Source: Acidobacteriota bacterium (GTDB lineage: Bacteria > Acidobacteriota > Terriglobia > Acidiferrales > UBA7541). Taken from it: 64,000 nt of DNA. Below the pieces are notes generated by a model that had not been told where the DNA came from, ran no database searches, and was given only the letters and a program-made list of their open reading frames with translations. Shown here piece by piece: positions 1-64,000 of this stretch. Within the stretch, counting starts at the first letter, position 1, and each line of letters starts with the position of its first letter. A program made the translations under genes and the position numbers. The stretch lies in assembly GCA_021788095.1 (NCBI GenBank), contig JAJYLB010000005.1, forward strand, positions 1 through 64,000. The letters are read 5' to 3'.

Positions 1-1421
<1,421 letters not shown>

Positions 1422-1531
1422 ATAAAACTTGCCCAGCGCGTCGCTCGTCGCAACCGCTGAACAAGCCTCTGGCCCGTTCCACATACGCCCTACTCGAGCT
1501 TGTTGTGGCTATCTATGCCTTTCTTGCAATT

Positions 1532-1542
1532 GTCAAAGATCT
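1532..1542 (-). promoter_or_regulatory. boxA-like antitermination element upstream of 23S
   Basis: The minus strand reads GATCTTTGACA, close to the rRNA boxA consensus TGCTCTTTAACA that binds NusB/NusE. It lies about 110 nt before the 23S 5' end, as in many 16S-23S spacers. The embedded TTGACA could alternatively be a -35 box, but no good -10 follows (GATAGC or TAGATA are the best available). I favour boxA. Confidence 0.5.
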
Positions 1543-1571
1543 GCGACCCCGCGCCTGGCGAGGCTGACGAC

Positions 1572-1597
1572 AAAAAAACCCGGCGTCGAGCGCCGGG
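1572..1597 (-). terminator. Rho-independent terminator between leader promoter and 23S
   Basis: On the minus strand a perfect 7-bp GC stem (CCCGGCG/CGCCGGG, 5-nt loop, 1579-1597) is followed by seven Ts (1572-1578). A second hairpin (GTCCGCC/GGCGGAC, 1601-1623) lies just before it. It sits downstream of a strong promoter and upstream of the 23S gene. It either ends a short RNA or acts as an attenuator in the rRNA leader. Confidence 0.75.
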
Positions 1598-1717
1598 TGA
1601 GTCCGCCACCCTGGTGGGCGGACTGACGCGAGGCTCGATGGGTTTCTATCCTGTGTTCGTAGGAAACCTCAGCTTGGATTTCCTCGGATAGGATGCCCTT
1701 TCGCAGGGGCAAACCAG
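1572..1717 (-). ncRNA. Candidate short structured transcript or 23S leader RNA
   Basis: A transcript starting about 6 nt after the -10 box at 1723-1728 and ending at the T-run near 1572 would be about 145 nt. It contains GCCC/GGGC, a nested helix with CTATCC/GGATAG outside and GGAAA..CC/GGTTTCC inside, and two hairpins at the 3' end including the terminator. I do not recognise a known family: the conserved SRP RNA, tmRNA and RNase P motifs are absent. It may be an independent small RNA or the 23S leader. Confidence 0.4.
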
Positions 1718-1722
1718 AGCCA

Positions 1723-1750
1723 AGTATAGCAGTTTCCCCGAGCGAGTCAA
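1723..1750 (-). promoter_or_regulatory. Strong sigma70-type promoter reading toward 23S
   Basis: The minus strand carries TTGACT (1745-1750), a 16-bp spacer and TATACT (1723-1728), five of six matches in each box. It is one of the best promoters in the window and points at the candidate leader RNA and the 23S gene. Confidence 0.7.
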
Positions 1751-2039
1751 GCCTGCTGCGGCCTGCGCTTTCCGCCCGCTCGCTGTGGAAATTCGCGCCA
1801 CCTGTGCAAAACAATCGCGGCGCGGCCCAGCGCACGGGCTGTGGCAAGGGCTGAGTCGGCCCGGGGCCGCTGGCTAGAGCGGCGCCGGGCGTTCGCGGAA
1901 CCAGCGCTGCACTTGCAACCGGGGATGGCAGGTACACATCGCGCCATAGAGCCCCAACTCGGCAGTTCCGCCCGGGCCGAGTTCTAGTATTCTATACCCT
2001 AAGGGCTCAGGCTCTATTACTTGTCAGGGGGAGACAACT

Positions 2040-2240
2040 GTGAACGCACCAGCAGGAGTTGAGTTGAGGCCGATCTGCCAGGCTTGCGGCGTCAGGTTCA
2101 GGTTGCGCCTGAAGCCCTCGTTGGGCGCCGGGAATGCGCCGCTTTGCGACGTCCCATGCCCCCGCCCCGGGTGTGACGGGATCGTAAAACTTGTTGTGCC
2201 CTCAAAACCGGTCTGGGTCGGGCCGGGGATCGTTGACTAG
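2040..2240 (+). CDS. Small cysteine-rich (zinc-ribbon-like) protein
   Basis: A 66-residue reading frame starts at GTG, preceded by a GGGGGAGA ribosome-binding site. It has cysteines as C-x2-C (CQACG) near residue 17 and a second set (CDVPCPRPGC) near residues 40-49, spacing that suggests a small zinc ribbon. The family is not recognised. It stands alone, divergent from the 23S promoter. The RBS and the paired cysteines support it being real, but the short length keeps confidence moderate. Confidence 0.4.
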   Translation: MNAPAGVELRPICQACGVRFRLRLKPSLGAGNAPLCDVPCPRPGCDGIVKLVVPSKPVWVGPGIVD

Positions 2241-2870
2241 GTTCGGGGGAGCCGCGCCCCCGCCTGGGGGGAGACGAGGAAGGCGGTCAACGGCAAGGTA
2301 GACTCGAGGGGGATACTACATATCGCGCTTGTTTGCGAGCCTGTAAATGACCCTCGCCAAGGCCCGCCATCCCACCAGGAGCCACACGAAGGACAGGAAC
2401 CCTGCCGCGATCCTAACCGCCAGCCAGGGGCCTGGCCGAAGAGCCCAGTAGGCGGAGAGGGCGGACAGCGTGCTCGTTTGCATCTTCGCCTGTTGCAGTC
2501 CGATGCTTTCGATTGGGGCCTTCCGTCGGGATCCCGTCCGCGTGCGCGAGATCATCGAGCGCGCCAGCCGCGAAATCGAATCGCCCGGTGCCGGCTCCGA
2601 AATCCCGAGCGTTGTGTAGGTGCCCCACCCTCGCGCAGCTCGCAAGGGTGGGAGTTTTTAGGCGACGCCGCCCTCCCGAGCGGGACTGCTCGCCGCCGGT
2701 CCTGTTGGACGCACAGGGAACCTTTTCCGCGCGGGGAGCAACATATGTAGAGAGGCGGGGTTAAAACACGTAGGCGTGGTGTTTGCCGCCACGCGCTCGT
2801 CGGGTCCGGGGAGTTCGGCGCCTGCGTCTTTCAACCTGAGAGCGCTGGAATCCCGGCGAGGAGGAATGTC
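2241..2870. other. Mostly non-coding stretch, with a possible tiny membrane ORF
   Basis: No convincing gene is visible. On the minus strand a frame ending at 2316 could encode about 56 residues starting MQTSTLSAL, with one hydrophobic helix and a basic tail (ANKRDM), but it has no clear ribosome-binding site. A terminator-like hairpin lies at 2624-2660. The last 30 nt hold the GAGGA ribosome-binding site of the DUF2844 gene. Confidence 0.4.
2624..2660 (+). terminator. Hairpin with T-tract (terminator or dispersed repeat)
   Basis: CCCACCCT (2624-2631) pairs with AGGGTGGG (2645-2652) across a loop that can pair further (CGCG/CGC), followed by AGTTTTTA. It may end transcription rightward before the DUF2844 gene. 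Similar GGGTGGGGC hairpins occur near 4745-4775, so it may belong to a repeat family. Confidence 0.45.
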
Positions 2871-3332
2871 GTGAAGCGCGCTCTGCTCCTGGTTTCCGCG
2901 CTGTGGGTGATGCTTGCCGTTCCGCTTTCCGCCGCGGCTTCCCTGGGCGGCGACCGGAACTCGGTCGAAGCCGACCGCGTGTTTCTGAAGGCGACGCTCG
3001 AGCAAACGGCGAAAAGCAACTACTCCGTCGAGCGTATCCAGGTTCCCAATGGAGTCGTGGTCCGCGAGTATGTTTCTCCGGCGGGAAATGTTTTCGCCGT
3101 GGCTTGGCAAGGGCCCACCCGGCCCGATCTTCGCGAGATTTTGGGCGCCTATTTCCCGGTTTTTCTCAAAGCCGTTCCCCCGAAGATGAACTTCCGGCTG
3201 CTGCGCGGGCCGGTGCGCATTCAGGCGAATGGGCTGGTGGTGGAGATGGCCGGACACACGCGGTGGCTCATCGGCCGCGCCTACCTCATCCCGATGCTGC
3301 CCGCGGGCGTTAGCGCGAGGGAAATCCAATGA
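2871..3332 (+). CDS. Exported DUF2844-family protein, copy 1
   Basis: A 153-residue protein with an N-terminal signal peptide (MKRALLLVSALWVMLAVPLSAAA) and a mature start at SLGG. The mature part matches DUF2844, a family of unknown function: LGG..NSVEADR near the start, then PNGVVVREYVS, W.GPTRPDLRE and GRAYL..MLPAGV. The GTG start at 2871 has a GAGGA site 6 nt upstream. Its stop overlaps the DUF3443 gene by ATGA, so the two are translationally coupled. It should act in the periplasm or outside the cell. The second copy at 5031 is roughly three-quarters identical by eye. Confidence 0.9.
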   Translation: MKRALLLVSALWVMLAVPLSAAASLGGDRNSVEADRVFLKATLEQTAKSNYSVERIQVPNGVVVREYVSPAGNVFAVAWQGPTRPDLREILGAYFPVFLKAVPPKMNFRLLRGPVRIQANGLVVEMAGHTRWLIGRAYLIPMLPAGVSAREIQ

Positions 3333-4597
3333 CCGGGGCGAGGCAAGCGCTCGCTTTCGCGGCGGTTGCGGTTGCCCTTTCGCTCGCCGGCTGCGGCGGG
3401 CAAGACTCCCGCTCGATCATCGGGCCTCCGCCTTCTTCCACGGCAAACGTGCAGGCCATCCAGGTGAACACCGGCCCCACCGCACAGGCGGGCGACTATC
3501 CGTACACCAACGGAGCGTTCACCAGCGTCACCCTGTGCGTGCCCGGCACCACCACTTGCCAGACGATCGGCGGGATTCTCGTCGATACGGGTTCGGAGGG
3601 CTTGCGCGTGCTCAACTCGGCGTTGACGCTCTCCCTACCCCAGCAAACCCAGGGTGGCAATCCCGTGGGTGAGTGCTTCCCCTTCGTTGGCGCCGTGACT
3701 TGGGGCCCGGTCGAGTCAGCCGACGTCGAGATGGCTGGCGAAAAAGCCAGCGGCGTTCCCATCCAAGTGATCGGAGGTTCGGGGTCTTTTTCCGCCGTGC
3801 CCTCGCCTTCCTGCACGGACATGGGCGCGCCCGAACAGGATTTGTACGATTTGGGCGCGAACGGCATTTTGGGAGTCGGGCCCTTCGCGCAGGATTGCGG
3901 CTCGGGGTGCATGACGAATGGTTCGAGCAATCTCGGGTGGTATTACGCCTGCCCGTCCTCCGGCTGCCAGCAAACTACCGAGAACCTTGCGAATCAGGTG
4001 GTGAACCCGGTGGCGGATTTCTCCACCGACAACAACGGCGTGGTGATCGTGTTGCCCGCGATCACCTCCTCTCCTCCGGTCGCCACCACGGTGAACGGCT
4101 CCCTGATCTTCGGTATCGGAACGCAGTCCAACAACAAGCTGGGCAGCGCCACCGTCTTCCAAGCCGATCCGAACACGGGGAACATCTCGACCGTATTCAA
4201 TAACGTCACGTACAACGGCGTGAGCTTCCTCGATAGCGGCTCGGGCGCCAACTTCTTCGCGGATCCGACGACGGCGAATATTCCGGCCTGCTCCAACAGC
4301 AACACCAGCGGATTGTATTGCCCGTCAAACGACCAAGGCTTTTCCGCGACGAATTTTGGCGTTAGCGGCACTTCCGGCACCTTCACGTTTACCGTCGAGA
4401 ACGCCGACAACCTGTTTAGCCAGTATTCCACCTCGGCCGCTTTTGGCGATCTTGGTGGTCCGTCCACGACGACGGCCGGCCCCAGCAACTACGACTATTT
4501 CGATTGGGGCCTGCCGTTCTTCTACGGCCGCACGGTCTTTACGGCCATCGAAGGGATTGGCACGCCCGCCGGTCCCGGCCCCTATTACGCCTACTGA
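3329..4597 (+). CDS. DUF3443-family lipoprotein with pepsin-like motifs, copy 1
   Basis: A 422-residue protein with a lipoprotein signal; the lipobox LAGC puts the lipidated Cys at residue 22. The body matches DUF3443 (function undescribed as far as I know). It has ILVDTGS around Asp86, ANGILGVG at 178-184, GSLIFG at 257-262, FLDSGS around Asp302 and WGLPFFYGR near the C-terminus. Their order and spacing resemble a two-lobed pepsin-type aspartic peptidase (DTG, DGILGL, a second DTG, LGD.F). This is an inference from motifs; the second site reads DSG rather than DTG. It overlaps the DUF2844 gene by 4 nt, so the products probably act together at the envelope. Confidence 0.9.
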   Translation: MTGARQALAFAAVAVALSLAGCGGQDSRSIIGPPPSSTANVQAIQVNTGPTAQAGDYPYTNGAFTSVTLCVPGTTTCQTIGGILVDTGSEGLRVLNSALTLSLPQQTQGGNPVGECFPFVGAVTWGPVESADVEMAGEKASGVPIQVIGGSGSFSAVPSPSCTDMGAPEQDLYDLGANGILGVGPFAQDCGSGCMTNGSSNLGWYYACPSSGCQQTTENLANQVVNPVADFSTDNNGVVIVLPAITSSPPVATTVNGSLIFGIGTQSNNKLGSATVFQADPNTGNISTVFNNVTYNGVSFLDSGSGANFFADPTTANIPACSNSNTSGLYCPSNDQGFSATNFGVSGTSGTFTFTVENADNLFSQYSTSAAFGDLGGPSTTTAGPSNYDYFDWGLPFFYGRTVFTAIEGIGTPAGPGPYYAY

Positions 4598-4598
4598 T

Positions 4599-4755
4599 CA
4601 TCGCCGACGAGCCGCCAGTGGCCCGGGCATTTCTGCCCGCGCGCTCGCCTCACGGACGCCACTGGCAAATGTGCCCGTACTGCGGTCGCCCTGCTCGCGC
4701 GCTTCGATGTGCGCGCCGAGGTTGCCCCCGGTGGCACCGGCGCGGGTGCCCCACC
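4599..4755 (-). pseudogene. Decayed copy of the HTH_34-type regulator
   Basis: On the minus strand this frame-shifted fragment encodes GATGGNLGAHIEAREQ in one frame and ends VGDDQ in another. The intact regulator at 6757-7053 has GATDGNLGAHIATLEQ and ends VGEDQ. The DNA after the first DUF3443 stop (TGATCATCGCCGACGA) also mirrors that after the second (TGATCCTCGCCGACGA). This shows that the duplicated unit included at least the 3' half of the regulator, which then decayed in this copy. Confidence 0.75.
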
Positions 4756-5030
4756 CGTAACTCCTACGGGTGGGGCCGGCTGAGCCACTTCTCCCGAGGA
4801 ATACCCGGGCGCAGCCGAACGCCCAGGGTGCCGCAACTTTCACAACCTCTCGCGGGGGTAGGCCCGCGCAGGCACGGGTTGCGAATGGCTGCGGCCCCAT
4901 TCCCGGCGACGCTCGTCAGTCTTCCCGATGCTCTCAGGGCCCTGTGTACCAGTTAGGCAATAGACACTATTTACTTCAGAGTTACCTACCCGCCTGCCGT
5001 TATCCTCTCGTTGAATCGACTGGAGTTGCC
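4756..5030. other. Intergenic region before the second DUF2844 gene
   Basis: No gene is visible. It holds a CCCCACCCGT/ACGGGTGGGG hairpin near 4748-4776, GC-rich sequence, and an AT-richer stretch at about 4950-5000 that probably carries the promoter of the second pair. An open frame runs into the DUF2844 gene from upstream, but homology and the signal peptide begin at 5031. Confidence 0.4.
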
Positions 5031-5489
5031 ATGATTCGAAGGGTTCTGACCTGGGCGCTAGGGACGATGCTCGCCCTGCCGCTTCCCGCGGCCGCTTCCC
5101 TGGGCGGCAACCTGAACTCGGTCGAAGCCGACCGCGCTTTTCTTCGCGGAACCCTCGAGCGCACGGCGGCGACCGGCTATTCCGTCCGGCAGATCAGGAT
5201 GCCGAACGGGGTGGTCGTGCGCGAGTACGTTTCCCTTGCCGGGAATGTGTTCGCGGTGTCTTGGCAAGGCCCCACGAGGCCCGATCTTCGCGAGCTTCTG
5301 GGACCCTATTTCGAGACCTACATCCAATCCATTCCCCCGAAGATGAAGTTCCGGCTGGTCCGAGGGCCGGTGCGCATCGAGGCGAATGGGCTGGTGGTGG
5401 AAATGGCCGGCCACGCCCGGTGGCTGATCGGGCGCGCCTACCTCACCACGATGCTGCCCGCAGGTGTTAGCGCGAGGGAAATCCAATGA
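5031..5489 (+). CDS. Exported DUF2844-family protein, copy 2
   Basis: A 152-residue paralogue of the gene at 2871. ATG at 5031 is chosen because it gives a proper signal peptide (MIRRVLTWALGTMLALPLPAAA) and aligns with copy 1. The mature part keeps SLGG, NSVEADR, MPNGVVVREYVS, W.GPTRPDLRE and the nearly unchanged C-terminus (GRAYL..MLPAGVSAREIQ). It overlaps the next gene by ATGA exactly as in copy 1. Sequence differs most in the signal peptide and around residues 40-55 and 95-105. The function is unknown; coupling suggests a partner, chaperone or inhibitor of the DUF3443 protein. Confidence 0.9.
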   Translation: MIRRVLTWALGTMLALPLPAAASLGGNLNSVEADRAFLRGTLERTAATGYSVRQIRMPNGVVVREYVSLAGNVFAVSWQGPTRPDLRELLGPYFETYIQSIPPKMKFRLVRGPVRIEANGLVVEMAGHARWLIGRAYLTTMLPAGVSAREIQ

Positions 5490-6763
5490 CGGGGGTCAGG
5501 CAGGCACTCGCTTTCGCGGCGGTGGCGGCCGCCCTCTCGCTCGCCGGCTGCGGCGGTGGCAGATCCACTTCGATCGTAGGACCTCCGCCTGCTGTGACTT
5601 CCCCAGCGAGCATGCAGGGGAACGTGCAGCCCATTCAAGTCAATACCGGCCCCACCGCGCAGGCGGGCGACTATGCGTACACCAACGGCGCGTTCACCAG
5701 CATTACCCTGTGCGCGCCGGGCACCGGCACTTGCCAGACGATCGGCGGCATTCTCGTCGATACGGGCTCGGTAGGACTCCGCGTGCTCTCGTCCACCTTG
5801 ACGATCTCCCTGCCCCAGCAGACGCAGGGTGGTAATGCAGTGGGCGAGTGCTATCCCTTTCCTGGCGCCGTCACGTGGGGTTCGGTGGAGACGGCCGATG
5901 TCGAGATGGCGGGAGAGAAAGCCGGCAGCGTGCCCATCGAAGTGATTGGAGGCACGGGATCCTTCTCCGCGGCGCCCCCTCCCTCCTGCACGGCTATGGG
6001 CACGCCGGAGCAGAACTTGTCCGAATTGCACGCGAACGGAATCTTGGGAATAGGATCGTTCGCGCAGGATTGCGGCCTGGGCTGCGCGGCGAGCGGGGCG
6101 AGCAACGTTGGTTATTACTATTCCTGCTCGTCGTCGGGCTGCCAGGCGACTCCCGAGGACCCCGCCGACCAGGTGGCGAACCCCGTGGCGGACTTCTCCA
6201 CCGACAATAACGGCGTAGCGATCGAACTGCCCGCGATCACCTCCTCTCCTCCCGTCGCCAGCGCGGTGAACGGTTCCCTGATCTTCGGGATTGGCACCGA
6301 GTCCAACAACCAACTGACCGGCGTCACCGTCTACGAAGCCGACCCCAACACGGCCAACATTTCCACCGTTTTCAAGGGCGTCTCCTACACCGGGGTCGCC
6401 TTTCTCGACAGCGGTTCGAGCGCGAATTTCATCGCCGATCCAACGACGACGAATATGCCGATCTGCAGCCGCTACATGGTCTACTGCCCGTCGGCGGCGG
6501 TGAATTTTTCGGCAACCAACGTCGGTGCTACGGGGACCTCCGGCAGCTTCACGTTTACCGTGGATAACGCTGATAACCTGCTTACCCAGGATGCGGGCAA
6601 TGCCGCCTTTGGCGATCTGGCGGGCCCGTCCACGACGACGGCCGGCCCCAGCAAGTACGACTTCTTCGATTGGGGCCTGCCGTTCTTCTACGGCCGCACG
6701 GTCTTTACCGCCATCGAAGGCCGGAGCACGCCCGCCGGCCCCGGCCCCTATTACGCCTACTGA
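5486..6763 (+). CDS. DUF3443-family lipoprotein with pepsin-like motifs, copy 2
   Basis: A 425-residue paralogue of the gene at 3329, with lipobox LAGC (Cys22). It retains the same putative catalytic pair: VDTGS at Asp92 and LDSGS at Asp308, plus ANGILGIG (183-190), GSLIFG and WGLPFFYGR. Six cysteines in the middle (for example CGLGC) may form disulfides. The linker after the lipobox is six residues longer than in copy 1. Both copies keep the motifs, so both are probably functional. Its 3' end overlaps the convergent regulator gene by 7 nt. Confidence 0.9.
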   Translation: MTGVRQALAFAAVAAALSLAGCGGGRSTSIVGPPPAVTSPASMQGNVQPIQVNTGPTAQAGDYAYTNGAFTSITLCAPGTGTCQTIGGILVDTGSVGLRVLSSTLTISLPQQTQGGNAVGECYPFPGAVTWGSVETADVEMAGEKAGSVPIEVIGGTGSFSAAPPPSCTAMGTPEQNLSELHANGILGIGSFAQDCGLGCAASGASNVGYYYSCSSSGCQATPEDPADQVANPVADFSTDNNGVAIELPAITSSPPVASAVNGSLIFGIGTESNNQLTGVTVYEADPNTANISTVFKGVSYTGVAFLDSGSSANFIADPTTTNMPICSRYMVYCPSAAVNFSATNVGATGTSGSFTFTVDNADNLLTQDAGNAAFGDLAGPSTTTAGPSKYDFFDWGLPFFYGRTVFTAIEGRSTPAGPGPYYAY

Positions 6764-7053
6764 TCCTCGCCGACGATCTCGCGCAGGAAGGCGAGGTAGC
6801 TCTCGAAGGCGCGCCGCCCGGCTTTGGTGAGCCGCACGCGGGTGCGCGGCTTTTTGCGCACGAACTCCTTTTCAACCTCGATATACGCCGCCTGCTCGAG
6901 CGTGGCGATATGGGCGCCGAGATTGCCGTCGGTAGCGCCGACGATCGCGCGGAGCCGCGTGAATTCCAGATACTCCCGCGGCGGCGGCGCCCGCAGCGCT
7001 GCCATGATTTTCAGCCGGATGGGTTGGTGGATGGCGGGGTCGGGCTGGTCCAT
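6757..7053 (-). CDS. Winged-helix transcriptional regulator (HTH_34 type)
   Basis: A 98-residue protein that is almost entirely one winged helix: IHQPIRLKIMAAL as helix 1, the recognition region TDGNLGAHIATLE, a basic wing (KKPRTRVRLT) and GRRAFESYLAFL at the end. This matches the PF13601-like regulators commonly encoded with a small membrane protein. It lies 3 nt downstream of the membrane-protein gene at 7057, so the two form an operon. A 12-bp palindrome in the operon promoter (7635-7646) is a plausible autoregulatory site. A broken copy lies at 4599-4755. Confidence 0.85.
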   Translation of the reverse strand: MDQPDPAIHQPIRLKIMAALRAPPPREYLEFTRLRAIVGATDGNLGAHIATLEQAAYIEVEKEFVRKKPRTRVRLTKAGRRAFESYLAFLREIVGEDQ

Positions 7054-7056
7054 GGC

Positions 7057-7614
7057 TCAAACTCCCCGCATCCAGAATCCGCCGAGAATCAGCGCACCGC
7101 CGCCCACCGCGGCCATCCACAACACGAAATGCGCCGGCGACAGCCAGAAATAGCCGCCCAGGGTGAGCGCTCCCACCCCGATACCCACCAGGGCGATTCG
7201 CACACCACTCGTAAGGATCCCGACAAGTATGTAGAGGAAGGCTATCAGGAGCGGGACCACGGCGGCGGCTTGCTCGCCGGACTGCGGACGCAGGACCGTG
7301 AACAGCGCCGTGATGAAGAGAAACGCGACGACGAACATCGCCCCGAACCGCCAGTTGGCGCTCGCTGACTTGCCCCCGGCTCCGCGGCGGCCTATCCCCC
7401 AGCTTCCGAGAAAGCCGATCGGTACCAAAATCCACCAAACGATGCCCGCCTCCTTGGGCCAGGCGTAGGTTGCCCCGTAGCCGAGGATCCAGATGACTCC
7501 CCACAGGAACAGGTGCGGGGAAGCCTTGCGGTCGTGATAAGCGGTGGCGCTGCGGTGGCGTGCGCGCTGAATCTCCTCTAAGGCGTCGGCGGCTTCTTGG
7601 GGGGGAAGGGTCAT
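7057..7614 (-). CDS. Integral membrane protein co-transcribed with the regulator
   Basis: A 185-residue protein. The first 40 residues are polar and helical (EEIQRARHRSATAYHDRK), followed by five or six hydrophobic segments: WGVIWILGYG, IVWWILVPIGFLG, FGAMFVVAFLFITALF, VPLLIAFLYILVGIL, LVGIGVGALTL and WMAAVGGGALILGG. No catalytic motif is recognised. It is the first gene of a two-gene operon with the winged-helix regulator. A ribosome-binding site (AGGAGG) precedes the ATG. It might be a sensor or anchor for the regulator; the function is unknown. Confidence 0.8.
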   Translation of the reverse strand: MTLPPQEAADALEEIQRARHRSATAYHDRKASPHLFLWGVIWILGYGATYAWPKEAGIVWWILVPIGFLGSWGIGRRGAGGKSASANWRFGAMFVVAFLFITALFTVLRPQSGEQAAAVVPLLIAFLYILVGILTSGVRIALVGIGVGALTLGGYFWLSPAHFVLWMAAVGGGALILGGFWMRGV

Positions 7615-7634
7615 GGCGTTCGGCCTCCTAATAC

Positions 7635-7646
7635 TAGAGTACTCTA
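7635..7646. promoter_or_regulatory. Palindromic operator candidate
   Basis: TAGAGTACTCTA is a perfect 12-bp palindrome that contains the -10 hexamer of the promoter for the membrane protein/regulator operon. Its position would let a dimeric winged-helix protein block RNA polymerase. The same palindrome was not seen upstream of the DUF2844 genes. Confidence 0.45.
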
Positions 7647-7669
7647 TTGTACAGAGAACTCCACGTCAA
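7641..7669 (-). promoter_or_regulatory. Promoter of the membrane protein/regulator operon
   Basis: The minus strand has TTGACG (7664-7669), a 17-bp spacer and TAGAGT (7641-7646), about 25 nt upstream of the start codon at 7614. An alternative TACAAT lies at 7647-7652, but with a 12-nt gap from the -35. Confidence 0.6.
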
Positions 7670-7689
7670 GCGATTTTTTTACGCGCCGC

Positions 7690-7815
7690 CGCGAGCCGCC
7701 CGTGGCGCGGGCATTCCTGCTCGCGCGCTTCTGGTAGCACAGCCATTCCTGGCTGTGCGCTTTTCTTTCCCGCGCCGCTCCCAAAACCGCACGGGCAGGA
7801 ATGCCTGTGCTACAC
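7690..7815. repeat. Dispersed hairpin repeats (GTAGCACAG..CTGTGC type)
   Basis: Three related units lie in a row: GGCGCGGGCATTCCTGCTCG near 7703, GTAGCACAGCCATTCCTGGC near 7734, and GGGCAGGAATGCCTGTGCTAC near 7793 in reverse orientation. Each can form a hairpin around ATTCCTG, and the outer two pair with each other. Variants occur at about 4610-4640 and 34020-34122. Confidence 0.6.
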
Positions 7816-7884
7816 AATCGTAAAAGCGTGCTTTTCTGACAAACCTCCTAGGCAAACGGCGCGGGGAGTGATACAAACGCGGCG

Positions 7885-9129
7885 ATGCCCACCCGCGTTC
7901 CCTCGCGCGATCCGGCCCGGGAAGAGCGCGCCAACCAGCGCAACGCCGTTCTCGCCGGTTTCCTCGGCTGGACGCTCGACGCCTTCGATTTCTTCCTTCT
8001 GGTCTTCGTGCTCGTGCCGATCGGAGCGGAATTTCACCGGTCGGTGCCCGAAATGGCGCTGGCGCTGACCGCTTCGCTCGCGTTCCGGCCGGTGGGCGCG
8101 GCGATTTTCGGGCTCCTGGCCGACCGCTGGGGCCGCCGCCTGCCGCTCATGTTGGACATCGTTTTCTACGCGGCAATCGAAGTGCTCTCGGGCCTCGCGC
8201 CCAACTACACCGTCTTCCTGATCCTCCGGGCGCTCTACGGAATCGGGATGGGCGGGGAATGGGGCGTGGGAGCGTCGCTGGCGATGGAATCGGTGACGCC
8301 GAAATGGCGCGGCGTCCTTTCCGGCGTTTTGCAGGAAGGCTACGCCTGCGGCTATCTGCTCGCCGCGCTCGTCTACGGCTCCGTTTTCCCCCACTGGGGT
8401 TGGCGGCCGCTCTTTTTCATTGGCGGGCTGCCCGCTCTGCTCGCGCTGTTCGTCCGGGCGAAGGTGAAGGAGCCGGAAGCCTGGAAGCAGTCGCGCACGA
8501 GGGACTGGAAGCAGTACGGACAGGCGATTCGGCGGAACTGGAAGCGGTTTGGTTACATCGTGATCTTGATGATGGCGATGAATCTGATCTCGCACGGAAC
8601 CCAGGACCTGTACCCGACGTTCCTGAGCGCCCAGCGACATTTCCATCCGCACGCCGTCGCCACCCTCACCATCATCTCGATGGTGGGAGCCATCCTCGGC
8701 GGGCTGGCGTTCGGCCTGCTGAGCGACCGGCGCGGGCGCCGTCGCGCCATGTTGGTAGCGGTGGTGACGGCACTCGCAGCGATCCCGCTATGGATTTACG
8801 CGCCGACCTTGCGCTGGCTGGCGGTGGGAGCCTTCCTGATGCAGTTCATGGTGCAGGGCGCGTGGGGAGTGATTCCCGCGCACCTGAACGAATTATCGCC
8901 CGGCGCGCTGCGCGGGTTCTTTCCCGGCTTCGCTTACCAGCTAGGCGTGCTCCTGGCCTCGGGCGTGCAGACCCTCGAAGCTTGGATGGCGGTGCGCATG
9001 GCCATGGGCTACGCGGAAGCGCTGGCGCTGGTGGGAGCCGCGGTGCTGATCTTGGGGGCGGTCGCGATCGCCGCGGGACCCGAGGCGCGCGGCGTCTCCT
9101 TCGTTTCCCCTTCGTCAGGCGAAGCCTGA
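7885..9129 (+). CDS. MFS transporter, sialate/carboxylate:proton symporter type
   Basis: A 414-residue major-facilitator protein with 12 predicted membrane segments. TM1 contains GFLGWTLDAFDFFLL, typical of the NanT/JEN-like proton symporter group, which moves sialic acid, lactate or other carboxylates. The signature loop LADRWGRRLPLM follows TM2, and its counterpart LLSDRRGRRRAML sits between TM8 and TM9. The substrate cannot be deduced from this sequence. It lies 77 nt upstream of the transketolase gene on the same strand, which may hint at carbon-source uptake. Confidence 0.85.
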   Translation: MPTRVPSRDPAREERANQRNAVLAGFLGWTLDAFDFFLLVFVLVPIGAEFHRSVPEMALALTASLAFRPVGAAIFGLLADRWGRRLPLMLDIVFYAAIEVLSGLAPNYTVFLILRALYGIGMGGEWGVGASLAMESVTPKWRGVLSGVLQEGYACGYLLAALVYGSVFPHWGWRPLFFIGGLPALLALFVRAKVKEPEAWKQSRTRDWKQYGQAIRRNWKRFGYIVILMMAMNLISHGTQDLYPTFLSAQRHFHPHAVATLTIISMVGAILGGLAFGLLSDRRGRRRAMLVAVVTALAAIPLWIYAPTLRWLAVGAFLMQFMVQGAWGVIPAHLNELSPGALRGFFPGFAYQLGVLLASGVQTLEAWMAVRMAMGYAEALALVGAAVLILGAVAIAAGPEARGVSFVSPSSGEA

Positions 9130-9206
9130 CCCGGCCCTGCGGCATCGTTAGAACGTGGAATCCGCTACAATCGAAAGATCCGGCAACCAGCCCTGAGGAG
9201 TGCAGA

Positions 9207-11075
9207 ATGGCCGATAGCGTTAAAGCCGTCGTCGCTTCGGACGAAGTCCGGAGAATCGCCGAGAAGGCCCGCCTGCTCGGCATTCATTCGATGCGCATGA
9301 CCACCGCCGCCGGGTCCGGCCATCCCACCTCGTGCCTTTCCTGCGCCCAGCTCGTAGCGGGAATTTTCTTCCACGCCATGAATTGGGACCCGCAGAATCC
9401 CGATGCGCCGGCGAACGACCGGTTCGTGCTGTCGAAGGGGCACGCGGCGCCCATCCTCTACGCAGCGCTCGCCGAAGCGGGAGTTTTTCCCGTGGGCCGG
9501 TTGCTGACGCTGCGGCAGTTCTCGAGCGAACTCGAAGGCCATCCCACCCCGCGGATACGCGGCGTGGACGCCGCTACCGGCTCGCTCGGCCAAGGACTCT
9601 CGGTGGGCCTCGGGCTGGCGCTCGGCGCGCGGATCGAGAGCCGGCCGCTCCGGGTCTACGTGCTGCTGGGCGACGGCGAGATGGCGGAAGGGAACGTTTG
9701 GGAAGCGGCGGCGCTCGCCGCGCACGAGAAACTCGATCGTCTCGTCGCCATCGCCGACGTGAATTCGCTCGGCCAGAGCCAGCGCACGATGTATTCCCAC
9801 GACGCCGAAATCTATCGCCGGAAATTCGAATCGCAAGGCTGGCAGACGGAGGTGATCGACGGGCACGACGTCTCCCAAGTTCTCGCCGCGCTCGACCGCG
9901 CGCAAGCGGCGAAGGCGCCCTACGCCATCGTCGCGCGCACCATTAAAGGGCACGGGATCAGCTTCCTCGCGGATAAGGAGGGCTGGCACGGCAAGCCGTT
10001 GAGCGAAGAGGAACTCCAGCGCGCGCTCGCCGAAATGGGTAATGTTCCCCCGGCCCCGCCGGTCGATACCCGCTCCTACGCCCGCGAAATCGTTCCTCCC
10101 AAAGCCGATTTCCCCGCGCCTCCCCTGCCCTCCTACCAACTCGGGCAGATGGTGGCGACGCGCGTGGCTTTCGGCGACGGCTTGGCCAAGCTGGGCCAAG
10201 TGTGTCCCGGCGTCGTCGCGCTCGATGGCGACGTCCAGAACTCCACCTTCACCGAAACGTTTCGGAAGGCCTTCCCTTCGCGCTTCTTCCAGGGCTTCAT
10301 CGCCGAGCAGAACATGGTCGCCGCCTCCGTAGGCTTTTCCGCCCGCGGCTGGATCCCCTTTGCGGCGACGTTTGCCTGCTTCCTCGGCCGCGCGTTCGAT
10401 CAGACGCGGATGGCGGCGATCAGCCGCAGCCACATCAAGCTCGCCGGCTCCCACTGCGGCATATCGATTGGGGAAGACGGCCCCTCCCAAATGGGTCTCG
10501 AAGATCTGGCCGCGATGCGCGCCCTGCCCGGTTCCACCGTCCTCTACCCATCCGATGCGGTTTCCGCGGAGCGGCTGGTGGAAGTGGCGGCTCGGCGGCC
10601 GGGCATCTGCTATCTCCGCACCACGCGGCCCAAGACCGCGGTCCTCTACGGGAACGACGAGCCGTTTCCCGTGCCGGGATTCAAGACGCCGCGTCGCGGC
10701 GAGAACGATCGCGCCGCCATCGTCGCCGCGGGCATCACCCTCTACGAAGCGCTCAAGGCCGCCGACGAACTCCAGGAGCAGGGCATCGCCGTGCGCGTGA
10801 TCGATCTCTACTCCGTCAAGCCCATCGCCGCCGCCGCACTCGGCGCCGAGGTGCGGGCAGCGGGCAGCCGCGTCGTGACCGTCGAAGACCACTACGCCGA
10901 AGGCGGCTTGGGCGAAGCCGTTCTCTCCGCCCTGGCCGCGGCCGGCACGCCGCTCGCGGGTGCGCGCCTGCTCGCCGTGCCTCGCGTCCCGCACTCCGGC
11001 AAGGACGCGGAGCTGCTCGAAGCGTTCGGCATCTCCGCCCGGCACATCGCCGACGCCGTTCGCGCCCTGCTCTGA
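9207..11075 (+). CDS. tkt: Transketolase
   Basis: A 622-residue thiamine-diphosphate enzyme of the pentose-phosphate or Calvin-type sugar rearrangements, moving two-carbon ketol units. N-terminal half: GSGHPTSCLS, SKGHAAPILY and the ThDP/metal motif GDGEMAEGNVWEA. The pyrimidine-binding domain begins near residue 310 (ALDGDVQNST, FIAEQNMVA) and a C-terminal domain follows from about 490. ATG at 9207 follows GAGGAG; the open frame extends far upstream over the MFS gene but without homology. The length and the GDGE..EG.VWEA motif resemble the short animal-type transketolase rather than the 660-residue E. coli type. Confidence 0.95.
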   Translation: MADSVKAVVASDEVRRIAEKARLLGIHSMRMTTAAGSGHPTSCLSCAQLVAGIFFHAMNWDPQNPDAPANDRFVLSKGHAAPILYAALAEAGVFPVGRLLTLRQFSSELEGHPTPRIRGVDAATGSLGQGLSVGLGLALGARIESRPLRVYVLLGDGEMAEGNVWEAAALAAHEKLDRLVAIADVNSLGQSQRTMYSHDAEIYRRKFESQGWQTEVIDGHDVSQVLAALDRAQAAKAPYAIVARTIKGHGISFLADKEGWHGKPLSEEELQRALAEMGNVPPAPPVDTRSYAREIVPPKADFPAPPLPSYQLGQMVATRVAFGDGLAKLGQVCPGVVALDGDVQNSTFTETFRKAFPSRFFQGFIAEQNMVAASVGFSARGWIPFAATFACFLGRAFDQTRMAAISRSHIKLAGSHCGISIGEDGPSQMGLEDLAAMRALPGSTVLYPSDAVSAERLVEVAARRPGICYLRTTRPKTAVLYGNDEPFPVPGFKTPRRGENDRAAIVAAGITLYEALKAADELQEQGIAVRVIDLYSVKPIAAAALGAEVRAAGSRVVTVEDHYAEGGLGEAVLSALAAAGTPLAGARLLAVPRVPHSGKDAELLEAFGISARHIADAVRALL

Positions 11076-11178
11076 TCGACCGGACGCTGCCGGCAACACA
11101 TTCCCACGAATTTTTGTGGCGCGCGGAGCCGGTTTCCCGGCAAACTTCGGGATTGCCGCTACCAGCGGCTCCTTTACC

Positions 11179-13230
11179 ATGCCGGATTCGAGCGCCAATT
11201 CGCCCTCCCTCCCGCGGCCGTCGCCGCTCGTGCTCGATCTGCCGACGCGCGAAACGGCGCCGCCCGCCACGCCGCTCGGCCGGTGGTTTTCGAGCGGCGG
11301 CCGGCTGGACGAGCCGGAAAGGATCGAGCGCGGGTACCCTTGGTACCAAGTCGTTTGCCTGACCGGCGTGGACTACTTCTCCTCCCTGGCCTATCAGGCC
11401 GGGATCGCCTTGCTGGCGGCGGGAGCGCTGGCTCCGGTGGCGACGCTGGTCCTGGTGGCCGTGACCTTGCTGGGCGCCCTGCCCGTCTATAGCGCGGTGG
11501 CCCCGCGCTCGTTTGTAGGGCAGGGCTCGATCGCCATGCTCGAAAACCTGCTGCGGGGCTGGCGATCGAAGATTTTCGTGCTTGTGCTTCTGGGGTTTGC
11601 CGCCACCGATTTCGTGATCACGATGACTCTTTCGGCGGCCGATGCCGCGCGGCATGCGGTGGAAAATCCCTACCTGCATCCCTGGCTCGGCCACCACCAG
11701 TTCGGCTTGACGGTGGGATTGCTGCTCGTTCTGGCAGTGGTGTTCCTTCTCGGGTTCCGCGAGGCCATTGAAGTCGCCTTGGCGGCCGTGGCGCCGTTTC
11801 TCGCGCTGAATCTGATCGTTCTGGCGGCGGGCATGGTGCGGATCCTGCACCAGCCCGAAATCATCGCTCGGTGGCAGCTCGCTCTGCACCTCCACGGAGA
11901 CTGGACGGGAATCGTTCTGGCCTCGGCCATCGTGTTCCCGAAACTGGCCCTCGGCCTGAGCGGATTCGAGACGGGCGTTTCCGTGATGCCGCTGGTCAAG
12001 GGAGATGCGGCGGACTCCGGCCGGCCGATTCCCGCCGGACGCATTCGCAACACCCGCAAGCTGCTAGCCGCCGCGGCCGTCATCATGGCGATCTATTTGC
12101 TGCTTTCGAGCTTCGTCACCGCGCTGTTGATTCCTCCCGCGGCCTACGCGGCCGGGGGCCCGGCGTCCGGCCGCGCACTTGCCTGGCTCGCGCACAACTT
12201 GCTGGGCGACGTCTTCGGCGCCATCTACGATTTCTCGACGATCCTGATTCTATGGTTCGCCGGGGCGTCGGCCATGGCCGGGCTGATCAACCTCATTCCG
12301 CGCTACCTGCCGCGGTTCGGCATGGCGCCGCGGTGGGTGGCCTTCCGCCGGCCGATGGTCGCGGTGTTGCTGGCCGCCGACCTTCTGGTGACCTGGGTTT
12401 TCCACGCCAACGTGGATGCCCAAGGGAACGCTTACGCCACCGGCGTGCTGGCGCTGATCCTTTCGGCCGCGGCGGCTGTGACCATCGCTTTCGTCCACGA
12501 GTTTCGCAAGGGGAGCACGCGCGACGTGGCGGGCGTCGAGCCCGCCGCGGGCGAACCGGCAGGGCGTCGTCGTGCAAGTCTCGTTCGGGCCGTCTTTTTC
12601 GCCCTCGTCACTCTGGTTTTCCTCTTCACCTTCTTCGCCAACGTGATCGAGCGGCCCGACGGCGCGATTATCTCGGCGATTTTCATCGCCGCCATTTTCA
12701 CGCTCAGCGCCCTGAGCCGCTACCAGCGCGCCAAGGAGCTGCGCGTGGCCGGAATGGAATTCGTCGACGACGCTTCCGCCGACCTGTGGAAACAGCTCGC
12801 GGGGAAGAAGGTGGACCTCGCGCCCTCCCACGCCGCCGACCCCGCCTATCGCCACCGGAAGGCCGAGGAGTTGCGCGCCAATTTCAAATTGACGGCCCCG
12901 CTCGCCTTCCTGCACGTCAACCTGCTCGACAATCGCAGCGAATTCATCAGCCGACTGCGGGTCTCGGTGCGGAAAGAGGGCCACCATTACCTCATCGAAG
13001 TCTGGGGCGCCGTCGCCATCGCCAATACCATCGCCTTCATCACCGAGATGCTCGACCCCGCCGGCCTGTTCCTGATCCTCACCGGGCGCAACCTGATGCA
13101 GCAGTCCGTGCGCTACCTGCTGTCGGGCGAAGGCGAAGTGGGCTTGATGGTCTACGCGATTCTGGCGCGCTATTGGGAGGGGATCGGGAAGACGGCGGGC
13201 CGCCCCGCGCTCTTCCTCACCACCGCTTGA
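11179..13230 (+). CDS. APC-superfamily permease with soluble C-terminal domain
   Basis: A 683-residue membrane protein, probably an amino-acid or cation transporter. After about 50 polar residues comes YPWYQVVCLTGVDYFSSLAY, a signature of a family annotated as amino-acid transporters. About 12 hydrophobic segments run to around residue 520, followed by a soluble tail of about 150 residues (VNLLDNRSEFISRLRV, MLDPAGLFLILTGRN). The start at 11179 precedes the conserved region, but an in-frame open stretch continues upstream, so the start is uncertain. The substrate is unknown. It lies 103 nt after tkt. Confidence 0.8.
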   Translation: MPDSSANSPSLPRPSPLVLDLPTRETAPPATPLGRWFSSGGRLDEPERIERGYPWYQVVCLTGVDYFSSLAYQAGIALLAAGALAPVATLVLVAVTLLGALPVYSAVAPRSFVGQGSIAMLENLLRGWRSKIFVLVLLGFAATDFVITMTLSAADAARHAVENPYLHPWLGHHQFGLTVGLLLVLAVVFLLGFREAIEVALAAVAPFLALNLIVLAAGMVRILHQPEIIARWQLALHLHGDWTGIVLASAIVFPKLALGLSGFETGVSVMPLVKGDAADSGRPIPAGRIRNTRKLLAAAAVIMAIYLLLSSFVTALLIPPAAYAAGGPASGRALAWLAHNLLGDVFGAIYDFSTILILWFAGASAMAGLINLIPRYLPRFGMAPRWVAFRRPMVAVLLAADLLVTWVFHANVDAQGNAYATGVLALILSAAAAVTIAFVHEFRKGSTRDVAGVEPAAGEPAGRRRASLVRAVFFALVTLVFLFTFFANVIERPDGAIISAIFIAAIFTLSALSRYQRAKELRVAGMEFVDDASADLWKQLAGKKVDLAPSHAADPAYRHRKAEELRANFKLTAPLAFLHVNLLDNRSEFISRLRVSVRKEGHHYLIEVWGAVAIANTIAFITEMLDPAGLFLILTGRNLMQQSVRYLLSGEGEVGLMVYAILARYWEGIGKTAGRPALFLTTA

Positions 13231-13266
13231 ACTCCGCTGTGGTATCTTTGCCTTGCCCGAACAGCC

Positions 13267-13539
13267 ATGGAAAAACCCGTACTCATCGGCGTCATCCCCG
13301 AAGCCGTCGTCATCGGTCCCCGGGACCAAGTTGTTTGGTATACGGACGCCGGCAACTTGAAAATCGAATTCGACCCGAACCGCTGCCCGTTCTCGTCGAA
13401 CGTCTATCAAGCCCCGGCCGGCATCCGCGTCCTTAGCGGAACGCCGCGGCCCGGAGCGAAACCCGGTTCCTACAAGTACCGTGTCGCCATTGGAGAGATC
13501 GTCGTCGCCCGCGCCGAAGTGATCCTCACCGAACCGTAA
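13267..13539 (+). CDS. Small conserved beta-rich protein (cupredoxin-like guess)
   Basis: A 90-residue cytosolic-looking protein with no signal peptide. Alternating hydrophobic strands (VLIGVIPEAVVI, QVVWYTDAGNLKIEF, GSYKYRVAIGEIVV) suggest a small beta-sandwich. A single Cys (RCPF) and no histidines argue against a copper site. The function is unknown. It follows the permease gene by 36 nt and may be co-transcribed with it. A mobile repeat starts 8 nt after its stop codon. Confidence 0.65.
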   Translation: MEKPVLIGVIPEAVVIGPRDQVVWYTDAGNLKIEFDPNRCPFSSNVYQAPAGIRVLSGTPRPGAKPGSYKYRVAIGEIVVARAEVILTEP

Positions 13540-13547
13540 GACCCTGG

Positions 13548-13664
13548 AAGCTATTTTCAAAACCTCCGTCTTCGGGGGTCGGAGCTTCAGCTCCGACAAA
13601 AATCAGCCGAAAAATAGGGGCTTTAGCCCCTGAAGGGGCCCGGCGGGAGGTTTTTAAATAGCTT
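13548..13664. mobile_element. MITE-like element with inverted ends, copy 1
   Basis: A 117-bp element with terminal inverted repeats: left AAGCTATTTTCAAAACCTCC, right (reverse complement) AAGCTATTTAAAAACCTCCC. Inside are two hairpins, GTCGGAGCTTCAGCTCCGAC and GGGGCTTTAGCCCC. It is flanked by CTGG on the left and CTAG on the right, a near target duplication of the YTAR type used by IS5-group elements. The right CTAG contains the TAG stop codon of the convergent ppiD-like gene. Its first eight bases match the end of the IS5-like element at 37729. Confidence 0.7.
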
Positions 13665-15602
13665 CTAGCTCTGGCTGGGGTTGGTGAGCGACTTGAGGTT
13701 TTGCTCGCTGATGGTGAGCTGGCCGTCGCGCTTCATCTGATCTTCGAGCGCGCGACGGAACGCATCGAAGGCGCTGGTCTGCTCGTCGCCGAGCAGTTCC
13801 TGCCGGATGGAATCGCGCTGGCGCGCGAAATCGGCGTCGCTGGGCTCTTCGTGCGCGGTGATCGTGTAGACGATCCAAGTCTTGCCCGCCAGTTGCGGGC
13901 CCTCCACCGCTCCCACGGGCGCGGAAAAGGCGGCGAGAAACTGCCGCGCCGGCGCCCCCGCGACGGTGGTCAGCCGGGAGAAGTCGCCCGTCTGCACGGA
14001 GAGCCCCAGGGACTTGGCGACGGCGTCCAGCTTCTGCCCCTGCCGGAGCCGGGCCGCAACTTCACCCGCTTCGCTGCGGGCGAGATCGGCGGTCTTGGCG
14101 GCGAGGTAATCCTTCTCGACCCGGTCCTTCACCTCCGCGAACGCGCCCTGATGCGCGGGAATGATCTTGTTGACCGCCAGAATCAGCTCGCCCCGCGACG
14201 TGCGAATTGGCAAGCTCAACTGGCCCACGCTTTGCCCGAAGACCGCGTTGCGCACGTCCTGGTTGGCGCCCAGATCCCCCATCGGAGCCGTCACGGAGAC
14301 CAGGGGCGTTTGGCCGGTCACGAGGTCGGGCTGCACCTGCGGCCCGAGCGCCGCCTCGACCGCGGCGAGCGACTGCCGGTTCGACGAGCGAACGACGCTC
14401 GCCATCTGCGCGGAAATCGCCTCGAGTTCGCTTTGCACCTTGTCGGTGAGCAGGGTTTGGAGGATCTGGTCTTTGACGTCGGTGAAGCTCTTGGTGTGCG
14501 CGGTCTCCTTGCCCAGCACCTTGATGATGTGGAAGCCGTACTGCGTTTGCACCAGACCCGACATTTGCCCCACGGGCAGGCTGAAGGCCACCTTCTCGAA
14601 CGCGGGCACGGTCTGCTGGCGCACGATCCAGCCGAGGTCGCCGCCCTTGTCCTTGCTGCCCGGATCCTCCGAGTACTGCTTGGCGAGCTTCGAGAAGTCG
14701 GCGCCGTGCTGGAGCTGGTCGAGCACGCTCTGCGCCTTCTTCTTGATTTCGGCGATTTCCGCGTCGGTCTTGCCGATCGTCATGAAGAGGATGTGCTCGA
14801 CGTGGACGCGGTCGGGAACCTTGTACTGGTTGATGTTCTGGTTGTAATCGGCGAGGAGCTGGTCCTGGGGAATGGTCGTGTTCTTCCGCAGCAGATCGAG
14901 ATCGAGCAACAGGTAGTCGGCCGAGCGCTCCTCGGGAACCTGGTATTGGCTCTCGTGCGCCCGGTACCACGCCTCGAGATCGCTGTCCGCCGGCTGGAGC
15001 TTGGCGGCGAGCGCGCTGGGATCGACCGAGACGTAATCCATCTTGACCTTCTCGTTCCGCCGCTGGAACTCCTGCCGCACCGCCTCCGGACTGACCGTAA
15101 TTCCCGCGGTCACCAGTTGCTGGAATTTCTGCTGGAGAATGCTCTGGCGGAGGTCGTCCTCGAAATCGGCCACGGAGAGGCCGAAGCCCTGCTGCACCAA
15201 CGCAGCGTATTGCTCCGTGCCCACCCACTTCCCGTTGGGAAAGGCCTGGGGAAGGATGGCGCGAATCTGTTGGGCCAGCTCGGCGTCGCTCACGCCGATG
15301 CCCAGCCGCGCCGCTTCGACTTCGAGCAGGCGGTTGAACACCATGCGATCGAAAATTTGCTGGGCGTAAAAGCCGCGCATCTGATCGGGAATCGGCTGTT
15401 GCTGTGAAATCTGATTGAGCTGGCGCTGCACGTCGGCAACGGTAATCCGCTCGCCGGCCACGTCGGCCAGATTTCCCTCGCCGGAACTCAGCGGGGTCCG
15501 CGGCATCGGCACCAGATAGAGCAACATGCCGAACGACACCATCCCCAGGACCACCCCGAGGACGATCTTCACCATTAAGGTGCGACTGTGCAGATCAAAC
15601 AT
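13665..15602 (-). CDS. ppiD: PpiD/SurA-like periplasmic peptidyl-prolyl isomerase
   Basis: A 645-residue membrane-anchored foldase. Residues 9-30 form one transmembrane helix (MVKIVLGVVLGMVSFGMLLYLV), followed by a SurA-N-like region (ITVADVQRQLNQ) and a parvulin domain at about 265-375 (RVHVEHILFMT, KGGDLGWI, QYGFHIIKVLG). The C-terminal part resembles the remaining chaperone domain of PpiD. It would help fold outer-membrane and secreted proteins. ATG at 15602 is preferred over a TTG 18 nt upstream because the -10 box lies at 15620-15625. Its stop codon is part of the CTAG flank of a mobile repeat. Confidence 0.85.
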   Translation of the reverse strand: MFDLHSRTLMVKIVLGVVLGMVSFGMLLYLVPMPRTPLSSGEGNLADVAGERITVADVQRQLNQISQQQPIPDQMRGFYAQQIFDRMVFNRLLEVEAARLGIGVSDAELAQQIRAILPQAFPNGKWVGTEQYAALVQQGFGLSVADFEDDLRQSILQQKFQQLVTAGITVSPEAVRQEFQRRNEKVKMDYVSVDPSALAAKLQPADSDLEAWYRAHESQYQVPEERSADYLLLDLDLLRKNTTIPQDQLLADYNQNINQYKVPDRVHVEHILFMTIGKTDAEIAEIKKKAQSVLDQLQHGADFSKLAKQYSEDPGSKDKGGDLGWIVRQQTVPAFEKVAFSLPVGQMSGLVQTQYGFHIIKVLGKETAHTKSFTDVKDQILQTLLTDKVQSELEAISAQMASVVRSSNRQSLAAVEAALGPQVQPDLVTGQTPLVSVTAPMGDLGANQDVRNAVFGQSVGQLSLPIRTSRGELILAVNKIIPAHQGAFAEVKDRVEKDYLAAKTADLARSEAGEVAARLRQGQKLDAVAKSLGLSVQTGDFSRLTTVAGAPARQFLAAFSAPVGAVEGPQLAGKTWIVYTITAHEEPSDADFARQRDSIRQELLGDEQTSAFDAFRRALEDQMKRDGQLTISEQNLKSLTNPSQS

Positions 15603-15619
15603 AGGCCATCCGGAACGCA

Positions 15620-15648
15620 ATTATAGTGAACGGCGCGAGAAGCGACAA
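15620..15648 (-). promoter_or_regulatory. Promoter of the ppiD-like gene
   Basis: The minus strand has TTGTCG (15643-15648), a 17-bp spacer and a perfect TATAAT (15620-15625). Transcription would start about 11 nt before the ATG at 15602, giving a very short leader with no clear Shine-Dalgarno sequence. Confidence 0.6.
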
Positions 15649-16254
15649 ACCGCCGCTTGGTCGGGCGGCGGGTTGGTAGCCGGTGGCGCGGTGCGGCATT
15701 CGGTCGCGAGCAGATCACCGCGTGGCCCGCCTTGAGACGCTCAGGGAAAGCCCCACACCCGGTCATTCCCGCGGAAGTGGGAACCCGCCCATGTCCGCCT
15801 GCCAGATCAAGACGTTTGTCGGGAGAGCAAGCTTCGGCGATCGTGTGGCAATGGGGGCCCGTCCCCGCCGGGGCCCCTCAGCCTCTGGCGCCTGGGAGGG
15901 GAGATGATCCCGCCAGCTACTGGCGTGCTCTTGCTCCGCCGAGACCGCGCCGCGGGCCCCTGGGCGACAGGGGCTCCCCGAGGCACCAGGCGCGAAGTTG
16001 GGCGCATGTGAGCCCCGGCGGGGGCGGGCAGGCATCCGTCTCGGCCGAAGGAATTAGTCCCGCCCGTGCCTCCGCGACCGGACTTGCCAGAGCCGCCGCC
16101 CCTCCAGGCAAGGAGCCCGTTAGCGCTTCCTTGTGGGTCCGGCCCCGGGCGACAGGGTCGGCCTGTCGGCGCGGGACGTTTCCGCCCCGCCGGTCGCGCG
16201 TGGCGGCGCGCCTTCTCGGGCGATTCCTGATTTTCTTTTGCCGCACTTGGGCTT
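15649..16254. other. 600-bp GC-rich region without a recognisable gene
   Basis: Open frames are present because of the high GC content, but none has protein-like composition or a ribosome-binding site. There are several GC-rich inverted repeats, for example GGGGCCCGTCCCCGCCGGGGCCCC near 15856, split here as two hairpin arms. No tRNA, tmRNA, RNase P or SRP RNA signature was found. Confidence 0.4.
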
Positions 16255-17058
16255 TCATAGGTTTGTCGTCCAGTTTACCTGCACAACCCTCCGCTCCACC
16301 CTGGTAAACGTCAGCCTCCCACCCAGGGGGTCCTGGTGCAACTCGTGAAATGGGCTTTCCCTGAAATTCTTGACCACAAAAAGGACGAATCTGCTCTTAA
16401 GTATGGCCGCGACGGAGTGCTCCTTGTCCGTGAGGACAATGCTCCCGGCGGTGCCCTCTAGGCCCTTCACCTCGACCGCGTAGGACGGTACCGACGGTGA
16501 GGCAAGTCGGAAATCGAATCCGCAACCGAGCCTGGTGGTGTCTTCAAGCTCGAGATTCTTGAACAGACCAATTCCCTTGTAATTGGACCTAAAGTATTGC
16601 TCGGCCGCCTGCCCGGTTATCAGCCTTTTCGCGAAAGACCTGTCTGTCCCTGCTTCCCTGTCCACCTGTTCAACAAGAAGCTGAATGTCGGGCTCCTCGT
16701 AAACGACGCGCTTGAGGAGCCCAGTAAATTCCTCCAGGCTTAGGCCGCCGAACGAGTCATAGAGGACCTTGCAGTAGCCCCGCATGGGCCTCCCGCGCCA
16801 GCCTTTTCTCCGGTTCGGGAACAAGGGGTCGAATTCATCACGGTAGTTTTTAATGGACGCGGGGCGAGCACCGAGGGCCGAGCCGATCACATTAAATGCC
16901 TCTAGGAAGCTGCCGAAGCCTAGGGACCTCAGTCCCTCTGAGTCGAACTTTGAAAGGTACAGGCCCGCTAAGATCGACCTGTCCCGCGAATTCAGTCGTC
17001 CGATACTTCGGGGGTGCCTCAACGCCTGGCTTCCGTGGATCGGATCCTGGTCGCCCAT
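16255..17058 (-). CDS. Solitary restriction-endonuclease-like protein (DUF3883 type)
   Basis: A 267-residue protein. The N-terminal half (SIGRLNSRDRSILAGLYLSK, then ASIKNYRDEFDPLFPNRRKG) resembles a DNA-reading domain found before various restriction nucleases. The C-terminal half (from about residue 150) matches DUF3883, a PD-(D/E)xK nuclease-like fold: GCGFDFRL, SYAVEVKGLEG and IVLTDKEHSVAAI, with D..EVK as the likely metal site. No methyltransferase or helicase is adjacent. Base composition looks less GC-rich than its neighbours, consistent with transfer. The ATG at 17058 has no clear ribosome-binding site. Confidence 0.7.
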   Translation of the reverse strand: MGDQDPIHGSQALRHPRSIGRLNSRDRSILAGLYLSKFDSEGLRSLGFGSFLEAFNVIGSALGARPASIKNYRDEFDPLFPNRRKGWRGRPMRGYCKVLYDSFGGLSLEEFTGLLKRVVYEEPDIQLLVEQVDREAGTDRSFAKRLITGQAAEQYFRSNYKGIGLFKNLELEDTTRLGCGFDFRLASPSVPSYAVEVKGLEGTAGSIVLTDKEHSVAAILKSRFVLFVVKNFRESPFHELHQDPLGGRLTFTRVERRVVQVNWTTNL

Positions 17059-17767
17059 CTTTGGTCGGCCCTGGCTTGCTGCCGCGGCAGCATGCGCTTC
17101 GTGGAGCCTGCCAACGCGGAGCCAAGCGAATGCCGAGATTGCTTCTCTGGGGCCTCTGGGAGGAGCATCCGAGTGCCTCGCAAGTTACTCGGCCCGCTTT
17201 GACGGGCGACGGCCATACGCTTCAGCTCAGCGGAGTACCCCGGGGGCCGAGCGACTTTCAGGGAGATGCGGGGCGTAATCTCGCTGCGCTGCTCTCGCGA
17301 GAAGGTGTCCACCTCAGGACCATAATGTAAGGCAAACCGTCGCTCGGCGCTACCATTTTGGGAATGGGCGTCCCCGACTCTTCCCGTGCGCGCCCTCCAA
17401 AGCCCGGCTCTGGGGGCGGACGAAGTCCCGCCTGCCCCGGCGCCGGTTTGGGGCCTATGCGGATTGTCGAAACAGGCCCTTGACCGATCCGATGGGTGTG
17501 TTGAAAGCCTAGTACTCGTGTGCTACATTCGCATGTCGGTTTTTCGGCCGCGGATGGAGCGAGTGTAAGCGACTCGAGCGCTTGCCCGTCGAAGAAAGCT
17601 CCAGGGCTGGGGTGAGTCGCGAATTCTCGGAGAGGTTGCGCGTGGAGCGGGCCCGGCAGCGGTCGCGCGCGCCGGCCTCCTTCTCTCCCCTCCCGAAAAG
17701 CGTTTCCCAATCTTCCGCCCGATGCGCCGACGCGGCTTTCCGCCGCCCCGAAGCAGGCAGGTCCTGA
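17059..17767. other. 700-bp intergenic region upstream of mreB
   Basis: No confident gene. A minus-strand frame (17019-17312, starting MDTFSREQRSEITPR) would overlap the nuclease-like gene by 40 nt but has no recognisable similarity. The right part holds the mreB promoter at 17501-17529, leaving an untranslated leader of about 230 nt before the mreB GTG. Confidence 0.4.
17501..17529 (+). promoter_or_regulatory. Probable mreB promoter
   Basis: TTGAAA (17501-17506), a 17-bp spacer and TACATT (17524-17529). It is the best-scoring promoter by eye between the nuclease-like gene and mreB. Confidence 0.5.
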
Positions 17768-18817
<1,050 letters not shown>

Positions 18818-18830
18818 AGACCCCTCCCCC

Positions 18831-19721
18831 ATGCTCGCTCGCTTGCCTCGCCGGCCGCTCGCTTTCTTCTCCGCCGCCCTCGCCGCGCAGCTCCTCTTGC
18901 TCGCCTTCCAGGTCCGCGACCGGAACCATCTCCGGCTGATTCGCGTCTGGACGGCGGCCGCGTTCACTCCCTTCGAAAGCGCCAGCACCGCTTCGATTGG
19001 CGCCCTGGGCCGGCTGTGGTCCGATTACATCGGCCTGCGCGGCGCCGAGCGGCAGAACCTCGAGCTCCGCGCCAAAGTGGACCAGCTCGAACTGAAGGTG
19101 GCCCGGCTGAACGGCCAGGCCGCCGAAGGCGCTCGGCTGGCCACCCTGCTCGGGTTCCGCGAGGCGCACCCGGATTGGTCGCTCCTCGCCGCGCGCGTGG
19201 TTGCCGCCAATCCCGCTCCCGGGGCGAAGGTGATCTACCTCGACCGCGGCGCGCGCGACGGCGTCCGCAGAAACATGGGGGTGATCACGCCCGACGGCGT
19301 GGTGGGAAAGATCCTCGAAGTCTATGGCGATGGCGCGCAGGTGCTCCTCGTCACCGATCGCGAAAGCGGCGTAGGGGCTCTCCTCGCGCCGACCCGCACC
19401 GAGGGCGTGGTCGAAGGGGCCGGCGGCTCGCTCCTCTCCCTCGATTACGTCGCGGGCGACGAAAAAGTAAGCTCGGGAGAGGCCGTACTCACTTCCGGCC
19501 TCGACCAGGTCTTTCCCCCCGACCTGCCCGTGGGCACGGTGATCGAGTCGGGTCCCGGCAGCCCGTTTCGCCATATCGAGTTGCGCCCCGCGGCGCGATT
19601 GGACCGCTTGGAAGATGTGCTGGTGATTCTCACGCGACCCAAACCGCTCGCCCAGGCCGCGGCGCCGATCGATCCTCCCGGCTCACGCCCCTCCCACGCC
19701 AAAGCGAAAGGCCAACCCTGA
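18831..19721 (+). CDS. mreC: Rod-shape-determining protein MreC
   Basis: A 296-residue bitopic protein. A membrane segment lies at residues 8-24 (PLAFFSAALAAQLLLLAF), then a coiled coil (RQNLELRAKVDQLELKVARL) around residues 75-100, then the beta-barrel part (ARVVAANPAPGAKVIYLDRG.RDGV, GVVGKILEV, VLLVTDRESGVGALL). ATG at 18831 lies 13 nt after the mreB stop. The C-terminal 30 residues are proline/alanine/lysine-rich and poorly conserved. It links MreB to the periplasmic cell-wall machinery. Confidence 0.95.
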   Translation: MLARLPRRPLAFFSAALAAQLLLLAFQVRDRNHLRLIRVWTAAAFTPFESASTASIGALGRLWSDYIGLRGAERQNLELRAKVDQLELKVARLNGQAAEGARLATLLGFREAHPDWSLLAARVVAANPAPGAKVIYLDRGARDGVRRNMGVITPDGVVGKILEVYGDGAQVLLVTDRESGVGALLAPTRTEGVVEGAGGSLLSLDYVAGDEKVSSGEAVLTSGLDQVFPPDLPVGTVIESGPGSPFRHIELRPAARLDRLEDVLVILTRPKPLAQAAAPIDPPGSRPSHAKAKGQP

Positions 19722-19820
19722 CGCCGCCTCCCTCGCCCTTGCCGCTCGCTTCTCCTGCCCTTTCCCTTCGCCGCATCGCCGCTGCCGTTCTACAATGCAG
19801 GCTTCGATAGGGCCACGCGG

Positions 19821-20336
19821 ATGGCGCTCCATGCCAGGGACGACAACTTCATCGAGGTGCGCAAGTATCGCGCCGGCTCGACGCTAGTGGCTGCGGCGCT
19901 CGCCCTGCTCTTCGAGGGCGTGCTGCCGAAATACATTCCGCACGCCGAACTCATCGAGCTGCCGCTGCTGGTGACCGTGTATTTTTCGATGGGGCGGCGA
20001 AACCCGGTTACGGCGTTGCTTCTGGGCGCCGGCATCGGTTTGGCGCAAGACGCCATCAGCCATCTGCCCCTGGGCGTTTACGGCATCGCCTTGACCGTGG
20101 TCGGCTACCTGGCGTGTTGGGTCGGCAATCGCATCAATGTGGATATGGCGCTGGGGCGTTTCGGCGTCGTGTTCCTGCTCTACTTTCTCGAACGCGCGGT
20201 TGTCGCTCTGATCCGGAGATTCCTGCTCGAGCAGCCCGTGGCGTCACCCGACGCCTCCTGGCTCATCGCTGCCCTGCTCGCCTCCGCCCTGGCTGTCGTC
20301 CTGTTTCGCCAGCTCGACCGCGTCTCGAAAACCTGA
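19821..20336 (+). CDS. mreD: Rod-shape-determining membrane protein MreD
   Basis: A 171-residue protein with five or six predicted membrane helices: STLVAAALALLFEGVLP, LPLLVTVYFSMG, ALLLGAGIGLAQDAI, YGIALTVVGYLACWVG, GVVFLLYFLERAVVALI and WLIAALLASALAVVL. The motif G.AQDAISHLPLGVYGIA is characteristic of MreD. It lies 99 nt after mreC in the same direction; a TACAAT-like sequence near 19791 could be an internal promoter. No mrdA or rodA gene follows, because a convergent gene begins 2 nt after the stop. Confidence 0.88.
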   Translation: MALHARDDNFIEVRKYRAGSTLVAAALALLFEGVLPKYIPHAELIELPLLVTVYFSMGRRNPVTALLLGAGIGLAQDAISHLPLGVYGIALTVVGYLACWVGNRINVDMALGRFGVVFLLYFLERAVVALIRRFLLEQPVASPDASWLIAALLASALAVVLFRQLDRVSKT

Positions 20337-20337
20337 A

Positions 20338-21030
20338 TCACCGCTTCTGGAGAAAGGAACAGACCCACTGATTCGTCCGCGAATCGAGGAGCACCTGGCT
20401 GGCGAGGTCCGGGCAAGGGTGCTGGGAATCGCTCGAAAGGGTGACGATCGTGTCGCCGGCCTGCCAGGAACTCGCGATCAGCTTGACGGCTGCCGGGTCC
20501 TCGACGACGTAAAGCGAGTAGGCGCCGCGGGGCTCGACGTCGCCGAGATGAATGTCAACTTCCTCTCGGGACATGTAGTGGTCATACGCGTTGTCAATCT
20601 TCGCAATCTTGCCTTCCCCGCCACTCGCGTACGCTGCGCACACCCACTCCTGTTTGGTGTTGTCGAGCAGGACGGCGCCGTTCCCCTGCGGGCACGCGTG
20701 ATCGGCGCCGGGAAGCGCAACCACGGCGGAATCACCCGGCTGCCAACTCGCCGCCGTTATCCGCTGGTTGGGGTCCCGTACCTCGTACTCGGCGGCTCCG
20801 GGCGCGGACGCGAGACTGAGGACGACAACCTCATAGATTCCGCCGAATCGGCGGAAGGCGAGGTTGCTGGTGTTGCTGTTGCCGCCACAGAATCTCGCCG
20901 GAGCGCACTTCACGGATTGCACCCGCAGGCTCGAATTGGCCGCGGCAGGCGAGCGCGGGGCCTGCGCAAAGCAAGTCCCGGCCACCAGCAGAAACGCCAG
21001 CGCCCCGATCGCTCGTCTCGTTCGCATCAT
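20338..21030 (-). CDS. Secreted protein with two SWQxGD/HxCP/WVC repeats, function unknown
   Basis: A 230-residue exported protein with signal peptide MMRTRRAIGALAFLLVAGTCFAQA. The mature part has two copies of a unit of about 60 residues: ASWQPGDSAVVAL..HACP..LLDNT..WVC (around 105-150) and SSWQAGDTIVTLS..HPCP..LLDSRT..WVC (around 180-225). Each unit has a Cys pair, probably a disulfide. The first ATG (21030) has a GAGGGG site upstream; the open frame extends 23 codons further without support. The family is not recognised. It is convergent with mreD and divergent from ada. Confidence 0.75.
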   Translation of the reverse strand: MMRTRRAIGALAFLLVAGTCFAQAPRSPAAANSSLRVQSVKCAPARFCGGNSNTSNLAFRRFGGIYEVVVLSLASAPGAAEYEVRDPNQRITAASWQPGDSAVVALPGADHACPQGNGAVLLDNTKQEWVCAAYASGGEGKIAKIDNAYDHYMSREEVDIHLGDVEPRGAYSLYVVEDPAAVKLIASSWQAGDTIVTLSSDSQHPCPDLASQVLLDSRTNQWVCSFLQKR

Positions 21031-21200
21031 CGCACCCCTCGTCTCGGATTCGGCGGAGCTTAGGCCCCTTTCCATACCACCTCCAGCGCCGACTTGCAAC
21101 CGTTCCCCTGGGCGAGTGTCCGCTGGACGAGCGGTTTGCGCGCGGGAAACGGATAGACCGAAGCCTCCTGAATCGGTTAGTTTGGCGTGGAGGGTAGCTC

Positions 21201-22316
21201 ATGCACAACGAAACCACAGGACGCCGCTCCGACCCTGAAACCGCCCGCCGGCAAGCGGTGGCGCGGCGCGACGCCCGCTTCGACGGCGCGTTTGTGTTCG
21301 GAGTCCGCTCGACGCATATCTATTGCCGCCCTTCGTGCCCCGCTCGCAGGCCGCGGCCCGAGCGCATTCTTTTCTTCGACGCGCCGGAAGCGGCCGAGCG
21401 CGCGGGGTTCCGGCCCTGCCGCCGTTGCCACCCGCGGAATGGCACGAACCCTCTGGGCAAAGCGGCCCAACACATCGCGCGGCTCTGCCGCGAAATCGAT
21501 CGCGCCACCTCCATCGAATCCGCCGGGCCCCTAACCCTCGCGCGACTGGCCCAGGCGGCCGGAATGAGTCCCAGCCGGATCGAGCGGCTGTTTCGAAAAA
21601 CGCTCGGAGTTACCCCGCGCCAATACGCCGACGCCCGCCGGCTGCGCGCCGTGAAAACGCGGCTGCGTTCCGGCTCGAGCGTTACCGAGGCGCTGTATGA
21701 CGCCGGCTACGGGTCGCCCAGCCGCCTCTACGAGCGCGCGCCCGCCCAACTCGGCATGACGCCGCTCGCCTATCGCCGCGGCGGAGCCCGCGCCGACCTG
21801 CGTTACTGCGTCGCTCCCTGCCCGCTCGGCAAGATGCTGGTGGCGGCCACCGGACGCGGCATCGCGGCCCTGTATCTTGGCGATTCGAGCGAGCGGCTGC
21901 GGAGCCTTCTCAAAGGCGAATTTCCGCGTGCGGCCATTCGCGAGGATCGGCGCGGGCTGGGGCGCTGGGTGCGCGCCATCGTCGCCCATCTCCAGGGCAC
22001 ACTCCCGAAACTCGATTTGCCGCTCGACGTCCGCGCCACAGCTTTCGAGCGGCGCGTGTGGCAGGAACTCGTCAGAATCCCTTACGGCGCCACGCGCTCC
22101 TACGCCGAAATCGCTCGCGCCATCGGCCGGCCGAGCGCCGCTCGCGCCGTGGCTCGCGCCTGCGCCAGGAATCCCGCGGCGGTGGTGATTCCCTGTCATC
22201 GCGTGGTGCGCGGCGACGGTCAGCTCTCCGGCTATCGCTGGGGCCGGAACCGCAAGCGCGCCCTGCTCGACCGGGAAAGAAAAGAGAGGGAACAGGCGGC
22301 AGGTCACAGGGTATAG
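21201..22316 (+). CDS. ada: Bifunctional regulator and O6-methylguanine-DNA methyltransferase Ada
   Basis: A 371-residue protein that reverses DNA alkylation and activates its own regulon. An N-terminal zinc/methyl-phosphotriester domain has Cys42, Cys46, Cys73 and Cys76 (YCRPSC and RPCRRC). An AraC-type helix-turn-helix spans about 95-190 (LAQAAGMSPSRIERLFRK..GVTPRQY). The C-terminal methyltransferase carries the active-site motif IPCHRV (Cys332). By analogy with E. coli Ada, methylation of the N-terminal Cys would turn it into an activator. The ATG at 21201 has GGAGGG upstream. The order of domains is standard. Confidence 0.95.
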   Translation: MHNETTGRRSDPETARRQAVARRDARFDGAFVFGVRSTHIYCRPSCPARRPRPERILFFDAPEAAERAGFRPCRRCHPRNGTNPLGKAAQHIARLCREIDRATSIESAGPLTLARLAQAAGMSPSRIERLFRKTLGVTPRQYADARRLRAVKTRLRSGSSVTEALYDAGYGSPSRLYERAPAQLGMTPLAYRRGGARADLRYCVAPCPLGKMLVAATGRGIAALYLGDSSERLRSLLKGEFPRAAIREDRRGLGRWVRAIVAHLQGTLPKLDLPLDVRATAFERRVWQELVRIPYGATRSYAEIARAIGRPSAARAVARACARNPAAVVIPCHRVVRGDGQLSGYRWGRNRKRALLDRERKEREQAAGHRV

Positions 22317-22357
22317 CTATCGGGGAACGGAGCCGTGGACGGCCGCCATTGCCGCAA

Positions 22358-23623
22358 CTATTCGATCACCAGCCGCAGGAATCTTTTCTTACCCACGCGC
22401 AGCGTTGCGCCTCTTAGCTTCTCGAGAGTCACCAGCGCGGCCGGATCGTCAACCCGTTCGCCATTGAGCTCAACGGCTCCTTGGCGGATGAGGCGCTCAG
22501 CCTCGGCCCGCGAGCCCGCCAGATGCCACGCGTAAAGCAAGCGAGCGAGGGGCGCGGCCGCCGTGCCAGCCGTCAGGAAATTTGGCCAATCCCTCTCCTG
22601 GATTCTCTCCTCGGGCACCTCGCTCGGGGTCTGCCGGCTGCGGAAAACTCGCTGGAACTCGTCTCGCGCGGCCACGGCCGCCGCCTCCCCGTGGAAGGTA
22701 GCGACGACGTAGTGGGCGAGTTGGAGCTTGGCTTCCATGGGGTGCAGAACGCCGCTCGCGACTTCGCCTTTCAGGCGAACGATGACCCGCTCGGTGAAGT
22801 CCGTCAGAAGCTCGTAGTAGTTCCACATCAACTCGTCGGAAATCGACATCACCTTGCCGAACATCTCCCCTGGCGGCTCGTGGATGCCGATCGTGTTGCC
22901 GAAACTCTTCGACATCTTCCGCTCGCCGTCGAGCCCCACCAGGATCGGCATGGTGAGAATGGCCTGGCCCGGAAGGCCGTATCCCCGCTGGATATCGCGA
23001 TGCACCAGCAAATTGAACTTCTGCTCGGTGGCGCCCAGCTCGGCGTCGGAGGCGAGCGCCACCGCGTCGTAGGCGGTGAGCAGAGGGTAGAGCAGCTCGT
23101 GCACGGAGATGGGCTGGCCCTTCTCGAGCCGCGACCGGAAGTCCTCCCTCTCGAGCATTCGCGCCAGGCGATAATGCGAGCACAGCCGCACGATCTCCTC
23201 GGCGCTCAGCTTTCCCAGCCATTCGCTGTTGTAGCGTACCTCGGTCTTCTCCCGGTCGAGGATCTGGTAGACCTGGTCGAGGTAGGTCTTCGCGTTCGTC
23301 TCCACTTCCGCCCGCGCGAGCGGCGGCCGCGTCTCCGATTGGCCGGTGGGGTCGCCGATCATCGCCGAGAAATCGCCGATGAGGAAGATGGCGGTGTGGC
23401 CGAGGTCCTGGAAATGCTTCAGCTTGCGCAGCACCACGGTGTGGCCCAGGTGCAGGTCGGGCGCGGTAGGATCGACGCCCAAATAGGCGCGCAGCGGCTT
23501 GCCCGTTTGCGCCGACCGCTCGAGCTTGGCCTTGAGCTCGCCTTGCGGAAGGATCTCCGCCGCGCCTTTCGAGAGGTAGGCCAGTTGCTCGTCTACCGGG
23601 GCGAATTCGCGTTGCGGCGTCAT
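22358..23623 (-). CDS. tyrS: Tyrosyl-tRNA synthetase
   Basis: A 421-residue class I aminoacyl-tRNA synthetase charging tRNA-Tyr. It has the HIGH-type motif HLGHT (around 58-62), the KMSKS loop KMSKSFGNT (around 238-246), and a C-terminal S4 RNA-binding domain (LIRQGAVELNGERVDD) near residue 380. The motif pattern (DPTAPDLHLGHTVVL) matches the TyrRZ subtype. It starts 4 nt after the purN stop, so the two genes are one transcription unit. Confidence 0.96.
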   Translation of the reverse strand: MTPQREFAPVDEQLAYLSKGAAEILPQGELKAKLERSAQTGKPLRAYLGVDPTAPDLHLGHTVVLRKLKHFQDLGHTAIFLIGDFSAMIGDPTGQSETRPPLARAEVETNAKTYLDQVYQILDREKTEVRYNSEWLGKLSAEEIVRLCSHYRLARMLEREDFRSRLEKGQPISVHELLYPLLTAYDAVALASDAELGATEQKFNLLVHRDIQRGYGLPGQAILTMPILVGLDGERKMSKSFGNTIGIHEPPGEMFGKVMSISDELMWNYYELLTDFTERVIVRLKGEVASGVLHPMEAKLQLAHYVVATFHGEAAAVAARDEFQRVFRSRQTPSEVPEERIQERDWPNFLTAGTAAAPLARLLYAWHLAGSRAEAERLIRQGAVELNGERVDDPAALVTLEKLRGATLRVGKKRFLRLVIE

Positions 23624-23627
23624 CGGG

Positions 23628-24248
23628 TCAGCGCCCGGCCGCGTCGCGAATCACGCGCCGGCCTTCGATGCGGTAGCGGCCTTCCAGAACGATACGCACC
23701 GCCTCGGAATAGATTCGATGCTCTTCGGCGAGGATGCGCGCCGCAAGCGTTTCCCCCGTGTCGTCGTCGCGCACCGGAACCACCGCCTGCAGCACGATGG
23801 GGCCGGCATCCAAATTCTCGTCGACGAAATGGACGGTGCAGCCCGAGAATCGCACCCCATGCTCGAGCGCCTGCCGTTGCGCCTCGAGACCGGGGAACGC
23901 CGGCAGAAGCGAAGGATGGATGTTTAGGATGCGCCCGCCGAAATGCTCGACGAAATACGGCGAAAGCAGGCGCATGAAGCCCGCGAGGCAGACCAGGTCG
24001 GTCCGAGCCTCTTCGAGCGCCGCGACCACCAACCGGTCGTACGCCTCGCGTTCCAACCCTTTCGACGGAATCACCCGCGTGGCGAGGCCTCGCGCGCGCG
24101 CCTTCTCGATCCCCGGCGCGCCTTCCCGATTGCTCACCACCAGCGCGATTTCCGTCTCGGGTATGCGCCCCGCGGCCACGCTCTCGGCCAGCGCGTCGAA
24201 ATTCGATCCGCGGCCTGAGAGCAGCACGGCAATGCGTTTCTTCTCCAT
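23628..24248 (-). CDS. purN: Phosphoribosylglycinamide formyltransferase (PurN)
   Basis: A 206-residue enzyme of step 3 of purine synthesis, using 10-formyl-tetrahydrofolate. Motifs: LLSGRGSNFDAL (phosphate binding), AGFMRLLSP, ILNIHPSLLPAFPG with catalytic Asn and His, and VHFVDENLDAGPI with the catalytic Asp. ATG at 24248 is preferred over an in-frame TTG 12 nt upstream. The usual neighbour purM lies about 1.9 kb away, beyond two pseudogenes and a toxin-antitoxin pair. Confidence 0.95.
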   Translation of the reverse strand: MEKKRIAVLLSGRGSNFDALAESVAAGRIPETEIALVVSNREGAPGIEKARARGLATRVIPSKGLEREAYDRLVVAALEEARTDLVCLAGFMRLLSPYFVEHFGGRILNIHPSLLPAFPGLEAQRQALEHGVRFSGCTVHFVDENLDAGPIVLQAVVPVRDDDTGETLAARILAEEHRIYSEAVRIVLEGRYRIEGRRVIRDAAGR

Positions 24249-24300
24249 GCGAGTGGCCAAGGTAGCATAAGGAACCCGCCGGGCAAAAGACGAATGCTCT

Positions 24301-24335
24301 CACGCCAAGGCGCTAAGGCGCAAAGCCCGCAAAGT
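24301..24335. repeat. Dispersed repeat (CCAAGGCGC..AAGGCGCAAAG)
   Basis: A short repeat of the type CACGCCAAGGCGCTAAGGCG followed by CAAAGCCCGCAAAG. It is related in style to the CTCTGCGGTGAGG repeats at 37231, 40351 and 43387. Confidence 0.5.
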
Positions 24336-24377
24336 GCCCCGGCGCTCTCCAGCGAGTCTCGGCCGGATCGGGCTCGA

Positions 24378-24536
24378 AGCCTCGCCTTCGCGCTCACCTT
24401 CACCCCGACGAGCGTGACCGCCGCCCGGTCGAACGGCAAGCTCCAGACCATGAAGGGAAAATACGTCACCCTCTGGGGCAAGCAGCCGGGCGGCTCCTGG
24501 AAGGCCGTGGTGGACGCGCCCACCACCACGCCGTAG
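24378..24536 (+). pseudogene. C-terminal remnant of a SnoaL/DUF4440-like protein
   Basis: The frame encodes FALTFTPTSVTAARSNGKL and then MKGKYVTLWGKQPGGSWKAV, which resembles the last strands of DUF4440/NTF2-like proteins (G.Y.T.W.KQPDGSWK). No N-terminal part or start codon is present; upstream sequence is a dispersed repeat. It is therefore a fragment of a gene of which about 50 codons survive. Confidence 0.55.
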
Positions 24537-24555
24537 GCAGAGTGCGGATCGGCGA

Positions 24556-25037
24556 TCAGATGGTGAGAACGGCGCGGAAGCGGGCCTTGCCCTGCGCCAC
24601 GCGTTCGTAGGCCTTCGGCGCCTCCGCGAGCGGATACGTCTCGACGATCGTCTTCACTTTCCCTTGCGCCACGAAATCCAGCGCCTCGTATAAGTACTCG
24701 GGGCCGTTTCGCTGGCTGCCAACGATTCGAATGCGTTTCGAGATGAGCCGGCCGTCAGGCCGCAACCCTTGTATGCTGTCTTCCATCGCCTTGGTCGAAT
24801 TCGAGGTGCTGAGGATTACATCCTCGCCCCCGGCTGCGGCCAGGCCCTTTCCATCGCGAACGATTTCGTCGGCGCCATGCTCGCGGATCATCTTGTCTTT
24901 GTCGGGTGAATTCGAAACGGCGATGGTGTCGAACCCCGCGGCCTTCGCGTAAGCACTTGATTCGGTCCGGGCCGGGGTTGCGGAACGTTCTTGACTCCCC
25001 GCGAACTGCTCACTGCGGGAACGACGGCAGCTTGCAT
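24556..25037 (-). pseudogene. Zinc alcohol dehydrogenase with large internal deletion
   Basis: The reading starts at 25037 (MQAAVVPAVSSSRGVKNV, then PGPNQVL), the usual N-terminus of AdhA/AdhP-like alcohol dehydrogenases, with a GGAGGG ribosome-binding site. At about 24955 it jumps in another frame to AYAKAAGFDTIAVSNSPDK and the C-terminal NAD-binding half, ending at 24556. About 150 residues, including the zinc ligands and the GxGxxG loop, are missing and the frame is broken. The protein cannot work as a dehydrogenase. Confidence 0.8.
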
Positions 25038-25514
25038 AAAAGTCCCTCCCGCCTCGATTCCATTATTTGATGCGAAAGCCCTCGGCGTCGGTGCAGGATG
25101 GGCCATGCTCGCCAAATGGGTGCCGGGGTTGAGGATAGCGGACGTGAAGTCGGCGAAGCGGAAACGATCGCGGAGTCGGCCCCCGGCAGGCCTCCGACCC
25201 GTTGCGCTCGGAAATATTAGGCGCCGTCTGTAGGGGTGGGCTCCAAACCCGTTCCTACACGCGCCCTGATTTCGGCCCTGGCCACCCCCGCACCTGAACC
25301 GTCTGTAGGGGCAGGCCTTGTGCCTGCCCTTGGACCCTCGGCGAGAATCGCCCGCCCCAGCCGCGGCGAGACCCCGCGAGCATTGCGGCGCTTTGCTCTC
25401 TGGAATGGTTTTGCCCCCGTGACAAAGTGGCCATGACCCCTTTGACCCCGAAGCCGATTACCGACAGAAGCGCATCGTTTGCCATGGGGGAAAGGACACT
25501 TTAGTATCACTTCT
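25038..25514. other. Intergenic region with dispersed hairpin repeats
   Basis: No gene is seen. Two hairpin repeats are clear: GTAGGGGTGGGCTCC..GTTCCTAC at 25229-25260 and GTAGGGGCAGGC/GCCTGCC at 25304-25328. The latter type recurs at 37107-37130 and 44419-44443. The last 80 nt should carry the promoter of the toxin-antitoxin pair (TTTAGTATCAC just before the ATG). Confidence 0.5.
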
Positions 25515-25772
25515 ATGAAGACCCACATCGTCACCACGCTGAAACGCCAAGCCACCAAAATTCTCGCCCAACTGGCTGAAGACCGGTCCCCGGTTCTCAT
25601 TACGCAGCATGGAATTCCCACAGCTTACCTGGTCGATCTCGCTACTTTCGAAGCCCTTCAGCATCGGCTCCGCATTCTCGAAGGGATCGCGCGCGGGGAA
25701 CGAGCCGTTGAGCAGGGGCGGGTTTCCAGCCATGCCCAGGCAAAACGCCGGTTGAAGCGATGGCTCGAATAA
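25515..25772 (+). CDS. Phd/YefM-family antitoxin
   Basis: An 85-residue type II antitoxin. The N-terminal part has the Phd/YefM fold (IVTTLKRQATKILAQLAEDR, PVLITQHGIPTAYLVDLATF), which would bind the operator. The C-terminal region (residues 50-85, rich in Arg/Glu) would wrap around the toxin. ATG at 25515 is chosen over an upstream in-frame ATG because the conserved region begins there. It overlaps the toxin gene by 13 nt. Such pairs normally repress their own promoter. Confidence 0.88.
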   Translation: MKTHIVTTLKRQATKILAQLAEDRSPVLITQHGIPTAYLVDLATFEALQHRLRILEGIARGERAVEQGRVSSHAQAKRRLKRWLE

Positions 25773-26137
25773 TCTGGGCCGATCCTGCCATTCAGGATTT
25801 GGATGCGATTGCGGATTATATAGCGCTGGACAAACCCGAGGCCGCGCGAAGGCTAGTCAAGGAGGTACTGAGCGCGGTGGACAAGCTGCGGAAATTTCCC
25901 CGAATGGGTTCGTCGCCGGCAGAGCTCAGTGGCTTGCCCTATCGACAACTTGTTGTTCCTCCCTGCCGGGTTCTCTATCGCTTGGAGAAAAATGTCGTCT
26001 ACGTCGTTCATATCCAGCGCGCAGAGCGGCTGGTTCGTAAGGAAGGTTTGGAAATAGTCTCTAGGAGGTTGGCGCGGGGGCTCCCGATTGGCTTTCGCGA
26101 GCGGCGCTGCCTGCTACCGGGCGGAGGCTGCGGTTAG
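25760..26137 (+). CDS. ParE/RelE-family toxin
   Basis: A 125-residue toxin paired with the Phd-type antitoxin. The core is RelE/ParE-like: IIWADPAIQDLDAIADYIA, KLRKFPRMGSSPAEL, YRQLVVPPCRVLYRLE and VVYVVHIQRAERLV. Family members are usually about 95-100 residues. Here about 25 residues follow (RRLARGLPIGFRERRCLLPG), which look non-native and run 24 nt into the convergent purM gene. The target (gyrase or ribosome) cannot be told from the sequence. Confidence 0.85.
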   Translation: MARIIWADPAIQDLDAIADYIALDKPEAARRLVKEVLSAVDKLRKFPRMGSSPAELSGLPYRQLVVPPCRVLYRLEKNVVYVVHIQRAERLVRKEGLEIVSRRLARGLPIGFRERRCLLPGGGCG

Positions 26138-27163
26138 CGCGCCGGTATACTTCACCGGGCCGGGTCCCGAGCCCACGTGGCCGATCACGTGGAATTTCTC
26201 GCGCCGGCGTTTGAGTTCCGCTTCCACTTTCCCCAACTGGCTTGCCGGCACCACCAGGATGATGCCCACTCCGAGGTTGAACGTGCGAAGCTGTTCTTCC
26301 TGGCTGAGATTGCCCAGCCGGGCGAGGTAGGAAAAGATCGGCAGCACGGGCCACGAACCCAAATCGACGACGGCGTGGAGTTGGCGTGGGAGCGCTCGCG
26401 GTAGGTTTCCGGTGATGCCGCCGCCGGTGATATGGGCCATGGAGCTCACCCAGCCCCGATCGAGGAGCCGCTTCACCACGGGAAGGTAGCACCGGTGCGG
26501 TTTGAGCATTTCGGCGCCGATCTTGTTTCTGACCTCCGGCACGTAGGAGGAGGGTTTCAGGCGAGCCACTTCGAAGACCAGCTTCCGCGCCAGCGAATAG
26601 CCGTTGGTATGCAGTCCGCTCGAGGGCAAGGCCAGCAGCGCGTCGCCGCGCCGCACGTTACGGGAATCGAGTCGCCGGCTCCGCTCGACTACCCCCACAA
26701 TGAACCCGGCCAAATCGTATTCCCCGGGCGGGTAGACGCCGGGCATCTCCGCCGTTTCTCCGCCGATCAGCACGCAACCTACCTGCTTGCACGCGCGGCT
26801 GATGCCCTCCACCACCTGCTCGACGACGGCGGGATCGAGCTGGCCCATCGCGAGGTAATCGAGGAAGAAAAGCGGCTGCGCCCCTTGCGTGAGGATGTCG
26901 TTCACCGAATGATGCACGATGTCGAGCCCGATGGTGCCGTGCACGCCCAGCGCGGTCGCCACCTTCAGCTTCGTGCCCACGCCGTCGGCGCTCGATACCA
27001 GCACCGGTTCCCGCCACCGGTCCTTGTCCAGCGCGAACAGGCCGCCGAATCCGCCAATCGGCTCGAGCACGCCCCTTCCGAACGTGCGGCAAGCCAACCG
27101 CCGAATCCGGCTCTTGATCTGATCGGCGGCGGCGATATTGACGCCGGCATCGGCGTAGCGCAT
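26114..27163 (-). CDS. purM: Phosphoribosylformylglycinamidine cyclo-ligase (PurM)
   Basis: A 349-residue AIR synthetase, step 5 of purine synthesis, ATP-dependent. Motifs: YADAGVNIAAAD at the N-terminus, SSADGVGTKLKVA, GLDIVHHSVNDILTQGA, LIGGETAEMPGVY and AHITGGGITGNLPR. Length is typical for the family. It is the last gene of the purQ-L-F-lepB-M run. Its 3' end overlaps the ParE-like toxin gene on the opposite strand by 24 nt. Confidence 0.96.
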   Translation of the reverse strand: MRYADAGVNIAAADQIKSRIRRLACRTFGRGVLEPIGGFGGLFALDKDRWREPVLVSSADGVGTKLKVATALGVHGTIGLDIVHHSVNDILTQGAQPLFFLDYLAMGQLDPAVVEQVVEGISRACKQVGCVLIGGETAEMPGVYPPGEYDLAGFIVGVVERSRRLDSRNVRRGDALLALPSSGLHTNGYSLARKLVFEVARLKPSSYVPEVRNKIGAEMLKPHRCYLPVVKRLLDRGWVSSMAHITGGGITGNLPRALPRQLHAVVDLGSWPVLPIFSYLARLGNLSQEEQLRTFNLGVGIILVVPASQLGKVEAELKRRREKFHVIGHVGSGPGPVKYTGALTAASAR

Positions 27164-27197
27164 CGAGCCCAGCCCTTCCCTCCAGGAGGGTCAGCTT

Positions 27198-27995
27198 TCA
27201 GAATGTCCGGAATAAGCGATTCCAGCGCATCGACTGCGGACGGATCAAAACGCTCAGGTAGGCGCGCAGGCGCTGGCCGACGTGGCCGGTTTCCCAGGCC
27301 GATCCTGGCGCGCGGATGGATAGATAAATGAACAGGGGCTCGCCAATAATGGATTGGCGCGGCACGAATCCCCAGTAGCGGCTGTCGTAGGAATTGCCGC
27401 GATTGTCGCCCATCACGAAATAGCAATCCGGCGGCACGCGGAGTTGGCCCCCGGTCACGTAGTCCTCGAGCCTCGCCGCCCAGCCCGGCGCCAAGGATAG
27501 ATCGGGCGGAACGGGTCCCGCCGGCGGGAAATTCTCGAAAGCGGATGTCCCGTCTTCGGGATCGGGGAGCACGTAAGGTTCGGCGAGAACGTTTCCGTTG
27601 ACGTACACCTTGCCGTCGCGAATCCGGATCAGGTCGCCCGGCACGCCGATCACGCGCTTGATGAGGTCCTGGTTCGAGCCTTCCGCCGGGGGAGGCGCGA
27701 AGACGACGATCTGCTGCCGGCGCGGATGGACCCAGAGCGGGATTTGCGCGTCGGTAAAGGGAATGCCGGCGGAATAGCCCAAGCGGTCGACGAGCAGATG
27801 ATCGCCCACCAGGATCGTGTTTTCCATCGATCCGCTGGGAATCATCCGCGCTTGCGCGATGGTTCCTTCGAATAGGACGAAGGCCAGAATGGCCCACAGC
27901 CAGGAAAAGACCTGCGAGCCCGCCTTCGGCGCGGCGGTGGACTTTGCCCGAGGCCCTCTTCCGTCCCGGGCGCCCGGCCGTTCTTCAGCGGGCAT
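27198..27995 (-). CDS. lepB: Signal peptidase I
   Basis: A 265-residue membrane peptidase that removes signal peptides from exported proteins. It has one transmembrane segment around residues 30-48 (SWLWAILAFVLFEGTIAQ), the catalytic serine motif MIPSGSMENT, the catalytic lysine in DLIKRVIGVPGD, and the GDNR..S.DSR.WG motif. The first 25 residues are charged and cytoplasmic. The start overlaps the purF stop by 11 nt, so it is embedded in the purine operon, an unusual but clear coupling. Confidence 0.95.
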   Translation of the reverse strand: MPAEERPGARDGRGPRAKSTAAPKAGSQVFSWLWAILAFVLFEGTIAQARMIPSGSMENTILVGDHLLVDRLGYSAGIPFTDAQIPLWVHPRRQQIVVFAPPPAEGSNQDLIKRVIGVPGDLIRIRDGKVYVNGNVLAEPYVLPDPEDGTSAFENFPPAGPVPPDLSLAPGWAARLEDYVTGGQLRVPPDCYFVMGDNRGNSYDSRYWGFVPRQSIIGEPLFIYLSIRAPGSAWETGHVGQRLRAYLSVLIRPQSMRWNRLFRTF

Positions 27996-29394
27996 GCTGG
28001 GCCTCGACTTCGAGCTGCACCAGCTCGGTGGGGTAGCGCCCGGTGTAGCAGGAAGTGCAGAAGCAGCCCTCGTCGTCCCCCACGGCGCGGCGAAGGCTTT
28101 CGAGCGACAGGTAGCCGAGGGAATCGGCGCCCACGAAGTCGCGAATCTCGTCGAGGGAATGCCGGGAAGCGATCAGTTCGTCCCGCGTGGGCGTATCGAT
28201 GCCGTAGTAGCAGGGGGAAACCGTCGGCGGGCAGCTTACCCGCATGTGCACCTGGGCCGCGCCGGCTTCGCGCAGCATCCGCACGATCTTGCGGCTGGTG
28301 GTGCCGCGCACGATGGAATCGTCCACGAGGGCGACGCGCTGGCCTTCGAGCAGCTCGCGCACCGGGTTTAGCTTTAGCTTCACGCCGAAGTCCCGAATCG
28401 ACTGCTCGGGCTCGATGAACGTCCGGCCGACGTAATGGTTGCGAATCAGTCCCATTCGGAAAGGGAGGCCGGATTCGAGCGAGTAGCCCACCGCCGCCGG
28501 CACGCCGGAATCGGGCACGGGCACGACCAGATCGGCGGGAGCGGGCTGCTCCCGAGCCAGCAGCCGCCCGAGCATCTCCCGGCTGTGGTTCACCTGCCGG
28601 CCGAAAACGACGCTGTCCGGCCGGGAAAAATAGACGTGCTCGAAGATGCAGTATTGGTGCGCCCGCTCGGGAGCGAAGTGGATGCTCTCGAGTCCGCCCG
28701 GACCGATCCGCAGCATCTCGCCCGGCTCGATGTCGCGCACGTACTCGGCGTCGAGCAGATCGAACGCGCACGTCTCCGAAGCCACCAACCACGCCGCGCC
28801 CAGCCGGCCCAGCGCCAGCGGCCGGAAGCCGCGCGGATCGCGAATCGCCAGCATCTCGTTCGCACCGAGCAGCACCAGCGAATACGCCCCTTCGAGCTGA
28901 TTCAGGGCTTCGGCCAGCGAGCCCGCCAGATTTCGCGCCGAGCTGCGGGCCACCAGGTGGAAGATGACTTCCGTATCGCTGGTGGTCTGGAAAATCGATC
29001 CGCGGCGATCGAGCCGCCGGCGCCACTCGCGCGCGTTGGTGAGGTTGCCGTTGTGGCCCAGGGCGAGTTGGCCCTTGTTGCAGTCGACGAGGATGGGCTG
29101 GGCGTTGAGCGCGGAGCTGTCTCCCGCCGTCGAATACCGCGTGTGCCCGATGGCGGCGTGGCCGGGAAGCCGGGCCAGGGCCGCGGAAGTGAAGATCTCC
29201 TGCACCAGGCCCATGCCCTTGACGATCTTCAAACGCTCCCCGCCCGTCGCGGCGATGCCCGCCGACTCCTGCCCGCGGTGCTGCAAGGCGTAGAGACCCA
29301 GATAGGCCAGCTTCGAGGCTTCCGGATGGCCGTAGACGCCTACGATCCCGCAATGATCGTGAAAATGATCGTCGTCGATGAAGACGGATGCCAT
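27985..29394 (-). CDS. purF: Amidophosphoribosyltransferase (PurF)
   Basis: A 469-residue enzyme for the first committed step of purine synthesis (PRPP plus glutamine to phosphoribosylamine). The nucleophile is Cys15 in HDHCGIVGVYG, so a 14-residue propeptide must be removed, as in the Bacillus-type enzyme. Other motifs: QHRGQESAGIA, GHTRYSTAG, the PRPP loop LVDDSIVRGTTS, and C-terminal cysteines (GCFCTSC) typical of the Fe-S-containing form. It is 4 nt downstream of purL and overlaps lepB. Confidence 0.97.
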   Translation of the reverse strand: MASVFIDDDHFHDHCGIVGVYGHPEASKLAYLGLYALQHRGQESAGIAATGGERLKIVKGMGLVQEIFTSAALARLPGHAAIGHTRYSTAGDSSALNAQPILVDCNKGQLALGHNGNLTNAREWRRRLDRRGSIFQTTSDTEVIFHLVARSSARNLAGSLAEALNQLEGAYSLVLLGANEMLAIRDPRGFRPLALGRLGAAWLVASETCAFDLLDAEYVRDIEPGEMLRIGPGGLESIHFAPERAHQYCIFEHVYFSRPDSVVFGRQVNHSREMLGRLLAREQPAPADLVVPVPDSGVPAAVGYSLESGLPFRMGLIRNHYVGRTFIEPEQSIRDFGVKLKLNPVRELLEGQRVALVDDSIVRGTTSRKIVRMLREAGAAQVHMRVSCPPTVSPCYYGIDTPTRDELIASRHSLDEIRDFVGADSLGYLSLESLRRAVGDDEGCFCTSCYTGRYPTELVQLEVEAQHAR

Positions 29395-29398
29395 GCGC

Positions 29399-31708
29399 TC
29401 ACCCGACTGCCGGAAGGGAAACCGCTAGGGCGCGCTCGAGGCCGTTCGCCCACTGGTCTTCGAGCCGCGCGATCGGCGCCCGAACGATTTCGCGGTCGTT
29501 CGCCGCGATTCGGAGTTCGCCGCCCGCCACGCGCCCGATCGCCTGCGCCTTGACTCCATATTCTGCCGCAACCGCCCAGAGCCGGGCAAGACGCGCTTCG
29601 TCCACGCTGACAGCGGCGCGCGCGCCGCGCTCGCCGAAGAGCGCCGCTTCCGCCGGCTCGGGTCCTTCCAGTTCGATTCTCGCGCCCAGGCCGCGGGCCC
29701 CGAACGCGCATTCCGCTAGCGTTACCGCCAGCCCGCCGTCGGAGACGTCGTGCGCGGAAAACACCAGCCGCTCGCCGGCCAGCGCTACCAGCAGGTCGAT
29801 CAGGCGCTTCTCCGCGGCCAGATCGATGGCGGGCGGTGCCCCGCCCACCACGCCCAGCGCTACCTTCGCGTATTCGCTCGAGGAAAATTCGCGTGCGAGC
29901 ACCGCGCTCGCCCTCCCGAAGCTACGGGACGAGCCCGCGCCATCGAGCAGCACCACCACGTCCCCTTCGGCGCGGAAGCGCATGCCGAGCGCCGCTCCCG
30001 CGTCTTCCAGCAAACCCAGGATGCCGGCCACCGGCGTCGGATCGATCGATTCGCCCAGAGTCTCGTTGTAGAAACTCACGTTGCCCCCGGTGATCGGGGT
30101 TCCGAGCGCCGCGCAGGCCTCGGCCAAGCCGTCAATCGCGCGGCTGAATTGCCACATCACTTCCGGCTTCTCGGGATTGCCGAAATTCAGGCAGTTGGTG
30201 GCCGCGAGCGGACGCGCGCCGCTCGCGGCCACGTTCCGAGCGGCTTCCGCGACGGCGTGCATCGCGCCGAGGTAGGGATCGAGCCGGCACCAGCGCCCGT
30301 TGCCGTCGGTCGAAAGCGCCAGGCCGCGGCCCGTCTCCTTCACCCGCAGCACGGCGGCGTCGCCTCGCCCCGGCCTCACCACGGTGTTCGTCCGGACCAT
30401 GTGGTCGTACTGCTCCCACACCCATCGCTTCGACGCGATGGCTGGGGAAGCGAGTAGACGCTCGAGGGGCGGGGTCAGGTCCTCCCCTTCGGGCGCGAAA
30501 GCGGCGAGCGGCGTCCCGAAGCTTCCGGAGCGCGCCGGCGCGAGTGGCCGCGTGTACGCGGGGCCCTGCTCGCAAAGCGGCTCCGCGGGAATGTCGGCGA
30601 CCACGCGCCCCTCGTCGAGCACGCGCATCAGGCCGTCGCCGGTGACGCGGCCGATCTCGACCGCTTCGAGTCCCCACTTGCGGAAGAGCGCCAGGAGTTC
30701 GCCTTGCCGGCCACGTTCCGCCACCAGCAGCATCCGCTCCTGCGACTCGCTGAGCATGATCTCGTAAGGCGTCATGCCGGTTTCGCGCCGCGGCACGCGC
30801 CCCAGCTCGATCTCGATTCCCGTTCCTCCCCGCGACGCCATCTCCGAAGTCGAGCAGGTGAGTCCCGCGGCGCCCATGTCCTGAATCGCTACCACCGCGC
30901 CCGTGCCCATCGCCTCCAGGCAGGCCTCGAGCAGCAGCTTCTCCATAAAGGGATCGGCCACCTGGACGTTCGGCCGCTTCTGCTGCGATTCGTCGCTGAA
31001 CTCCGCCGAGGCCAGTAGCGACGCCCCGTGGATTCCGTCACGGCCCGTTCGCGCGCCGACGTACACCACCGGATTGCCCGCGCCTCGCGCGCGCGCCAGA
31101 AAGAGCCCATCGCGCCGCGCCACGCCCAGCGCCAGCACGTTCACCAGGGGATTGCCCGAATAGCCTGGCTCGAACCCGATTTCGCCGCCCACCGTCGGCA
31201 CGCCGAAACAGTTCCCGTAGAAGGCGATCCCGCCGATCACGCCGTCGAAAATCCGCCGATTGCGCGCGGCGAGCGCCGCCGGCGTGCCCGGGCCCTGGAC
31301 CAAAGGCCCGAACCGCAGCGAATCCAGCACGGCGATCGGCCGCGCGCCCATCGTGAAGATGTCGCGCAGGATCCCGCCCACGCCCGTCGCCGCCCCTTGG
31401 AACGGCTCGACGAAGCTCGGATGATTGTGCGATTCGATCTTGAAGGCGGCGCACAGCCCCTCGCCGATATCCACCACCCCGGCGTTTTCCCCCGGCCCTT
31501 CCACCACTTGCGGTCCGCGCGTCGGCAGGCGCTTCAGGTGTACCCGGCTCGATTTGTACGAGCAGTGCTCGCTCCACTGCACGCTGAAAATGCCGAGTTC
31601 GGTGAAGGTGGGATCGCGGCCCAGGATGCCTTTCAGCCGGGCGTATTCCTCGGAGGTGAGGCCGTGTTCCGCGGCGAGTGTTTCGGTGACGGCGATATCG
31701 GTTTCCAT
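29399..31708 (-). CDS. purL: Phosphoribosylformylglycinamidine synthase II (PurL)
   Basis: A 769-residue small-type FGAM synthetase subunit, which works with PurQ (glutaminase) and PurS. Motifs: [38 protein letters not shown]-like region ([13 protein letters not shown]), [19 protein letters not shown] and [14 protein letters not shown]. The start METD at 31708 is preferred; the open frame runs 15 codons upstream into a dispersed repeat (MSELKLRPP), which is not protein-coding. No purS gene is visible nearby. Confidence 0.95.
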
Positions 31709-31730
31709 GAATTTAGGTGGTTCTGGGGGT

Positions 31731-31793
31731 CGGAGCTTCAGCTCCGACATCAAGATCTGCGATCTCGAGGGGCTTCAGCCCCTGAAGCACACC
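31731..31793. repeat. Dispersed double-hairpin repeat between purQ and purL
   Basis: It contains GGTCGGAGCTTCAGCTCCGA and GGGGCTTCAGCCCC, the same two hairpins found inside the MITE-like elements at 13548 and 32619, but lacks their AAGCTATT ends. It sits in the 125-nt spacer between purQ and purL. Confidence 0.65.
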
Positions 31794-31833
31794 CTAGGCG
31801 CTTTGTCGGCAACATCCCGCTAGGCTCTTCCGC

Positions 31834-32544
31834 TCACGCCGTCGCGCGGGCCTGCCGCGTCAGGCTCTCGACCAGCGACCGGAAAACCACCAAGCCGTCG
31901 GTCGACCCCAGCATCGCTTCCACGGCTCGCTCCGGATGCGGCATCATGCCCAATACGTTTCGCTCGCGACTGACGATGCCGGCGATGCTTTCCATCGAGC
32001 CGTTCGGATTGGCCGCCGGTTCCACGCGGCCCTCGGGAGTCGTATAGCGGAAGACGATCTGCCGGTTTCGTTCGAGGTCGCGCAGGGTTTCCGGCTCGGC
32101 CGTGTAGTTGCCGTCGGAATGGGCGATGGGCACCCGCAGCACTTGCCCCACCTGGCCGGCGCAGGTGAACGGCGTGTCCGCAGACTCGACGCGAATCCAC
32201 ACGTCGCGGCAGACGAACCGCAGCCCGCGGTTGCGCAGCATCGCCCCCGGCAACAGCCCCGCCTCGAGCAGGATCTGGAATCCGTTGCAGATGCCCAGCA
32301 CCAGGCCGCCGCGCCGGGCGAACCGCTCCACCGCCCGCATCACCGGCGAAAACCGCGCGATCGCGCCCGTGCGCAGATAATCGCCGTAGGAGAAGCCGCC
32401 GGGAAGGATGACCGCGTCGAATCCGGCCAAATCTTCCGATTGGTGCCAGATGAATTCCGCAGGCTGGCCGAGCACGTTTCCGACCGCGTGACGCGCGTCG
32501 TGGTCGCAGTTCGAACCCGGAAAAACAACGACGCCAAATCTCAT
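31834..32544 (-). CDS. purQ: Phosphoribosylformylglycinamidine synthase I, glutaminase (PurQ)
   Basis: A 236-residue class I glutamine amidotransferase that supplies ammonia to PurL. Motifs: [13 protein letters not shown] at the N-terminus, [16 protein letters not shown], the nucleophile motif [10 protein letters not shown], and GMMPHPERA with the catalytic His. The start is ATG at 32544, although the open frame continues much further upstream. It is the first gene of the pur run; a mobile repeat lies in its promoter region. Confidence 0.96.
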
Positions 32545-32618
32545 CGGGAGCGCGCCTCGGCAGCATTTTACCATAGCGGCTCCCGGCGCATTTTGGATGA
32601 TACAATTCGGGAGACTAG

Positions 32619-32738
32619 AAGCTGTTGCAAAACCTGCTTCCCTGTAGGGCACGGCTTTAGCCGTGCCGTAATGGCCGCTAAAAATCAGGGGCTTCAGCCC
32701 TTGAGGCAGGCTTCGGCGAGTTTTTTTTGCATCGGCTT
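32619..32738. mobile_element. MITE-like element with inverted ends, copy 2 (degenerate)
   Basis: The left end is CTAG followed by AAGCTGTTGCAAAACC. The right end, read in reverse complement, is AAGCCGATGCAAAAAAAAC, so the ends are imperfect inverted repeats. Internal hairpins are GCACGGCTTTAGCCGTGC and GGGGCTTCAGCCCTT. No CTAG remains on the right. It occupies most of the 213-bp space between the divergent purQ and dCTP deaminase genes. Confidence 0.55.
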
Positions 32739-32757
32739 CGAAGCTCCGAGCCCAAGC

Positions 32758-33966
32758 ATGGAGAAACGCGTACAGGAACTGTTCCCCCACGCGGAATCGC
32801 GGAAACCTCGCAAAGACGGCATCCTGCCCGCGCAGGAAATTCACGAACTGGTCAACAACGGCAAGATCCGCTCCCGAGCGGAGATCTCCGGCGACCAGAT
32901 CCAGCCGGCGAGCATCGACCTGCGGCTCGGCGACAGGGCTTACCGGCTCCGGGCAAGCTTCCTGCCTGGGGAGTCCCTGATCGACCCCAAGATCAGGGAG
33001 TTGGCGCTCGAGCAGATCGACCTCCGCGAGCCGGCGATTCTGAAACCCGATCATGTCTATATCGCACGAGCCATGGAGTACCTGGCGCTGCCCCCGGACG
33101 TCGCGGGGAAGGCCAACCCCAAGAGCACGACCGGCCGATTGGACATCTTCACGCGTCTGCTGACGGAAGTGCAGCCCGCTTTCGAGACGGTGCCCCAGGG
33201 TTATGCCGGGGATCTCTACATCGAGATTTTCCCGCGCACTTTCCCCGTGATCGTTAGGGCGGGAACCAAGCTGAGCCAGTTGCGCTTCTTCCGAGGCGTT
33301 CCCGAGCGCGGCGATGAGAATCTTCGGCGACTCGCCGACAGGAAGGAACTGGTTTACGAAAATGGCGGCTCCCCTTGCGATCCCCGGATCGAAGGGGGCC
33401 TGCGAATGTCCATCGACCTCGGTGTCGGAGCCCCGAAGGAGACCGTCGTCGCCTACAAAGCCAAGAAGACCGATGAGCCCATCGACCTCTCGAGACACGG
33501 GGGATACGACGCCGACGAGTTCTGGCAAACCTACCGGGCCGAAGACGTGGCGCGCGGCTTAGTCCTCGACCCGCGGGAGTTCTACCTGCTGGTGTCGAAG
33601 GAGCGGGTGGCCGTGCCGCCCGAATACGCGGCGGAAATGGAATCGTACGATCCGTCCATAGGCGAGTTCACCGTCCATTACGCGGGCTTCTTCGATCCCG
33701 GATTTGGGTACGGCGTCAAGGGGGAGATCAAGGGCACGAACGCCGTCCTCGAAGTGCGCGCACACGAGGTTCCCGTCCTCCTGGAAGACGGCAGAGAAAT
33801 TGGCCGGCTCGTTTACCACAAGATGGCGGAGCGGCCTGAGAAAGTCTACGGCTTGGCGATTGGGTCCTCCTACCAGCAACAGGGGCTCGCCCTCAGCAAG
33901 CAGTTCCGGAAGCCCGCACCGGCCCAGCCAGCGGCAGAATCGATGGCAAGAACGCAGGACGGATAG
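32758..33966 (+). CDS. dcd: 2'-deoxycytidine 5'-triphosphate deaminase, two-domain type
   Basis: A 402-residue protein made of two dCTP deaminase/dUTPase-like halves. First half: [46 protein letters not shown] and [16 protein letters not shown]. Second half from about 215: [38 protein letters not shown] and [22 protein letters not shown]. This matches PF06559-type enzymes, about twice the length of E. coli Dcd. It supplies dUMP precursor by deaminating dCTP. ATG at 32758 is chosen from homology; the frame is open far upstream. The last 25 residues are alanine/proline-rich. Confidence 0.88.
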
Positions 33967-34182
33967 CCCGCCCCGCTCGCGCGCAGGCCCTCGCGAAGCG
34001 GCCGAGCCGAGAGCTTCAGGTAGCACAGCCCCCCGAACCTTCCGGACTTGGCTGCGCGCTTTTCGTGCTGGGTACTTCAGGCCTGCACAGGCAGGTCCCG
34101 ATAGTTCGGGAGCCTGTGCTACTTGGCCTCTCCCTTCCCGTGCCTCCTTTGCTTCCTTTGCCTCCCCTGCTTCCGCACTACC
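33967..34182. repeat. Intergenic region with GTAGCACAG/CCTGTGCTAC repeats
   Basis: It holds GGTAGCACAGCCCCCCGAAC near 34019 and, in reverse, GGGAGCCTGTGCTAC ending near 34122, with CCCGATAGTTCGGG as a small hairpin. This is the same family as 7690-7815. A TTTGCTTCCTTTGCCTCC run follows, similar to that near 44511. It separates two convergent genes. Confidence 0.55.
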
Positions 34183-35679
34183 CTACCGCCGCCGCTTCGC
34201 CTGAGCGTGCTTTGCGCCATTTGCGCTCCGCCACTTTTTGCCGGGACCAGCCTTCTGCTTAACCGCGCCCGCTTTGCCCGCCGCGGCTTTCGCGCCAGCC
34301 GGTTGTGCGCGGCGCTCCCGTGCCCACCCCGGCTTGTTCACCTGCCGCTCCCGCGCGATCCCTAGCGCACCTGCGGGAACGCTTTCGGTGATGGTCGACC
34401 CCGCGGCGACGTAGGCGCCGTCGCCGACTTCGACGGGAGCGACGAGTTCGGTGCCGCTGCCGATGAAGACGCCCGCGCCGATTCGGGTGGGATTCTTGCG
34501 CACGCCGTCGTAATTGCAGGTGATGGTGCCGGCGCCGATATTCGTCTCCGGGCCAATCACCGCGTCTCCGAGGTAAGTCAAGTGCATCGCCTTCGAGCCC
34601 TCTCCCAGCCGGCTCTTCTTCACTTCCACGTAGTTCCCGACGCAGGCTCCGGCGGCGATTTCCGCCCCTTCCCGCAGGTGCGCGAAGGGGCCGACCGTCG
34701 CGCCGCGCTCCACCCGGCTCCCCTCCACCACCGAGTACGGCCGAATCACCGCCTCGTCTTCCACCACCGAATCCGCCACCACGCTGCCCGTGCCTACCGT
34801 CACGCCCGCGCCGAGCCGCGTCGCGCCCAGCAGCGCGACTCCGGGCTCGATCGTGGTGTCGGGACCGGCCTCGACGTCCGCGTCTACCCGCGCCGTCTCC
34901 GGCAAATAGAACGTCACGCCCGCCGCCATCAACTCCTCCACTTTCCGCCGGCGCAGCAAACAGTCAACTTCCGCCATCTCTCGCCGCGTGTTGCAGCCGA
35001 GTATCTCCCGGGGATCGTCGGCGGCTTTAGCGGCCACGCGCTCGCCGCGCTGGCGAAGCAGCGCCACGGCGTCGGTGAGGTACAGCTCGCGATGAACGTT
35101 TTCTGGGCGCAACTCGCCGAGCACGGGCCAGAGCTTCTCCAGCTCGAAGCAGTAGATGCCCGAATTGATCTCGCGAATCGCGCGCTCCGCCGCCCTCGCC
35201 GCTTTCTCCTCGACGATGGCGCGAATTCCGTCTCCATCAGGCTCCCGCACGATGCGCCCGTAGCCTGTGGGATCGTCCAGTATGGCCGTAAGCACAGTCG
35301 CCGCCGCGCCCGTCGCGCGATGCGCCTGCCCTAACGCTTCCAGCGTTTCCGCGCGAACGAGTGGCGCGTCACCCGGCAAAACGATCGCCCGGCGGAACTT
35401 CCTGAGCGCGCTCCGGGCCGTTTCGAGTGCATGGCCCGTGCCGCGCTGCGGCTCCTGAACCACCGTGCGCGCGCCCAGCGGCTCCGCCAGCTTCCGGACT
35501 TCTTCCGCTTGATGGCCCACCACGACGTAGATTGGCGCGCCAAGCCGTTGCGCCGCCCGCACCACGTGCTCGATCAGCGCACGGCCGCCAACCCGGTGCA
35601 GCACCTTCGCTCGCCGCGAGCGCAGCCGCGTCCCTTGCCCCGCAGCCAGAATGACAACCGCAAGTTCGGAATTCGCCAT
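34183..35679 (-). CDS. glmU: Bifunctional UDP-N-acetylglucosamine pyrophosphorylase/acetyltransferase GlmU
   Basis: A 498-residue enzyme making UDP-GlcNAc for peptidoglycan and lipid A. The N-terminal uridylyltransferase has VVILAAGQGTRLRSRRAKVLH. From about residue 255 a left-handed beta-helix acetyltransferase follows (hexapeptide repeats; GPFAHLREGAEI, GNYVEVKKSRLGEGSKAMHL, NIGAGTITCNYDG). ATG at 35679 starts MANSELAV. After the usual end (about 450) there is an unusual tail rich in Lys, Ala and Arg (RAQPAGAKAAAGKAGAVKQK onward). It lies next to lpxC, which uses UDP-GlcNAc-derived substrate. Confidence 0.95.
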   Translation of the reverse strand: MANSELAVVILAAGQGTRLRSRRAKVLHRVGGRALIEHVVRAAQRLGAPIYVVVGHQAEEVRKLAEPLGARTVVQEPQRGTGHALETARSALRKFRRAIVLPGDAPLVRAETLEALGQAHRATGAAATVLTAILDDPTGYGRIVREPDGDGIRAIVEEKAARAAERAIREINSGIYCFELEKLWPVLGELRPENVHRELYLTDAVALLRQRGERVAAKAADDPREILGCNTRREMAEVDCLLRRRKVEELMAAGVTFYLPETARVDADVEAGPDTTIEPGVALLGATRLGAGVTVGTGSVVADSVVEDEAVIRPYSVVEGSRVERGATVGPFAHLREGAEIAAGACVGNYVEVKKSRLGEGSKAMHLTYLGDAVIGPETNIGAGTITCNYDGVRKNPTRIGAGVFIGSGTELVAPVEVGDGAYVAAGSTITESVPAGALGIARERQVNKPGWARERRAQPAGAKAAAGKAGAVKQKAGPGKKWRSANGAKHAQAKRRR

Positions 35680-35755
35680 ACGCCTAAAGATAACACCACG
35701 CCGGTTTGAAAGGAGGCAGAGGAGGCAAAGGTTCTTGCAACTGCTTTGAGCCTTT

Positions 35756-36745
35756 TCAGTCGGTGGCGACTGCCGGTTCGGCTTCAGAGCCCCGGTGCTG
35801 CTCCGGTTTGCGAGCCCCGGTGGGCCTCGCCGAGATCCCCGCAAATCGCGGCTCGACATCGAAAGGGGCGGGCTCGGCAGAAGCAGCGACGAACCGCTCC
35901 CCTGTGCTTTCGCGCGTAAGCGAGCGGTCGCGCAGCAACCGGGTCACGAGCGCGGTGTGCAGGGCGTGGCCGCCCTTATACGCCACCACGTGGGCCTTGA
36001 GCGGCCGCCCCACCAGCGCGAGGTCGCCAATCAGGTCCAGCGCCTTGTGCCGCGCGAACTCGTCGGGGAAGCGCAGGTCGCCGCTCATGATTCCGTCGCG
36101 GGTGAGCACGATGGCGTTGTCGAGCGAGCCGCCGCGGATCAGATCCATCGAGCGGAGCCGCGAAACGTCTTCCAGGAACCCGAACGTGCGCGCCGGCGCG
36201 AGCGTTCGGCTGAAAGATTCCGCGTTGACCTCCAGCTCCACTTCCTCGCGCCCGACCATGGGGTGCGGGAAATCGATGAAATAGCGCACCCCGAAATTCT
36301 CCGCGGGATACGCCGCGATCCGCCGGTCGCCATCGGCGATTTCCACCGGGCGCTGCAGCCGCAGGTAGCGGCGGCGGCGGCGCAGCGGCCGCATCCCCGC
36401 CTCCGCAATCATTTCGACGAAGGGCCGCGCCGACCCGTCCAGGATCGGCACTTCGAGCGCGTCCAGCTCGACGTACACGTTGTCGATTCCGCAGGCGTAG
36501 AGCGCCGCCAGCACGTGCTCGACCGTCGAGAGCAGAACGCCCTTTTTCATCAGACTGGTCGCGTAGCTCACCCGCGCCAGCCATTTCCCATGCGCTTCGA
36601 TTTCGAAATTTTCGAGGTCCGTCCGCCGGAATACGATCCCCGTGTCCGCCGGCGCCGGCACCAGTCGCAGATGCCCGTGCACGGCCGTGTGCAGGCCCAC
36701 GCCTTCGGTTTCTACCGGCTTGCCTATAGTGTTCTGGTACGACAT
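35756..36745 (-). CDS. lpxC: UDP-3-O-acyl-N-acetylglucosamine deacetylase LpxC
   Basis: A 329-residue zinc enzyme for the first committed step of lipid A synthesis; it implies an outer membrane with LPS. Motifs: VGLHTAVHG near the N-terminus, the zinc ligand His in STVEHVLAALYA, DGSARPFVEMI, FPDEFARHKALDLIGDLAL with the other ligands, and GGHALHTALV with the catalytic His. The start MSYQNTIGKP at 36745 matches the family; 13 extra codons upstream are ignored. The C-terminal 30 residues are variable. It is upstream of glmU on the same strand (76-nt gap). Confidence 0.95.
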   Translation of the reverse strand: MSYQNTIGKPVETEGVGLHTAVHGHLRLVPAPADTGIVFRRTDLENFEIEAHGKWLARVSYATSLMKKGVLLSTVEHVLAALYACGIDNVYVELDALEVPILDGSARPFVEMIAEAGMRPLRRRRRYLRLQRPVEIADGDRRIAAYPAENFGVRYFIDFPHPMVGREEVELEVNAESFSRTLAPARTFGFLEDVSRLRSMDLIRGGSLDNAIVLTRDGIMSGDLRFPDEFARHKALDLIGDLALVGRPLKAHVVAYKGGHALHTALVTRLLRDRSLTRESTGERFVAASAEPAPFDVEPRFAGISARPTGARKPEQHRGSEAEPAVATD

Positions 36746-37378
36746 GAACCTACATTCTAGGCATGCCAGGGTCCAATATGGCAAATGAAATTAAGCCTTA
36801 TATTACAATAGGTTACAAGAATGCATATTCTTTCCATGTGGCAAACATACAACACCATCGCGCCTAGCCCTGTGCCTTTCCTGCCACTGGCTAACTCGCG
36901 ACAAACTGACCTCCCGTAGAGGCGCTGAGGCCGCCCGCCGCAGGCGGGCCGGTCCGGGTGGTCGTCTAGGCGCCCTTTGCGTCTTTGCGGTGAGCGGCGA
37001 GTGGTTATGCCGTTGCGGTTTTCACCCTCGCCCTCCTGCCCTATCTCCTCTGGCTCTTGCGAGGGATTCGCTCCCTGTCCGAGTCGTGTCTGCCGTGATG
37101 GCGTTAGTAGGGGCAGGCCTTGCGCCTGCCCCGAAGCTTTGGGTCGGCGTCTCGCCCGTCTACCGGTTCCCCCCTGAAATCTCTAATTTCAGATCTGCCA
37201 TCGATTCGCCTGCCGCGCCGGCCCCTCTCGCCTGTTCTCTCTGCGCTCTCTGCGTCTCTGCGGTGAGGTAGGGCGCCTCGCTTGGCCGCCACGAATCACG
37301 GTCCGCTGGCCCCTGTCCTCCCCATCCTCAACTTCCTCTTGCCTTCGGCGCCGGAAAGCGCGATACTCCCCTCAGACT
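36746..37378. other. 630-bp intergenic region with dispersed repeats
   Basis: The left part (36780-36850) is AT-rich and should carry the lpxC promoter. Repeats: CTTTGCGTCTTTGCGGTGAG at 36974-36993, GTAGGGGCAGGC/GCCTGCC at 37107-37130, and CTCTGCGTCTCTGCGGTGAGG around 37248-37268 (repeat 37231-37270). No credible gene is seen; the small frames start in the repeats. Confidence 0.5.
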
Positions 37379-37717
37379 ATGATGGGACAGAACCCAGAAC
37401 GCACGAGCGACCTGGTCCAAGGCACGCTCGATATGCTCATCCTCAAGACGCTTGCCCGCGGCCGCGCGCACGGCTACGCCATCGCCGAATCCATCCACCA
37501 AAGGTCGGAAGACGTTCTTCGCGTCGAGGAGAGCGCCCTCTATCCCGCCTTGCACCGGCTGGAATTGCGCGGCCTGCTCGCCTCCGAATGGGGCGCATCG
37601 GAGAACAACCGCCGCGCGAAGTATTACCGGCTGACGCCGAGGGGCCGCAAGGTTCTCGATGCGGAGTCCGAGCACTGGAATCGTATGACCGCCGCGATTG
37701 CCCGCGTCATGGGGTAA
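37379..37717 (+). CDS. PadR-family transcriptional regulator
   Basis: A 112-residue winged-helix regulator: SDLVQGTLDMLILKTLA, HGYAIAESIHQRSEDVLRVE, SALYPALHRLELRGLLASEW and KYYRLTPRGRKVL, followed by a short dimerisation helix. In acidobacteria such genes usually precede a large FtsX-type ABC permease. Here the IS5-like element is inserted 11 nt after the stop and no permease follows, so the regulator has lost or never had its partner. The ATG at 37379 is followed by a second ATG. Confidence 0.9.
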   Translation: MMGQNPERTSDLVQGTLDMLILKTLARGRAHGYAIAESIHQRSEDVLRVEESALYPALHRLELRGLLASEWGASENNRRAKYYRLTPRGRKVLDAESEHWNRMTAAIARVMG

Positions 37718-37724
37718 GCGGTGG

Positions 37725-38751
37725 CTAGAAGGTATTTGGCTCTGTTGACATCCTTAGGAAAGGGTAGCGATGCCTCAGGCGGTACAGGTTGAAATCAGAC
37801 CGAGCAGCAGAGCTTGTCGCCGTTGGATGCGTAGCGAGCGACCCGGCGCGCGGGCCGACAGCTTGCGCTTCACCGAGGAGAAGACCGTCTCGATCAGGGC
37901 CCGACGGCGGTAGAGTCGATGCGGGAAGGCGCGGCGCATTTCGGCTCGGATTCCTTGGATTCGCCAATTCTTCTTCCCGCGCTTGGCCGGGATCACGCTC
38001 TGCGCCCCGAGTTGCTGCCGGATGTAGGCGTGATTCCTCTCGCTGTCGAATTCGGCGTCGGCCAGCACGAGCCCGATGCGGACATGCTGGGAAGCTGCCC
38101 CGACGACTGTGGGCAAATTGCCGCAGTCGTTCCAGGGGCCGCGGCGGGCGGACTGCGACAACAGGAACTGCTGATCGAGGTCCGCTACAACGACCCATTT
38201 CAGCCAGTGCCGCCAAAGCAGCGGTTTTTGGCCGTGATCATGCAGGCGCCGGACGAAGAACGTGCTGACCGCTCCCTGCGCCAGACCGGTGGCGTCGACG
38301 GCCACGCAGGCTCGGCGCCGGTCTTTTCGGCGAATACCGCGCAACCGGCGCACGGTCTCGCCCACCGCCCGATCGATGGCCTGGTCGTCCAGGCGCTGCA
38401 GAAAACGATACAAAGTTGTGAAATCGGGTACGCTGGCCGGTCCCAGAACCTGACGCAGTTCGCGATGCTCGGCCAAGCGCACCTCGGCCTCGCGGAAGGT
38501 CCAGTCCTCGTAGCGCATCAGGCAGAGGATTGTCAGCAGCTGCGGCTGGGTGAATTGGTGCTTGCTGAACCGCGTCCGATAACGGGGGAGCACCGTCCGG
38601 GCTACTTGCAGCCCGATTCAGGCGAAGGGCAGGAGTCCGAGTTCGGCCATCGCACCTCCTGCCTGGATAGCAAACTACAAATTGAAAGAACCCGAACTAC
38701 CGAATTTTCATGCTCGTAGCGAGGACGTCAACAGAGCCCAATAGCTTCTAG
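37725..38751. mobile_element. IS5-family insertion sequence with CTAG target duplication
   Basis: A 1019-bp element (37729-38747) flanked by direct CTAG repeats (37725-37728 and 38748-38751), the YTAR-type duplication of the IS5 group. The terminal inverted repeats are 21 bp with two mismatches: AAG(G/C)TATT(T/G)GGCTCTG, then TTGAC. One transposase gene lies on the minus strand. The ends and the single intact gene suggest recent insertion. The outer AAGCTATT is shared with the MITE-like copies at 13548 and, in part, 32619. Confidence 0.85.
37775..38593 (-). CDS. IS5-family DDE transposase
   Basis: A 272-residue transposase. An N-terminal DUF772-like region (KHQFTQPQLLTILCLMRYED, LYRFLQRLDD) is followed by the RNase H-like catalytic core: first Asp in CVAVDATGL, second Asp in LVLADAEFDS, and Glu in the Y/R-E-K box RALIETVFSSVKRKL. 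The start is GTG at 38593; about 150 nt lie between it and the right end. Typical IS5-group transposases are a little longer, so the true start may be elsewhere or the gene slightly truncated. Confidence 0.85.
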   Translation of the reverse strand: MLPRYRTRFSKHQFTQPQLLTILCLMRYEDWTFREAEVRLAEHRELRQVLGPASVPDFTTLYRFLQRLDDQAIDRAVGETVRRLRGIRRKDRRRACVAVDATGLAQGAVSTFFVRRLHDHGQKPLLWRHWLKWVVVADLDQQFLLSQSARRGPWNDCGNLPTVVGAASQHVRIGLVLADAEFDSERNHAYIRQQLGAQSVIPAKRGKKNWRIQGIRAEMRRAFPHRLYRRRALIETVFSSVKRKLSARAPGRSLRIQRRQALLLGLISTCTA

Positions 38752-38875
38752 TGGCTAGGCGCGCCACATCCGCGGAGTCGGGCAGCCGCCCCATGGGAAT
38801 CCCGGTGTACACTGGGGACGAGGGATGCACCCGGGGCCAGGCGTCCCCCGCGGGCGCAAGCGAGGGAGCTCGGGC

Positions 38876-39070
38876 ATGAAGACTCTGAAATTTACGTTCT
38901 GGCAAGATGGGAGCTATTACCTAGGCTTCCTGAACGACTACCCCGATTACCAAACCCAAGGCCTTTCCAAAGAGGAACTGGTGGCCAACCTCAAGGACTT
39001 ACTCGCCGACCTCGAGTCCGGGGAAGTGCCCTACGTCCGCAGGGTGGAAGAGTTGGTCGTCGCCGAATGA
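38876..39070 (+). CDS. hicB: HicB-like antitoxin
   Basis: A 64-residue protein with the partial RNase-H-like fold of HicB: LKFTFWQDGSYYLGFLNDYP, then YQTQGLSKEELVANLKDLLADL. ATG at 38876 has GAGGGAG upstream and begins the conserved part. It lacks a C-terminal DNA-binding domain, so it is the short form. Its stop overlaps the HicA start as ATGA. It should neutralise the HicA mRNA interferase. Confidence 0.82.
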   Translation: MKTLKFTFWQDGSYYLGFLNDYPDYQTQGLSKEELVANLKDLLADLESGEVPYVRRVEELVVAE

Positions 39071-39246
39071 AGCGGGGCGAGCTTATCAAAAAGCTCGAAG
39101 AGTTGGGTTGCGTTCTCGTTCGCCGAGGCGGCAGACACGATTGGTACACAAATCCTGCAACCAGGAAGTCCCAGCCGGTACCACGCCACAACGAAGTCCA
39201 CGAAGCACTCGCCAAATCCATTATCCGCAAACTTGGCCAGGAATGA
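39067..39246 (+). CDS. hicA: HicA-like mRNA interferase toxin
   Basis: A 59-residue toxin, easily missed by length cut-offs. It begins MKRGELIKKLEELGCVLVRR and has the catalytic-His region GGRHDWYTNP, then PVPRHNEVHEALAKSIIRKL. This is the double-stranded-RNA-binding-like HicA fold. It overlaps hicB by 4 nt (ATGA), giving the antitoxin-first order seen in some HicBA pairs. It lies about 320 nt from the IS5-like element. Confidence 0.85.
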   Translation: MKRGELIKKLEELGCVLVRRGGRHDWYTNPATRKSQPVPRHNEVHEALAKSIIRKLGQE

Positions 39247-39331
39247 CCAGCGCTTGAAAGAAAGGAGGCTCCAGGTCCCGCGTGCCTCCTTTGGTTGTCT
39301 CGTACGAGGAACCCAGGAATCGGCCCCAAAA

Positions 39332-40096
39332 TTAGAGCCGGCCATAATAGAGCTGGGTCGCGTATTCGAACCGAACCAGCCCATCCTGATTGTGCACGTC
39401 GAAGATACGCCTCAGCTCGGCCAGCATCGGCTCGTGGTGGGGATGACCTAGCGCCGGGGCGTAGGAGGAGCTGAGCAGCCTTCCCCCCAAGCCTTCGAAA
39501 TCGAAAACCTGTTCGTTCGGAAAATGGCGGTTCCGCAGTTCGCCCGGCGCGAAAAAGTCCTTCATTTCTCGGTGACCGGGATATTTCGCCGCTACCTCCC
39601 GGTAATCGGTGGAGTATTTCCGCAGCAGCGCTTCGTACGCGCGCAGGAATTCGGTGGTGTCCATCAGTCGCTCGTTCCAGAGGATGGCCGCCCAGCCGTC
39701 CGGGCGCAAGATGCGCGCGAACTCCCTGCGCGCGGCCGGCGCGTCGAACCAATGAAACGCCTGGCCGGCGACGACGAAATCCACGCTGGCGTCCGCGAGC
39801 GTGGTGGCTTCCGCCGTTGCCGCCACGCTATGAAATCGCGGATAGCCTCGGAGCGATCGTTCGCCTGCCGCGCGCATTTCGGCGTTGGGCTCGATGCCGT
39901 ACACCGTTTCGCCGTCGTCGAGAAACACGCGGCTGAGCAGCCCCGTGCCGGAACCTACGTCCGCGATTCGGCACTCGGGCGCGAGGCCGCATTCTTCCCG
40001 CAGCGGTTCGAGAATCGCCTGCGGATACCCGGGACGATAGCGGGCGTAGTCCTCGACACGATTCGAGAATCGCTTTGTGGAATCGGCCGCGGCCAT
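39332..40096 (-). CDS. Class I SAM-dependent methyltransferase
   Basis: A 254-residue Methyltransf_11-type enzyme. The SAM-binding motif I is RIADVGSGTGLLSRVFL (around residues 43-59), followed by VYGIEPNAEM, SVDFVVAGQAFHWFD and EFARILRPDGWAAILWN. The pattern RFSNRVEDYARYRPGYP at the N-terminus is common in a group annotated only as methyltransferases. The substrate is unknown. It is monocistronic; downstream are HicBA on the opposite strand. Confidence 0.88.
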   Translation of the reverse strand: MAAADSTKRFSNRVEDYARYRPGYPQAILEPLREECGLAPECRIADVGSGTGLLSRVFLDDGETVYGIEPNAEMRAAGERSLRGYPRFHSVAATAEATTLADASVDFVVAGQAFHWFDAPAARREFARILRPDGWAAILWNERLMDTTEFLRAYEALLRKYSTDYREVAAKYPGHREMKDFFAPGELRNRHFPNEQVFDFEGLGGRLLSSSYAPALGHPHHEPMLAELRRIFDVHNQDGLVRFEYATQLYYGRL

Positions 40097-40179
40097 TTAC
40101 TTCCTGGATTCGAAGTTTCTAACCAAGCCGCTGCTCGTCTCCACGATTCCGCCTGCCTCTCGGGTAAGTTTAAAGCGAG

Positions 40180-40262
40180 TTAAGGGCACAACCGCCACTT
40201 CGTGCGGGTGTAGGCGATGCGGAAGCCGTTGCGTTCGGCGTTACGCTGCGAATCGCTCCCCG
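40180..40262 (-). pseudogene. C-terminal scrap of a GNAT acetyltransferase
   Basis: The minus strand encodes DSQRNAERNGFRIAYTRTKW plus a few residues before a stop at 40180. This strongly resembles the last helix and strand of GNAT N-acetyltransferases (SQRNAERAGF). Nothing upstream continues the match, so it is a short relic. Confidence 0.45.
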
Positions 40263-40449
40263 CTCGAGGCGCTTCGAAGGCTCCAAGTCGGAGAAGGTCA
40301 TGGCGCTTCGCCATCATAGCTGGCCTCTCCTCCGGCCACAACGCCCGCCCGCCTGTTTTCTCTGCGTTCTCCGCGCCTCTGCGGTGAGGTCGTGGGCGCT
40401 GCGCGAGACCCACGAGTCACCAGTCACGGAACACTGGCCACTGCCCTTT
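40263..40449. repeat. Intergenic region with CTCTGCGTTCTCCGCG repeat
   Basis: It holds one copy of the dispersed repeat TCTGCGTTCTCCGCGCCTCT followed by GCGGTGAGGT (40351-40390). Closely similar copies are at 37231-37270 and 43387-43425. No gene is seen. Confidence 0.6.
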
Positions 40450-42246
40450 TCATGCCGCAGCACGGGTGTGAGGCGAAAACGCCGGCTCCGGTTCTAGCCG
40501 CATCTTGCGCAGGAGGGCCGCGAAGCGAGGGTCGGCGCGTAGCGGATCCAAAAAGCAATAGCTCTTGATGGGGACCATCATGGGGTCGCGCGCCTCGATC
40601 GCTCCATCCATCCAGGCGAAAGCCTCATTGATTTCGCCCAACCCCAGATGGATCCACGCGAAGCTCGTCGGCGGCACATAGGCTTGGGTGGCAATCGCGT
40701 GAAGACGTTCCAGCAGGTTGCGGGTTTCGACGTTATTCCCGCTTTGCGCCAGCGCCAGTCCAAGCCATCCCAGAACAGCCGGCGCACCCCCGGACAGTTC
40801 GGTCGCCCTTTGGAGGGCGGGAATCGCTTCCTCGAACTGGCGCCGCATTGTCAGGGCTTGCCCCAGCACCAGATGACCCATGAAATTCGCCTCGTCCAGC
40901 TCGAGGGCGCGACGCGCCTCCACCACCGAGCGGTCGAAGTCGCGGCCGAGCCAGAGCAAAACGGCCAGCCAAACACGCATCGGGTGAGACATGGGATCGC
41001 GTTCGAGCGCTCGCTCGAGTTCTGCGACCGCCTCTTCGAGGCGACCCAAGGGCATCAATCCGCTCTGCGCGCGCCGCATCCTGACTACCGGCGAGGCCGG
41101 GTCGAGTTCGAGCGCCCGGCGCATTTCGCGCTCGACTTCCGGCCAGTTGTAGTCAAGCTCCTTGCGATACATGCCGATGAGAGCGTGCGTTTCGGCGAGG
41201 TTGGAATCGATCTCCACGGCTCGCAAGGCGTAAAACAGCCCCGTCGAGCACGCTTCCCTGGGCGGGGCCAAGCCGAAGAAACCCAGATACCAGTAGAGTT
41301 CGCCGAGGGCGTCGTTGGCGAGCGCAAACTCCGGGTCAAGTCTCAGAGCCTCCTCAAGGTACTGCCTCGCCTTCGCCAGACCCTCGGGAGTGTATTTGTT
41401 GAGATGGTAACGGCCCTGGATGTAGGAGTTGTAAGCGGCGAGGTCTTCGGTCGGTTTTCTGCGCTCGCGCGGCAGCGCCGCTTCCTCGGGCCGAAGGCTG
41501 TCCGCCGGGAGCCGCGCATCGAGATGCGCGGCAATGGCCTCAGCCGTCGAACGTTCGACGCTGAAAAGATCCCGCAGGTCGGCATCGTACTTCCTGGCGA
41601 AGATGTGCGACTGATCGGCGACCTGGATGAGTTGAACGTTGATTCCGATTCGGCCCTCCGCGCGGTGGACGCCCCCTTCCACGACGCAATCGACGCCCAA
41701 CTCGTGCCCGATCCGGGCCACGTCCTTGCGGCTGCCCTTGTAGCGCATCGCCGTCGTGCGGGCGATCACGGCCAGCCGCTCCTGAGCCAGGCTTGCCAGC
41801 GCGGTGATGATCTCGTCGGTCACCGCGTCGCTGAAGTACTCCTGCGCGGGATCGCCGCTCAGGTTGAGGAAGGGAAGCACCAGCAGTCTGACCCTGGCCT
41901 TCGGAGCGCCCTGCGGGGCGCTGGGCGGTTCAAATACGCTCGCGAGGAAGCGGTAACCTCGCTTGGGAAGGGTTTCGATAAAGTGCGGCCGGTCGGCTGA
42001 ATCGCCCAGGGCTTCCCGCAAGCGGGCGATAGCCGTGTTGAGGTTGTTATCAAAATCCACGAACACTTCGTCGCTCCAGAGCCGCCGGCGAAGTTCCTCC
42101 CGCGTGACGACTTCACCCGGGTGTTCGAGCAGAGCCGCGAGCACCTGGAACGGCTTCTCGGGGAGTCTTACTCTGCTGCCGCCTCTGTGCAGCACCCCCG
42201 AGGTGAGATCGATTTCGAAGGGATCGAAGCGCAGGATGTTGAGCAT
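40450..42246 (-). CDS. CadC-like winged-helix regulator with TPR domain
   Basis: A 598-residue protein. Residues 1-105 form an OmpR-type winged helix (LRFDPFEIDLTSGVLHRGG, PEKPFQVLAALLEHPGEVVT, FIETLPKRGYRFLASV). Residues 120-260 resemble the FlgO/adenylate-cyclase-associated domain (LPFLNLSGDPAQEYFSDAVT, ARIGHELGVDCVVEGGV). From about 270 there are tetratricopeptide repeats. No transmembrane segment is seen, so it is likely cytoplasmic. ATG at 42246 is preferred over 42306 because homology starts there. It is divergent from the secreted gene at 42426, its most likely target. Confidence 0.85.
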   Translation of the reverse strand: MLNILRFDPFEIDLTSGVLHRGGSRVRLPEKPFQVLAALLEHPGEVVTREELRRRLWSDEVFVDFDNNLNTAIARLREALGDSADRPHFIETLPKRGYRFLASVFEPPSAPQGAPKARVRLLVLPFLNLSGDPAQEYFSDAVTDEIITALASLAQERLAVIARTTAMRYKGSRKDVARIGHELGVDCVVEGGVHRAEGRIGINVQLIQVADQSHIFARKYDADLRDLFSVERSTAEAIAAHLDARLPADSLRPEEAALPRERRKPTEDLAAYNSYIQGRYHLNKYTPEGLAKARQYLEEALRLDPEFALANDALGELYWYLGFFGLAPPREACSTGLFYALRAVEIDSNLAETHALIGMYRKELDYNWPEVEREMRRALELDPASPVVRMRRAQSGLMPLGRLEEAVAELERALERDPMSHPMRVWLAVLLWLGRDFDRSVVEARRALELDEANFMGHLVLGQALTMRRQFEEAIPALQRATELSGGAPAVLGWLGLALAQSGNNVETRNLLERLHAIATQAYVPPTSFAWIHLGLGEINEAFAWMDGAIEARDPMMVPIKSYCFLDPLRADPRFAALLRKMRLEPEPAFSPHTRAAA

Positions 42247-42349
42247 TGCCAGGTTCCCCAGTTCTTCTGGTCGCAGCCTACACCCAGCAGGCATAGCGGT
42301 CAACAACCACTAGCTCCTTGGTCCTCAACGAGTTGGGCCGTAGGCAAAA

Positions 42350-42380
42350 TTCAAGAAAAACTCAAGCCGCTGTCTATTTA
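42350..42380 (+). promoter_or_regulatory. Direct repeats spaced 11 bp and candidate promoter
   Basis: TCAAG at 42351-42355 and TCAAG at 42362-42366 are offset by 11 bp, the spacing typical of OmpR/PhoB-type winged-helix sites. TTCAAG followed by TCTATT (17-bp spacing), or TATTTA, may be the promoter of the gene at 42426. The adjacent regulator carries an OmpR-type domain. Confidence 0.4.
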
Positions 42381-42425
42381 TATCGGGCGACGCCTCTTCC
42401 AGAATCTCGGCGGAGGAGGTGCCTT

Positions 42426-43226
42426 ATGAAATTCAGAACACTGTTCCTGCTCGCAGTTGCGCAGGCCTTGGTCGCCATGCCGCTCATGGCGCAGCCGGAT
42501 GCCGCCGGTTCGAGGCAATGCTCGCTGGCAACTCTCAACGGCAGCTACGGCTTCTTTGGGGAAGCCCCCGCATCGATATACGGGACGCCGTTGGCTGTCA
42601 GCGGCATCATCCGCTTCGACGGCCATGGCAACCTTACCGGAGACTCCGTCGACAACGTGGGAGGCTCGGGCGGCAGTCCCGTAAGTGGGTTCTCCGGGAC
42701 CTATACGGTGAGCCCGGACTGCACCTATTCGGGCGCACACACAGGGGAGGGAGGCGATACGCTCCACTTCGTAGGAAAGATCGCCGGCGAAGGAATGTCG
42801 CAGGAAATGCGCTTCGTGGTCACCGATCCCGGATGGGTGGCCCTTGGGACTGTCAAGAAAATCCCGCCGGGTGGCTGTTCGCTGGCCAGTCTCCAAGGCT
42901 CCTACGCGCTCTTTGGGCAGGGTTTGATTACGGCCTATGATCCTGCCGCGCCGTTCGCCCATGTCGGAACCGTAACTTTTGACGGTGCGGGAAACTTCGT
43001 GGGCAGCGACACGATCATGTTGAACGGTACGGAGGTCCCGGACACGTTCACGGGGACTTACACGGTCACCCAGGAGTGCCAGTCGTCGGCCGAGATCAAC
43101 AGCACCGCGGTAGGAGTCATTCACGAGTTGGGATGGATCGTCGGCACAGGAGAGTCGCAGGAGGTGCGTCGCATCGAAACCGATCCCCTCGGGTTCGTGT
43201 TCTACGACGCGCTGAGGAAGCAGTAG
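42426..43226 (+). CDS. Secreted protein with two CSLxxLxGSY repeats, function unknown
   Basis: A 266-residue exported protein: signal peptide MKFRTLFLLAVAQALVAMPL, then two homologous domains. Domain 1 (about 30-145) starts CSLATLNGSYGFFG, with FDGHGNLTGD and FSGTYTVSPDC. Domain 2 (about 150-262) starts CSLASLQGSYALFG, with FDGAGNFVGS and FTGTYTVTQEC. The pattern suggests a beta-rich fold closed by a disulfide. The ATG has GGAGGAGG upstream, an excellent site. Family members without known function are frequent in acidobacteria. It is likely controlled by the divergent regulator. Confidence 0.82.
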   Translation: MKFRTLFLLAVAQALVAMPLMAQPDAAGSRQCSLATLNGSYGFFGEAPASIYGTPLAVSGIIRFDGHGNLTGDSVDNVGGSGGSPVSGFSGTYTVSPDCTYSGAHTGEGGDTLHFVGKIAGEGMSQEMRFVVTDPGWVALGTVKKIPPGGCSLASLQGSYALFGQGLITAYDPAAPFAHVGTVTFDGAGNFVGSDTIMLNGTEVPDTFTGTYTVTQECQSSAEINSTAVGVIHELGWIVGTGESQEVRRIETDPLGFVFYDALRKQ

Positions 43227-43473
43227 CGGTGGTCTAGCTTTCCGGGCCTGCCTTGCGGGAGGGACCGTGGCGCGCATTAGGCTTCGAAATGATGCCGTCG
43301 TTGCCATGGTCCTCCCCCAGAATACCGTCCCCAGTGGCGCACCCCGCCCGGTCACCCCGGACTCACCACGGCGCGAACCACCCCGCTTGTTTTCTCCGCG
43401 TTCTCCGCGCCTCTGCGGTGAGGTAGGCACTAACCACTAGCCGCCGCCTTCGGTTAGAATCGAGTTTCGAACC
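43227..43473. repeat. Intergenic region with CTCCGCGTTCTCCGCG repeat
   Basis: The repeat TTTCTCCGCGTTCTCCGCGC then CTCTGCGGTGAGGT lies at 43387-43425, near-identical to 40351-40390. The remainder shows no gene. The lipA start is preceded by a weak ribosome-binding site. Confidence 0.6.
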
Positions 43474-44394
43474 ATGGCTTCCTCTTCCTCGCCATTCCGC
43501 ATCGTGTCGAACGACCCGCCCTCCGCGGCTGTGGCGGCTAAACCCGCATGGCTCAAAGTGCGTTTCTTCGGCGGACCGAACTACCAAGACCTCAAGCGCA
43601 TCATGCGCACGCTCGGCCTGCACACCGTTTGCGAGAGCGCGCGCTGCCCCAACATGGGCGAATGCTGGGAACACCGCACGGCCACCTTCATGATTTTGGG
43701 CAACATCTGCACCCGCGCCTGCGGCTTCTGCGCCGTGCCTTCCGGCCGGCCGCTGGGCCCGCCGGAGGAAGATGAGCCCGAGCGCGTGGCCGAAGCCGTC
43801 GAAGCGATGGCGCTGCGCTACGCCGTGGTCACCTCCGTCAATCGCGACGATCAGCCCGACGGCGGCGCGCACGTCTTCGCGGGCACCATCGAAGCGATTC
43901 GCCGGCGCGTGCCTGGCTGTAAAGTCGAAGTCTTGATTCCCGATTTCCGTGGCGTGTGGTCGGCGCTCGAGGCCGTGATTGCCGCCCGGCCAGACGTCCT
44001 CAATCACAATATCGAGACCGTGCCCCGGCTCTCGCGCCATGTGCGCAGCGCCGCGCGCTACGACCGCTCCCTCGAACTGATCGAGCGCTCCGCCCGCGCC
44101 GGCATGGTCACCAAGAGCGGGATGATGCTCGGGCTCGGCGAGGAGCGGGAAGAAGTTCTAGGCACGATGCGCGACCTCGCCGCCCGCGGCGTGCACATCC
44201 TCACCATCGGCCAGTACCTCCAGCCGACTCCCGGGCACCTCCCCGTCGCCCGCTTCGTGCCGCCTGAAGAGTTCGCCGAATACCAGCGCGCCGGACTCGA
44301 CATGGGCTTCCGGCACGTCGAATCCGGCCCGCTCGTCCGCTCCTCCTACCACGCCTTCGATCAGGAACGCGCCGCCCGCTCCTCGGCTCAATAG
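43474..44394 (+). CDS. lipA: Lipoyl synthase
   Basis: A 306-residue radical-SAM enzyme that inserts two sulfurs into protein-bound octanoate to make lipoate for 2-oxo-acid dehydrogenases. Both Fe-S clusters are visible: the auxiliary cluster CESARCPNMGECW and the radical-SAM cluster ICTRACGFCAV. VTSVNRDDQPDGGA, LNHNIETVPRLS and IGQYLQPTPGHLPVARFVPP also match. The C-terminal RSSYHAF supplies the Ser ligand. No lipB gene is adjacent. Confidence 0.97.
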   Translation: MASSSSPFRIVSNDPPSAAVAAKPAWLKVRFFGGPNYQDLKRIMRTLGLHTVCESARCPNMGECWEHRTATFMILGNICTRACGFCAVPSGRPLGPPEEDEPERVAEAVEAMALRYAVVTSVNRDDQPDGGAHVFAGTIEAIRRRVPGCKVEVLIPDFRGVWSALEAVIAARPDVLNHNIETVPRLSRHVRSAARYDRSLELIERSARAGMVTKSGMMLGLGEEREEVLGTMRDLAARGVHILTIGQYLQPTPGHLPVARFVPPEEFAEYQRAGLDMGFRHVESGPLVRSSYHAFDQERAARSSAQ

Positions 44395-44418
44395 CCGCCG
44401 CGTCTCTCCCGCCCCCAG

Positions 44419-44443
44419 GTAGGGGCAAGCCTTGTGCCTTCCC
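44419..44443. repeat. Dispersed repeat GTAGGGGCAAGCCTTGTGCC
   Basis: A variant of the GTAGGGGCAGGC-type hairpin seen at 25304 and 37107. It lies between lipA and the convergent M48 protease gene. Confidence 0.55.
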
Positions 44444-44536
44444 AGCCAGCCGGCCGGCCCTCCGCCGCACGAATAGACGCGGCTCTCGCCCTTCCTTTGC
44501 ATCCTCTACCTCCTTTGCTTCCTTTGCCTCCCTGTC

Positions 44537-45913
44537 TTACCGGACGTAGCGCGGGTGGCGGCCCGGGCCCCAGGGATCGTAATGCAGCGCGAACTGGACG
44601 CGTGCGGAGATGGGCGGATGGCTGTACAGCCAGAAAACGATGAACGGACTCGGGTGCGGATTCGAGAGATCGTCTTCGCCCAGCACCTGGAAGGCGCGCG
44701 CGGCGTTCTGGGCGGAATCGGGAACGATGCCGTGAGTCACTTCGAGGCCATAGCGATCGGCCTCATGCTCGAAGTGTCGGCTGACGGCGTTCGAGAGCGG
44801 CGACCCGAGGAAGAGGAAAATGGAAATCCAGAGCCAAAGCACCCCCAGCGAAGCCCCATCGTTCGCGTCGCGAATCGCCCAGCGCGCGCCCCAGCGCCTT
44901 AAACTCCACCGCAGCGCCCCGGAACACAGCCACAGCAATCCCAGAAGCGCGGCGGCGCCGATCAGCATGCCCCAAACGACGTGATGGAGCACGTAGTGAC
45001 CCATCTCGTGGCCGAACACGAAAGCGATTTCCGGCGACGTCATCCGGGCTACCGTCGTGTCCCAAACAACCACGCGCTTCGAGGCGCCAAACCCGGTTAC
45101 GTAGGCGTTCAGCGAATTCGTTTTTTGACTAGCTTGCATCAGGACCATGCGGCTGGGGGGAATCTCGACGCCGGCATGCGCGCATACCTTTTCCAGTTCG
45201 GCTACCAGCGCCGGGTCGCGCTGAGCCAGCGGGTGAAACCTGTAAAACATCGGCTCGAGTACGTACGGCGAGATGAAAACCAGGAAGAACAGCACGGGCA
45301 GCGCCGCCAGCCAGAAATACAGCCACCAGCGGCGGGCGCTGCGGCGAACGATGGAGTAGAGAATCCAAACCAGAACGATCGCCACGGCCGAGGTAACCAT
45401 CTGCTCTTTCGCCCAGTCCCACAGCCACGGGCTCCACGCCTCCACCGACTGATGAAAATGGAGACCGATCCAGTGGCCGGCGGCATCGAGTGGCCAGTCG
45501 AGTGCGGCCAGGGTGAAGAAAAGCAGCGGAACGAAGACCGCCGCCTGACCGAGCCGGCAGCGCGTCGTTCGTTCGGCCCAATCGCGGTATCGCGGCGGGA
45601 GCCGCCACGCCAGCACCAGCAGCAGAATCGCCAGCCCGTAGGCGAACCCGCCGAAATAGAGCCAATCGCCCGCGCGCTCGTATTCCACCGCCTGGCGCTC
45701 TTCGGCGGGCGGCAGCGTGTACGCCGTAATCGCCTGGCCCGCCGCCGCATCGTGAGACCCGCCGCGGCTGGCAGACGGCGCCGCTGGTGGGGCCTGTCCT
45801 GCGCCGGAGCGGGCAGCGCCAGATGCGGGTGGGACCTGCGATCCGGCCCACATGCAAAGGGAAACACCCAGAAAGCAAGAGAGAAACGCCGCGGCGGCCT
45901 TGCCGACTTTCAC
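44537..45913 (-). CDS. M48-family (Ste24/HtpX-like) membrane zinc protease
   Basis: A 458-residue multi-pass metalloprotease. A signal-like first helix is followed by a polar alanine/proline-rich stretch, then four membrane segments between about 85 and 250. The zinc motif FGHEMGHYVLHH places HEMGH at residues 302-306, and the third ligand is in HFEHEADRYGLE. YSHPPISARVQFAL at the end is also typical of Ste24 (CAAX) proteases. In bacteria these are thought to degrade or process membrane proteins; the substrate here is unknown. Confidence 0.9.
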   Translation of the reverse strand: MKVGKAAAAFLSCFLGVSLCMWAGSQVPPASGAARSGAGQAPPAAPSASRGGSHDAAAGQAITAYTLPPAEERQAVEYERAGDWLYFGGFAYGLAILLLVLAWRLPPRYRDWAERTTRCRLGQAAVFVPLLFFTLAALDWPLDAAGHWIGLHFHQSVEAWSPWLWDWAKEQMVTSAVAIVLVWILYSIVRRSARRWWLYFWLAALPVLFFLVFISPYVLEPMFYRFHPLAQRDPALVAELEKVCAHAGVEIPPSRMVLMQASQKTNSLNAYVTGFGASKRVVVWDTTVARMTSPEIAFVFGHEMGHYVLHHVVWGMLIGAAALLGLLWLCSGALRWSLRRWGARWAIRDANDGASLGVLWLWISIFLFLGSPLSNAVSRHFEHEADRYGLEVTHGIVPDSAQNAARAFQVLGEDDLSNPHPSPFIVFWLYSHPPISARVQFALHYDPWGPGRHPRYVR

Positions 45914-45999
45914 GGTTTTCGACCCCGCCCAGTATGCGGCGCATCCCCGGCGATCGGCAACCGTGCCTCCGCGCCGCCGAAAACCGTGACCGTAGCCGG

Positions 46000-46581
46000 T
46001 CAGAAATTGAGGGCCGGGCCGAACGTCAATCGCAAGTTGCTGTGCGCCCCGCTATTGAAGTAGACGAGGTCGCCCGCTTCCAAGCGGAAGCCCAGGGGCC
46101 CGAACCGCAGCTCGATCCCGCCGCCGGGATACAGCGCGCCGCTTACGTCCTGGCTGCGGAGGTTGGCGACGCTGCTGCTGAATGTGGAGAACGTTGCGGG
46201 CTGGGGATCCAACCGGAAATTGACGAATCCGCCCTTCACCGTAACGAATAGGCGCAGCGGCCCGTGCGGCGTTTGGAGTTTAGGACCGAATAGACCCTGG
46301 AGGAGCCGCATATTCGTGCGCTGGAGGGTGACCGTGCCTGTGCCGGTATTCGTAAATCCCTCGGTGAATGCCTGCTCGAAGTCGTAGCTCATTTCCGCCT
46401 CGAACGCCAGGGCTCGGTTCGCGTTCAGGGCGAACCGCCCGCCTAGCCCCGCCATGCTGGTGCTCGTCTGCTGCACGCGGACGTACTCGCCGTAGATGCC
46501 CACCTGGCCGTGATCCTGGGCCGATGCCGTAGGCGCCAGCGCCAGCCCCAGTAGAATGAGTCCTGCAATGTACCTGCGCAT
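46000..46581 (-). CDS. Small outer-membrane beta-barrel protein
   Basis: A 193-residue protein with signal peptide MRRYIAGLILLGLALAPTASA. Alternating amphipathic strands (VGIYGEYVRVQQTST, LGGRFALNANRALAFEAEMS, LRLFVTVKGGFVNFRLD, GIELRFGPLGFRLEAGD) end in LRLTFGPALNF, whose terminal Phe is a classic outer-membrane insertion signal. This is consistent with an eight-stranded OmpA-like barrel. ATG at 46581 follows GGGGGGAAC. The function is unknown. Confidence 0.8.
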   Translation of the reverse strand: MRRYIAGLILLGLALAPTASAQDHGQVGIYGEYVRVQQTSTSMAGLGGRFALNANRALAFEAEMSYDFEQAFTEGFTNTGTGTVTLQRTNMRLLQGLFGPKLQTPHGPLRLFVTVKGGFVNFRLDPQPATFSTFSSSVANLRSQDVSGALYPGGGIELRFGPLGFRLEAGDLVYFNSGAHSNLRLTFGPALNF

Positions 46582-46857
46582 AGTTCGTTCCCCCCTGTCT
46601 TTGCGCTCTCGCAATGTTCGCCCTGCAGAAAACCGGTGCCCCGCCGCGAGTTCCTCCAGGCGCCCCGGGCGGCCCCCGCATCAGCTCTTCTTGAGGGGAT
46701 GCCACGCCGCCATCGAGTGTTGCCACGATTCCTTGGTGAGATCGTCTTCGCAAGCCTTGCCGGAGGATCCGGCGCGCGGGTGAGCCGGTTGAAGGCGCTG
46801 GCCCTGCATGTTAGCCTGCACTCGGCGCAAACTTGATCGGGGGGCGAGAATCCCGCC
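46582..46857. other. Intergenic region between two divergent genes
   Basis: No convincing gene. A minus-strand frame ending at 46681 would encode a peptide ending SWQHSMAAWHPLKKS, which looks protein-like but cannot be assigned. The site GGGGGGCGAG at 46840-46849 probably serves the GTG start at 46858. Confidence 0.35.
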
Positions 46858-49740
46858 GTGGAATCCTATCGTCCGGAGACCGACGCAACTGCCTGGAGCA
46901 CGACCGTAGCCGTGCTGGCCGACCTGATCGAGGAGTTGGGGCACGAGCCGGCCGGCGCGGGTTTGCAGCCGGGCACCCACCTCGAGCGCGATTTGGGGCT
47001 GGGCAGCCTCGAGCGCGTCGAGTTGCTGCTTCGCCTGAACGCCGCCCTCGGAATTCAGCTTCCCGAACGCGCCCTGGCAGATGCCGAAACCGTGGGTGAG
47101 CTGTGCGGGGTCGTTCGCGCGAGCCGGGGCCTCGCGCAAGCCGCCGCGCCCGGAACTCCCGGCGCGGGCGGGGACGGCGAGCGCGGTTCCGAAACCCCAT
47201 CCGGGGAGCAAATGGCGCGGGTTTGCGCCCCTGCCGATTGGATTCCCCTGCCGGATTCGGCGGAATCGTTTGTCGACGTGCTGCGCTTCCGCGCCGGGGC
47301 CGCGCCGAATGCTCCGCACATCATTTTCGAGGACGCCGATGGCGCCGAGCACGTGCTCACGTACGGCGGCCTGCACGAGCGCGCCATGAACGTGGCCCGC
47401 TGGCTGGAATTCCATGGGCTCGAGCCCGGCGACCGCGTGGCGTTGATGCTGCCCACCTGCCTCGAGTTCTTCGCCTGCTTCCTCGGAACGCTGCTCGCGG
47501 GCGGCGTGCCCATTCCCATCTACCCGCCGTTCCGTGCAGACCGCATCGAAGAGTACGCGACGCGCCAGGCGATGATCCTACGTAACGCCGAGGCCCGCAT
47601 CCTCATCACCTTTCGCGCCGCCGAGCGCGTCGCCCACCTGCTCCGGCCCGAAGTCGCCTCGCTCGACCGCGTCGTGGATGCCGAGCGGTTCGAAGCGGAG
47701 AAGGAGAAGCCGGTGGCGGGCGTGCTGCACCGGCCCCAAGCCGACGATATCTGCTTCCTGCAATACACTTCGGGCAGCACCGGGTCTCCGAAAGGCGTGG
47801 TCGTCACTCACGCGAATCTCTTCGCCAACATTCAAGCGATGGGCGAAGCCATTTCCGTCCAGCCGGGCGATCGCGCGGCGAGTTGGTTGCCGCTTTACCA
47901 CGACATGGGGTTGATCGGAGCGTGGCTGATGCCGCTTTACTTCGGTTTGCCCCTCGCCTTGCTCTCTCCGGCCACCTTCCTCACGCACCCGGTCCGCTGG
48001 CTCCGCCTGATCGCCCGCCACCGCGCGACGCTGACCGCCGGCCCCAACTTCGCCTACGAGCTGTGTTTGCGAAAGATTCCCGATTCCGAACTCGCCGGGC
48101 TCGACCTCTCCTCCCTGCGAGGGGCGATGAACGGCGCCGAGCCGGTGATGCCGGAGACCCTGGAACGCTTCTCCGCGCGATTCGCGCCCTTCGGCCTCCG
48201 CCCGAACGCCGTCGTGCCCGTCTATGGCTTGGCCGAGGCAACACTGGCCGTCAGCGCCCCGCCGCTCGGCCGGCCCATCCGCGTCGATCGCGTCGATCGC
48301 GAGCGGCTCGAGACCGAGGGCCGGGCCGCGCCCGCCGCCGGCGACGCTCCCACTCTGCCGTTCGTCTCCGTCGGCCGACCGATCGGCTGCGAGGTCCGCA
48401 TCGCTGGCCGGAACGGAGAGGACGCTGGCGAGCGAGTCGAGGGAGCGCTTTGGTTCCGCGGACCGTCGGCGACCCAAGGCTATTTCCGGAATCCCCAAGC
48501 CACCGCTGAAATTCGGCGCGAAAACGGTTGGGTAGACTCGGGCGACCGGGCCTACCAAGCCGAAGGAGAACTCTTCATCACCGGCCGGACGAAAGACATC
48601 ATCATCAAGGGCGGCCGGAACCTCTATCCGCAGGAGATCGAAGAGGCGGTGGGAAGCGTCGCCGGCGTGCGCCGGGGCTGCGTGGTCGCCTTCGGCGTGC
48701 CCGATCCGAAGACCGGTACCGAACGGCTGGCGGTGGTGGCCGAGACGCGGAAGCCAGGGGAAGCCCAAGGAATCGAAACGGCCATCGCCCGGAAGGCGCA
48801 CGAAGCGACCGGCATGCCACCTGATATCGTGCGCGTGGTGCCGCCGCATTCGATACCGAAGACCTCGAGCGGGAAGCTCCGCCGCTCGGAAACCCGGCAA
48901 ATCTATTTGGAAGGACGCCTGGGCGCCCAGCCACCGCCCGTCTGGCGGCAACTCGTTCGTTTGGCCGCTCGGGGCATGTTCTCGCCGCAAGGCGGTCCGC
49001 TCCGGCTGCTCGGCCGGCCCATCGATCGCCTCTACGGAGTCTATGCCCTGCTGATGTTTGCCGCCTGGCTCGTACCCACCGCGGGCGTGGTGGCGCTGGT
49101 GCCTTCCGAGCGAACCGTTCGCCGCATCATCGCCTGGGCGTGCCGCAATTTCTTGCGAACGGTCGCCTGCCGTATCCGCATCGAGGGGAGGGACGTGCTC
49201 GATCGAATCCGGCCCGGGGGGCTCTGGCCCTGCGTGATCGTTTCGAATCACACGAGCTACCTGGACGTGATTGCCTTGCTGGCCTTCTTGCCGATCGACT
49301 GCCTGTATTCCGCCAAGCAGGAGATCCTCCGCTGGCCCCTGCTCGGCCTGATCGCGCGGAAAATGGGGCAGTTGGGATTCGATCGGAGCGATCCCCATGC
49401 GCGCGTGCGACAGGTGGAGCAGATCGAACAGGCGCTGCGCGATGGGCACTGCACGGTCGTTTTTCCCGAAGGCACTTTCACGCCGGCACCCGGCGTGCGG
49501 CCCTTCCAACTGGGCGGTTTCAAGGCTGCTGCTGGCGCCGGCCTCCCCATCGTCCCCCTAGCCATTCGCGGCGCTCGGGGAATCTGGCGGGACCGCACCC
49601 TCCTTCCCCACCCAGGCCGCGTGACGCTGACTTTCTGCCCCCCCATCGTGCCGGAGGGTGACGACTGGAAGCAGATGGTGCGCCTGCGCGACTCCGCCCG
49701 GCTGGCCATCGCGGGTCCTTCCGGCGAAGCCCTGCTCTGA
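46858..49740 (+). CDS. Fused acyl carrier domain, fatty acyl-AMP ligase and PlsC acyltransferase
   Basis: A 960-residue three-domain protein. Residues 15-90 form an acyl-carrier domain; Ser50 in DLGLGSLERVEL is the probable phosphopantetheine site. Residues about 130-670 are an AMP-forming ligase of the fatty acyl-AMP ligase type (YTSGSTGSPKGVVVTHANL at 303-321, WLPLYHDMGLIG, RTKDIIIKGGRNLYPQEIEE). Residues about 740-950 are a PlsC-type acyltransferase with HX4D at His798-Asp803 and FPEGTF. It could activate a fatty acid, load it on its own carrier domain and pass it to a lysophospholipid or other acceptor. The start is GTG at 46858. Confidence 0.9.
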   Translation: MESYRPETDATAWSTTVAVLADLIEELGHEPAGAGLQPGTHLERDLGLGSLERVELLLRLNAALGIQLPERALADAETVGELCGVVRASRGLAQAAAPGTPGAGGDGERGSETPSGEQMARVCAPADWIPLPDSAESFVDVLRFRAGAAPNAPHIIFEDADGAEHVLTYGGLHERAMNVARWLEFHGLEPGDRVALMLPTCLEFFACFLGTLLAGGVPIPIYPPFRADRIEEYATRQAMILRNAEARILITFRAAERVAHLLRPEVASLDRVVDAERFEAEKEKPVAGVLHRPQADDICFLQYTSGSTGSPKGVVVTHANLFANIQAMGEAISVQPGDRAASWLPLYHDMGLIGAWLMPLYFGLPLALLSPATFLTHPVRWLRLIARHRATLTAGPNFAYELCLRKIPDSELAGLDLSSLRGAMNGAEPVMPETLERFSARFAPFGLRPNAVVPVYGLAEATLAVSAPPLGRPIRVDRVDRERLETEGRAAPAAGDAPTLPFVSVGRPIGCEVRIAGRNGEDAGERVEGALWFRGPSATQGYFRNPQATAEIRRENGWVDSGDRAYQAEGELFITGRTKDIIIKGGRNLYPQEIEEAVGSVAGVRRGCVVAFGVPDPKTGTERLAVVAETRKPGEAQGIETAIARKAHEATGMPPDIVRVVPPHSIPKTSSGKLRRSETRQIYLEGRLGAQPPPVWRQLVRLAARGMFSPQGGPLRLLGRPIDRLYGVYALLMFAAWLVPTAGVVALVPSERTVRRIIAWACRNFLRTVACRIRIEGRDVLDRIRPGGLWPCVIVSNHTSYLDVIALLAFLPIDCLYSAKQEILRWPLLGLIARKMGQLGFDRSDPHARVRQVEQIEQALRDGHCTVVFPEGTFTPAPGVRPFQLGGFKAAAGAGLPIVPLAIRGARGIWRDRTLLPHPGRVTLTFCPPIVPEGDDWKQMVRLRDSARLAIAGPSGEALL

Positions 49741-49773
49741 GCCCCTTCCCCAGTCGCGCCGGGAGACGTAGTG

Positions 49774-49797
49774 GTAGGGGCGCGGTCACCGCGCCCC
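49774..49797. repeat. GTAGGGGCGCGGTCACCGCG hairpin
   Basis: A short inverted repeat GGGGCGCGGT/ACCGCGCCCC just after the fused ligase gene. It resembles the GTAGGGGC repeat family and may help terminate transcription, although no T-run follows. Confidence 0.45.
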
Positions 49798-49953
49798 CCG
49801 CAGCTTCGTCCATGCCGGCCTGCTAAACTTGCCGCCCCCCAAGGCGGATCGGGCCAGCGCTAGGGTTACGGCCATGCCTTCGCCCACAAGAAAGCATCGT
49901 TCCCGCGGCGCGCAGCATCTTAGGAGGCAGGGCGGGGAGACAGGAATCCTAAG

Positions 49954-50271
49954 ATGGCTCATCGTTCCCTTGAAACCGTGGGTTTGCGTTGTACCGGATG
50001 GGCGGCACTCGACCGCGATCCGCAGGACGACCGGGTGGAGTATTCCTGCCCGCACTGCGGTGCGGCGGGGTCGAAGGCGGCACGGCGGCCGCGCGGCGAA
50101 TACCACTTTTCAGACGGCTTTCTTCAGGACCTTCAGGGCGAGATGTCGGTTTGCCGGCAGTGCCGGCAGCGGCTGCACGTGACCCCTGTCGTCCTGGTCC
50201 ACACCCTGGACGAAAAGAGGCGGTTTGAGGCGGTCTTTTCGCCCGAGCCGGCACTGGTCTCCGCGCGCTAA
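49954..50271 (+). CDS. Small zinc-ribbon protein
   Basis: A 105-residue protein with two CxxC knuckles: SCPHCGA near residue 32 and VCRQCRQ near residue 67, a spacing that fits one zinc ribbon. Between them lies a basic stretch (SKAARRPRGEY). There is no signal peptide. The family is not recognised; actinobacterial RNA-polymerase-binding proteins have a loosely similar layout, but I see no specific match. It ends 10 nt before the convergent LOG gene. Confidence 0.55.
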   Translation: MAHRSLETVGLRCTGWAALDRDPQDDRVEYSCPHCGAAGSKAARRPRGEYHFSDGFLQDLQGEMSVCRQCRQRLHVTPVVLVHTLDEKRRFEAVFSPEPALVSAR

Positions 50272-50281
50272 GCGGCGCCGC

Positions 50282-51124
50282 TTAGAGCGGCCATTCCGGG
50301 CCGAGACGCAGGTGGTATTTGACCAGAGCGGCCTTCACGCGCTCGAACGCCTCGTCCACCGTATCGGCAAATTCCAGCAGCGCGGCCTCGCGCTCGTTGA
50401 TCGTGCCCCAGCGCACCATCTCTCGCCAATTCAAGACGCGGTCCCAATAGCGGCGCCCGTAGATGAGGACCAGGTGATGGCGGCCCAGCTTGCCCGTCTG
50501 CATCAGCGTGAGCATCTCCCAAAGTTCGTCCATCGTCCCAAACCCCCCGGGAAACACGATCAGGGCTTTGGCGATCTGGGCGAACCAGAGCTTGCGCATG
50601 AAGAAGTAGTGGAACTTGAAATTCAGCTCGGAGCTGATGTAGGGGTTGGCCTCCTGTTCGTGCGGCAACTCGATTCCCAGCCCGATGGTTTTTCCTCCCG
50701 CTTCCACCGCGCCCCGATTCGCTGCCTCCATGATCCCGGGGCCGCCGCCCGAGCAGATCACGAAGCGGCGCGGCCGCTCGCCGAGGGTGAGGGCCCAGGC
50801 GGTGATGCGACCCGCGAGCTGGCGCGCCTCCTCGTAGTAGCGGGACATCTCCAGGGTGTTGCGCGCTTGGCGGATACGCGCGCGGGCGTCGGCGTCGCGG
50901 CGCCGGCCCAGGCTCCGGCGAGTGCGATCGAGCTGCGCGAGCGCCACCTTGCGGGGCAGAAGACGGGCCGAGCCGAACATCACGATAGTGTCCGCCACAC
51001 CCACTCGCTGCAAGCGGGTGAGGGGATCGATGTATTCGGCGAGGATGCGCAGCGGACGCGCGGGCGTGCTCTCCACGAACGGGGTATCGAGATAGGCCAA
51101 CTTGGTTTTCGACGGCTGCTTCAT
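50282..51124 (-). CDS. LOG-family protein (Rossmann-fold, lysine-decarboxylase-like)
   Basis: A 280-residue protein with the LOG signatures CSGGGPGIMEAANRGA and FPGGFGTMDELWE. Family members are cytokinin-nucleotide phosphoribohydrolases or general nucleotide 5'-monophosphate nucleosidases. The LGIELPHEQEANPYISSEL and FHYFFMRKLWFAQIAKALIV segments mark the larger TIGR00730-related group. The first 90 residues (partly basic) extend beyond the minimal fold. The physiological substrate is not predictable. Confidence 0.9.
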   Translation of the reverse strand: MKQPSKTKLAYLDTPFVESTPARPLRILAEYIDPLTRLQRVGVADTIVMFGSARLLPRKVALAQLDRTRRSLGRRRDADARARIRQARNTLEMSRYYEEARQLAGRITAWALTLGERPRRFVICSGGGPGIMEAANRGAVEAGGKTIGLGIELPHEQEANPYISSELNFKFHYFFMRKLWFAQIAKALIVFPGGFGTMDELWEMLTLMQTGKLGRHHLVLIYGRRYWDRVLNWREMVRWGTINEREAALLEFADTVDEAFERVKAALVKYHLRLGPEWPL

Positions 51125-51252
51125 CGCGTCTCTCCCGGCCGGAGGTCTGGCCTTGCCGATTCTAAAAGAGCGGCCGGTGGTGGTGCCAGCCCGGACGGCA
51201 GCGAAGGGGAAAAATGCGGGATTTCCCGCCGGTGATCGGGTAGAGTTTCCTC

Positions 51253-52470
51253 ATGAGGTTTCCTGCTTCCCTGACTGCGCCTGGGGAACCGGCAACGCCG
51301 GGCCGCGCCTGTTTTCGAATTCGAATCGGCGCGGCGCTGGCCTTGGCCGCGCTGGGTGCGGCTCCTGCCCTGCGCGCCCAGCGCCGCACCCCCACCACTC
51401 CGGTTCAGGTGCAGCCGGGCCAAACCGCTCCGGCGCCCCCCGCGCGGGTCCGCGTCCCCACGCCTCAAATCCGGCGGCAAGTGAAGGAGGTCAGCGTGCC
51501 CGTAACCGTGCGCGACCCCCGCGGGCGCTTGGCGCTGGACCTCGGGCCGGAAGATTTCCAGATCTACGACGACGGCAACCTCGTGCATATCGCCAATTTC
51601 GGTTTGGTGAGCGAGCCGCCCGCGGTTGTCCTGGTGGTGGAGAATAGCTCCCGGATCGCTCCCTTGCTGCCCGGTATTCGCAAGAGCGGGATCCTCTTTA
51701 CCAACTATGTGATGGGCGCGCACGGCAAAGGGGCGGTGCTCGTTTTCAACGACAAGAGCGATCTCGTCGTCCCGTTCACCCAGGAGTCCGACCTGGTCCA
51801 GAAAGCCATCTCCGATTTGAAACCCGTCGATGCGGGCGCCCATCTTTACGATGCGCTCGGCCGCGCCGTCCAGATGCTCGAGGGCCAGCCTGAGAATCAG
51901 CAGCGAGTGATCGTCACCGTGGCGGAGTCGGTCGATACCGGCAGCCTGGACAAACTGACCAACGTGCTTCAGGACGCCGAGCTGGCCAACGTTTCCATTT
52001 ACTCGATCGGCCTCTCGACCGCGACCGCCGAGTTTCGCACTCCCCCAGGCCAGTACGCCGGGCCGCAGGCCAGTCCCCCAGGCACCTTCGCCCGCCCCGG
52101 CATTCCCGGCACTCCCCAGACGCCCTCGACGATGGCGGAAGCCTCAGGCAACATGAACTTGATGGCGGTGATGGAGATGTTGGTGAAGATGGGCTTGCAC
52201 TTGGTTACGCCGGAGGCCCTGTCGGCCGCCAGCGCGGCCACGGGCGGCGACCACTTCGGCGACGCCAAGGACGTAGGGATTCAGGACGACATGGAACGCA
52301 TCGGCTCGGAACTGCACGCCGAGTACATGCTGTCCTTCCAGGCCCCCCAAGACGGGCCCTGGGGTTATCACAGAATTACCGTCAAGATCGACCGGCCCGG
52401 CTACCACCTGCTCACCCGGCCGGGCTACTTCCTCTCCCCGCCGGGCGGGACCACCACTTCCGGCCAGTAA
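51253..52470 (+). CDS. Secreted VWFA-related protein, acidobacterial type
   Basis: A 405-residue exported protein of the VWFA-related acidobacterial family (TIGR03436-like). A signal segment near residues 25-42 (GAALALAALGAAPALRA) is followed by a proline-rich linker. The core has VSVPVTVRDPRGRLALDLGP, EDFQIYDDG, VVLVVENSS (MIDAS-like region with the DxSxS pattern degenerate), AHLYDALGRAV and the C-terminal Y.LSFQAPQDGPWGYHRI. The function is unknown, probably adhesion or envelope assembly. The family is a good lineage marker. Confidence 0.88.
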   Translation: MRFPASLTAPGEPATPGRACFRIRIGAALALAALGAAPALRAQRRTPTTPVQVQPGQTAPAPPARVRVPTPQIRRQVKEVSVPVTVRDPRGRLALDLGPEDFQIYDDGNLVHIANFGLVSEPPAVVLVVENSSRIAPLLPGIRKSGILFTNYVMGAHGKGAVLVFNDKSDLVVPFTQESDLVQKAISDLKPVDAGAHLYDALGRAVQMLEGQPENQQRVIVTVAESVDTGSLDKLTNVLQDAELANVSIYSIGLSTATAEFRTPPGQYAGPQASPPGTFARPGIPGTPQTPSTMAEASGNMNLMAVMEMLVKMGLHLVTPEALSAASAATGGDHFGDAKDVGIQDDMERIGSELHAEYMLSFQAPQDGPWGYHRITVKIDRPGYHLLTRPGYFLSPPGGTTTSGQ

Positions 52471-52487
52471 TTCCACCCTCTCGGGCC

Positions 52488-55055
52488 TCAGGCGTTGGGC
52501 GGGGCGGCGGGGGCGGCGGGACCTTCCGCGGATTCGACTGCGTCCTCTTGGATCACCGCGGCGGCGGCTACGCGATCGTCTTCTTCGAGCCGGAGCAGGC
52601 GCACGCCCTGGGTGGACCGGCCCGCCTCGCGTATCTCGGCCGCATGAACGCGAATGATCTTGCCTTGGACGGTGATGATCATCACGTCCGATTCCTCGCT
52701 CACCTGCAGCGCCGAGATCACGGCGCCGTTTCGCTCGGTGCTCTTCAAATTGATGACGCCCTTGCCCCCGCGGCTGATGAGCCGGTATTCGGCGAGCGGG
52801 GTGCGCTTGCCGTAGCCCTTCTCGCTTACGGTGAGCATGAGCGAGGTGAGCGACTGGCGCAGGGCGTCGCTCGGGATCTCGTCGAGGTTGTCGGTCGAGA
52901 CTTTGAACTCCTTCCGCAAGATCTCGATATCGGGCTGGGCCGCGTCCATGCTCACCACGCGGTCGTCCTTCTCGAGGTCCATGCCGTTCACCCCTCCCGC
53001 CGGCCGGCCCATCGCCCGCACCTCGCTCTCGCGGAAGAGGATGGCTTGCCCGTCGCGACTGGCGAGGAAGACGAGTTGGTGGCCGTCGGTGATGCGCGCG
53101 CCAATCAGCTCGTCCTGCTTTTCCAGGTTGATCGCGATGATGCCCGAAGGCCGCGGATTCGAAAACTCGGCGAGCTGCGTCTTCTTGACGGTTCCCTGTC
53201 GCGTGGCCAGGAAAACGTAGCGGTCGTCTTCCTCCAGGTTCCGCGCCGGCACCACCGCCGCCAGCTTCTCGCCTTCCTGAAACTTGAGCAGCGAGTGGAT
53301 CGCCCGGCCGCGCGTGGCGGCGGCCGCCTCGGGAATTTCGTACACCTTGAGCCAATAGACGCGGCCGAGACTGGTGAAGAGCAGGATGTAGCTGTGGGTC
53401 GAGGCGATGAACAGATGCTCGACGAAATCCTCCTCCCGCGTCTTCGCCCCGATCCGCCCCTTCCCCCCGCGCGATTGATGGCGATAGACGTCGACGGGAG
53501 TGCGTTTGATGTAGCCCGCGTGGCTCACCGTGATGGCCATGTCCTCGTCGGCAATCAGGTCTTCCAGCCGGATCTCCTCCACCCGGTCGACGATCTGCGT
53601 GCGCCGGTCGTCTCCGTACTCCTTCCGCACCTCGCGCAGCTCGCCCACGATCACCTGCTTCAGCTTCTTCTCGCTGGCGAGGATCTCCTTCAGCGCGGCG
53701 ATCTTCTTCTGGATCTCCTTCAACTCCTCGATAATCTTCTCCCGCTCCATCTGCGTCAGCCGGTGCAGTTGAAGATCGAGGATGGCCTGCGCCTGCCGGT
53801 CGCTGAATTCGAATCGCTCGATCAGGCCGGCTTTGGCTTCGGCGGGGGATTTGGATCGGCGAATGAGCCGAATGACCTCGTCGAGGTGTTCGAGCGCCTT
53901 CTGGAAGCCCATCAAGAGGTGTTCGCGCTCTTCGGCCTTGCGCAGATCGTATTGCGTGCGCCGGCGGACGACCTCGATCCGGTGATCGACGAACTGGCGC
54001 AGGATCTCCACCAGGCCCATCTCCCGCGGTTGGCCCCCCACGATGGCCAGCAGGATCATCCCGAACGACTCCTGCATCTGGGTGTGCTTGTACAGGTTGT
54101 TCAGGATGATCTCGGGCTCCTCGCCCTTCTTCACCTCCACCACGATCCGCATGCCTTCCCGGTCGCTTTCGTCCCGGACGTCGGCGATCCCCTCGATCTT
54201 CTTCGTCTGCACCAGCTCGGCAATCCGCTCGATCAGCCGCGCCTTGTTCACCTGATAGGGGATCTCGGTGATCACGATGTTTTGCCGGTCTTTCGACACC
54301 TGCTCGATCGCCGCTTTCGCCCGCATGGTGAACGTGCCGCGGCCCGACCGGTAGGCTTGCTCGATCCCTTCCCGCCCCCACAGGTAGCCGCCGGTAGGGA
54401 AGTCGGGTCCGGGAACGAGCTTCATCACGTCGGCCAGGGACGAGGAAGGCTTCTCGATCAGCAGCTCCGCCGCGTCGATCACCTCGTTCAGGTTGTGCGG
54501 GGGAATGTTCGTGGCCATGCCCACGGCGATTCCGCTCGCGCCGTTCACCAAAAGGTTGGGCACGCGCGTAGGGAGCACGACGGGCTCCTGCGCGGTCTCG
54601 TCGAAGTTCGGCGAGAAATCCACCGTCTCTTTCTCGATGTCGGCCAGGATTTCGTCGCTGATGTGCGCCAGGCGCGCCTCGGTGTAACGCATCGCCGCCG
54701 GTGGGTCGCCGTCCACCGAGCCGAAGTTGCCCTGGCCGTCGACCAGCGGGTAGCGCAAATTGAAATCCTGCGCCAGCCGCACCAGCGCGTCGTAAATGGG
54801 CGCATCGCCATGCGGATGGTATTTGCCCATGACTTCGCCGACGATCTTGGCGCACTTGCGGTAGGCGCGAGTCGAGGTCAGCCCCAGCTCGTACATGCCG
54901 AAGAGGATCCGGCGCTGCACGGGCTTCATGCCGTCGCGGACGTCGGGCAGCGCCCGGCCGATGATCACGCTCATCGCGTAGTCGAGATACGACCGCCGCA
55001 TCTCGGCTTCGATATCGACCGGCAGCATTACCGCCTGTGGCTTTTCATCCGCCAT
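52488..55055 (-). CDS. gyrA: DNA gyrase subunit A
   Basis: An 855-residue type IIA topoisomerase subunit that breaks and rejoins DNA. The catalytic Tyr124 lies in [11 protein letters not shown]. The quinolone region reads [18 protein letters not shown], with Ala85 at the place of the E. coli Ser83 and Asp89 at that of Asp87. The C-terminal beta-pinwheel has the GyrA box SRGGKGRIG near 530 and similar blades. The acidic tail ([15 protein letters not shown]) is short. It is the last gene of the dnaA-dnaN-gyrB-orf84-gyrA series. Confidence 0.98.
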
Positions 55056-55085
55056 CCGAAGAGTTCCTTTCGGTGCTGTGAGCCC

Positions 55086-55340
55086 TCACGCGGGCCCACC
55101 TACGGCCTGGTCCCAAACGAAAGTCTTTACCGCTTCGAAGGCCGCCGCGGCATTCGAAAATCGCTTCCTGGCGAACTGCTCCTCGGCCGCTTGGGCCAGC
55201 CGGTCGGCTTTCTGCTGGCTTCCGCATTCGATCGCCACCCCCGCCGCGCCTTCCGGCTGCTCGACGGCCACCGCGCGAAAGCCTTCGCACCGCAGGCCGC
55301 CCAGTCCCGGCGCCGTCTCCCAACTCAACTGGAACAGCAT
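55086..55340 (-). CDS. Small conserved-looking protein between gyrB and gyrA
   Basis: An 84-residue frame fills the gap between gyrB and gyrA: it starts at ATG 55340, 8 nt after the gyrB stop, and ends 30 nt before gyrA. The sequence begins MLFQLSWETAPGLGGLRC and has a helical, charged second half (QKADRLAQAAEEQFARKRFS). There are two cysteines, no signal and no recognised domain. Position and codon use agree with its neighbours, so it is probably translated from the gyr transcript. The function is unknown. Confidence 0.6.
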   Translation of the reverse strand: MLFQLSWETAPGLGGLRCEGFRAVAVEQPEGAAGVAIECGSQQKADRLAQAAEEQFARKRFSNAAAAFEAVKTFVWDQAVGGPA

Positions 55341-55348
55341 CGCCGGCT

Positions 55349-57993
<2,645 letters not shown>

Positions 57994-59106
57994 TCAGATG
58001 CGCATGGGCATGACCACGTAACGATAGCGAATCGATGGGTCGCCGCCCGGCCGCAGTTGGCCGGCGGACTGCTCGTCTTTCAGCTCGAGCGAGAGAGGGC
58101 CCTCGGGCGAAGCGGCGAGAAAATCGAGCAGGTACTCGGCGTTGAATCCGATCGAGATGGGATCGCCCTTGTATTCCCGCTCGATGGCCTCCTTCGCCTC
58201 GCCAAAATCGGGACTCGACGCGGAAAGCTCGATCCCTTCGCTGGCCACCGTGAGCTTGACCGCGTGAGAGCGCGAGTCGGCGAGTTGGGAAACGCGGCGC
58301 AGCGCGTCGTGGAATTCACCGTGATCGAGCACCACGACCTTGCTGTTGTCCCGCGGAAGGACCGCCTCGTAATTCGGGAACTGACCAGTAAGCTTCCGGG
58401 AAATAAGCAGGCGCGGCCCCAACCGGAAGAAGAGATGGCTTTCGTCCTGTGCGAACTCTATTTCCGCGTCCTCGCCCGCCTCGCCCGCCAGCCGGAGAAT
58501 CTCGCCCAGGGCTTTCTTCGGCACCAGCGTCCGCACTTCACCCGGCAGGCCTTCGAGTTTGCGATCGACCTCGATGATGGCGAGCCGGTGGCCGTCGGTA
58601 GCGACCATCAGGATGCCCTCCGGCTTGAGCACGGCGAGCGCGCCGCTCAGCGTATAGCGCGACTCCTCGGTGGAGATGGCGAAGGTTGTCTTCAGCACCA
58701 TGTCGGCCAGGACTTTCGAGGGAATGCGCACGGAAGAGGCAGGGAAGGCGGGAAGCGCCGGGAAATTGTCTTTCGAGAGACCGACCAGCTTGTAGTTCTT
58801 GCGGTCGGAGACGATCTGGACCCAGTGGTTCTCGAGCAGCTTGAAGCGGACGTCGCCTTCCGGCAACAAACGCACCAAGTCCAGAAGCTTCTTCGCGGGC
58901 AGGGTGCCCGCGCCTTCCTTCTTGACCTTGGCTTCGCAGGAGGTCTCGATGCTCAACTCGAGATCGGTCGCCGTAATGGCCAGGCGTCCGCCGGCGGTTT
59001 CGAAGAGCACATTCGACAGAATCGGAATCGTCGTCTTGCGCTCCACCACTCCCTGCGTCAGGGACAACTCCCTCGCCAAATCCGCTTTCGTCACGGTGAA
59101 TTCCAT
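57994..59106 (-). CDS. dnaN: DNA polymerase III beta sliding clamp
   Basis: A 370-residue processivity clamp with three similar domains: MEFTVTKADLARELSLTQGV at the start, KTTFAISTEESRYTLSGAL in domain 2, and YLLDFLAASPEGPLSLELKD with the C-terminal YVVMPMRI. ATG at 59106 is chosen by homology; the frame is open much further upstream. It lies 389 nt downstream of dnaA, a spacer that carries DnaA-box-like sites. Confidence 0.97.
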   Translation of the reverse strand: MEFTVTKADLARELSLTQGVVERKTTIPILSNVLFETAGGRLAITATDLELSIETSCEAKVKKEGAGTLPAKKLLDLVRLLPEGDVRFKLLENHWVQIVSDRKNYKLVGLSKDNFPALPAFPASSVRIPSKVLADMVLKTTFAISTEESRYTLSGALAVLKPEGILMVATDGHRLAIIEVDRKLEGLPGEVRTLVPKKALGEILRLAGEAGEDAEIEFAQDESHLFFRLGPRLLISRKLTGQFPNYEAVLPRDNSKVVVLDHGEFHDALRRVSQLADSRSHAVKLTVASEGIELSASSPDFGEAKEAIEREYKGDPISIGFNAEYLLDFLAASPEGPLSLELKDEQSAGQLRPGGDPSIRYRYVVMPMRI

Positions 59107-59495
59107 CTCTTGCGCCCTCGCTTTTTCCCGAAGGGTTCCGTCGGCGGTCGAAGAAATCCTTCGCTCGCGCCCCGCGTGCCGCCAAGGCTCCCCACGGCTC
59201 TTCCATACAACTGCAAAACAGAGATTAAGTAAATACCGTAGTCGTCGTTCTTGTGCAAACCGAGGAAAACGTCCTAAGTCGGTTGTTCCGGTAAGGCTTG
59301 CCGTTCTCTCCCGTGCTGTGGAACGTCTCGCGCTTCCGCGCAAAACCGGGTCGCGCCCTCGATTCCGTCCACAGCTTCCACATTCTCTTCCTCGCCTTTT
59401 CCGCCGGCTTTCCACAGCCTGTGTGGGGGCTGCGCGCCCGCCTCGCGCTCCCCTTGGGCGCCGCGTGCGGGGATGTCCACGGGGCCAACGTGCTT
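59107..59495. other. dnaA-dnaN spacer with DnaA-box-like sites, part of the probable origin
   Basis: Sites close to the DnaA box TTWTNCACA: TGTGGAAC at 59317, GCTTCCACA at 59374-59382, CTTTCCACA at 59408-59416 and TGTGGGGGC at 59422-59430. An AT-rich segment (AGATTAAGTAAATACC, 59222-59237) may be the unwinding element. No gene is present in this 389-bp stretch. Confidence 0.55.
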
Positions 59496-60803
59496 CTAGC
59501 CGAGCGAATCGACCAGCCGGTTCACCGTTCGATTGAGTTCCTTGTCGGTGCGGCGCAGGGTGTCGATCTTGTGGATCGAATGCAGCACCGTCGTGTGGTG
59601 CTTGCCGCCGAACTGCCGCCCGATTTCCGGCAGCGAAGCCGAGGTGAGTTGCTTCACCAGATACATGGCGATCTGCCGGGGGAAGGCAATCGCTTTGGAA
59701 TTCGACCGCATCTTGAGGTCCGGCGGCCGCAAGCCGAAATGCTCGGCCACGCGCTTCTGAACGGCCTCGATAGTTACCCGCCGGTCCTGCGATTCCAGGA
59801 CGTTCTTCAGCACCTGCTGCGCGACCGTCAGGTTGATCTCCGTGCCGGTAAGCGAGGTGTAGGCGATCAAGCGGATCAGGGCGCCTTCCAGTTCGCGGAC
59901 GTTCGAGCGGATCGACCGGGCGATGAATTCGGCGACGTCGGCCGGCAGCACCACCCTCTCGTTCTCCGCCTTCTTGTGCAGGATGGCGATCTTCGTTTCC
60001 AGGTCGGGAGCCTGGATGTCGGCGGTCAGGCCCCATTCAAACCGCGAGCGCAGCCGCTCCTCGATAGCGGAGATTTCGCGGGGCGGGCAATCGGCGCTGA
60101 TGACGATCTGTTTTTGCTGATCGTAGAGGTCGTTGAAGGTGTGGAAGAACTCTTCCTGGGTGCGCTCGCGCGTCGCGATGAACTGAATGTCGTCGATCAG
60201 CAGCACGTCGACCGACCGGAACCGGTCGCGAAAACCCGGCATACGGTCAAAGCGCAGCGCCGAGATCACTTCGTTCGTGAACTTCTCCGCGCTCACGTAC
60301 GCCAGGCGCGTCGCGGGATTCTTTCGCCGGATCGCGTGCCCGATCGCCTGCATCAAATGCGTCTTGCCCAGCCCCACTCCGCCGTAGAGGAAGAGCGGGT
60401 TGTAGGCTTTCGACGGCCGGTCCGCCACCGCCTGCGCCGCCGCGTGCGCGAACTGATTCGAGCCGCCCACGACGAAGCTCTCGAATCGGTACCGCGGATT
60501 CAGTTGGTTGTCGGAGGAATCGAAATCCAGCCGGGCCTGGGTCGGCGCCGGCGCCCCGAGAGCGCTTTCCGGGCAGACGAATTCCAGCCGCGTCTCCGCC
60601 ATTCCCACTTCCAGCAGCACGGCCTTGAGCATCTCGCCGTACGTCTCCGTCAACTTGCGCCGGAACGCGGGCGTGGGAACCCGAACCCGCAGCTTGCCGC
60701 CATCGGCCGCCTCCATCATTTGCGTGGGCCGGAACCATGTGGCGAAGCTGTGGGCGTTCACCCGCCGTTCCATCCGCTGCAGAATGGTTTGCCATGCGTT
60801 CAT
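59496..60803 (-). CDS. dnaA: Chromosomal replication initiator protein DnaA
   Basis: A 435-residue initiator. Domain I begins MNAWQTILQRMERRV; domain III is an AAA+ ATPase with Walker A GGVGLGKTH, Walker B VLLIDDIQFI and the sensor region ALRFDRMPGFRDRF upstream; domain IV carries the DNA-binding signature GGKHHTTVLHSIHKID. The true start is ATG at 60803, after which homology begins; 78 extra codons upstream belong to the origin region. DnaA-box-like sites surround the gene, so it probably regulates itself. Confidence 0.98.
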   Translation of the reverse strand: MNAWQTILQRMERRVNAHSFATWFRPTQMMEAADGGKLRVRVPTPAFRRKLTETYGEMLKAVLLEVGMAETRLEFVCPESALGAPAPTQARLDFDSSDNQLNPRYRFESFVVGGSNQFAHAAAQAVADRPSKAYNPLFLYGGVGLGKTHLMQAIGHAIRRKNPATRLAYVSAEKFTNEVISALRFDRMPGFRDRFRSVDVLLIDDIQFIATRERTQEEFFHTFNDLYDQQKQIVISADCPPREISAIEERLRSRFEWGLTADIQAPDLETKIAILHKKAENERVVLPADVAEFIARSIRSNVRELEGALIRLIAYTSLTGTEINLTVAQQVLKNVLESQDRRVTIEAVQKRVAEHFGLRPPDLKMRSNSKAIAFPRQIAMYLVKQLTSASLPEIGRQFGGKHHTTVLHSIHKIDTLRRTDKELNRTVNRLVDSLG

Positions 60804-61048
60804 CAGACAACCCCGTCCTTTCCACAGGTGTGGAAAATACTGTGGAAAAGTGAATCCTTCCCGTTTCTTGTCTCGGCTGATCCCCTCCACTCTACTCGGC
60901 TCGCCCTCGCCGACCTGCCGGGCGAGCTTCGCTTGGGGAGACGCGGCTCTGGATTGTGCACAAGTGTGGGGAAGGGGGCAAGAGGAAAAACAAAAAGGGC
61001 TTGAAACGTTCTCCACAACCATGCACAGCTTTTCCACAACCGCAAATC
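60804..61048. other. DnaA-box cluster upstream of dnaA, probable oriC part
   Basis: Six sites match or nearly match the DnaA box: CTTTCCACA 60818-60826, TGTGGAAAA 60829-60837, TGTGGAAAA 60841-60849, TGTGGGGAA 60965-60973, TTCTCCACA 61009-61017 and TTTTCCACA 61030-61038. A perfect palindrome TTGTGCACAA is at 60954-60963. Together with the dnaA-dnaN spacer they suggest a bipartite origin. No gene is seen, although a frame joins dnaA from upstream. Confidence 0.65.
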
Positions 61049-61831
61049 TCAGTCCAGACGATAGAGCGCGCGCTCGATCGACGTGGCTCGCCCCGTTTCC
61101 GCGCTGATTTCCAGGCGCACGGCGTTCATCGCGAGGTGATTGGCTGCCACTTCGAAGCGCACCGGCAGCCCTTCGAGAAACCGCGCGAGCACCGAATTCT
61201 TTTCCATGCCGATCACCGAATCCTGAGGACCCGTCATGCCGGCGTCGGTGATGTACGCCGTGCCGGCCGGCAGAACGCGCTCGTCGGCGGTGGGAACGTG
61301 GGTGTGCGTGCCGATGACGGCGGAGACGCGCCCGTCGAGATACCAGCCGAGGGCTTGCTTTTCGCTCGTGGCCTCGGCGTGGACGTCGGCCACAATCACC
61401 TTGACGTCTTCGGGCACGCGGCCGAGTTCGCGATCGGCGGCGCGAAACGGGCAGTCGATCGCCGGCATGAACGTCCGCCCCTGCAAGTGGAGCACGGCGA
61501 AGGTTTCGTTTCCGCGCGTCCGGCCAACGTACAGCCCGCTGCCCGGCACGCCAGCCGGGAAATTCGCCGGACGCAGCAGGCGCGGCTGCTGCGGCAAATA
61601 CTCGAGAATTTCCTTCCGGTCCCAGACGTGGTTGCCGCCGCAGAGGACGTCGATTCCGCTGGCGAGCAATTGCTCGGCCAGGCGCGGGATGATGCCGAAG
61701 CCGCCCGCCACATTGTCGGCGTTCGCAATCACCAGATCGAGCCGTTCCTGCTCGATGATGTCTTGGAGCCGCTCCTCGACCAAGCGGCGACCGGGAGAGC
61801 CGACGATATCCCCAACGAAAAGAATGCGCAT
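61049..61831 (-). CDS. ymdB: YmdB-family metallophosphoesterase
   Basis: A 260-residue calcineurin-like phosphoesterase of the TIGR00282 group, reported in Bacillus as a cyclic-nucleotide phosphodiesterase affecting development. Metal-binding motifs: MRILFVGDIVGSPGRR, ANADNVAGGFG (Asn in place of Glu-Asn), CGGNHVWDRKEI, VADVHAEATSEK and IGTHTHVPTADERVL. ATG at 61831 begins the conserved part; the extension upstream is not supported. The RNase Y gene that often precedes ymdB is not here. Confidence 0.92.
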   Translation of the reverse strand: MRILFVGDIVGSPGRRLVEERLQDIIEQERLDLVIANADNVAGGFGIIPRLAEQLLASGIDVLCGGNHVWDRKEILEYLPQQPRLLRPANFPAGVPGSGLYVGRTRGNETFAVLHLQGRTFMPAIDCPFRAADRELGRVPEDVKVIVADVHAEATSEKQALGWYLDGRVSAVIGTHTHVPTADERVLPAGTAYITDAGMTGPQDSVIGMEKNSVLARFLEGLPVRFEVAANHLAMNAVRLEISAETGRATSIERALYRLD

Positions 61832-62037
61832 GAGGTCACGGACCGGGATGAAGGCCAAGCCGGAGCCGGTATTGTAGCAGGCCCGAAAGCCAGGGAACAG
61901 GCCAGAGGTCGCCCGTCTTCTCCAGGGCTTCGGTGGGCAGGCCGGGGACGGTACGGACGCGCCTCTGCCCGAAGGAAAGGCACACGGGCTGAAGCCTGCG
62001 CTGCCCCTGGGCGCGCTCGCCTGCGCGGCGGGAGCCG
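61832..62037 (-). ncRNA. Possible structured RNA between zapA and ymdB (6S-like position)
   Basis: A 206-nt GC-rich gap downstream of zapA. On the minus strand, several long-range helices are possible: GCAGGC/GCCTGC, GTGCCT/AGGCGC, and CCGAAGCC/GGCTTTCGG. In many bacteria the 6S RNA gene follows zapA, which makes the place suggestive. I cannot confirm the 6S central bubble. A TACAAT at 61871-61876 may be a promoter for ymdB. Confidence 0.2.
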
Positions 62038-62313
62038 TTAGGCGGGGCGCTGGAGCGCCGTCTTGACCAGGCGCATGCACCGCTCGACTTTGCGCCGCAC
62101 TTCGCCTCGCTCCCGGCGGTAGGTCTCGATCTCATCGGCGAAATGAAGCGCGGCGAGCACGGCGATTCCCGCCACGTCGACCGAGCCGGTGACGCGGGCG
62201 ATCGTTCGCATCTTTTCGTCCACCGCGCGCGCCAACTCGCGCAGGTACGCTTCGTCGAGTTCCCCCTGCACCGCATACGCCTTGTCGAAAATCTGTACTT
62301 GGGTGGTTTTCAC
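62038..62313 (-). CDS. zapA: Cell division protein ZapA
   Basis: A 91-residue FtsZ-associated protein that bundles FtsZ filaments. N-terminal [20 protein letters not shown] and [20 protein letters not shown], then [21 protein letters not shown] and a coiled-coil-forming C-terminus ([20 protein letters not shown]). Length and pattern are typical. It is divergent from the aconitase gene. Confidence 0.92.
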
Positions 62314-62438
62314 GGCGTTCGCTCCCGCATGGCCCCATTTTGCGAGCGGGCCGCAGCCAAGGCAAGCGGGGCCGGCCCGCGGCGGCGGGCGTGGGGAGCG
62401 GCGTTAGAATAGCGGGTGGTGCAGAAAGGTTCTCTCTC

Positions 62439-64000
62439 ATGATCGATCACACGCGAAGCAAAACACGCGATCCCTTCGGCGCGCTCGCCCCGCTCGAGAC
62501 CGCCGCCGGTCCCGCCGCCTTCTACTCGCTCGAAGCGCTCGAAAAAGCCGGCCTCGGCCGCGTTTCCCGTCTCCCCTTTTCCGTCAAGATCCTGCTCGAA
62601 GCCGTCCTCCGTCACTCCGATGGCCAACTCGTTCGCGACAAGGACGTCTCCGCGCTGGCCGCGTGGGCGCCCCAAGCCGCCGACCGCCCGGAAGTGCCTT
62701 TCCTGCCAGCCCGCGTGATTCTCCAGGATTTCACCGGCGTTCCCGCGGTGGTGGACTTGGCGGCGATGCGCTCGGCGATGGAGCGGCTGGGGGGCGACCC
62801 GTCGAAAATCAATCCGCTCGTTCCCGTCGACCTCGTGATCGACCACTCCGTGCAGGTGGATGTGTACGGCATCGCCGGCGCCCTCGAGCGCAATGCTTCC
62901 ATCGAGTTCGGGCGCAACCGCGAGCGGTACGAATTCCTGCGCTGGGGCCGGGGGGCGTTCGACCACTTCCGCGTGGTTCCTCCCGCCACCGGCATCGTGC
63001 ACCAGGTGAACTTGGAATTCCTGGCGAAAGGGGTCTTCGCGCAAGACGCCGCCGCGGGCCCGCCGCTCCTCTTCCCCGATTCCGTCCTCGGCACCGACTC
63101 CCATACGACCATGATCAACGGTCTCGGCGTGCTCGGCTGGGGCGTCGGGGGGATCGAGGCGGAGGCGGCCATGCTCGGCCAGCCGTATTACCTGCTTGCA
63201 CCGGACGTCGTCGGGTTCAAACTGGCGGGAAGGCTGCGCGAAGGCGTCACCGCCACCGACCTGGTTTTGACCGTCACCGAGCTGCTGCGCAAGAAAGGCG
63301 TCGTCGGCAAGTTCGTGGAATTTTACGGCGACGGACTTTCGCAAATGGCCTTGCCCGATCGGGCCACCGTGGCCAACATGGCGCCCGAGTACGGCGCCAC
63401 CATGGGCTTTTTCCCCACGGACGCTGAAACCCTGCGCTACTTGCGCCAGACCGGCCGCAGCGACGAGGAAGTCGATCGCGTCGAGCGCTACGCTAAAGCG
63501 CAAGGCATTTTCCGCACCGACCGGACTCCCGATCCCGAGTACAGCGATCGGGTCGAGCTGAGCCTGGAAAGCGTCGAACCCAGCCTCGCCGGCCCGAAGC
63601 GCCCGCAAGACCGCATCCCGCTCTCGAAGGTGAAAACCGCCTTCTCCGAATCGCTGGCCGCCCCCGTGAAGAACCGCGGGTTTGGCCTCTCGGCGAGCGA
63701 GGTGGCGCGCAAGGCTGCCGTGCGCATGGACGGCCGCGAGGCCGAGATGGGACACGGCGCCGTGGTCATCGCCGCCATCACTTCCTGCACGAACACCTCG
63801 AATCCGTCAGTGATGCTGGCGGCCGGCTTGCTCGCCAAGAACGCGCTCGCGCGCGGCCTGCGCGTGCCTGCCTACGTGAAAACGAGTCTCGCCCCCGGCT
63901 CGAAAGTCGTCACCGAGTATTTCCAGGCCGCGGGCCTGCTCGAGCCGCTCGCCGCGCTCGGCTTCCGCGTCGTCGGCTACGGCTGCACCACCTGCATCGG
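62439..64000 (+). CDS. acnA: Aconitate hydratase A (partial, runs off the window)
   Basis: The first 520 residues of an aconitase/IRP1-type enzyme of about 900 residues, catalysing citrate to isocitrate in the TCA cycle. Motifs: [85 protein letters not shown] with the first cluster cysteine, and GCTTCIG at the very end with the other two. The 3' half lies beyond 64000. The ATG at 62439 has AGAAAGG upstream. Confidence 0.96.

Follow-up and report, generated by a model that had tools for sequence, protein, structure and literature searches.

The stretch of DNA analysed here (64,000 nucleotides of contig JAJYLB010000005.1 from an Acidobacteriota bacterium; hereafter the window) carries two DUF3443 genes, each preceded by a DUF2844 gene whose stop codon overlaps the DUF3443 start (ATGA) in both pairs (Table 1). 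The DUF2844 gene upstream of each copy was absent from the first-pass annotation of this DNA. The encoded proteins are ordinary members of PF11925 (DUF3443) and PF11005 (DUF2844); copies 1 and 2 of DUF3443 score 396 and 375 bits, respectively, against a PF11925 cut-off of 25, and align from profile position 2 or 3 to position 367 of 367. The records of both families give no function, our literature search found no mention of either DUF3443 or DUF2844, and the paper on bacterial pepsins (PMC2761423) does not name DUF3443.

The two DUF3443 copies share 75-77% protein identity, with the next-best relative at about 60%, and are mutual nearest relatives. Judged from their sequences, the two DUF2844-DUF3443 pairs arose by tandem duplication within this lineage; the family is absent from four other genomes of the window's genus. 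Comparison of the copies gave a dN of 0.154 and a dS of 0.627 for DUF3443 (dN/dS about 0.25), and a dN of 0.176 and a dS of 0.579 for DUF2844 (dN/dS about 0.30), ratios well below 1 that indicate purifying selection on both copies of each gene. Both DUF3443 copies have a signal peptide and the lipobox LAGC, and a lipobox-like sequence is found in 92 of 125 distinct homologues; the membrane anchoring proposed in the first-pass annotation holds as a prediction of exported, usually lipidated proteins.

Table 1. Genes and predicted functional features of the two DUF2844-DUF3443 pairs in the window (residue numbers are those of the respective protein).
Feature	Position	Strand	Description
DUF2844 partner 1	2871..3332	+	153 aa, signal peptide; PF11005 E=2.5e-36
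DUF3443 copy 1	3329..4597	+	422 aa; PF11925 E=1.8e-118; predicted lipoprotein, exported; two-lobed pepsin fold in the model
Lipobox LAGC, copy 1	3383..3394	+	residues 19-22; Cys22 is the putative lipidation site, Gly at +2; from sequence
Predicted first catalytic motif DTGS (Asp86), copy 1	3584..3595	+	from sequence; Asp in 125/125
Flap-like region, copy 1	3680..3709	+	residues 118-127, PFVGAVTWGP; from profile alignment
N-lobe psi-loop strand ANGILGV, copy 1	3857..3877	+	residues 177-183; model strand 158-162 (mature numbering); Gly182 in 125/125
GSLIFGIG, copy 1	4097..4120	+	residues 257-264; putative equivalent of pepsin GSVVLLGG; from profile alignment
Predicted second catalytic motif DSGS (Asp302), copy 1	4232..4243	+	from sequence; Asp in 119/125
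C-lobe psi-loop DWGLPFFYGR, copy 1	4502..4531	+	residues 392-401; putative equivalent of pepsin ILGDVFIRQY; strand-helix-strand in model; Gly394 in 125/125
DUF2844 partner 2	5025..5489	+	about 151-154 aa, ATG at 5031; PF11005 E=8.3e-37
DUF3443 copy 2	5486..6763	+	425 aa; PF11925 E=5e-112
Predicted first catalytic motif DTGS (Asp92), copy 2	5759..5770	+	from sequence
Predicted second catalytic motif DSGS (Asp308), copy 2	6407..6418	+	from sequence

Distribution and conserved motifs

A whole-genome search with PF11925 found the family in 63 of 399 genomes of the same class and in 4 of 396 genomes drawn from the phylum, and in none of 14 control genomes. Scanning named genomes with an alignment as the query gave at least 575 confirmed candidates, of which the best 80 were kept, whereas a single protein as the query gave no matches. 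The named carriers are mostly Acidobacteriota (Terriglobia, Acidobacteriaceae, Candidatus Acidiferrales and Sulfotelmatobacter) and Burkholderiales, many of them from peat, bog and soil.

Among the 125 homologues, a set that may keep near-identical pairs from overlapping collections, so that its percentages are approximate, Asp86 is kept in all and Asp302 in 119. The residue that follows is Thr or Ser in all 125 for the first Asp and in 123 for the second, and both hydrophobic-Asp-(Thr/Ser)-Gly motifs are near-invariant. In copy 1, each lobe holds the catalytic motif Xaa-Xaa-Asp-(Thr/Ser)-Gly-(Ser/Thr/Ala) with hydrophobic Xaa, as LVDTGS and FLDSGS. No variation is seen at Arg93, Trp125, Gly126, Gly182, Gly257, Gly262 or Gly394, and ten cysteines each occur in 119-125 of the 125 sequences. 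The other aspartates are mostly unconserved, with the exceptions of Asp189, Asp234, Asp392 and, less so, Asp132.

The motifs that had suggested a pepsin-like protein in the first place were recovered in both copies, with DTGS at residues 86/92 (copy 1/copy 2), ANGILG at 177/183, GSLIFGIG at 257/263, the Asp of LDSGS at 302/308 and WGLPFFYGR at 393/396. The two Asp residues are indeed 216 residues apart in both copies, versus 183 in pepsin, and the markers follow each other in identical order in copy 1 and porcine pepsin, as had been claimed: first Asp (86 and 32, respectively), flap region (118 and 73), NGILG/DGILG (178 and 118), GSLIFG/GSVVLLGG (257 and 162), second Asp (302 and 215) and C-lobe psi-loop (392 and 300). 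The porcine pepsin reference sequence differs from PDB 3pep at 1 of 326 residues. The N-lobe psi-loop has ILG, with hydrophobic-hydrophobic-Gly present; in the C-lobe psi-loop, Gly394 is preceded by Asp392-Trp393, so that only the residue adjoining the Gly is hydrophobic. In the column putatively aligned to the flap residue Tyr75 of pepsin, Phe is found in 116, Tyr in 8 and Leu in 1 of the 125 homologues, and Phe119 of copy 1 would occupy the place of this Tyr. Trp125 was rejected as the Tyr75 equivalent, since the profile alignment places Phe119 there; Trp125-Gly126 falls opposite Thr-Gly of bacterial A1 proteins in this alignment.

To gauge chance occurrence, we searched 811 other ORFs (280 aa or longer) from the retrieved loci for pairs of hydrophobic-hydrophobic-D[ST]G[STA] motifs separated by 150-260 residues. 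The paired motif was present in four records, which represent two genes, each in two overlapping loci, and both genes encode genuine PF00026 bacterial pepsins. As far as sequence can tell, the pepsin motif series in DUF3443 is beyond chance.

Predicted fold and relation to family A1

Structure prediction was the check proposed along with the original assignment. The AlphaFold2 model of DUF3443, built from a 60-sequence alignment with no templates, has a pLDDT of 92.4 and a pTM of 0.91, and contains two psi-loop lobes: strand-DTGS-strand and strand-Gly-helix-strand elements lie at the sites of the pepsin psi-loops, and the strand-helix-strand around Gly394 matches a pepsin psi-loop location. 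At E<=0.001, Foldseek retrieved 427 matches in the PDB; the best 50 of the 427 are all family A1 pepsins, aligned over 410-453 columns that cover both lobes, with E-values down to 1.9e-11 (endothiapepsin). The TM-scores of 0.45-0.60 to pepsins, together with the high rmsd (6.6-9.5 A), point to differences from pepsin in the loops or in how the lobes pack. The confident model and the full-length matches thus bear out the proposed two-lobed pepsin-type fold, and DUF3443 is predicted with high confidence to belong to clan AA by fold.

At the sequence level, none of 60 DUF3443 members matched PF00026 at E<=1 in a HMMER search against Pfam-A, and neither phmmer nor a profile search against the PDB matched any chain. 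A profile-level signal was obtained with hhalign, in which the DUF3443 profile aligned to P0005, a bacterial A1 protein encoded in an acidobacterial genome (PF00026 E=1.5e-22), with P=7.5e-4, the best of 120 decoys reaching 0.036; the P-values of this signal spanned 7.5e-4 to 1.8e-3. Both Asp motifs, the flap region and the GILG and GSLIFG strands are in register in the alignment with P0005. Porcine pepsin alone (0.073) and endothiapepsin alone (0.026) gave a signal not clearly above the decoys. In addition, the C-terminal sequence of both acidobacterial A1 proteins, ILGLPLMN..(F/Y)T(I/V)FD, is similar to the DUF3443 signature WGLPFFYGRTVF. Membership of A1 calls for significant sequence similarity to A1 members, which DUF3443 lacks. 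Because the HMMER link is absent and the signal is confined to profile comparison by hhalign, we claim placement in clan AA by fold and not membership of A1; DUF3443 is probably a family of its own.

That sequence searches alone miss the pepsin link might suggest that the motif likeness is convergence or chance and that the true fold is something else; a high-confidence, template-free model with full-length pepsin matches at 1e-11 largely refutes this, and we regard it as exceedingly improbable. DUF3443 might also have arisen when two retropepsin-like (family A2) lobes fused independently, with no specific kinship to pepsin, and such an origin would agree with the missing HMMER-level link to A1 and with an Asp-Asp spacing of 216 rather than 183. 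Yet there is no retropepsin among those best 50 of 427 PDB matches, viral retropepsin models match weakly (E>=0.018, in a viral fold library that is uninformative), and the bacterial A1 protein aligns with DUF3443 in its flap, GSLIFG and inter-Asp order, all of which makes a fusion of this kind quite unlikely.

A pepsin fold could still belong to a non-cutting protein, kept for ligand binding in a binding or inhibitor role like that of the plant xylanase inhibitors. The equivalents of the flap Tyr and of Trp39 are changed in DUF3443, and Asp302 is replaced by Ala, Asn or Glu in six of the 125 homologues, all Acidobacteriota paralogues: five are from one acidobacterial genus, several in multi-copy stretches, and one is from elsewhere. 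The tree places at least three independent losses among them, indicating that the fold can serve without catalysis, and these few paralogues, all outside the window, look like pseudopeptidases. Against a non-cutting role for the family as a whole, known pseudo-pepsins usually lack one of the catalytic Asp residues or the adjacent Thr/Ser, whereas in DUF3443 Asp86 is invariant, Asp302 is 95% conserved and the neighbouring Thr/Ser are kept across two phyla; we consider this role unlikely. With both Asp residues conserved almost throughout, a peptidase is more likely than a pseudopeptidase for the majority of members, and most DUF3443 proteins, including both window copies, are probably active. 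The original proposal of a pepsin-like peptidase, or a pseudopeptidase derived from one, is thus supported by the predicted fold and the Asp pair, with most members leaning towards the presumed peptidase.

The DUF2844 partner and a proposed mechanism

Of 118 distinct DUF3443 loci with enough flank, 102 have a DUF2844 gene immediately upstream in the same orientation (121 of 137 before duplicate removal), and in several of the other sixteen it is slightly farther upstream. Beyond DUF2844, no further conserved neighbours were found around DUF3443, only lineage-specific synteny. On a Paraburkholderia plasmid, the pair adjoins a site-specific integrase. The DUF2844 model, whose alignment leaves out two rows from annotated plasmid records, has a pLDDT of 87.8 and no significant Foldseek match in the PDB (best E=0.033); the weak matches (E 0.03-0.23) include Staphylococcus SAV1118, periplasmic proteins of the DUF2874 type and one BLIP-like protein. 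Inhibitors are among the proteins that have PepSY-like and BLIP-like folds. From the operon and this weak PepSY- and BLIP-like fold likeness, our guess is that DUF2844 is a chaperone or inhibitor of DUF3443, and it remains a guess because Foldseek gave nothing significant. None of the six copies lacking Asp302 has DUF2844 directly upstream, a pattern expected if DUF2844 serves the active enzyme. The association (Fisher p=2.4e-6) fails correction for relatedness, which leaves three independent pairs only, and with three events it cannot be significant.

Altogether, DUF3443 proteins are likely to be exported, usually lipid-anchored, Cys-rich pepsin-fold peptidases of clan AA, probably outside A1, that work with DUF2844. 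In the mechanism we propose, each lobe would contribute one psi-loop aspartate (Asp86 and Asp302 in copy 1), and the two would jointly activate a water molecule to cleave peptide bonds, covered by a flap in which Phe119 takes the place of pepsin Tyr75. DUF2844, encoded just upstream and translationally coupled, would act as the partner, a chaperone or inhibitor that restrains the active enzyme. Catalysis, an acid pH optimum, disulphides and the exact cell location are properties that we infer for DUF3443. A broader scheme, which we put forward tentatively as one possibility, is that DUF3443 founds a new clan AA family of two-lobed aspartic peptidases, an exported bacterial branch of the pepsin fold, each with DUF2844 as a dedicated exported regulator in place of a built-in propeptide, and repeatedly decaying to pseudopeptidases where the regulator gene is not adjacent.

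These results suggest that soil bacteria have a widespread, hitherto unnamed family of exported proteases, and provide two families of unknown function with a role and a partner that can be tested. Only seven bacterial genomes yielded pepsin homologues in a survey from 2009; none of these proteins had a signal peptide, and the survey drew on them in discussing an ancient origin of the two-lobed pepsin versus its acquisition from eukaryotes (PMC2761423). With at least 575 confirmed loci in Acidobacteriota and Pseudomonadota, a predicted pepsin fold and pepsin motifs, and no HMMER-level A1 signal, DUF3443 would broaden what bacteria contribute to this question.

Comparison with known aspartic peptidases

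Shewasins A and D are bacterial pepsin homologues of family A1 (Rawlings and Bateman 2009, PMC2761423; shewasin D, PMC4814920). DUF3443 has in common with them a two-lobed architecture (predicted for DUF3443), two Asp-Thr/Ser-Gly motifs and psi-loop Gly motifs in the same order. The known bacterial pepsins have no signal peptide, with shewasin D accumulating in the cytoplasm (PMC2761423, PMC4814920); DUF3443 falls outside this intracellular type, for unlike the shewasins its members have a signal peptide, usually a lipobox, ten conserved cysteines and a DUF2844 partner, and in most of them the flap aromatic is other than Tyr.

The eukaryotic A1 enzymes endothiapepsin, porcine pepsin and BACE1 share with DUF3443 the predicted fold over both lobes and the motif order, at 12-17% identity in structural alignment and with no HMMER match. 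In comparison with these enzymes, DUF3443 has a longer inter-Asp spacing, no propeptide within the protein, and the invariant Arg93 in place of pepsin Trp39; its ten conserved cysteines are, on our reading of their positions, out of register with the pepsin disulphides. RloA (PMC12239564) and RC1339/APRc of Rickettsia (PMC4140852) are retropepsin-like bacterial proteases, and the Rlo enzymes are described as secreted. They are aspartic peptidases of clan AA from bacteria, as DUF3443 proteins probably are, yet they are of the single-lobed retropepsin type, whereas DUF3443 is predicted to be two-lobed.

DUF3443 paralogues without the second catalytic Asp
The second catalytic Asp of DUF3443 (Asp302 in copy 1) is replaced by Ala, Asn or Glu in paralogues from other genomes, at loci L036, L039, L040 and L051, which belong to one common genus, and at L045, outside that genus. 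Several of these paralogues sit in multi-copy stretches, and DUF2844 is absent directly upstream of them at all these loci; they are likely pseudopeptidases. At loci L037, L038 and L041, in acidobacterial genomes, very long open frames of 843-1210 codons end in a DUF3443 domain, to which upstream domains are possibly fused.

Duplication and possible mobility of the DUF2844-DUF3443 pair
Between the two tandem pairs in the window, 53 bases (4690-4742) match 6891-6943, within the HTH_34 gene, at 77%. The duplication therefore probably took in this neighbour, whose counterpart behind copy 1 has probably decayed. Elsewhere, a site-specific integrase adjoins the plasmid-borne pair, and DUF3443 is absent from the four congeners of the window's genome that were compared; together, these observations suggest gain and loss or transfer of the pair.

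Features in the window and at loci from other genomes (L)
Feature	Position	Strand	Context
23S ribosomal RNA gene, partial	1-1421	-	extends past window start
HTH_34 winged-helix gene	contains 6891-6943	-	after DUF3443 copy 2
DUF2844-DUF3443 pair	L137:7363-9104		Paraburkholderia aromaticivorans plasmid
PF00026 pepsin homologue	L055:1360-2583	+	acidobacterial genome
PF00026 pepsin homologue	L139:1465-3012	-	second acidobacterial genome

Pepsins of the PF00026 family in acidobacteria
The L055 and L139 proteins are genuine pepsin homologues. Within the class such proteins are rare, at 1 genome in 299; the L055 sequence has no obvious signal peptide. Neither acidobacterial host belongs to the groups that a 2009 survey of bacterial pepsins listed (PMC2761423).
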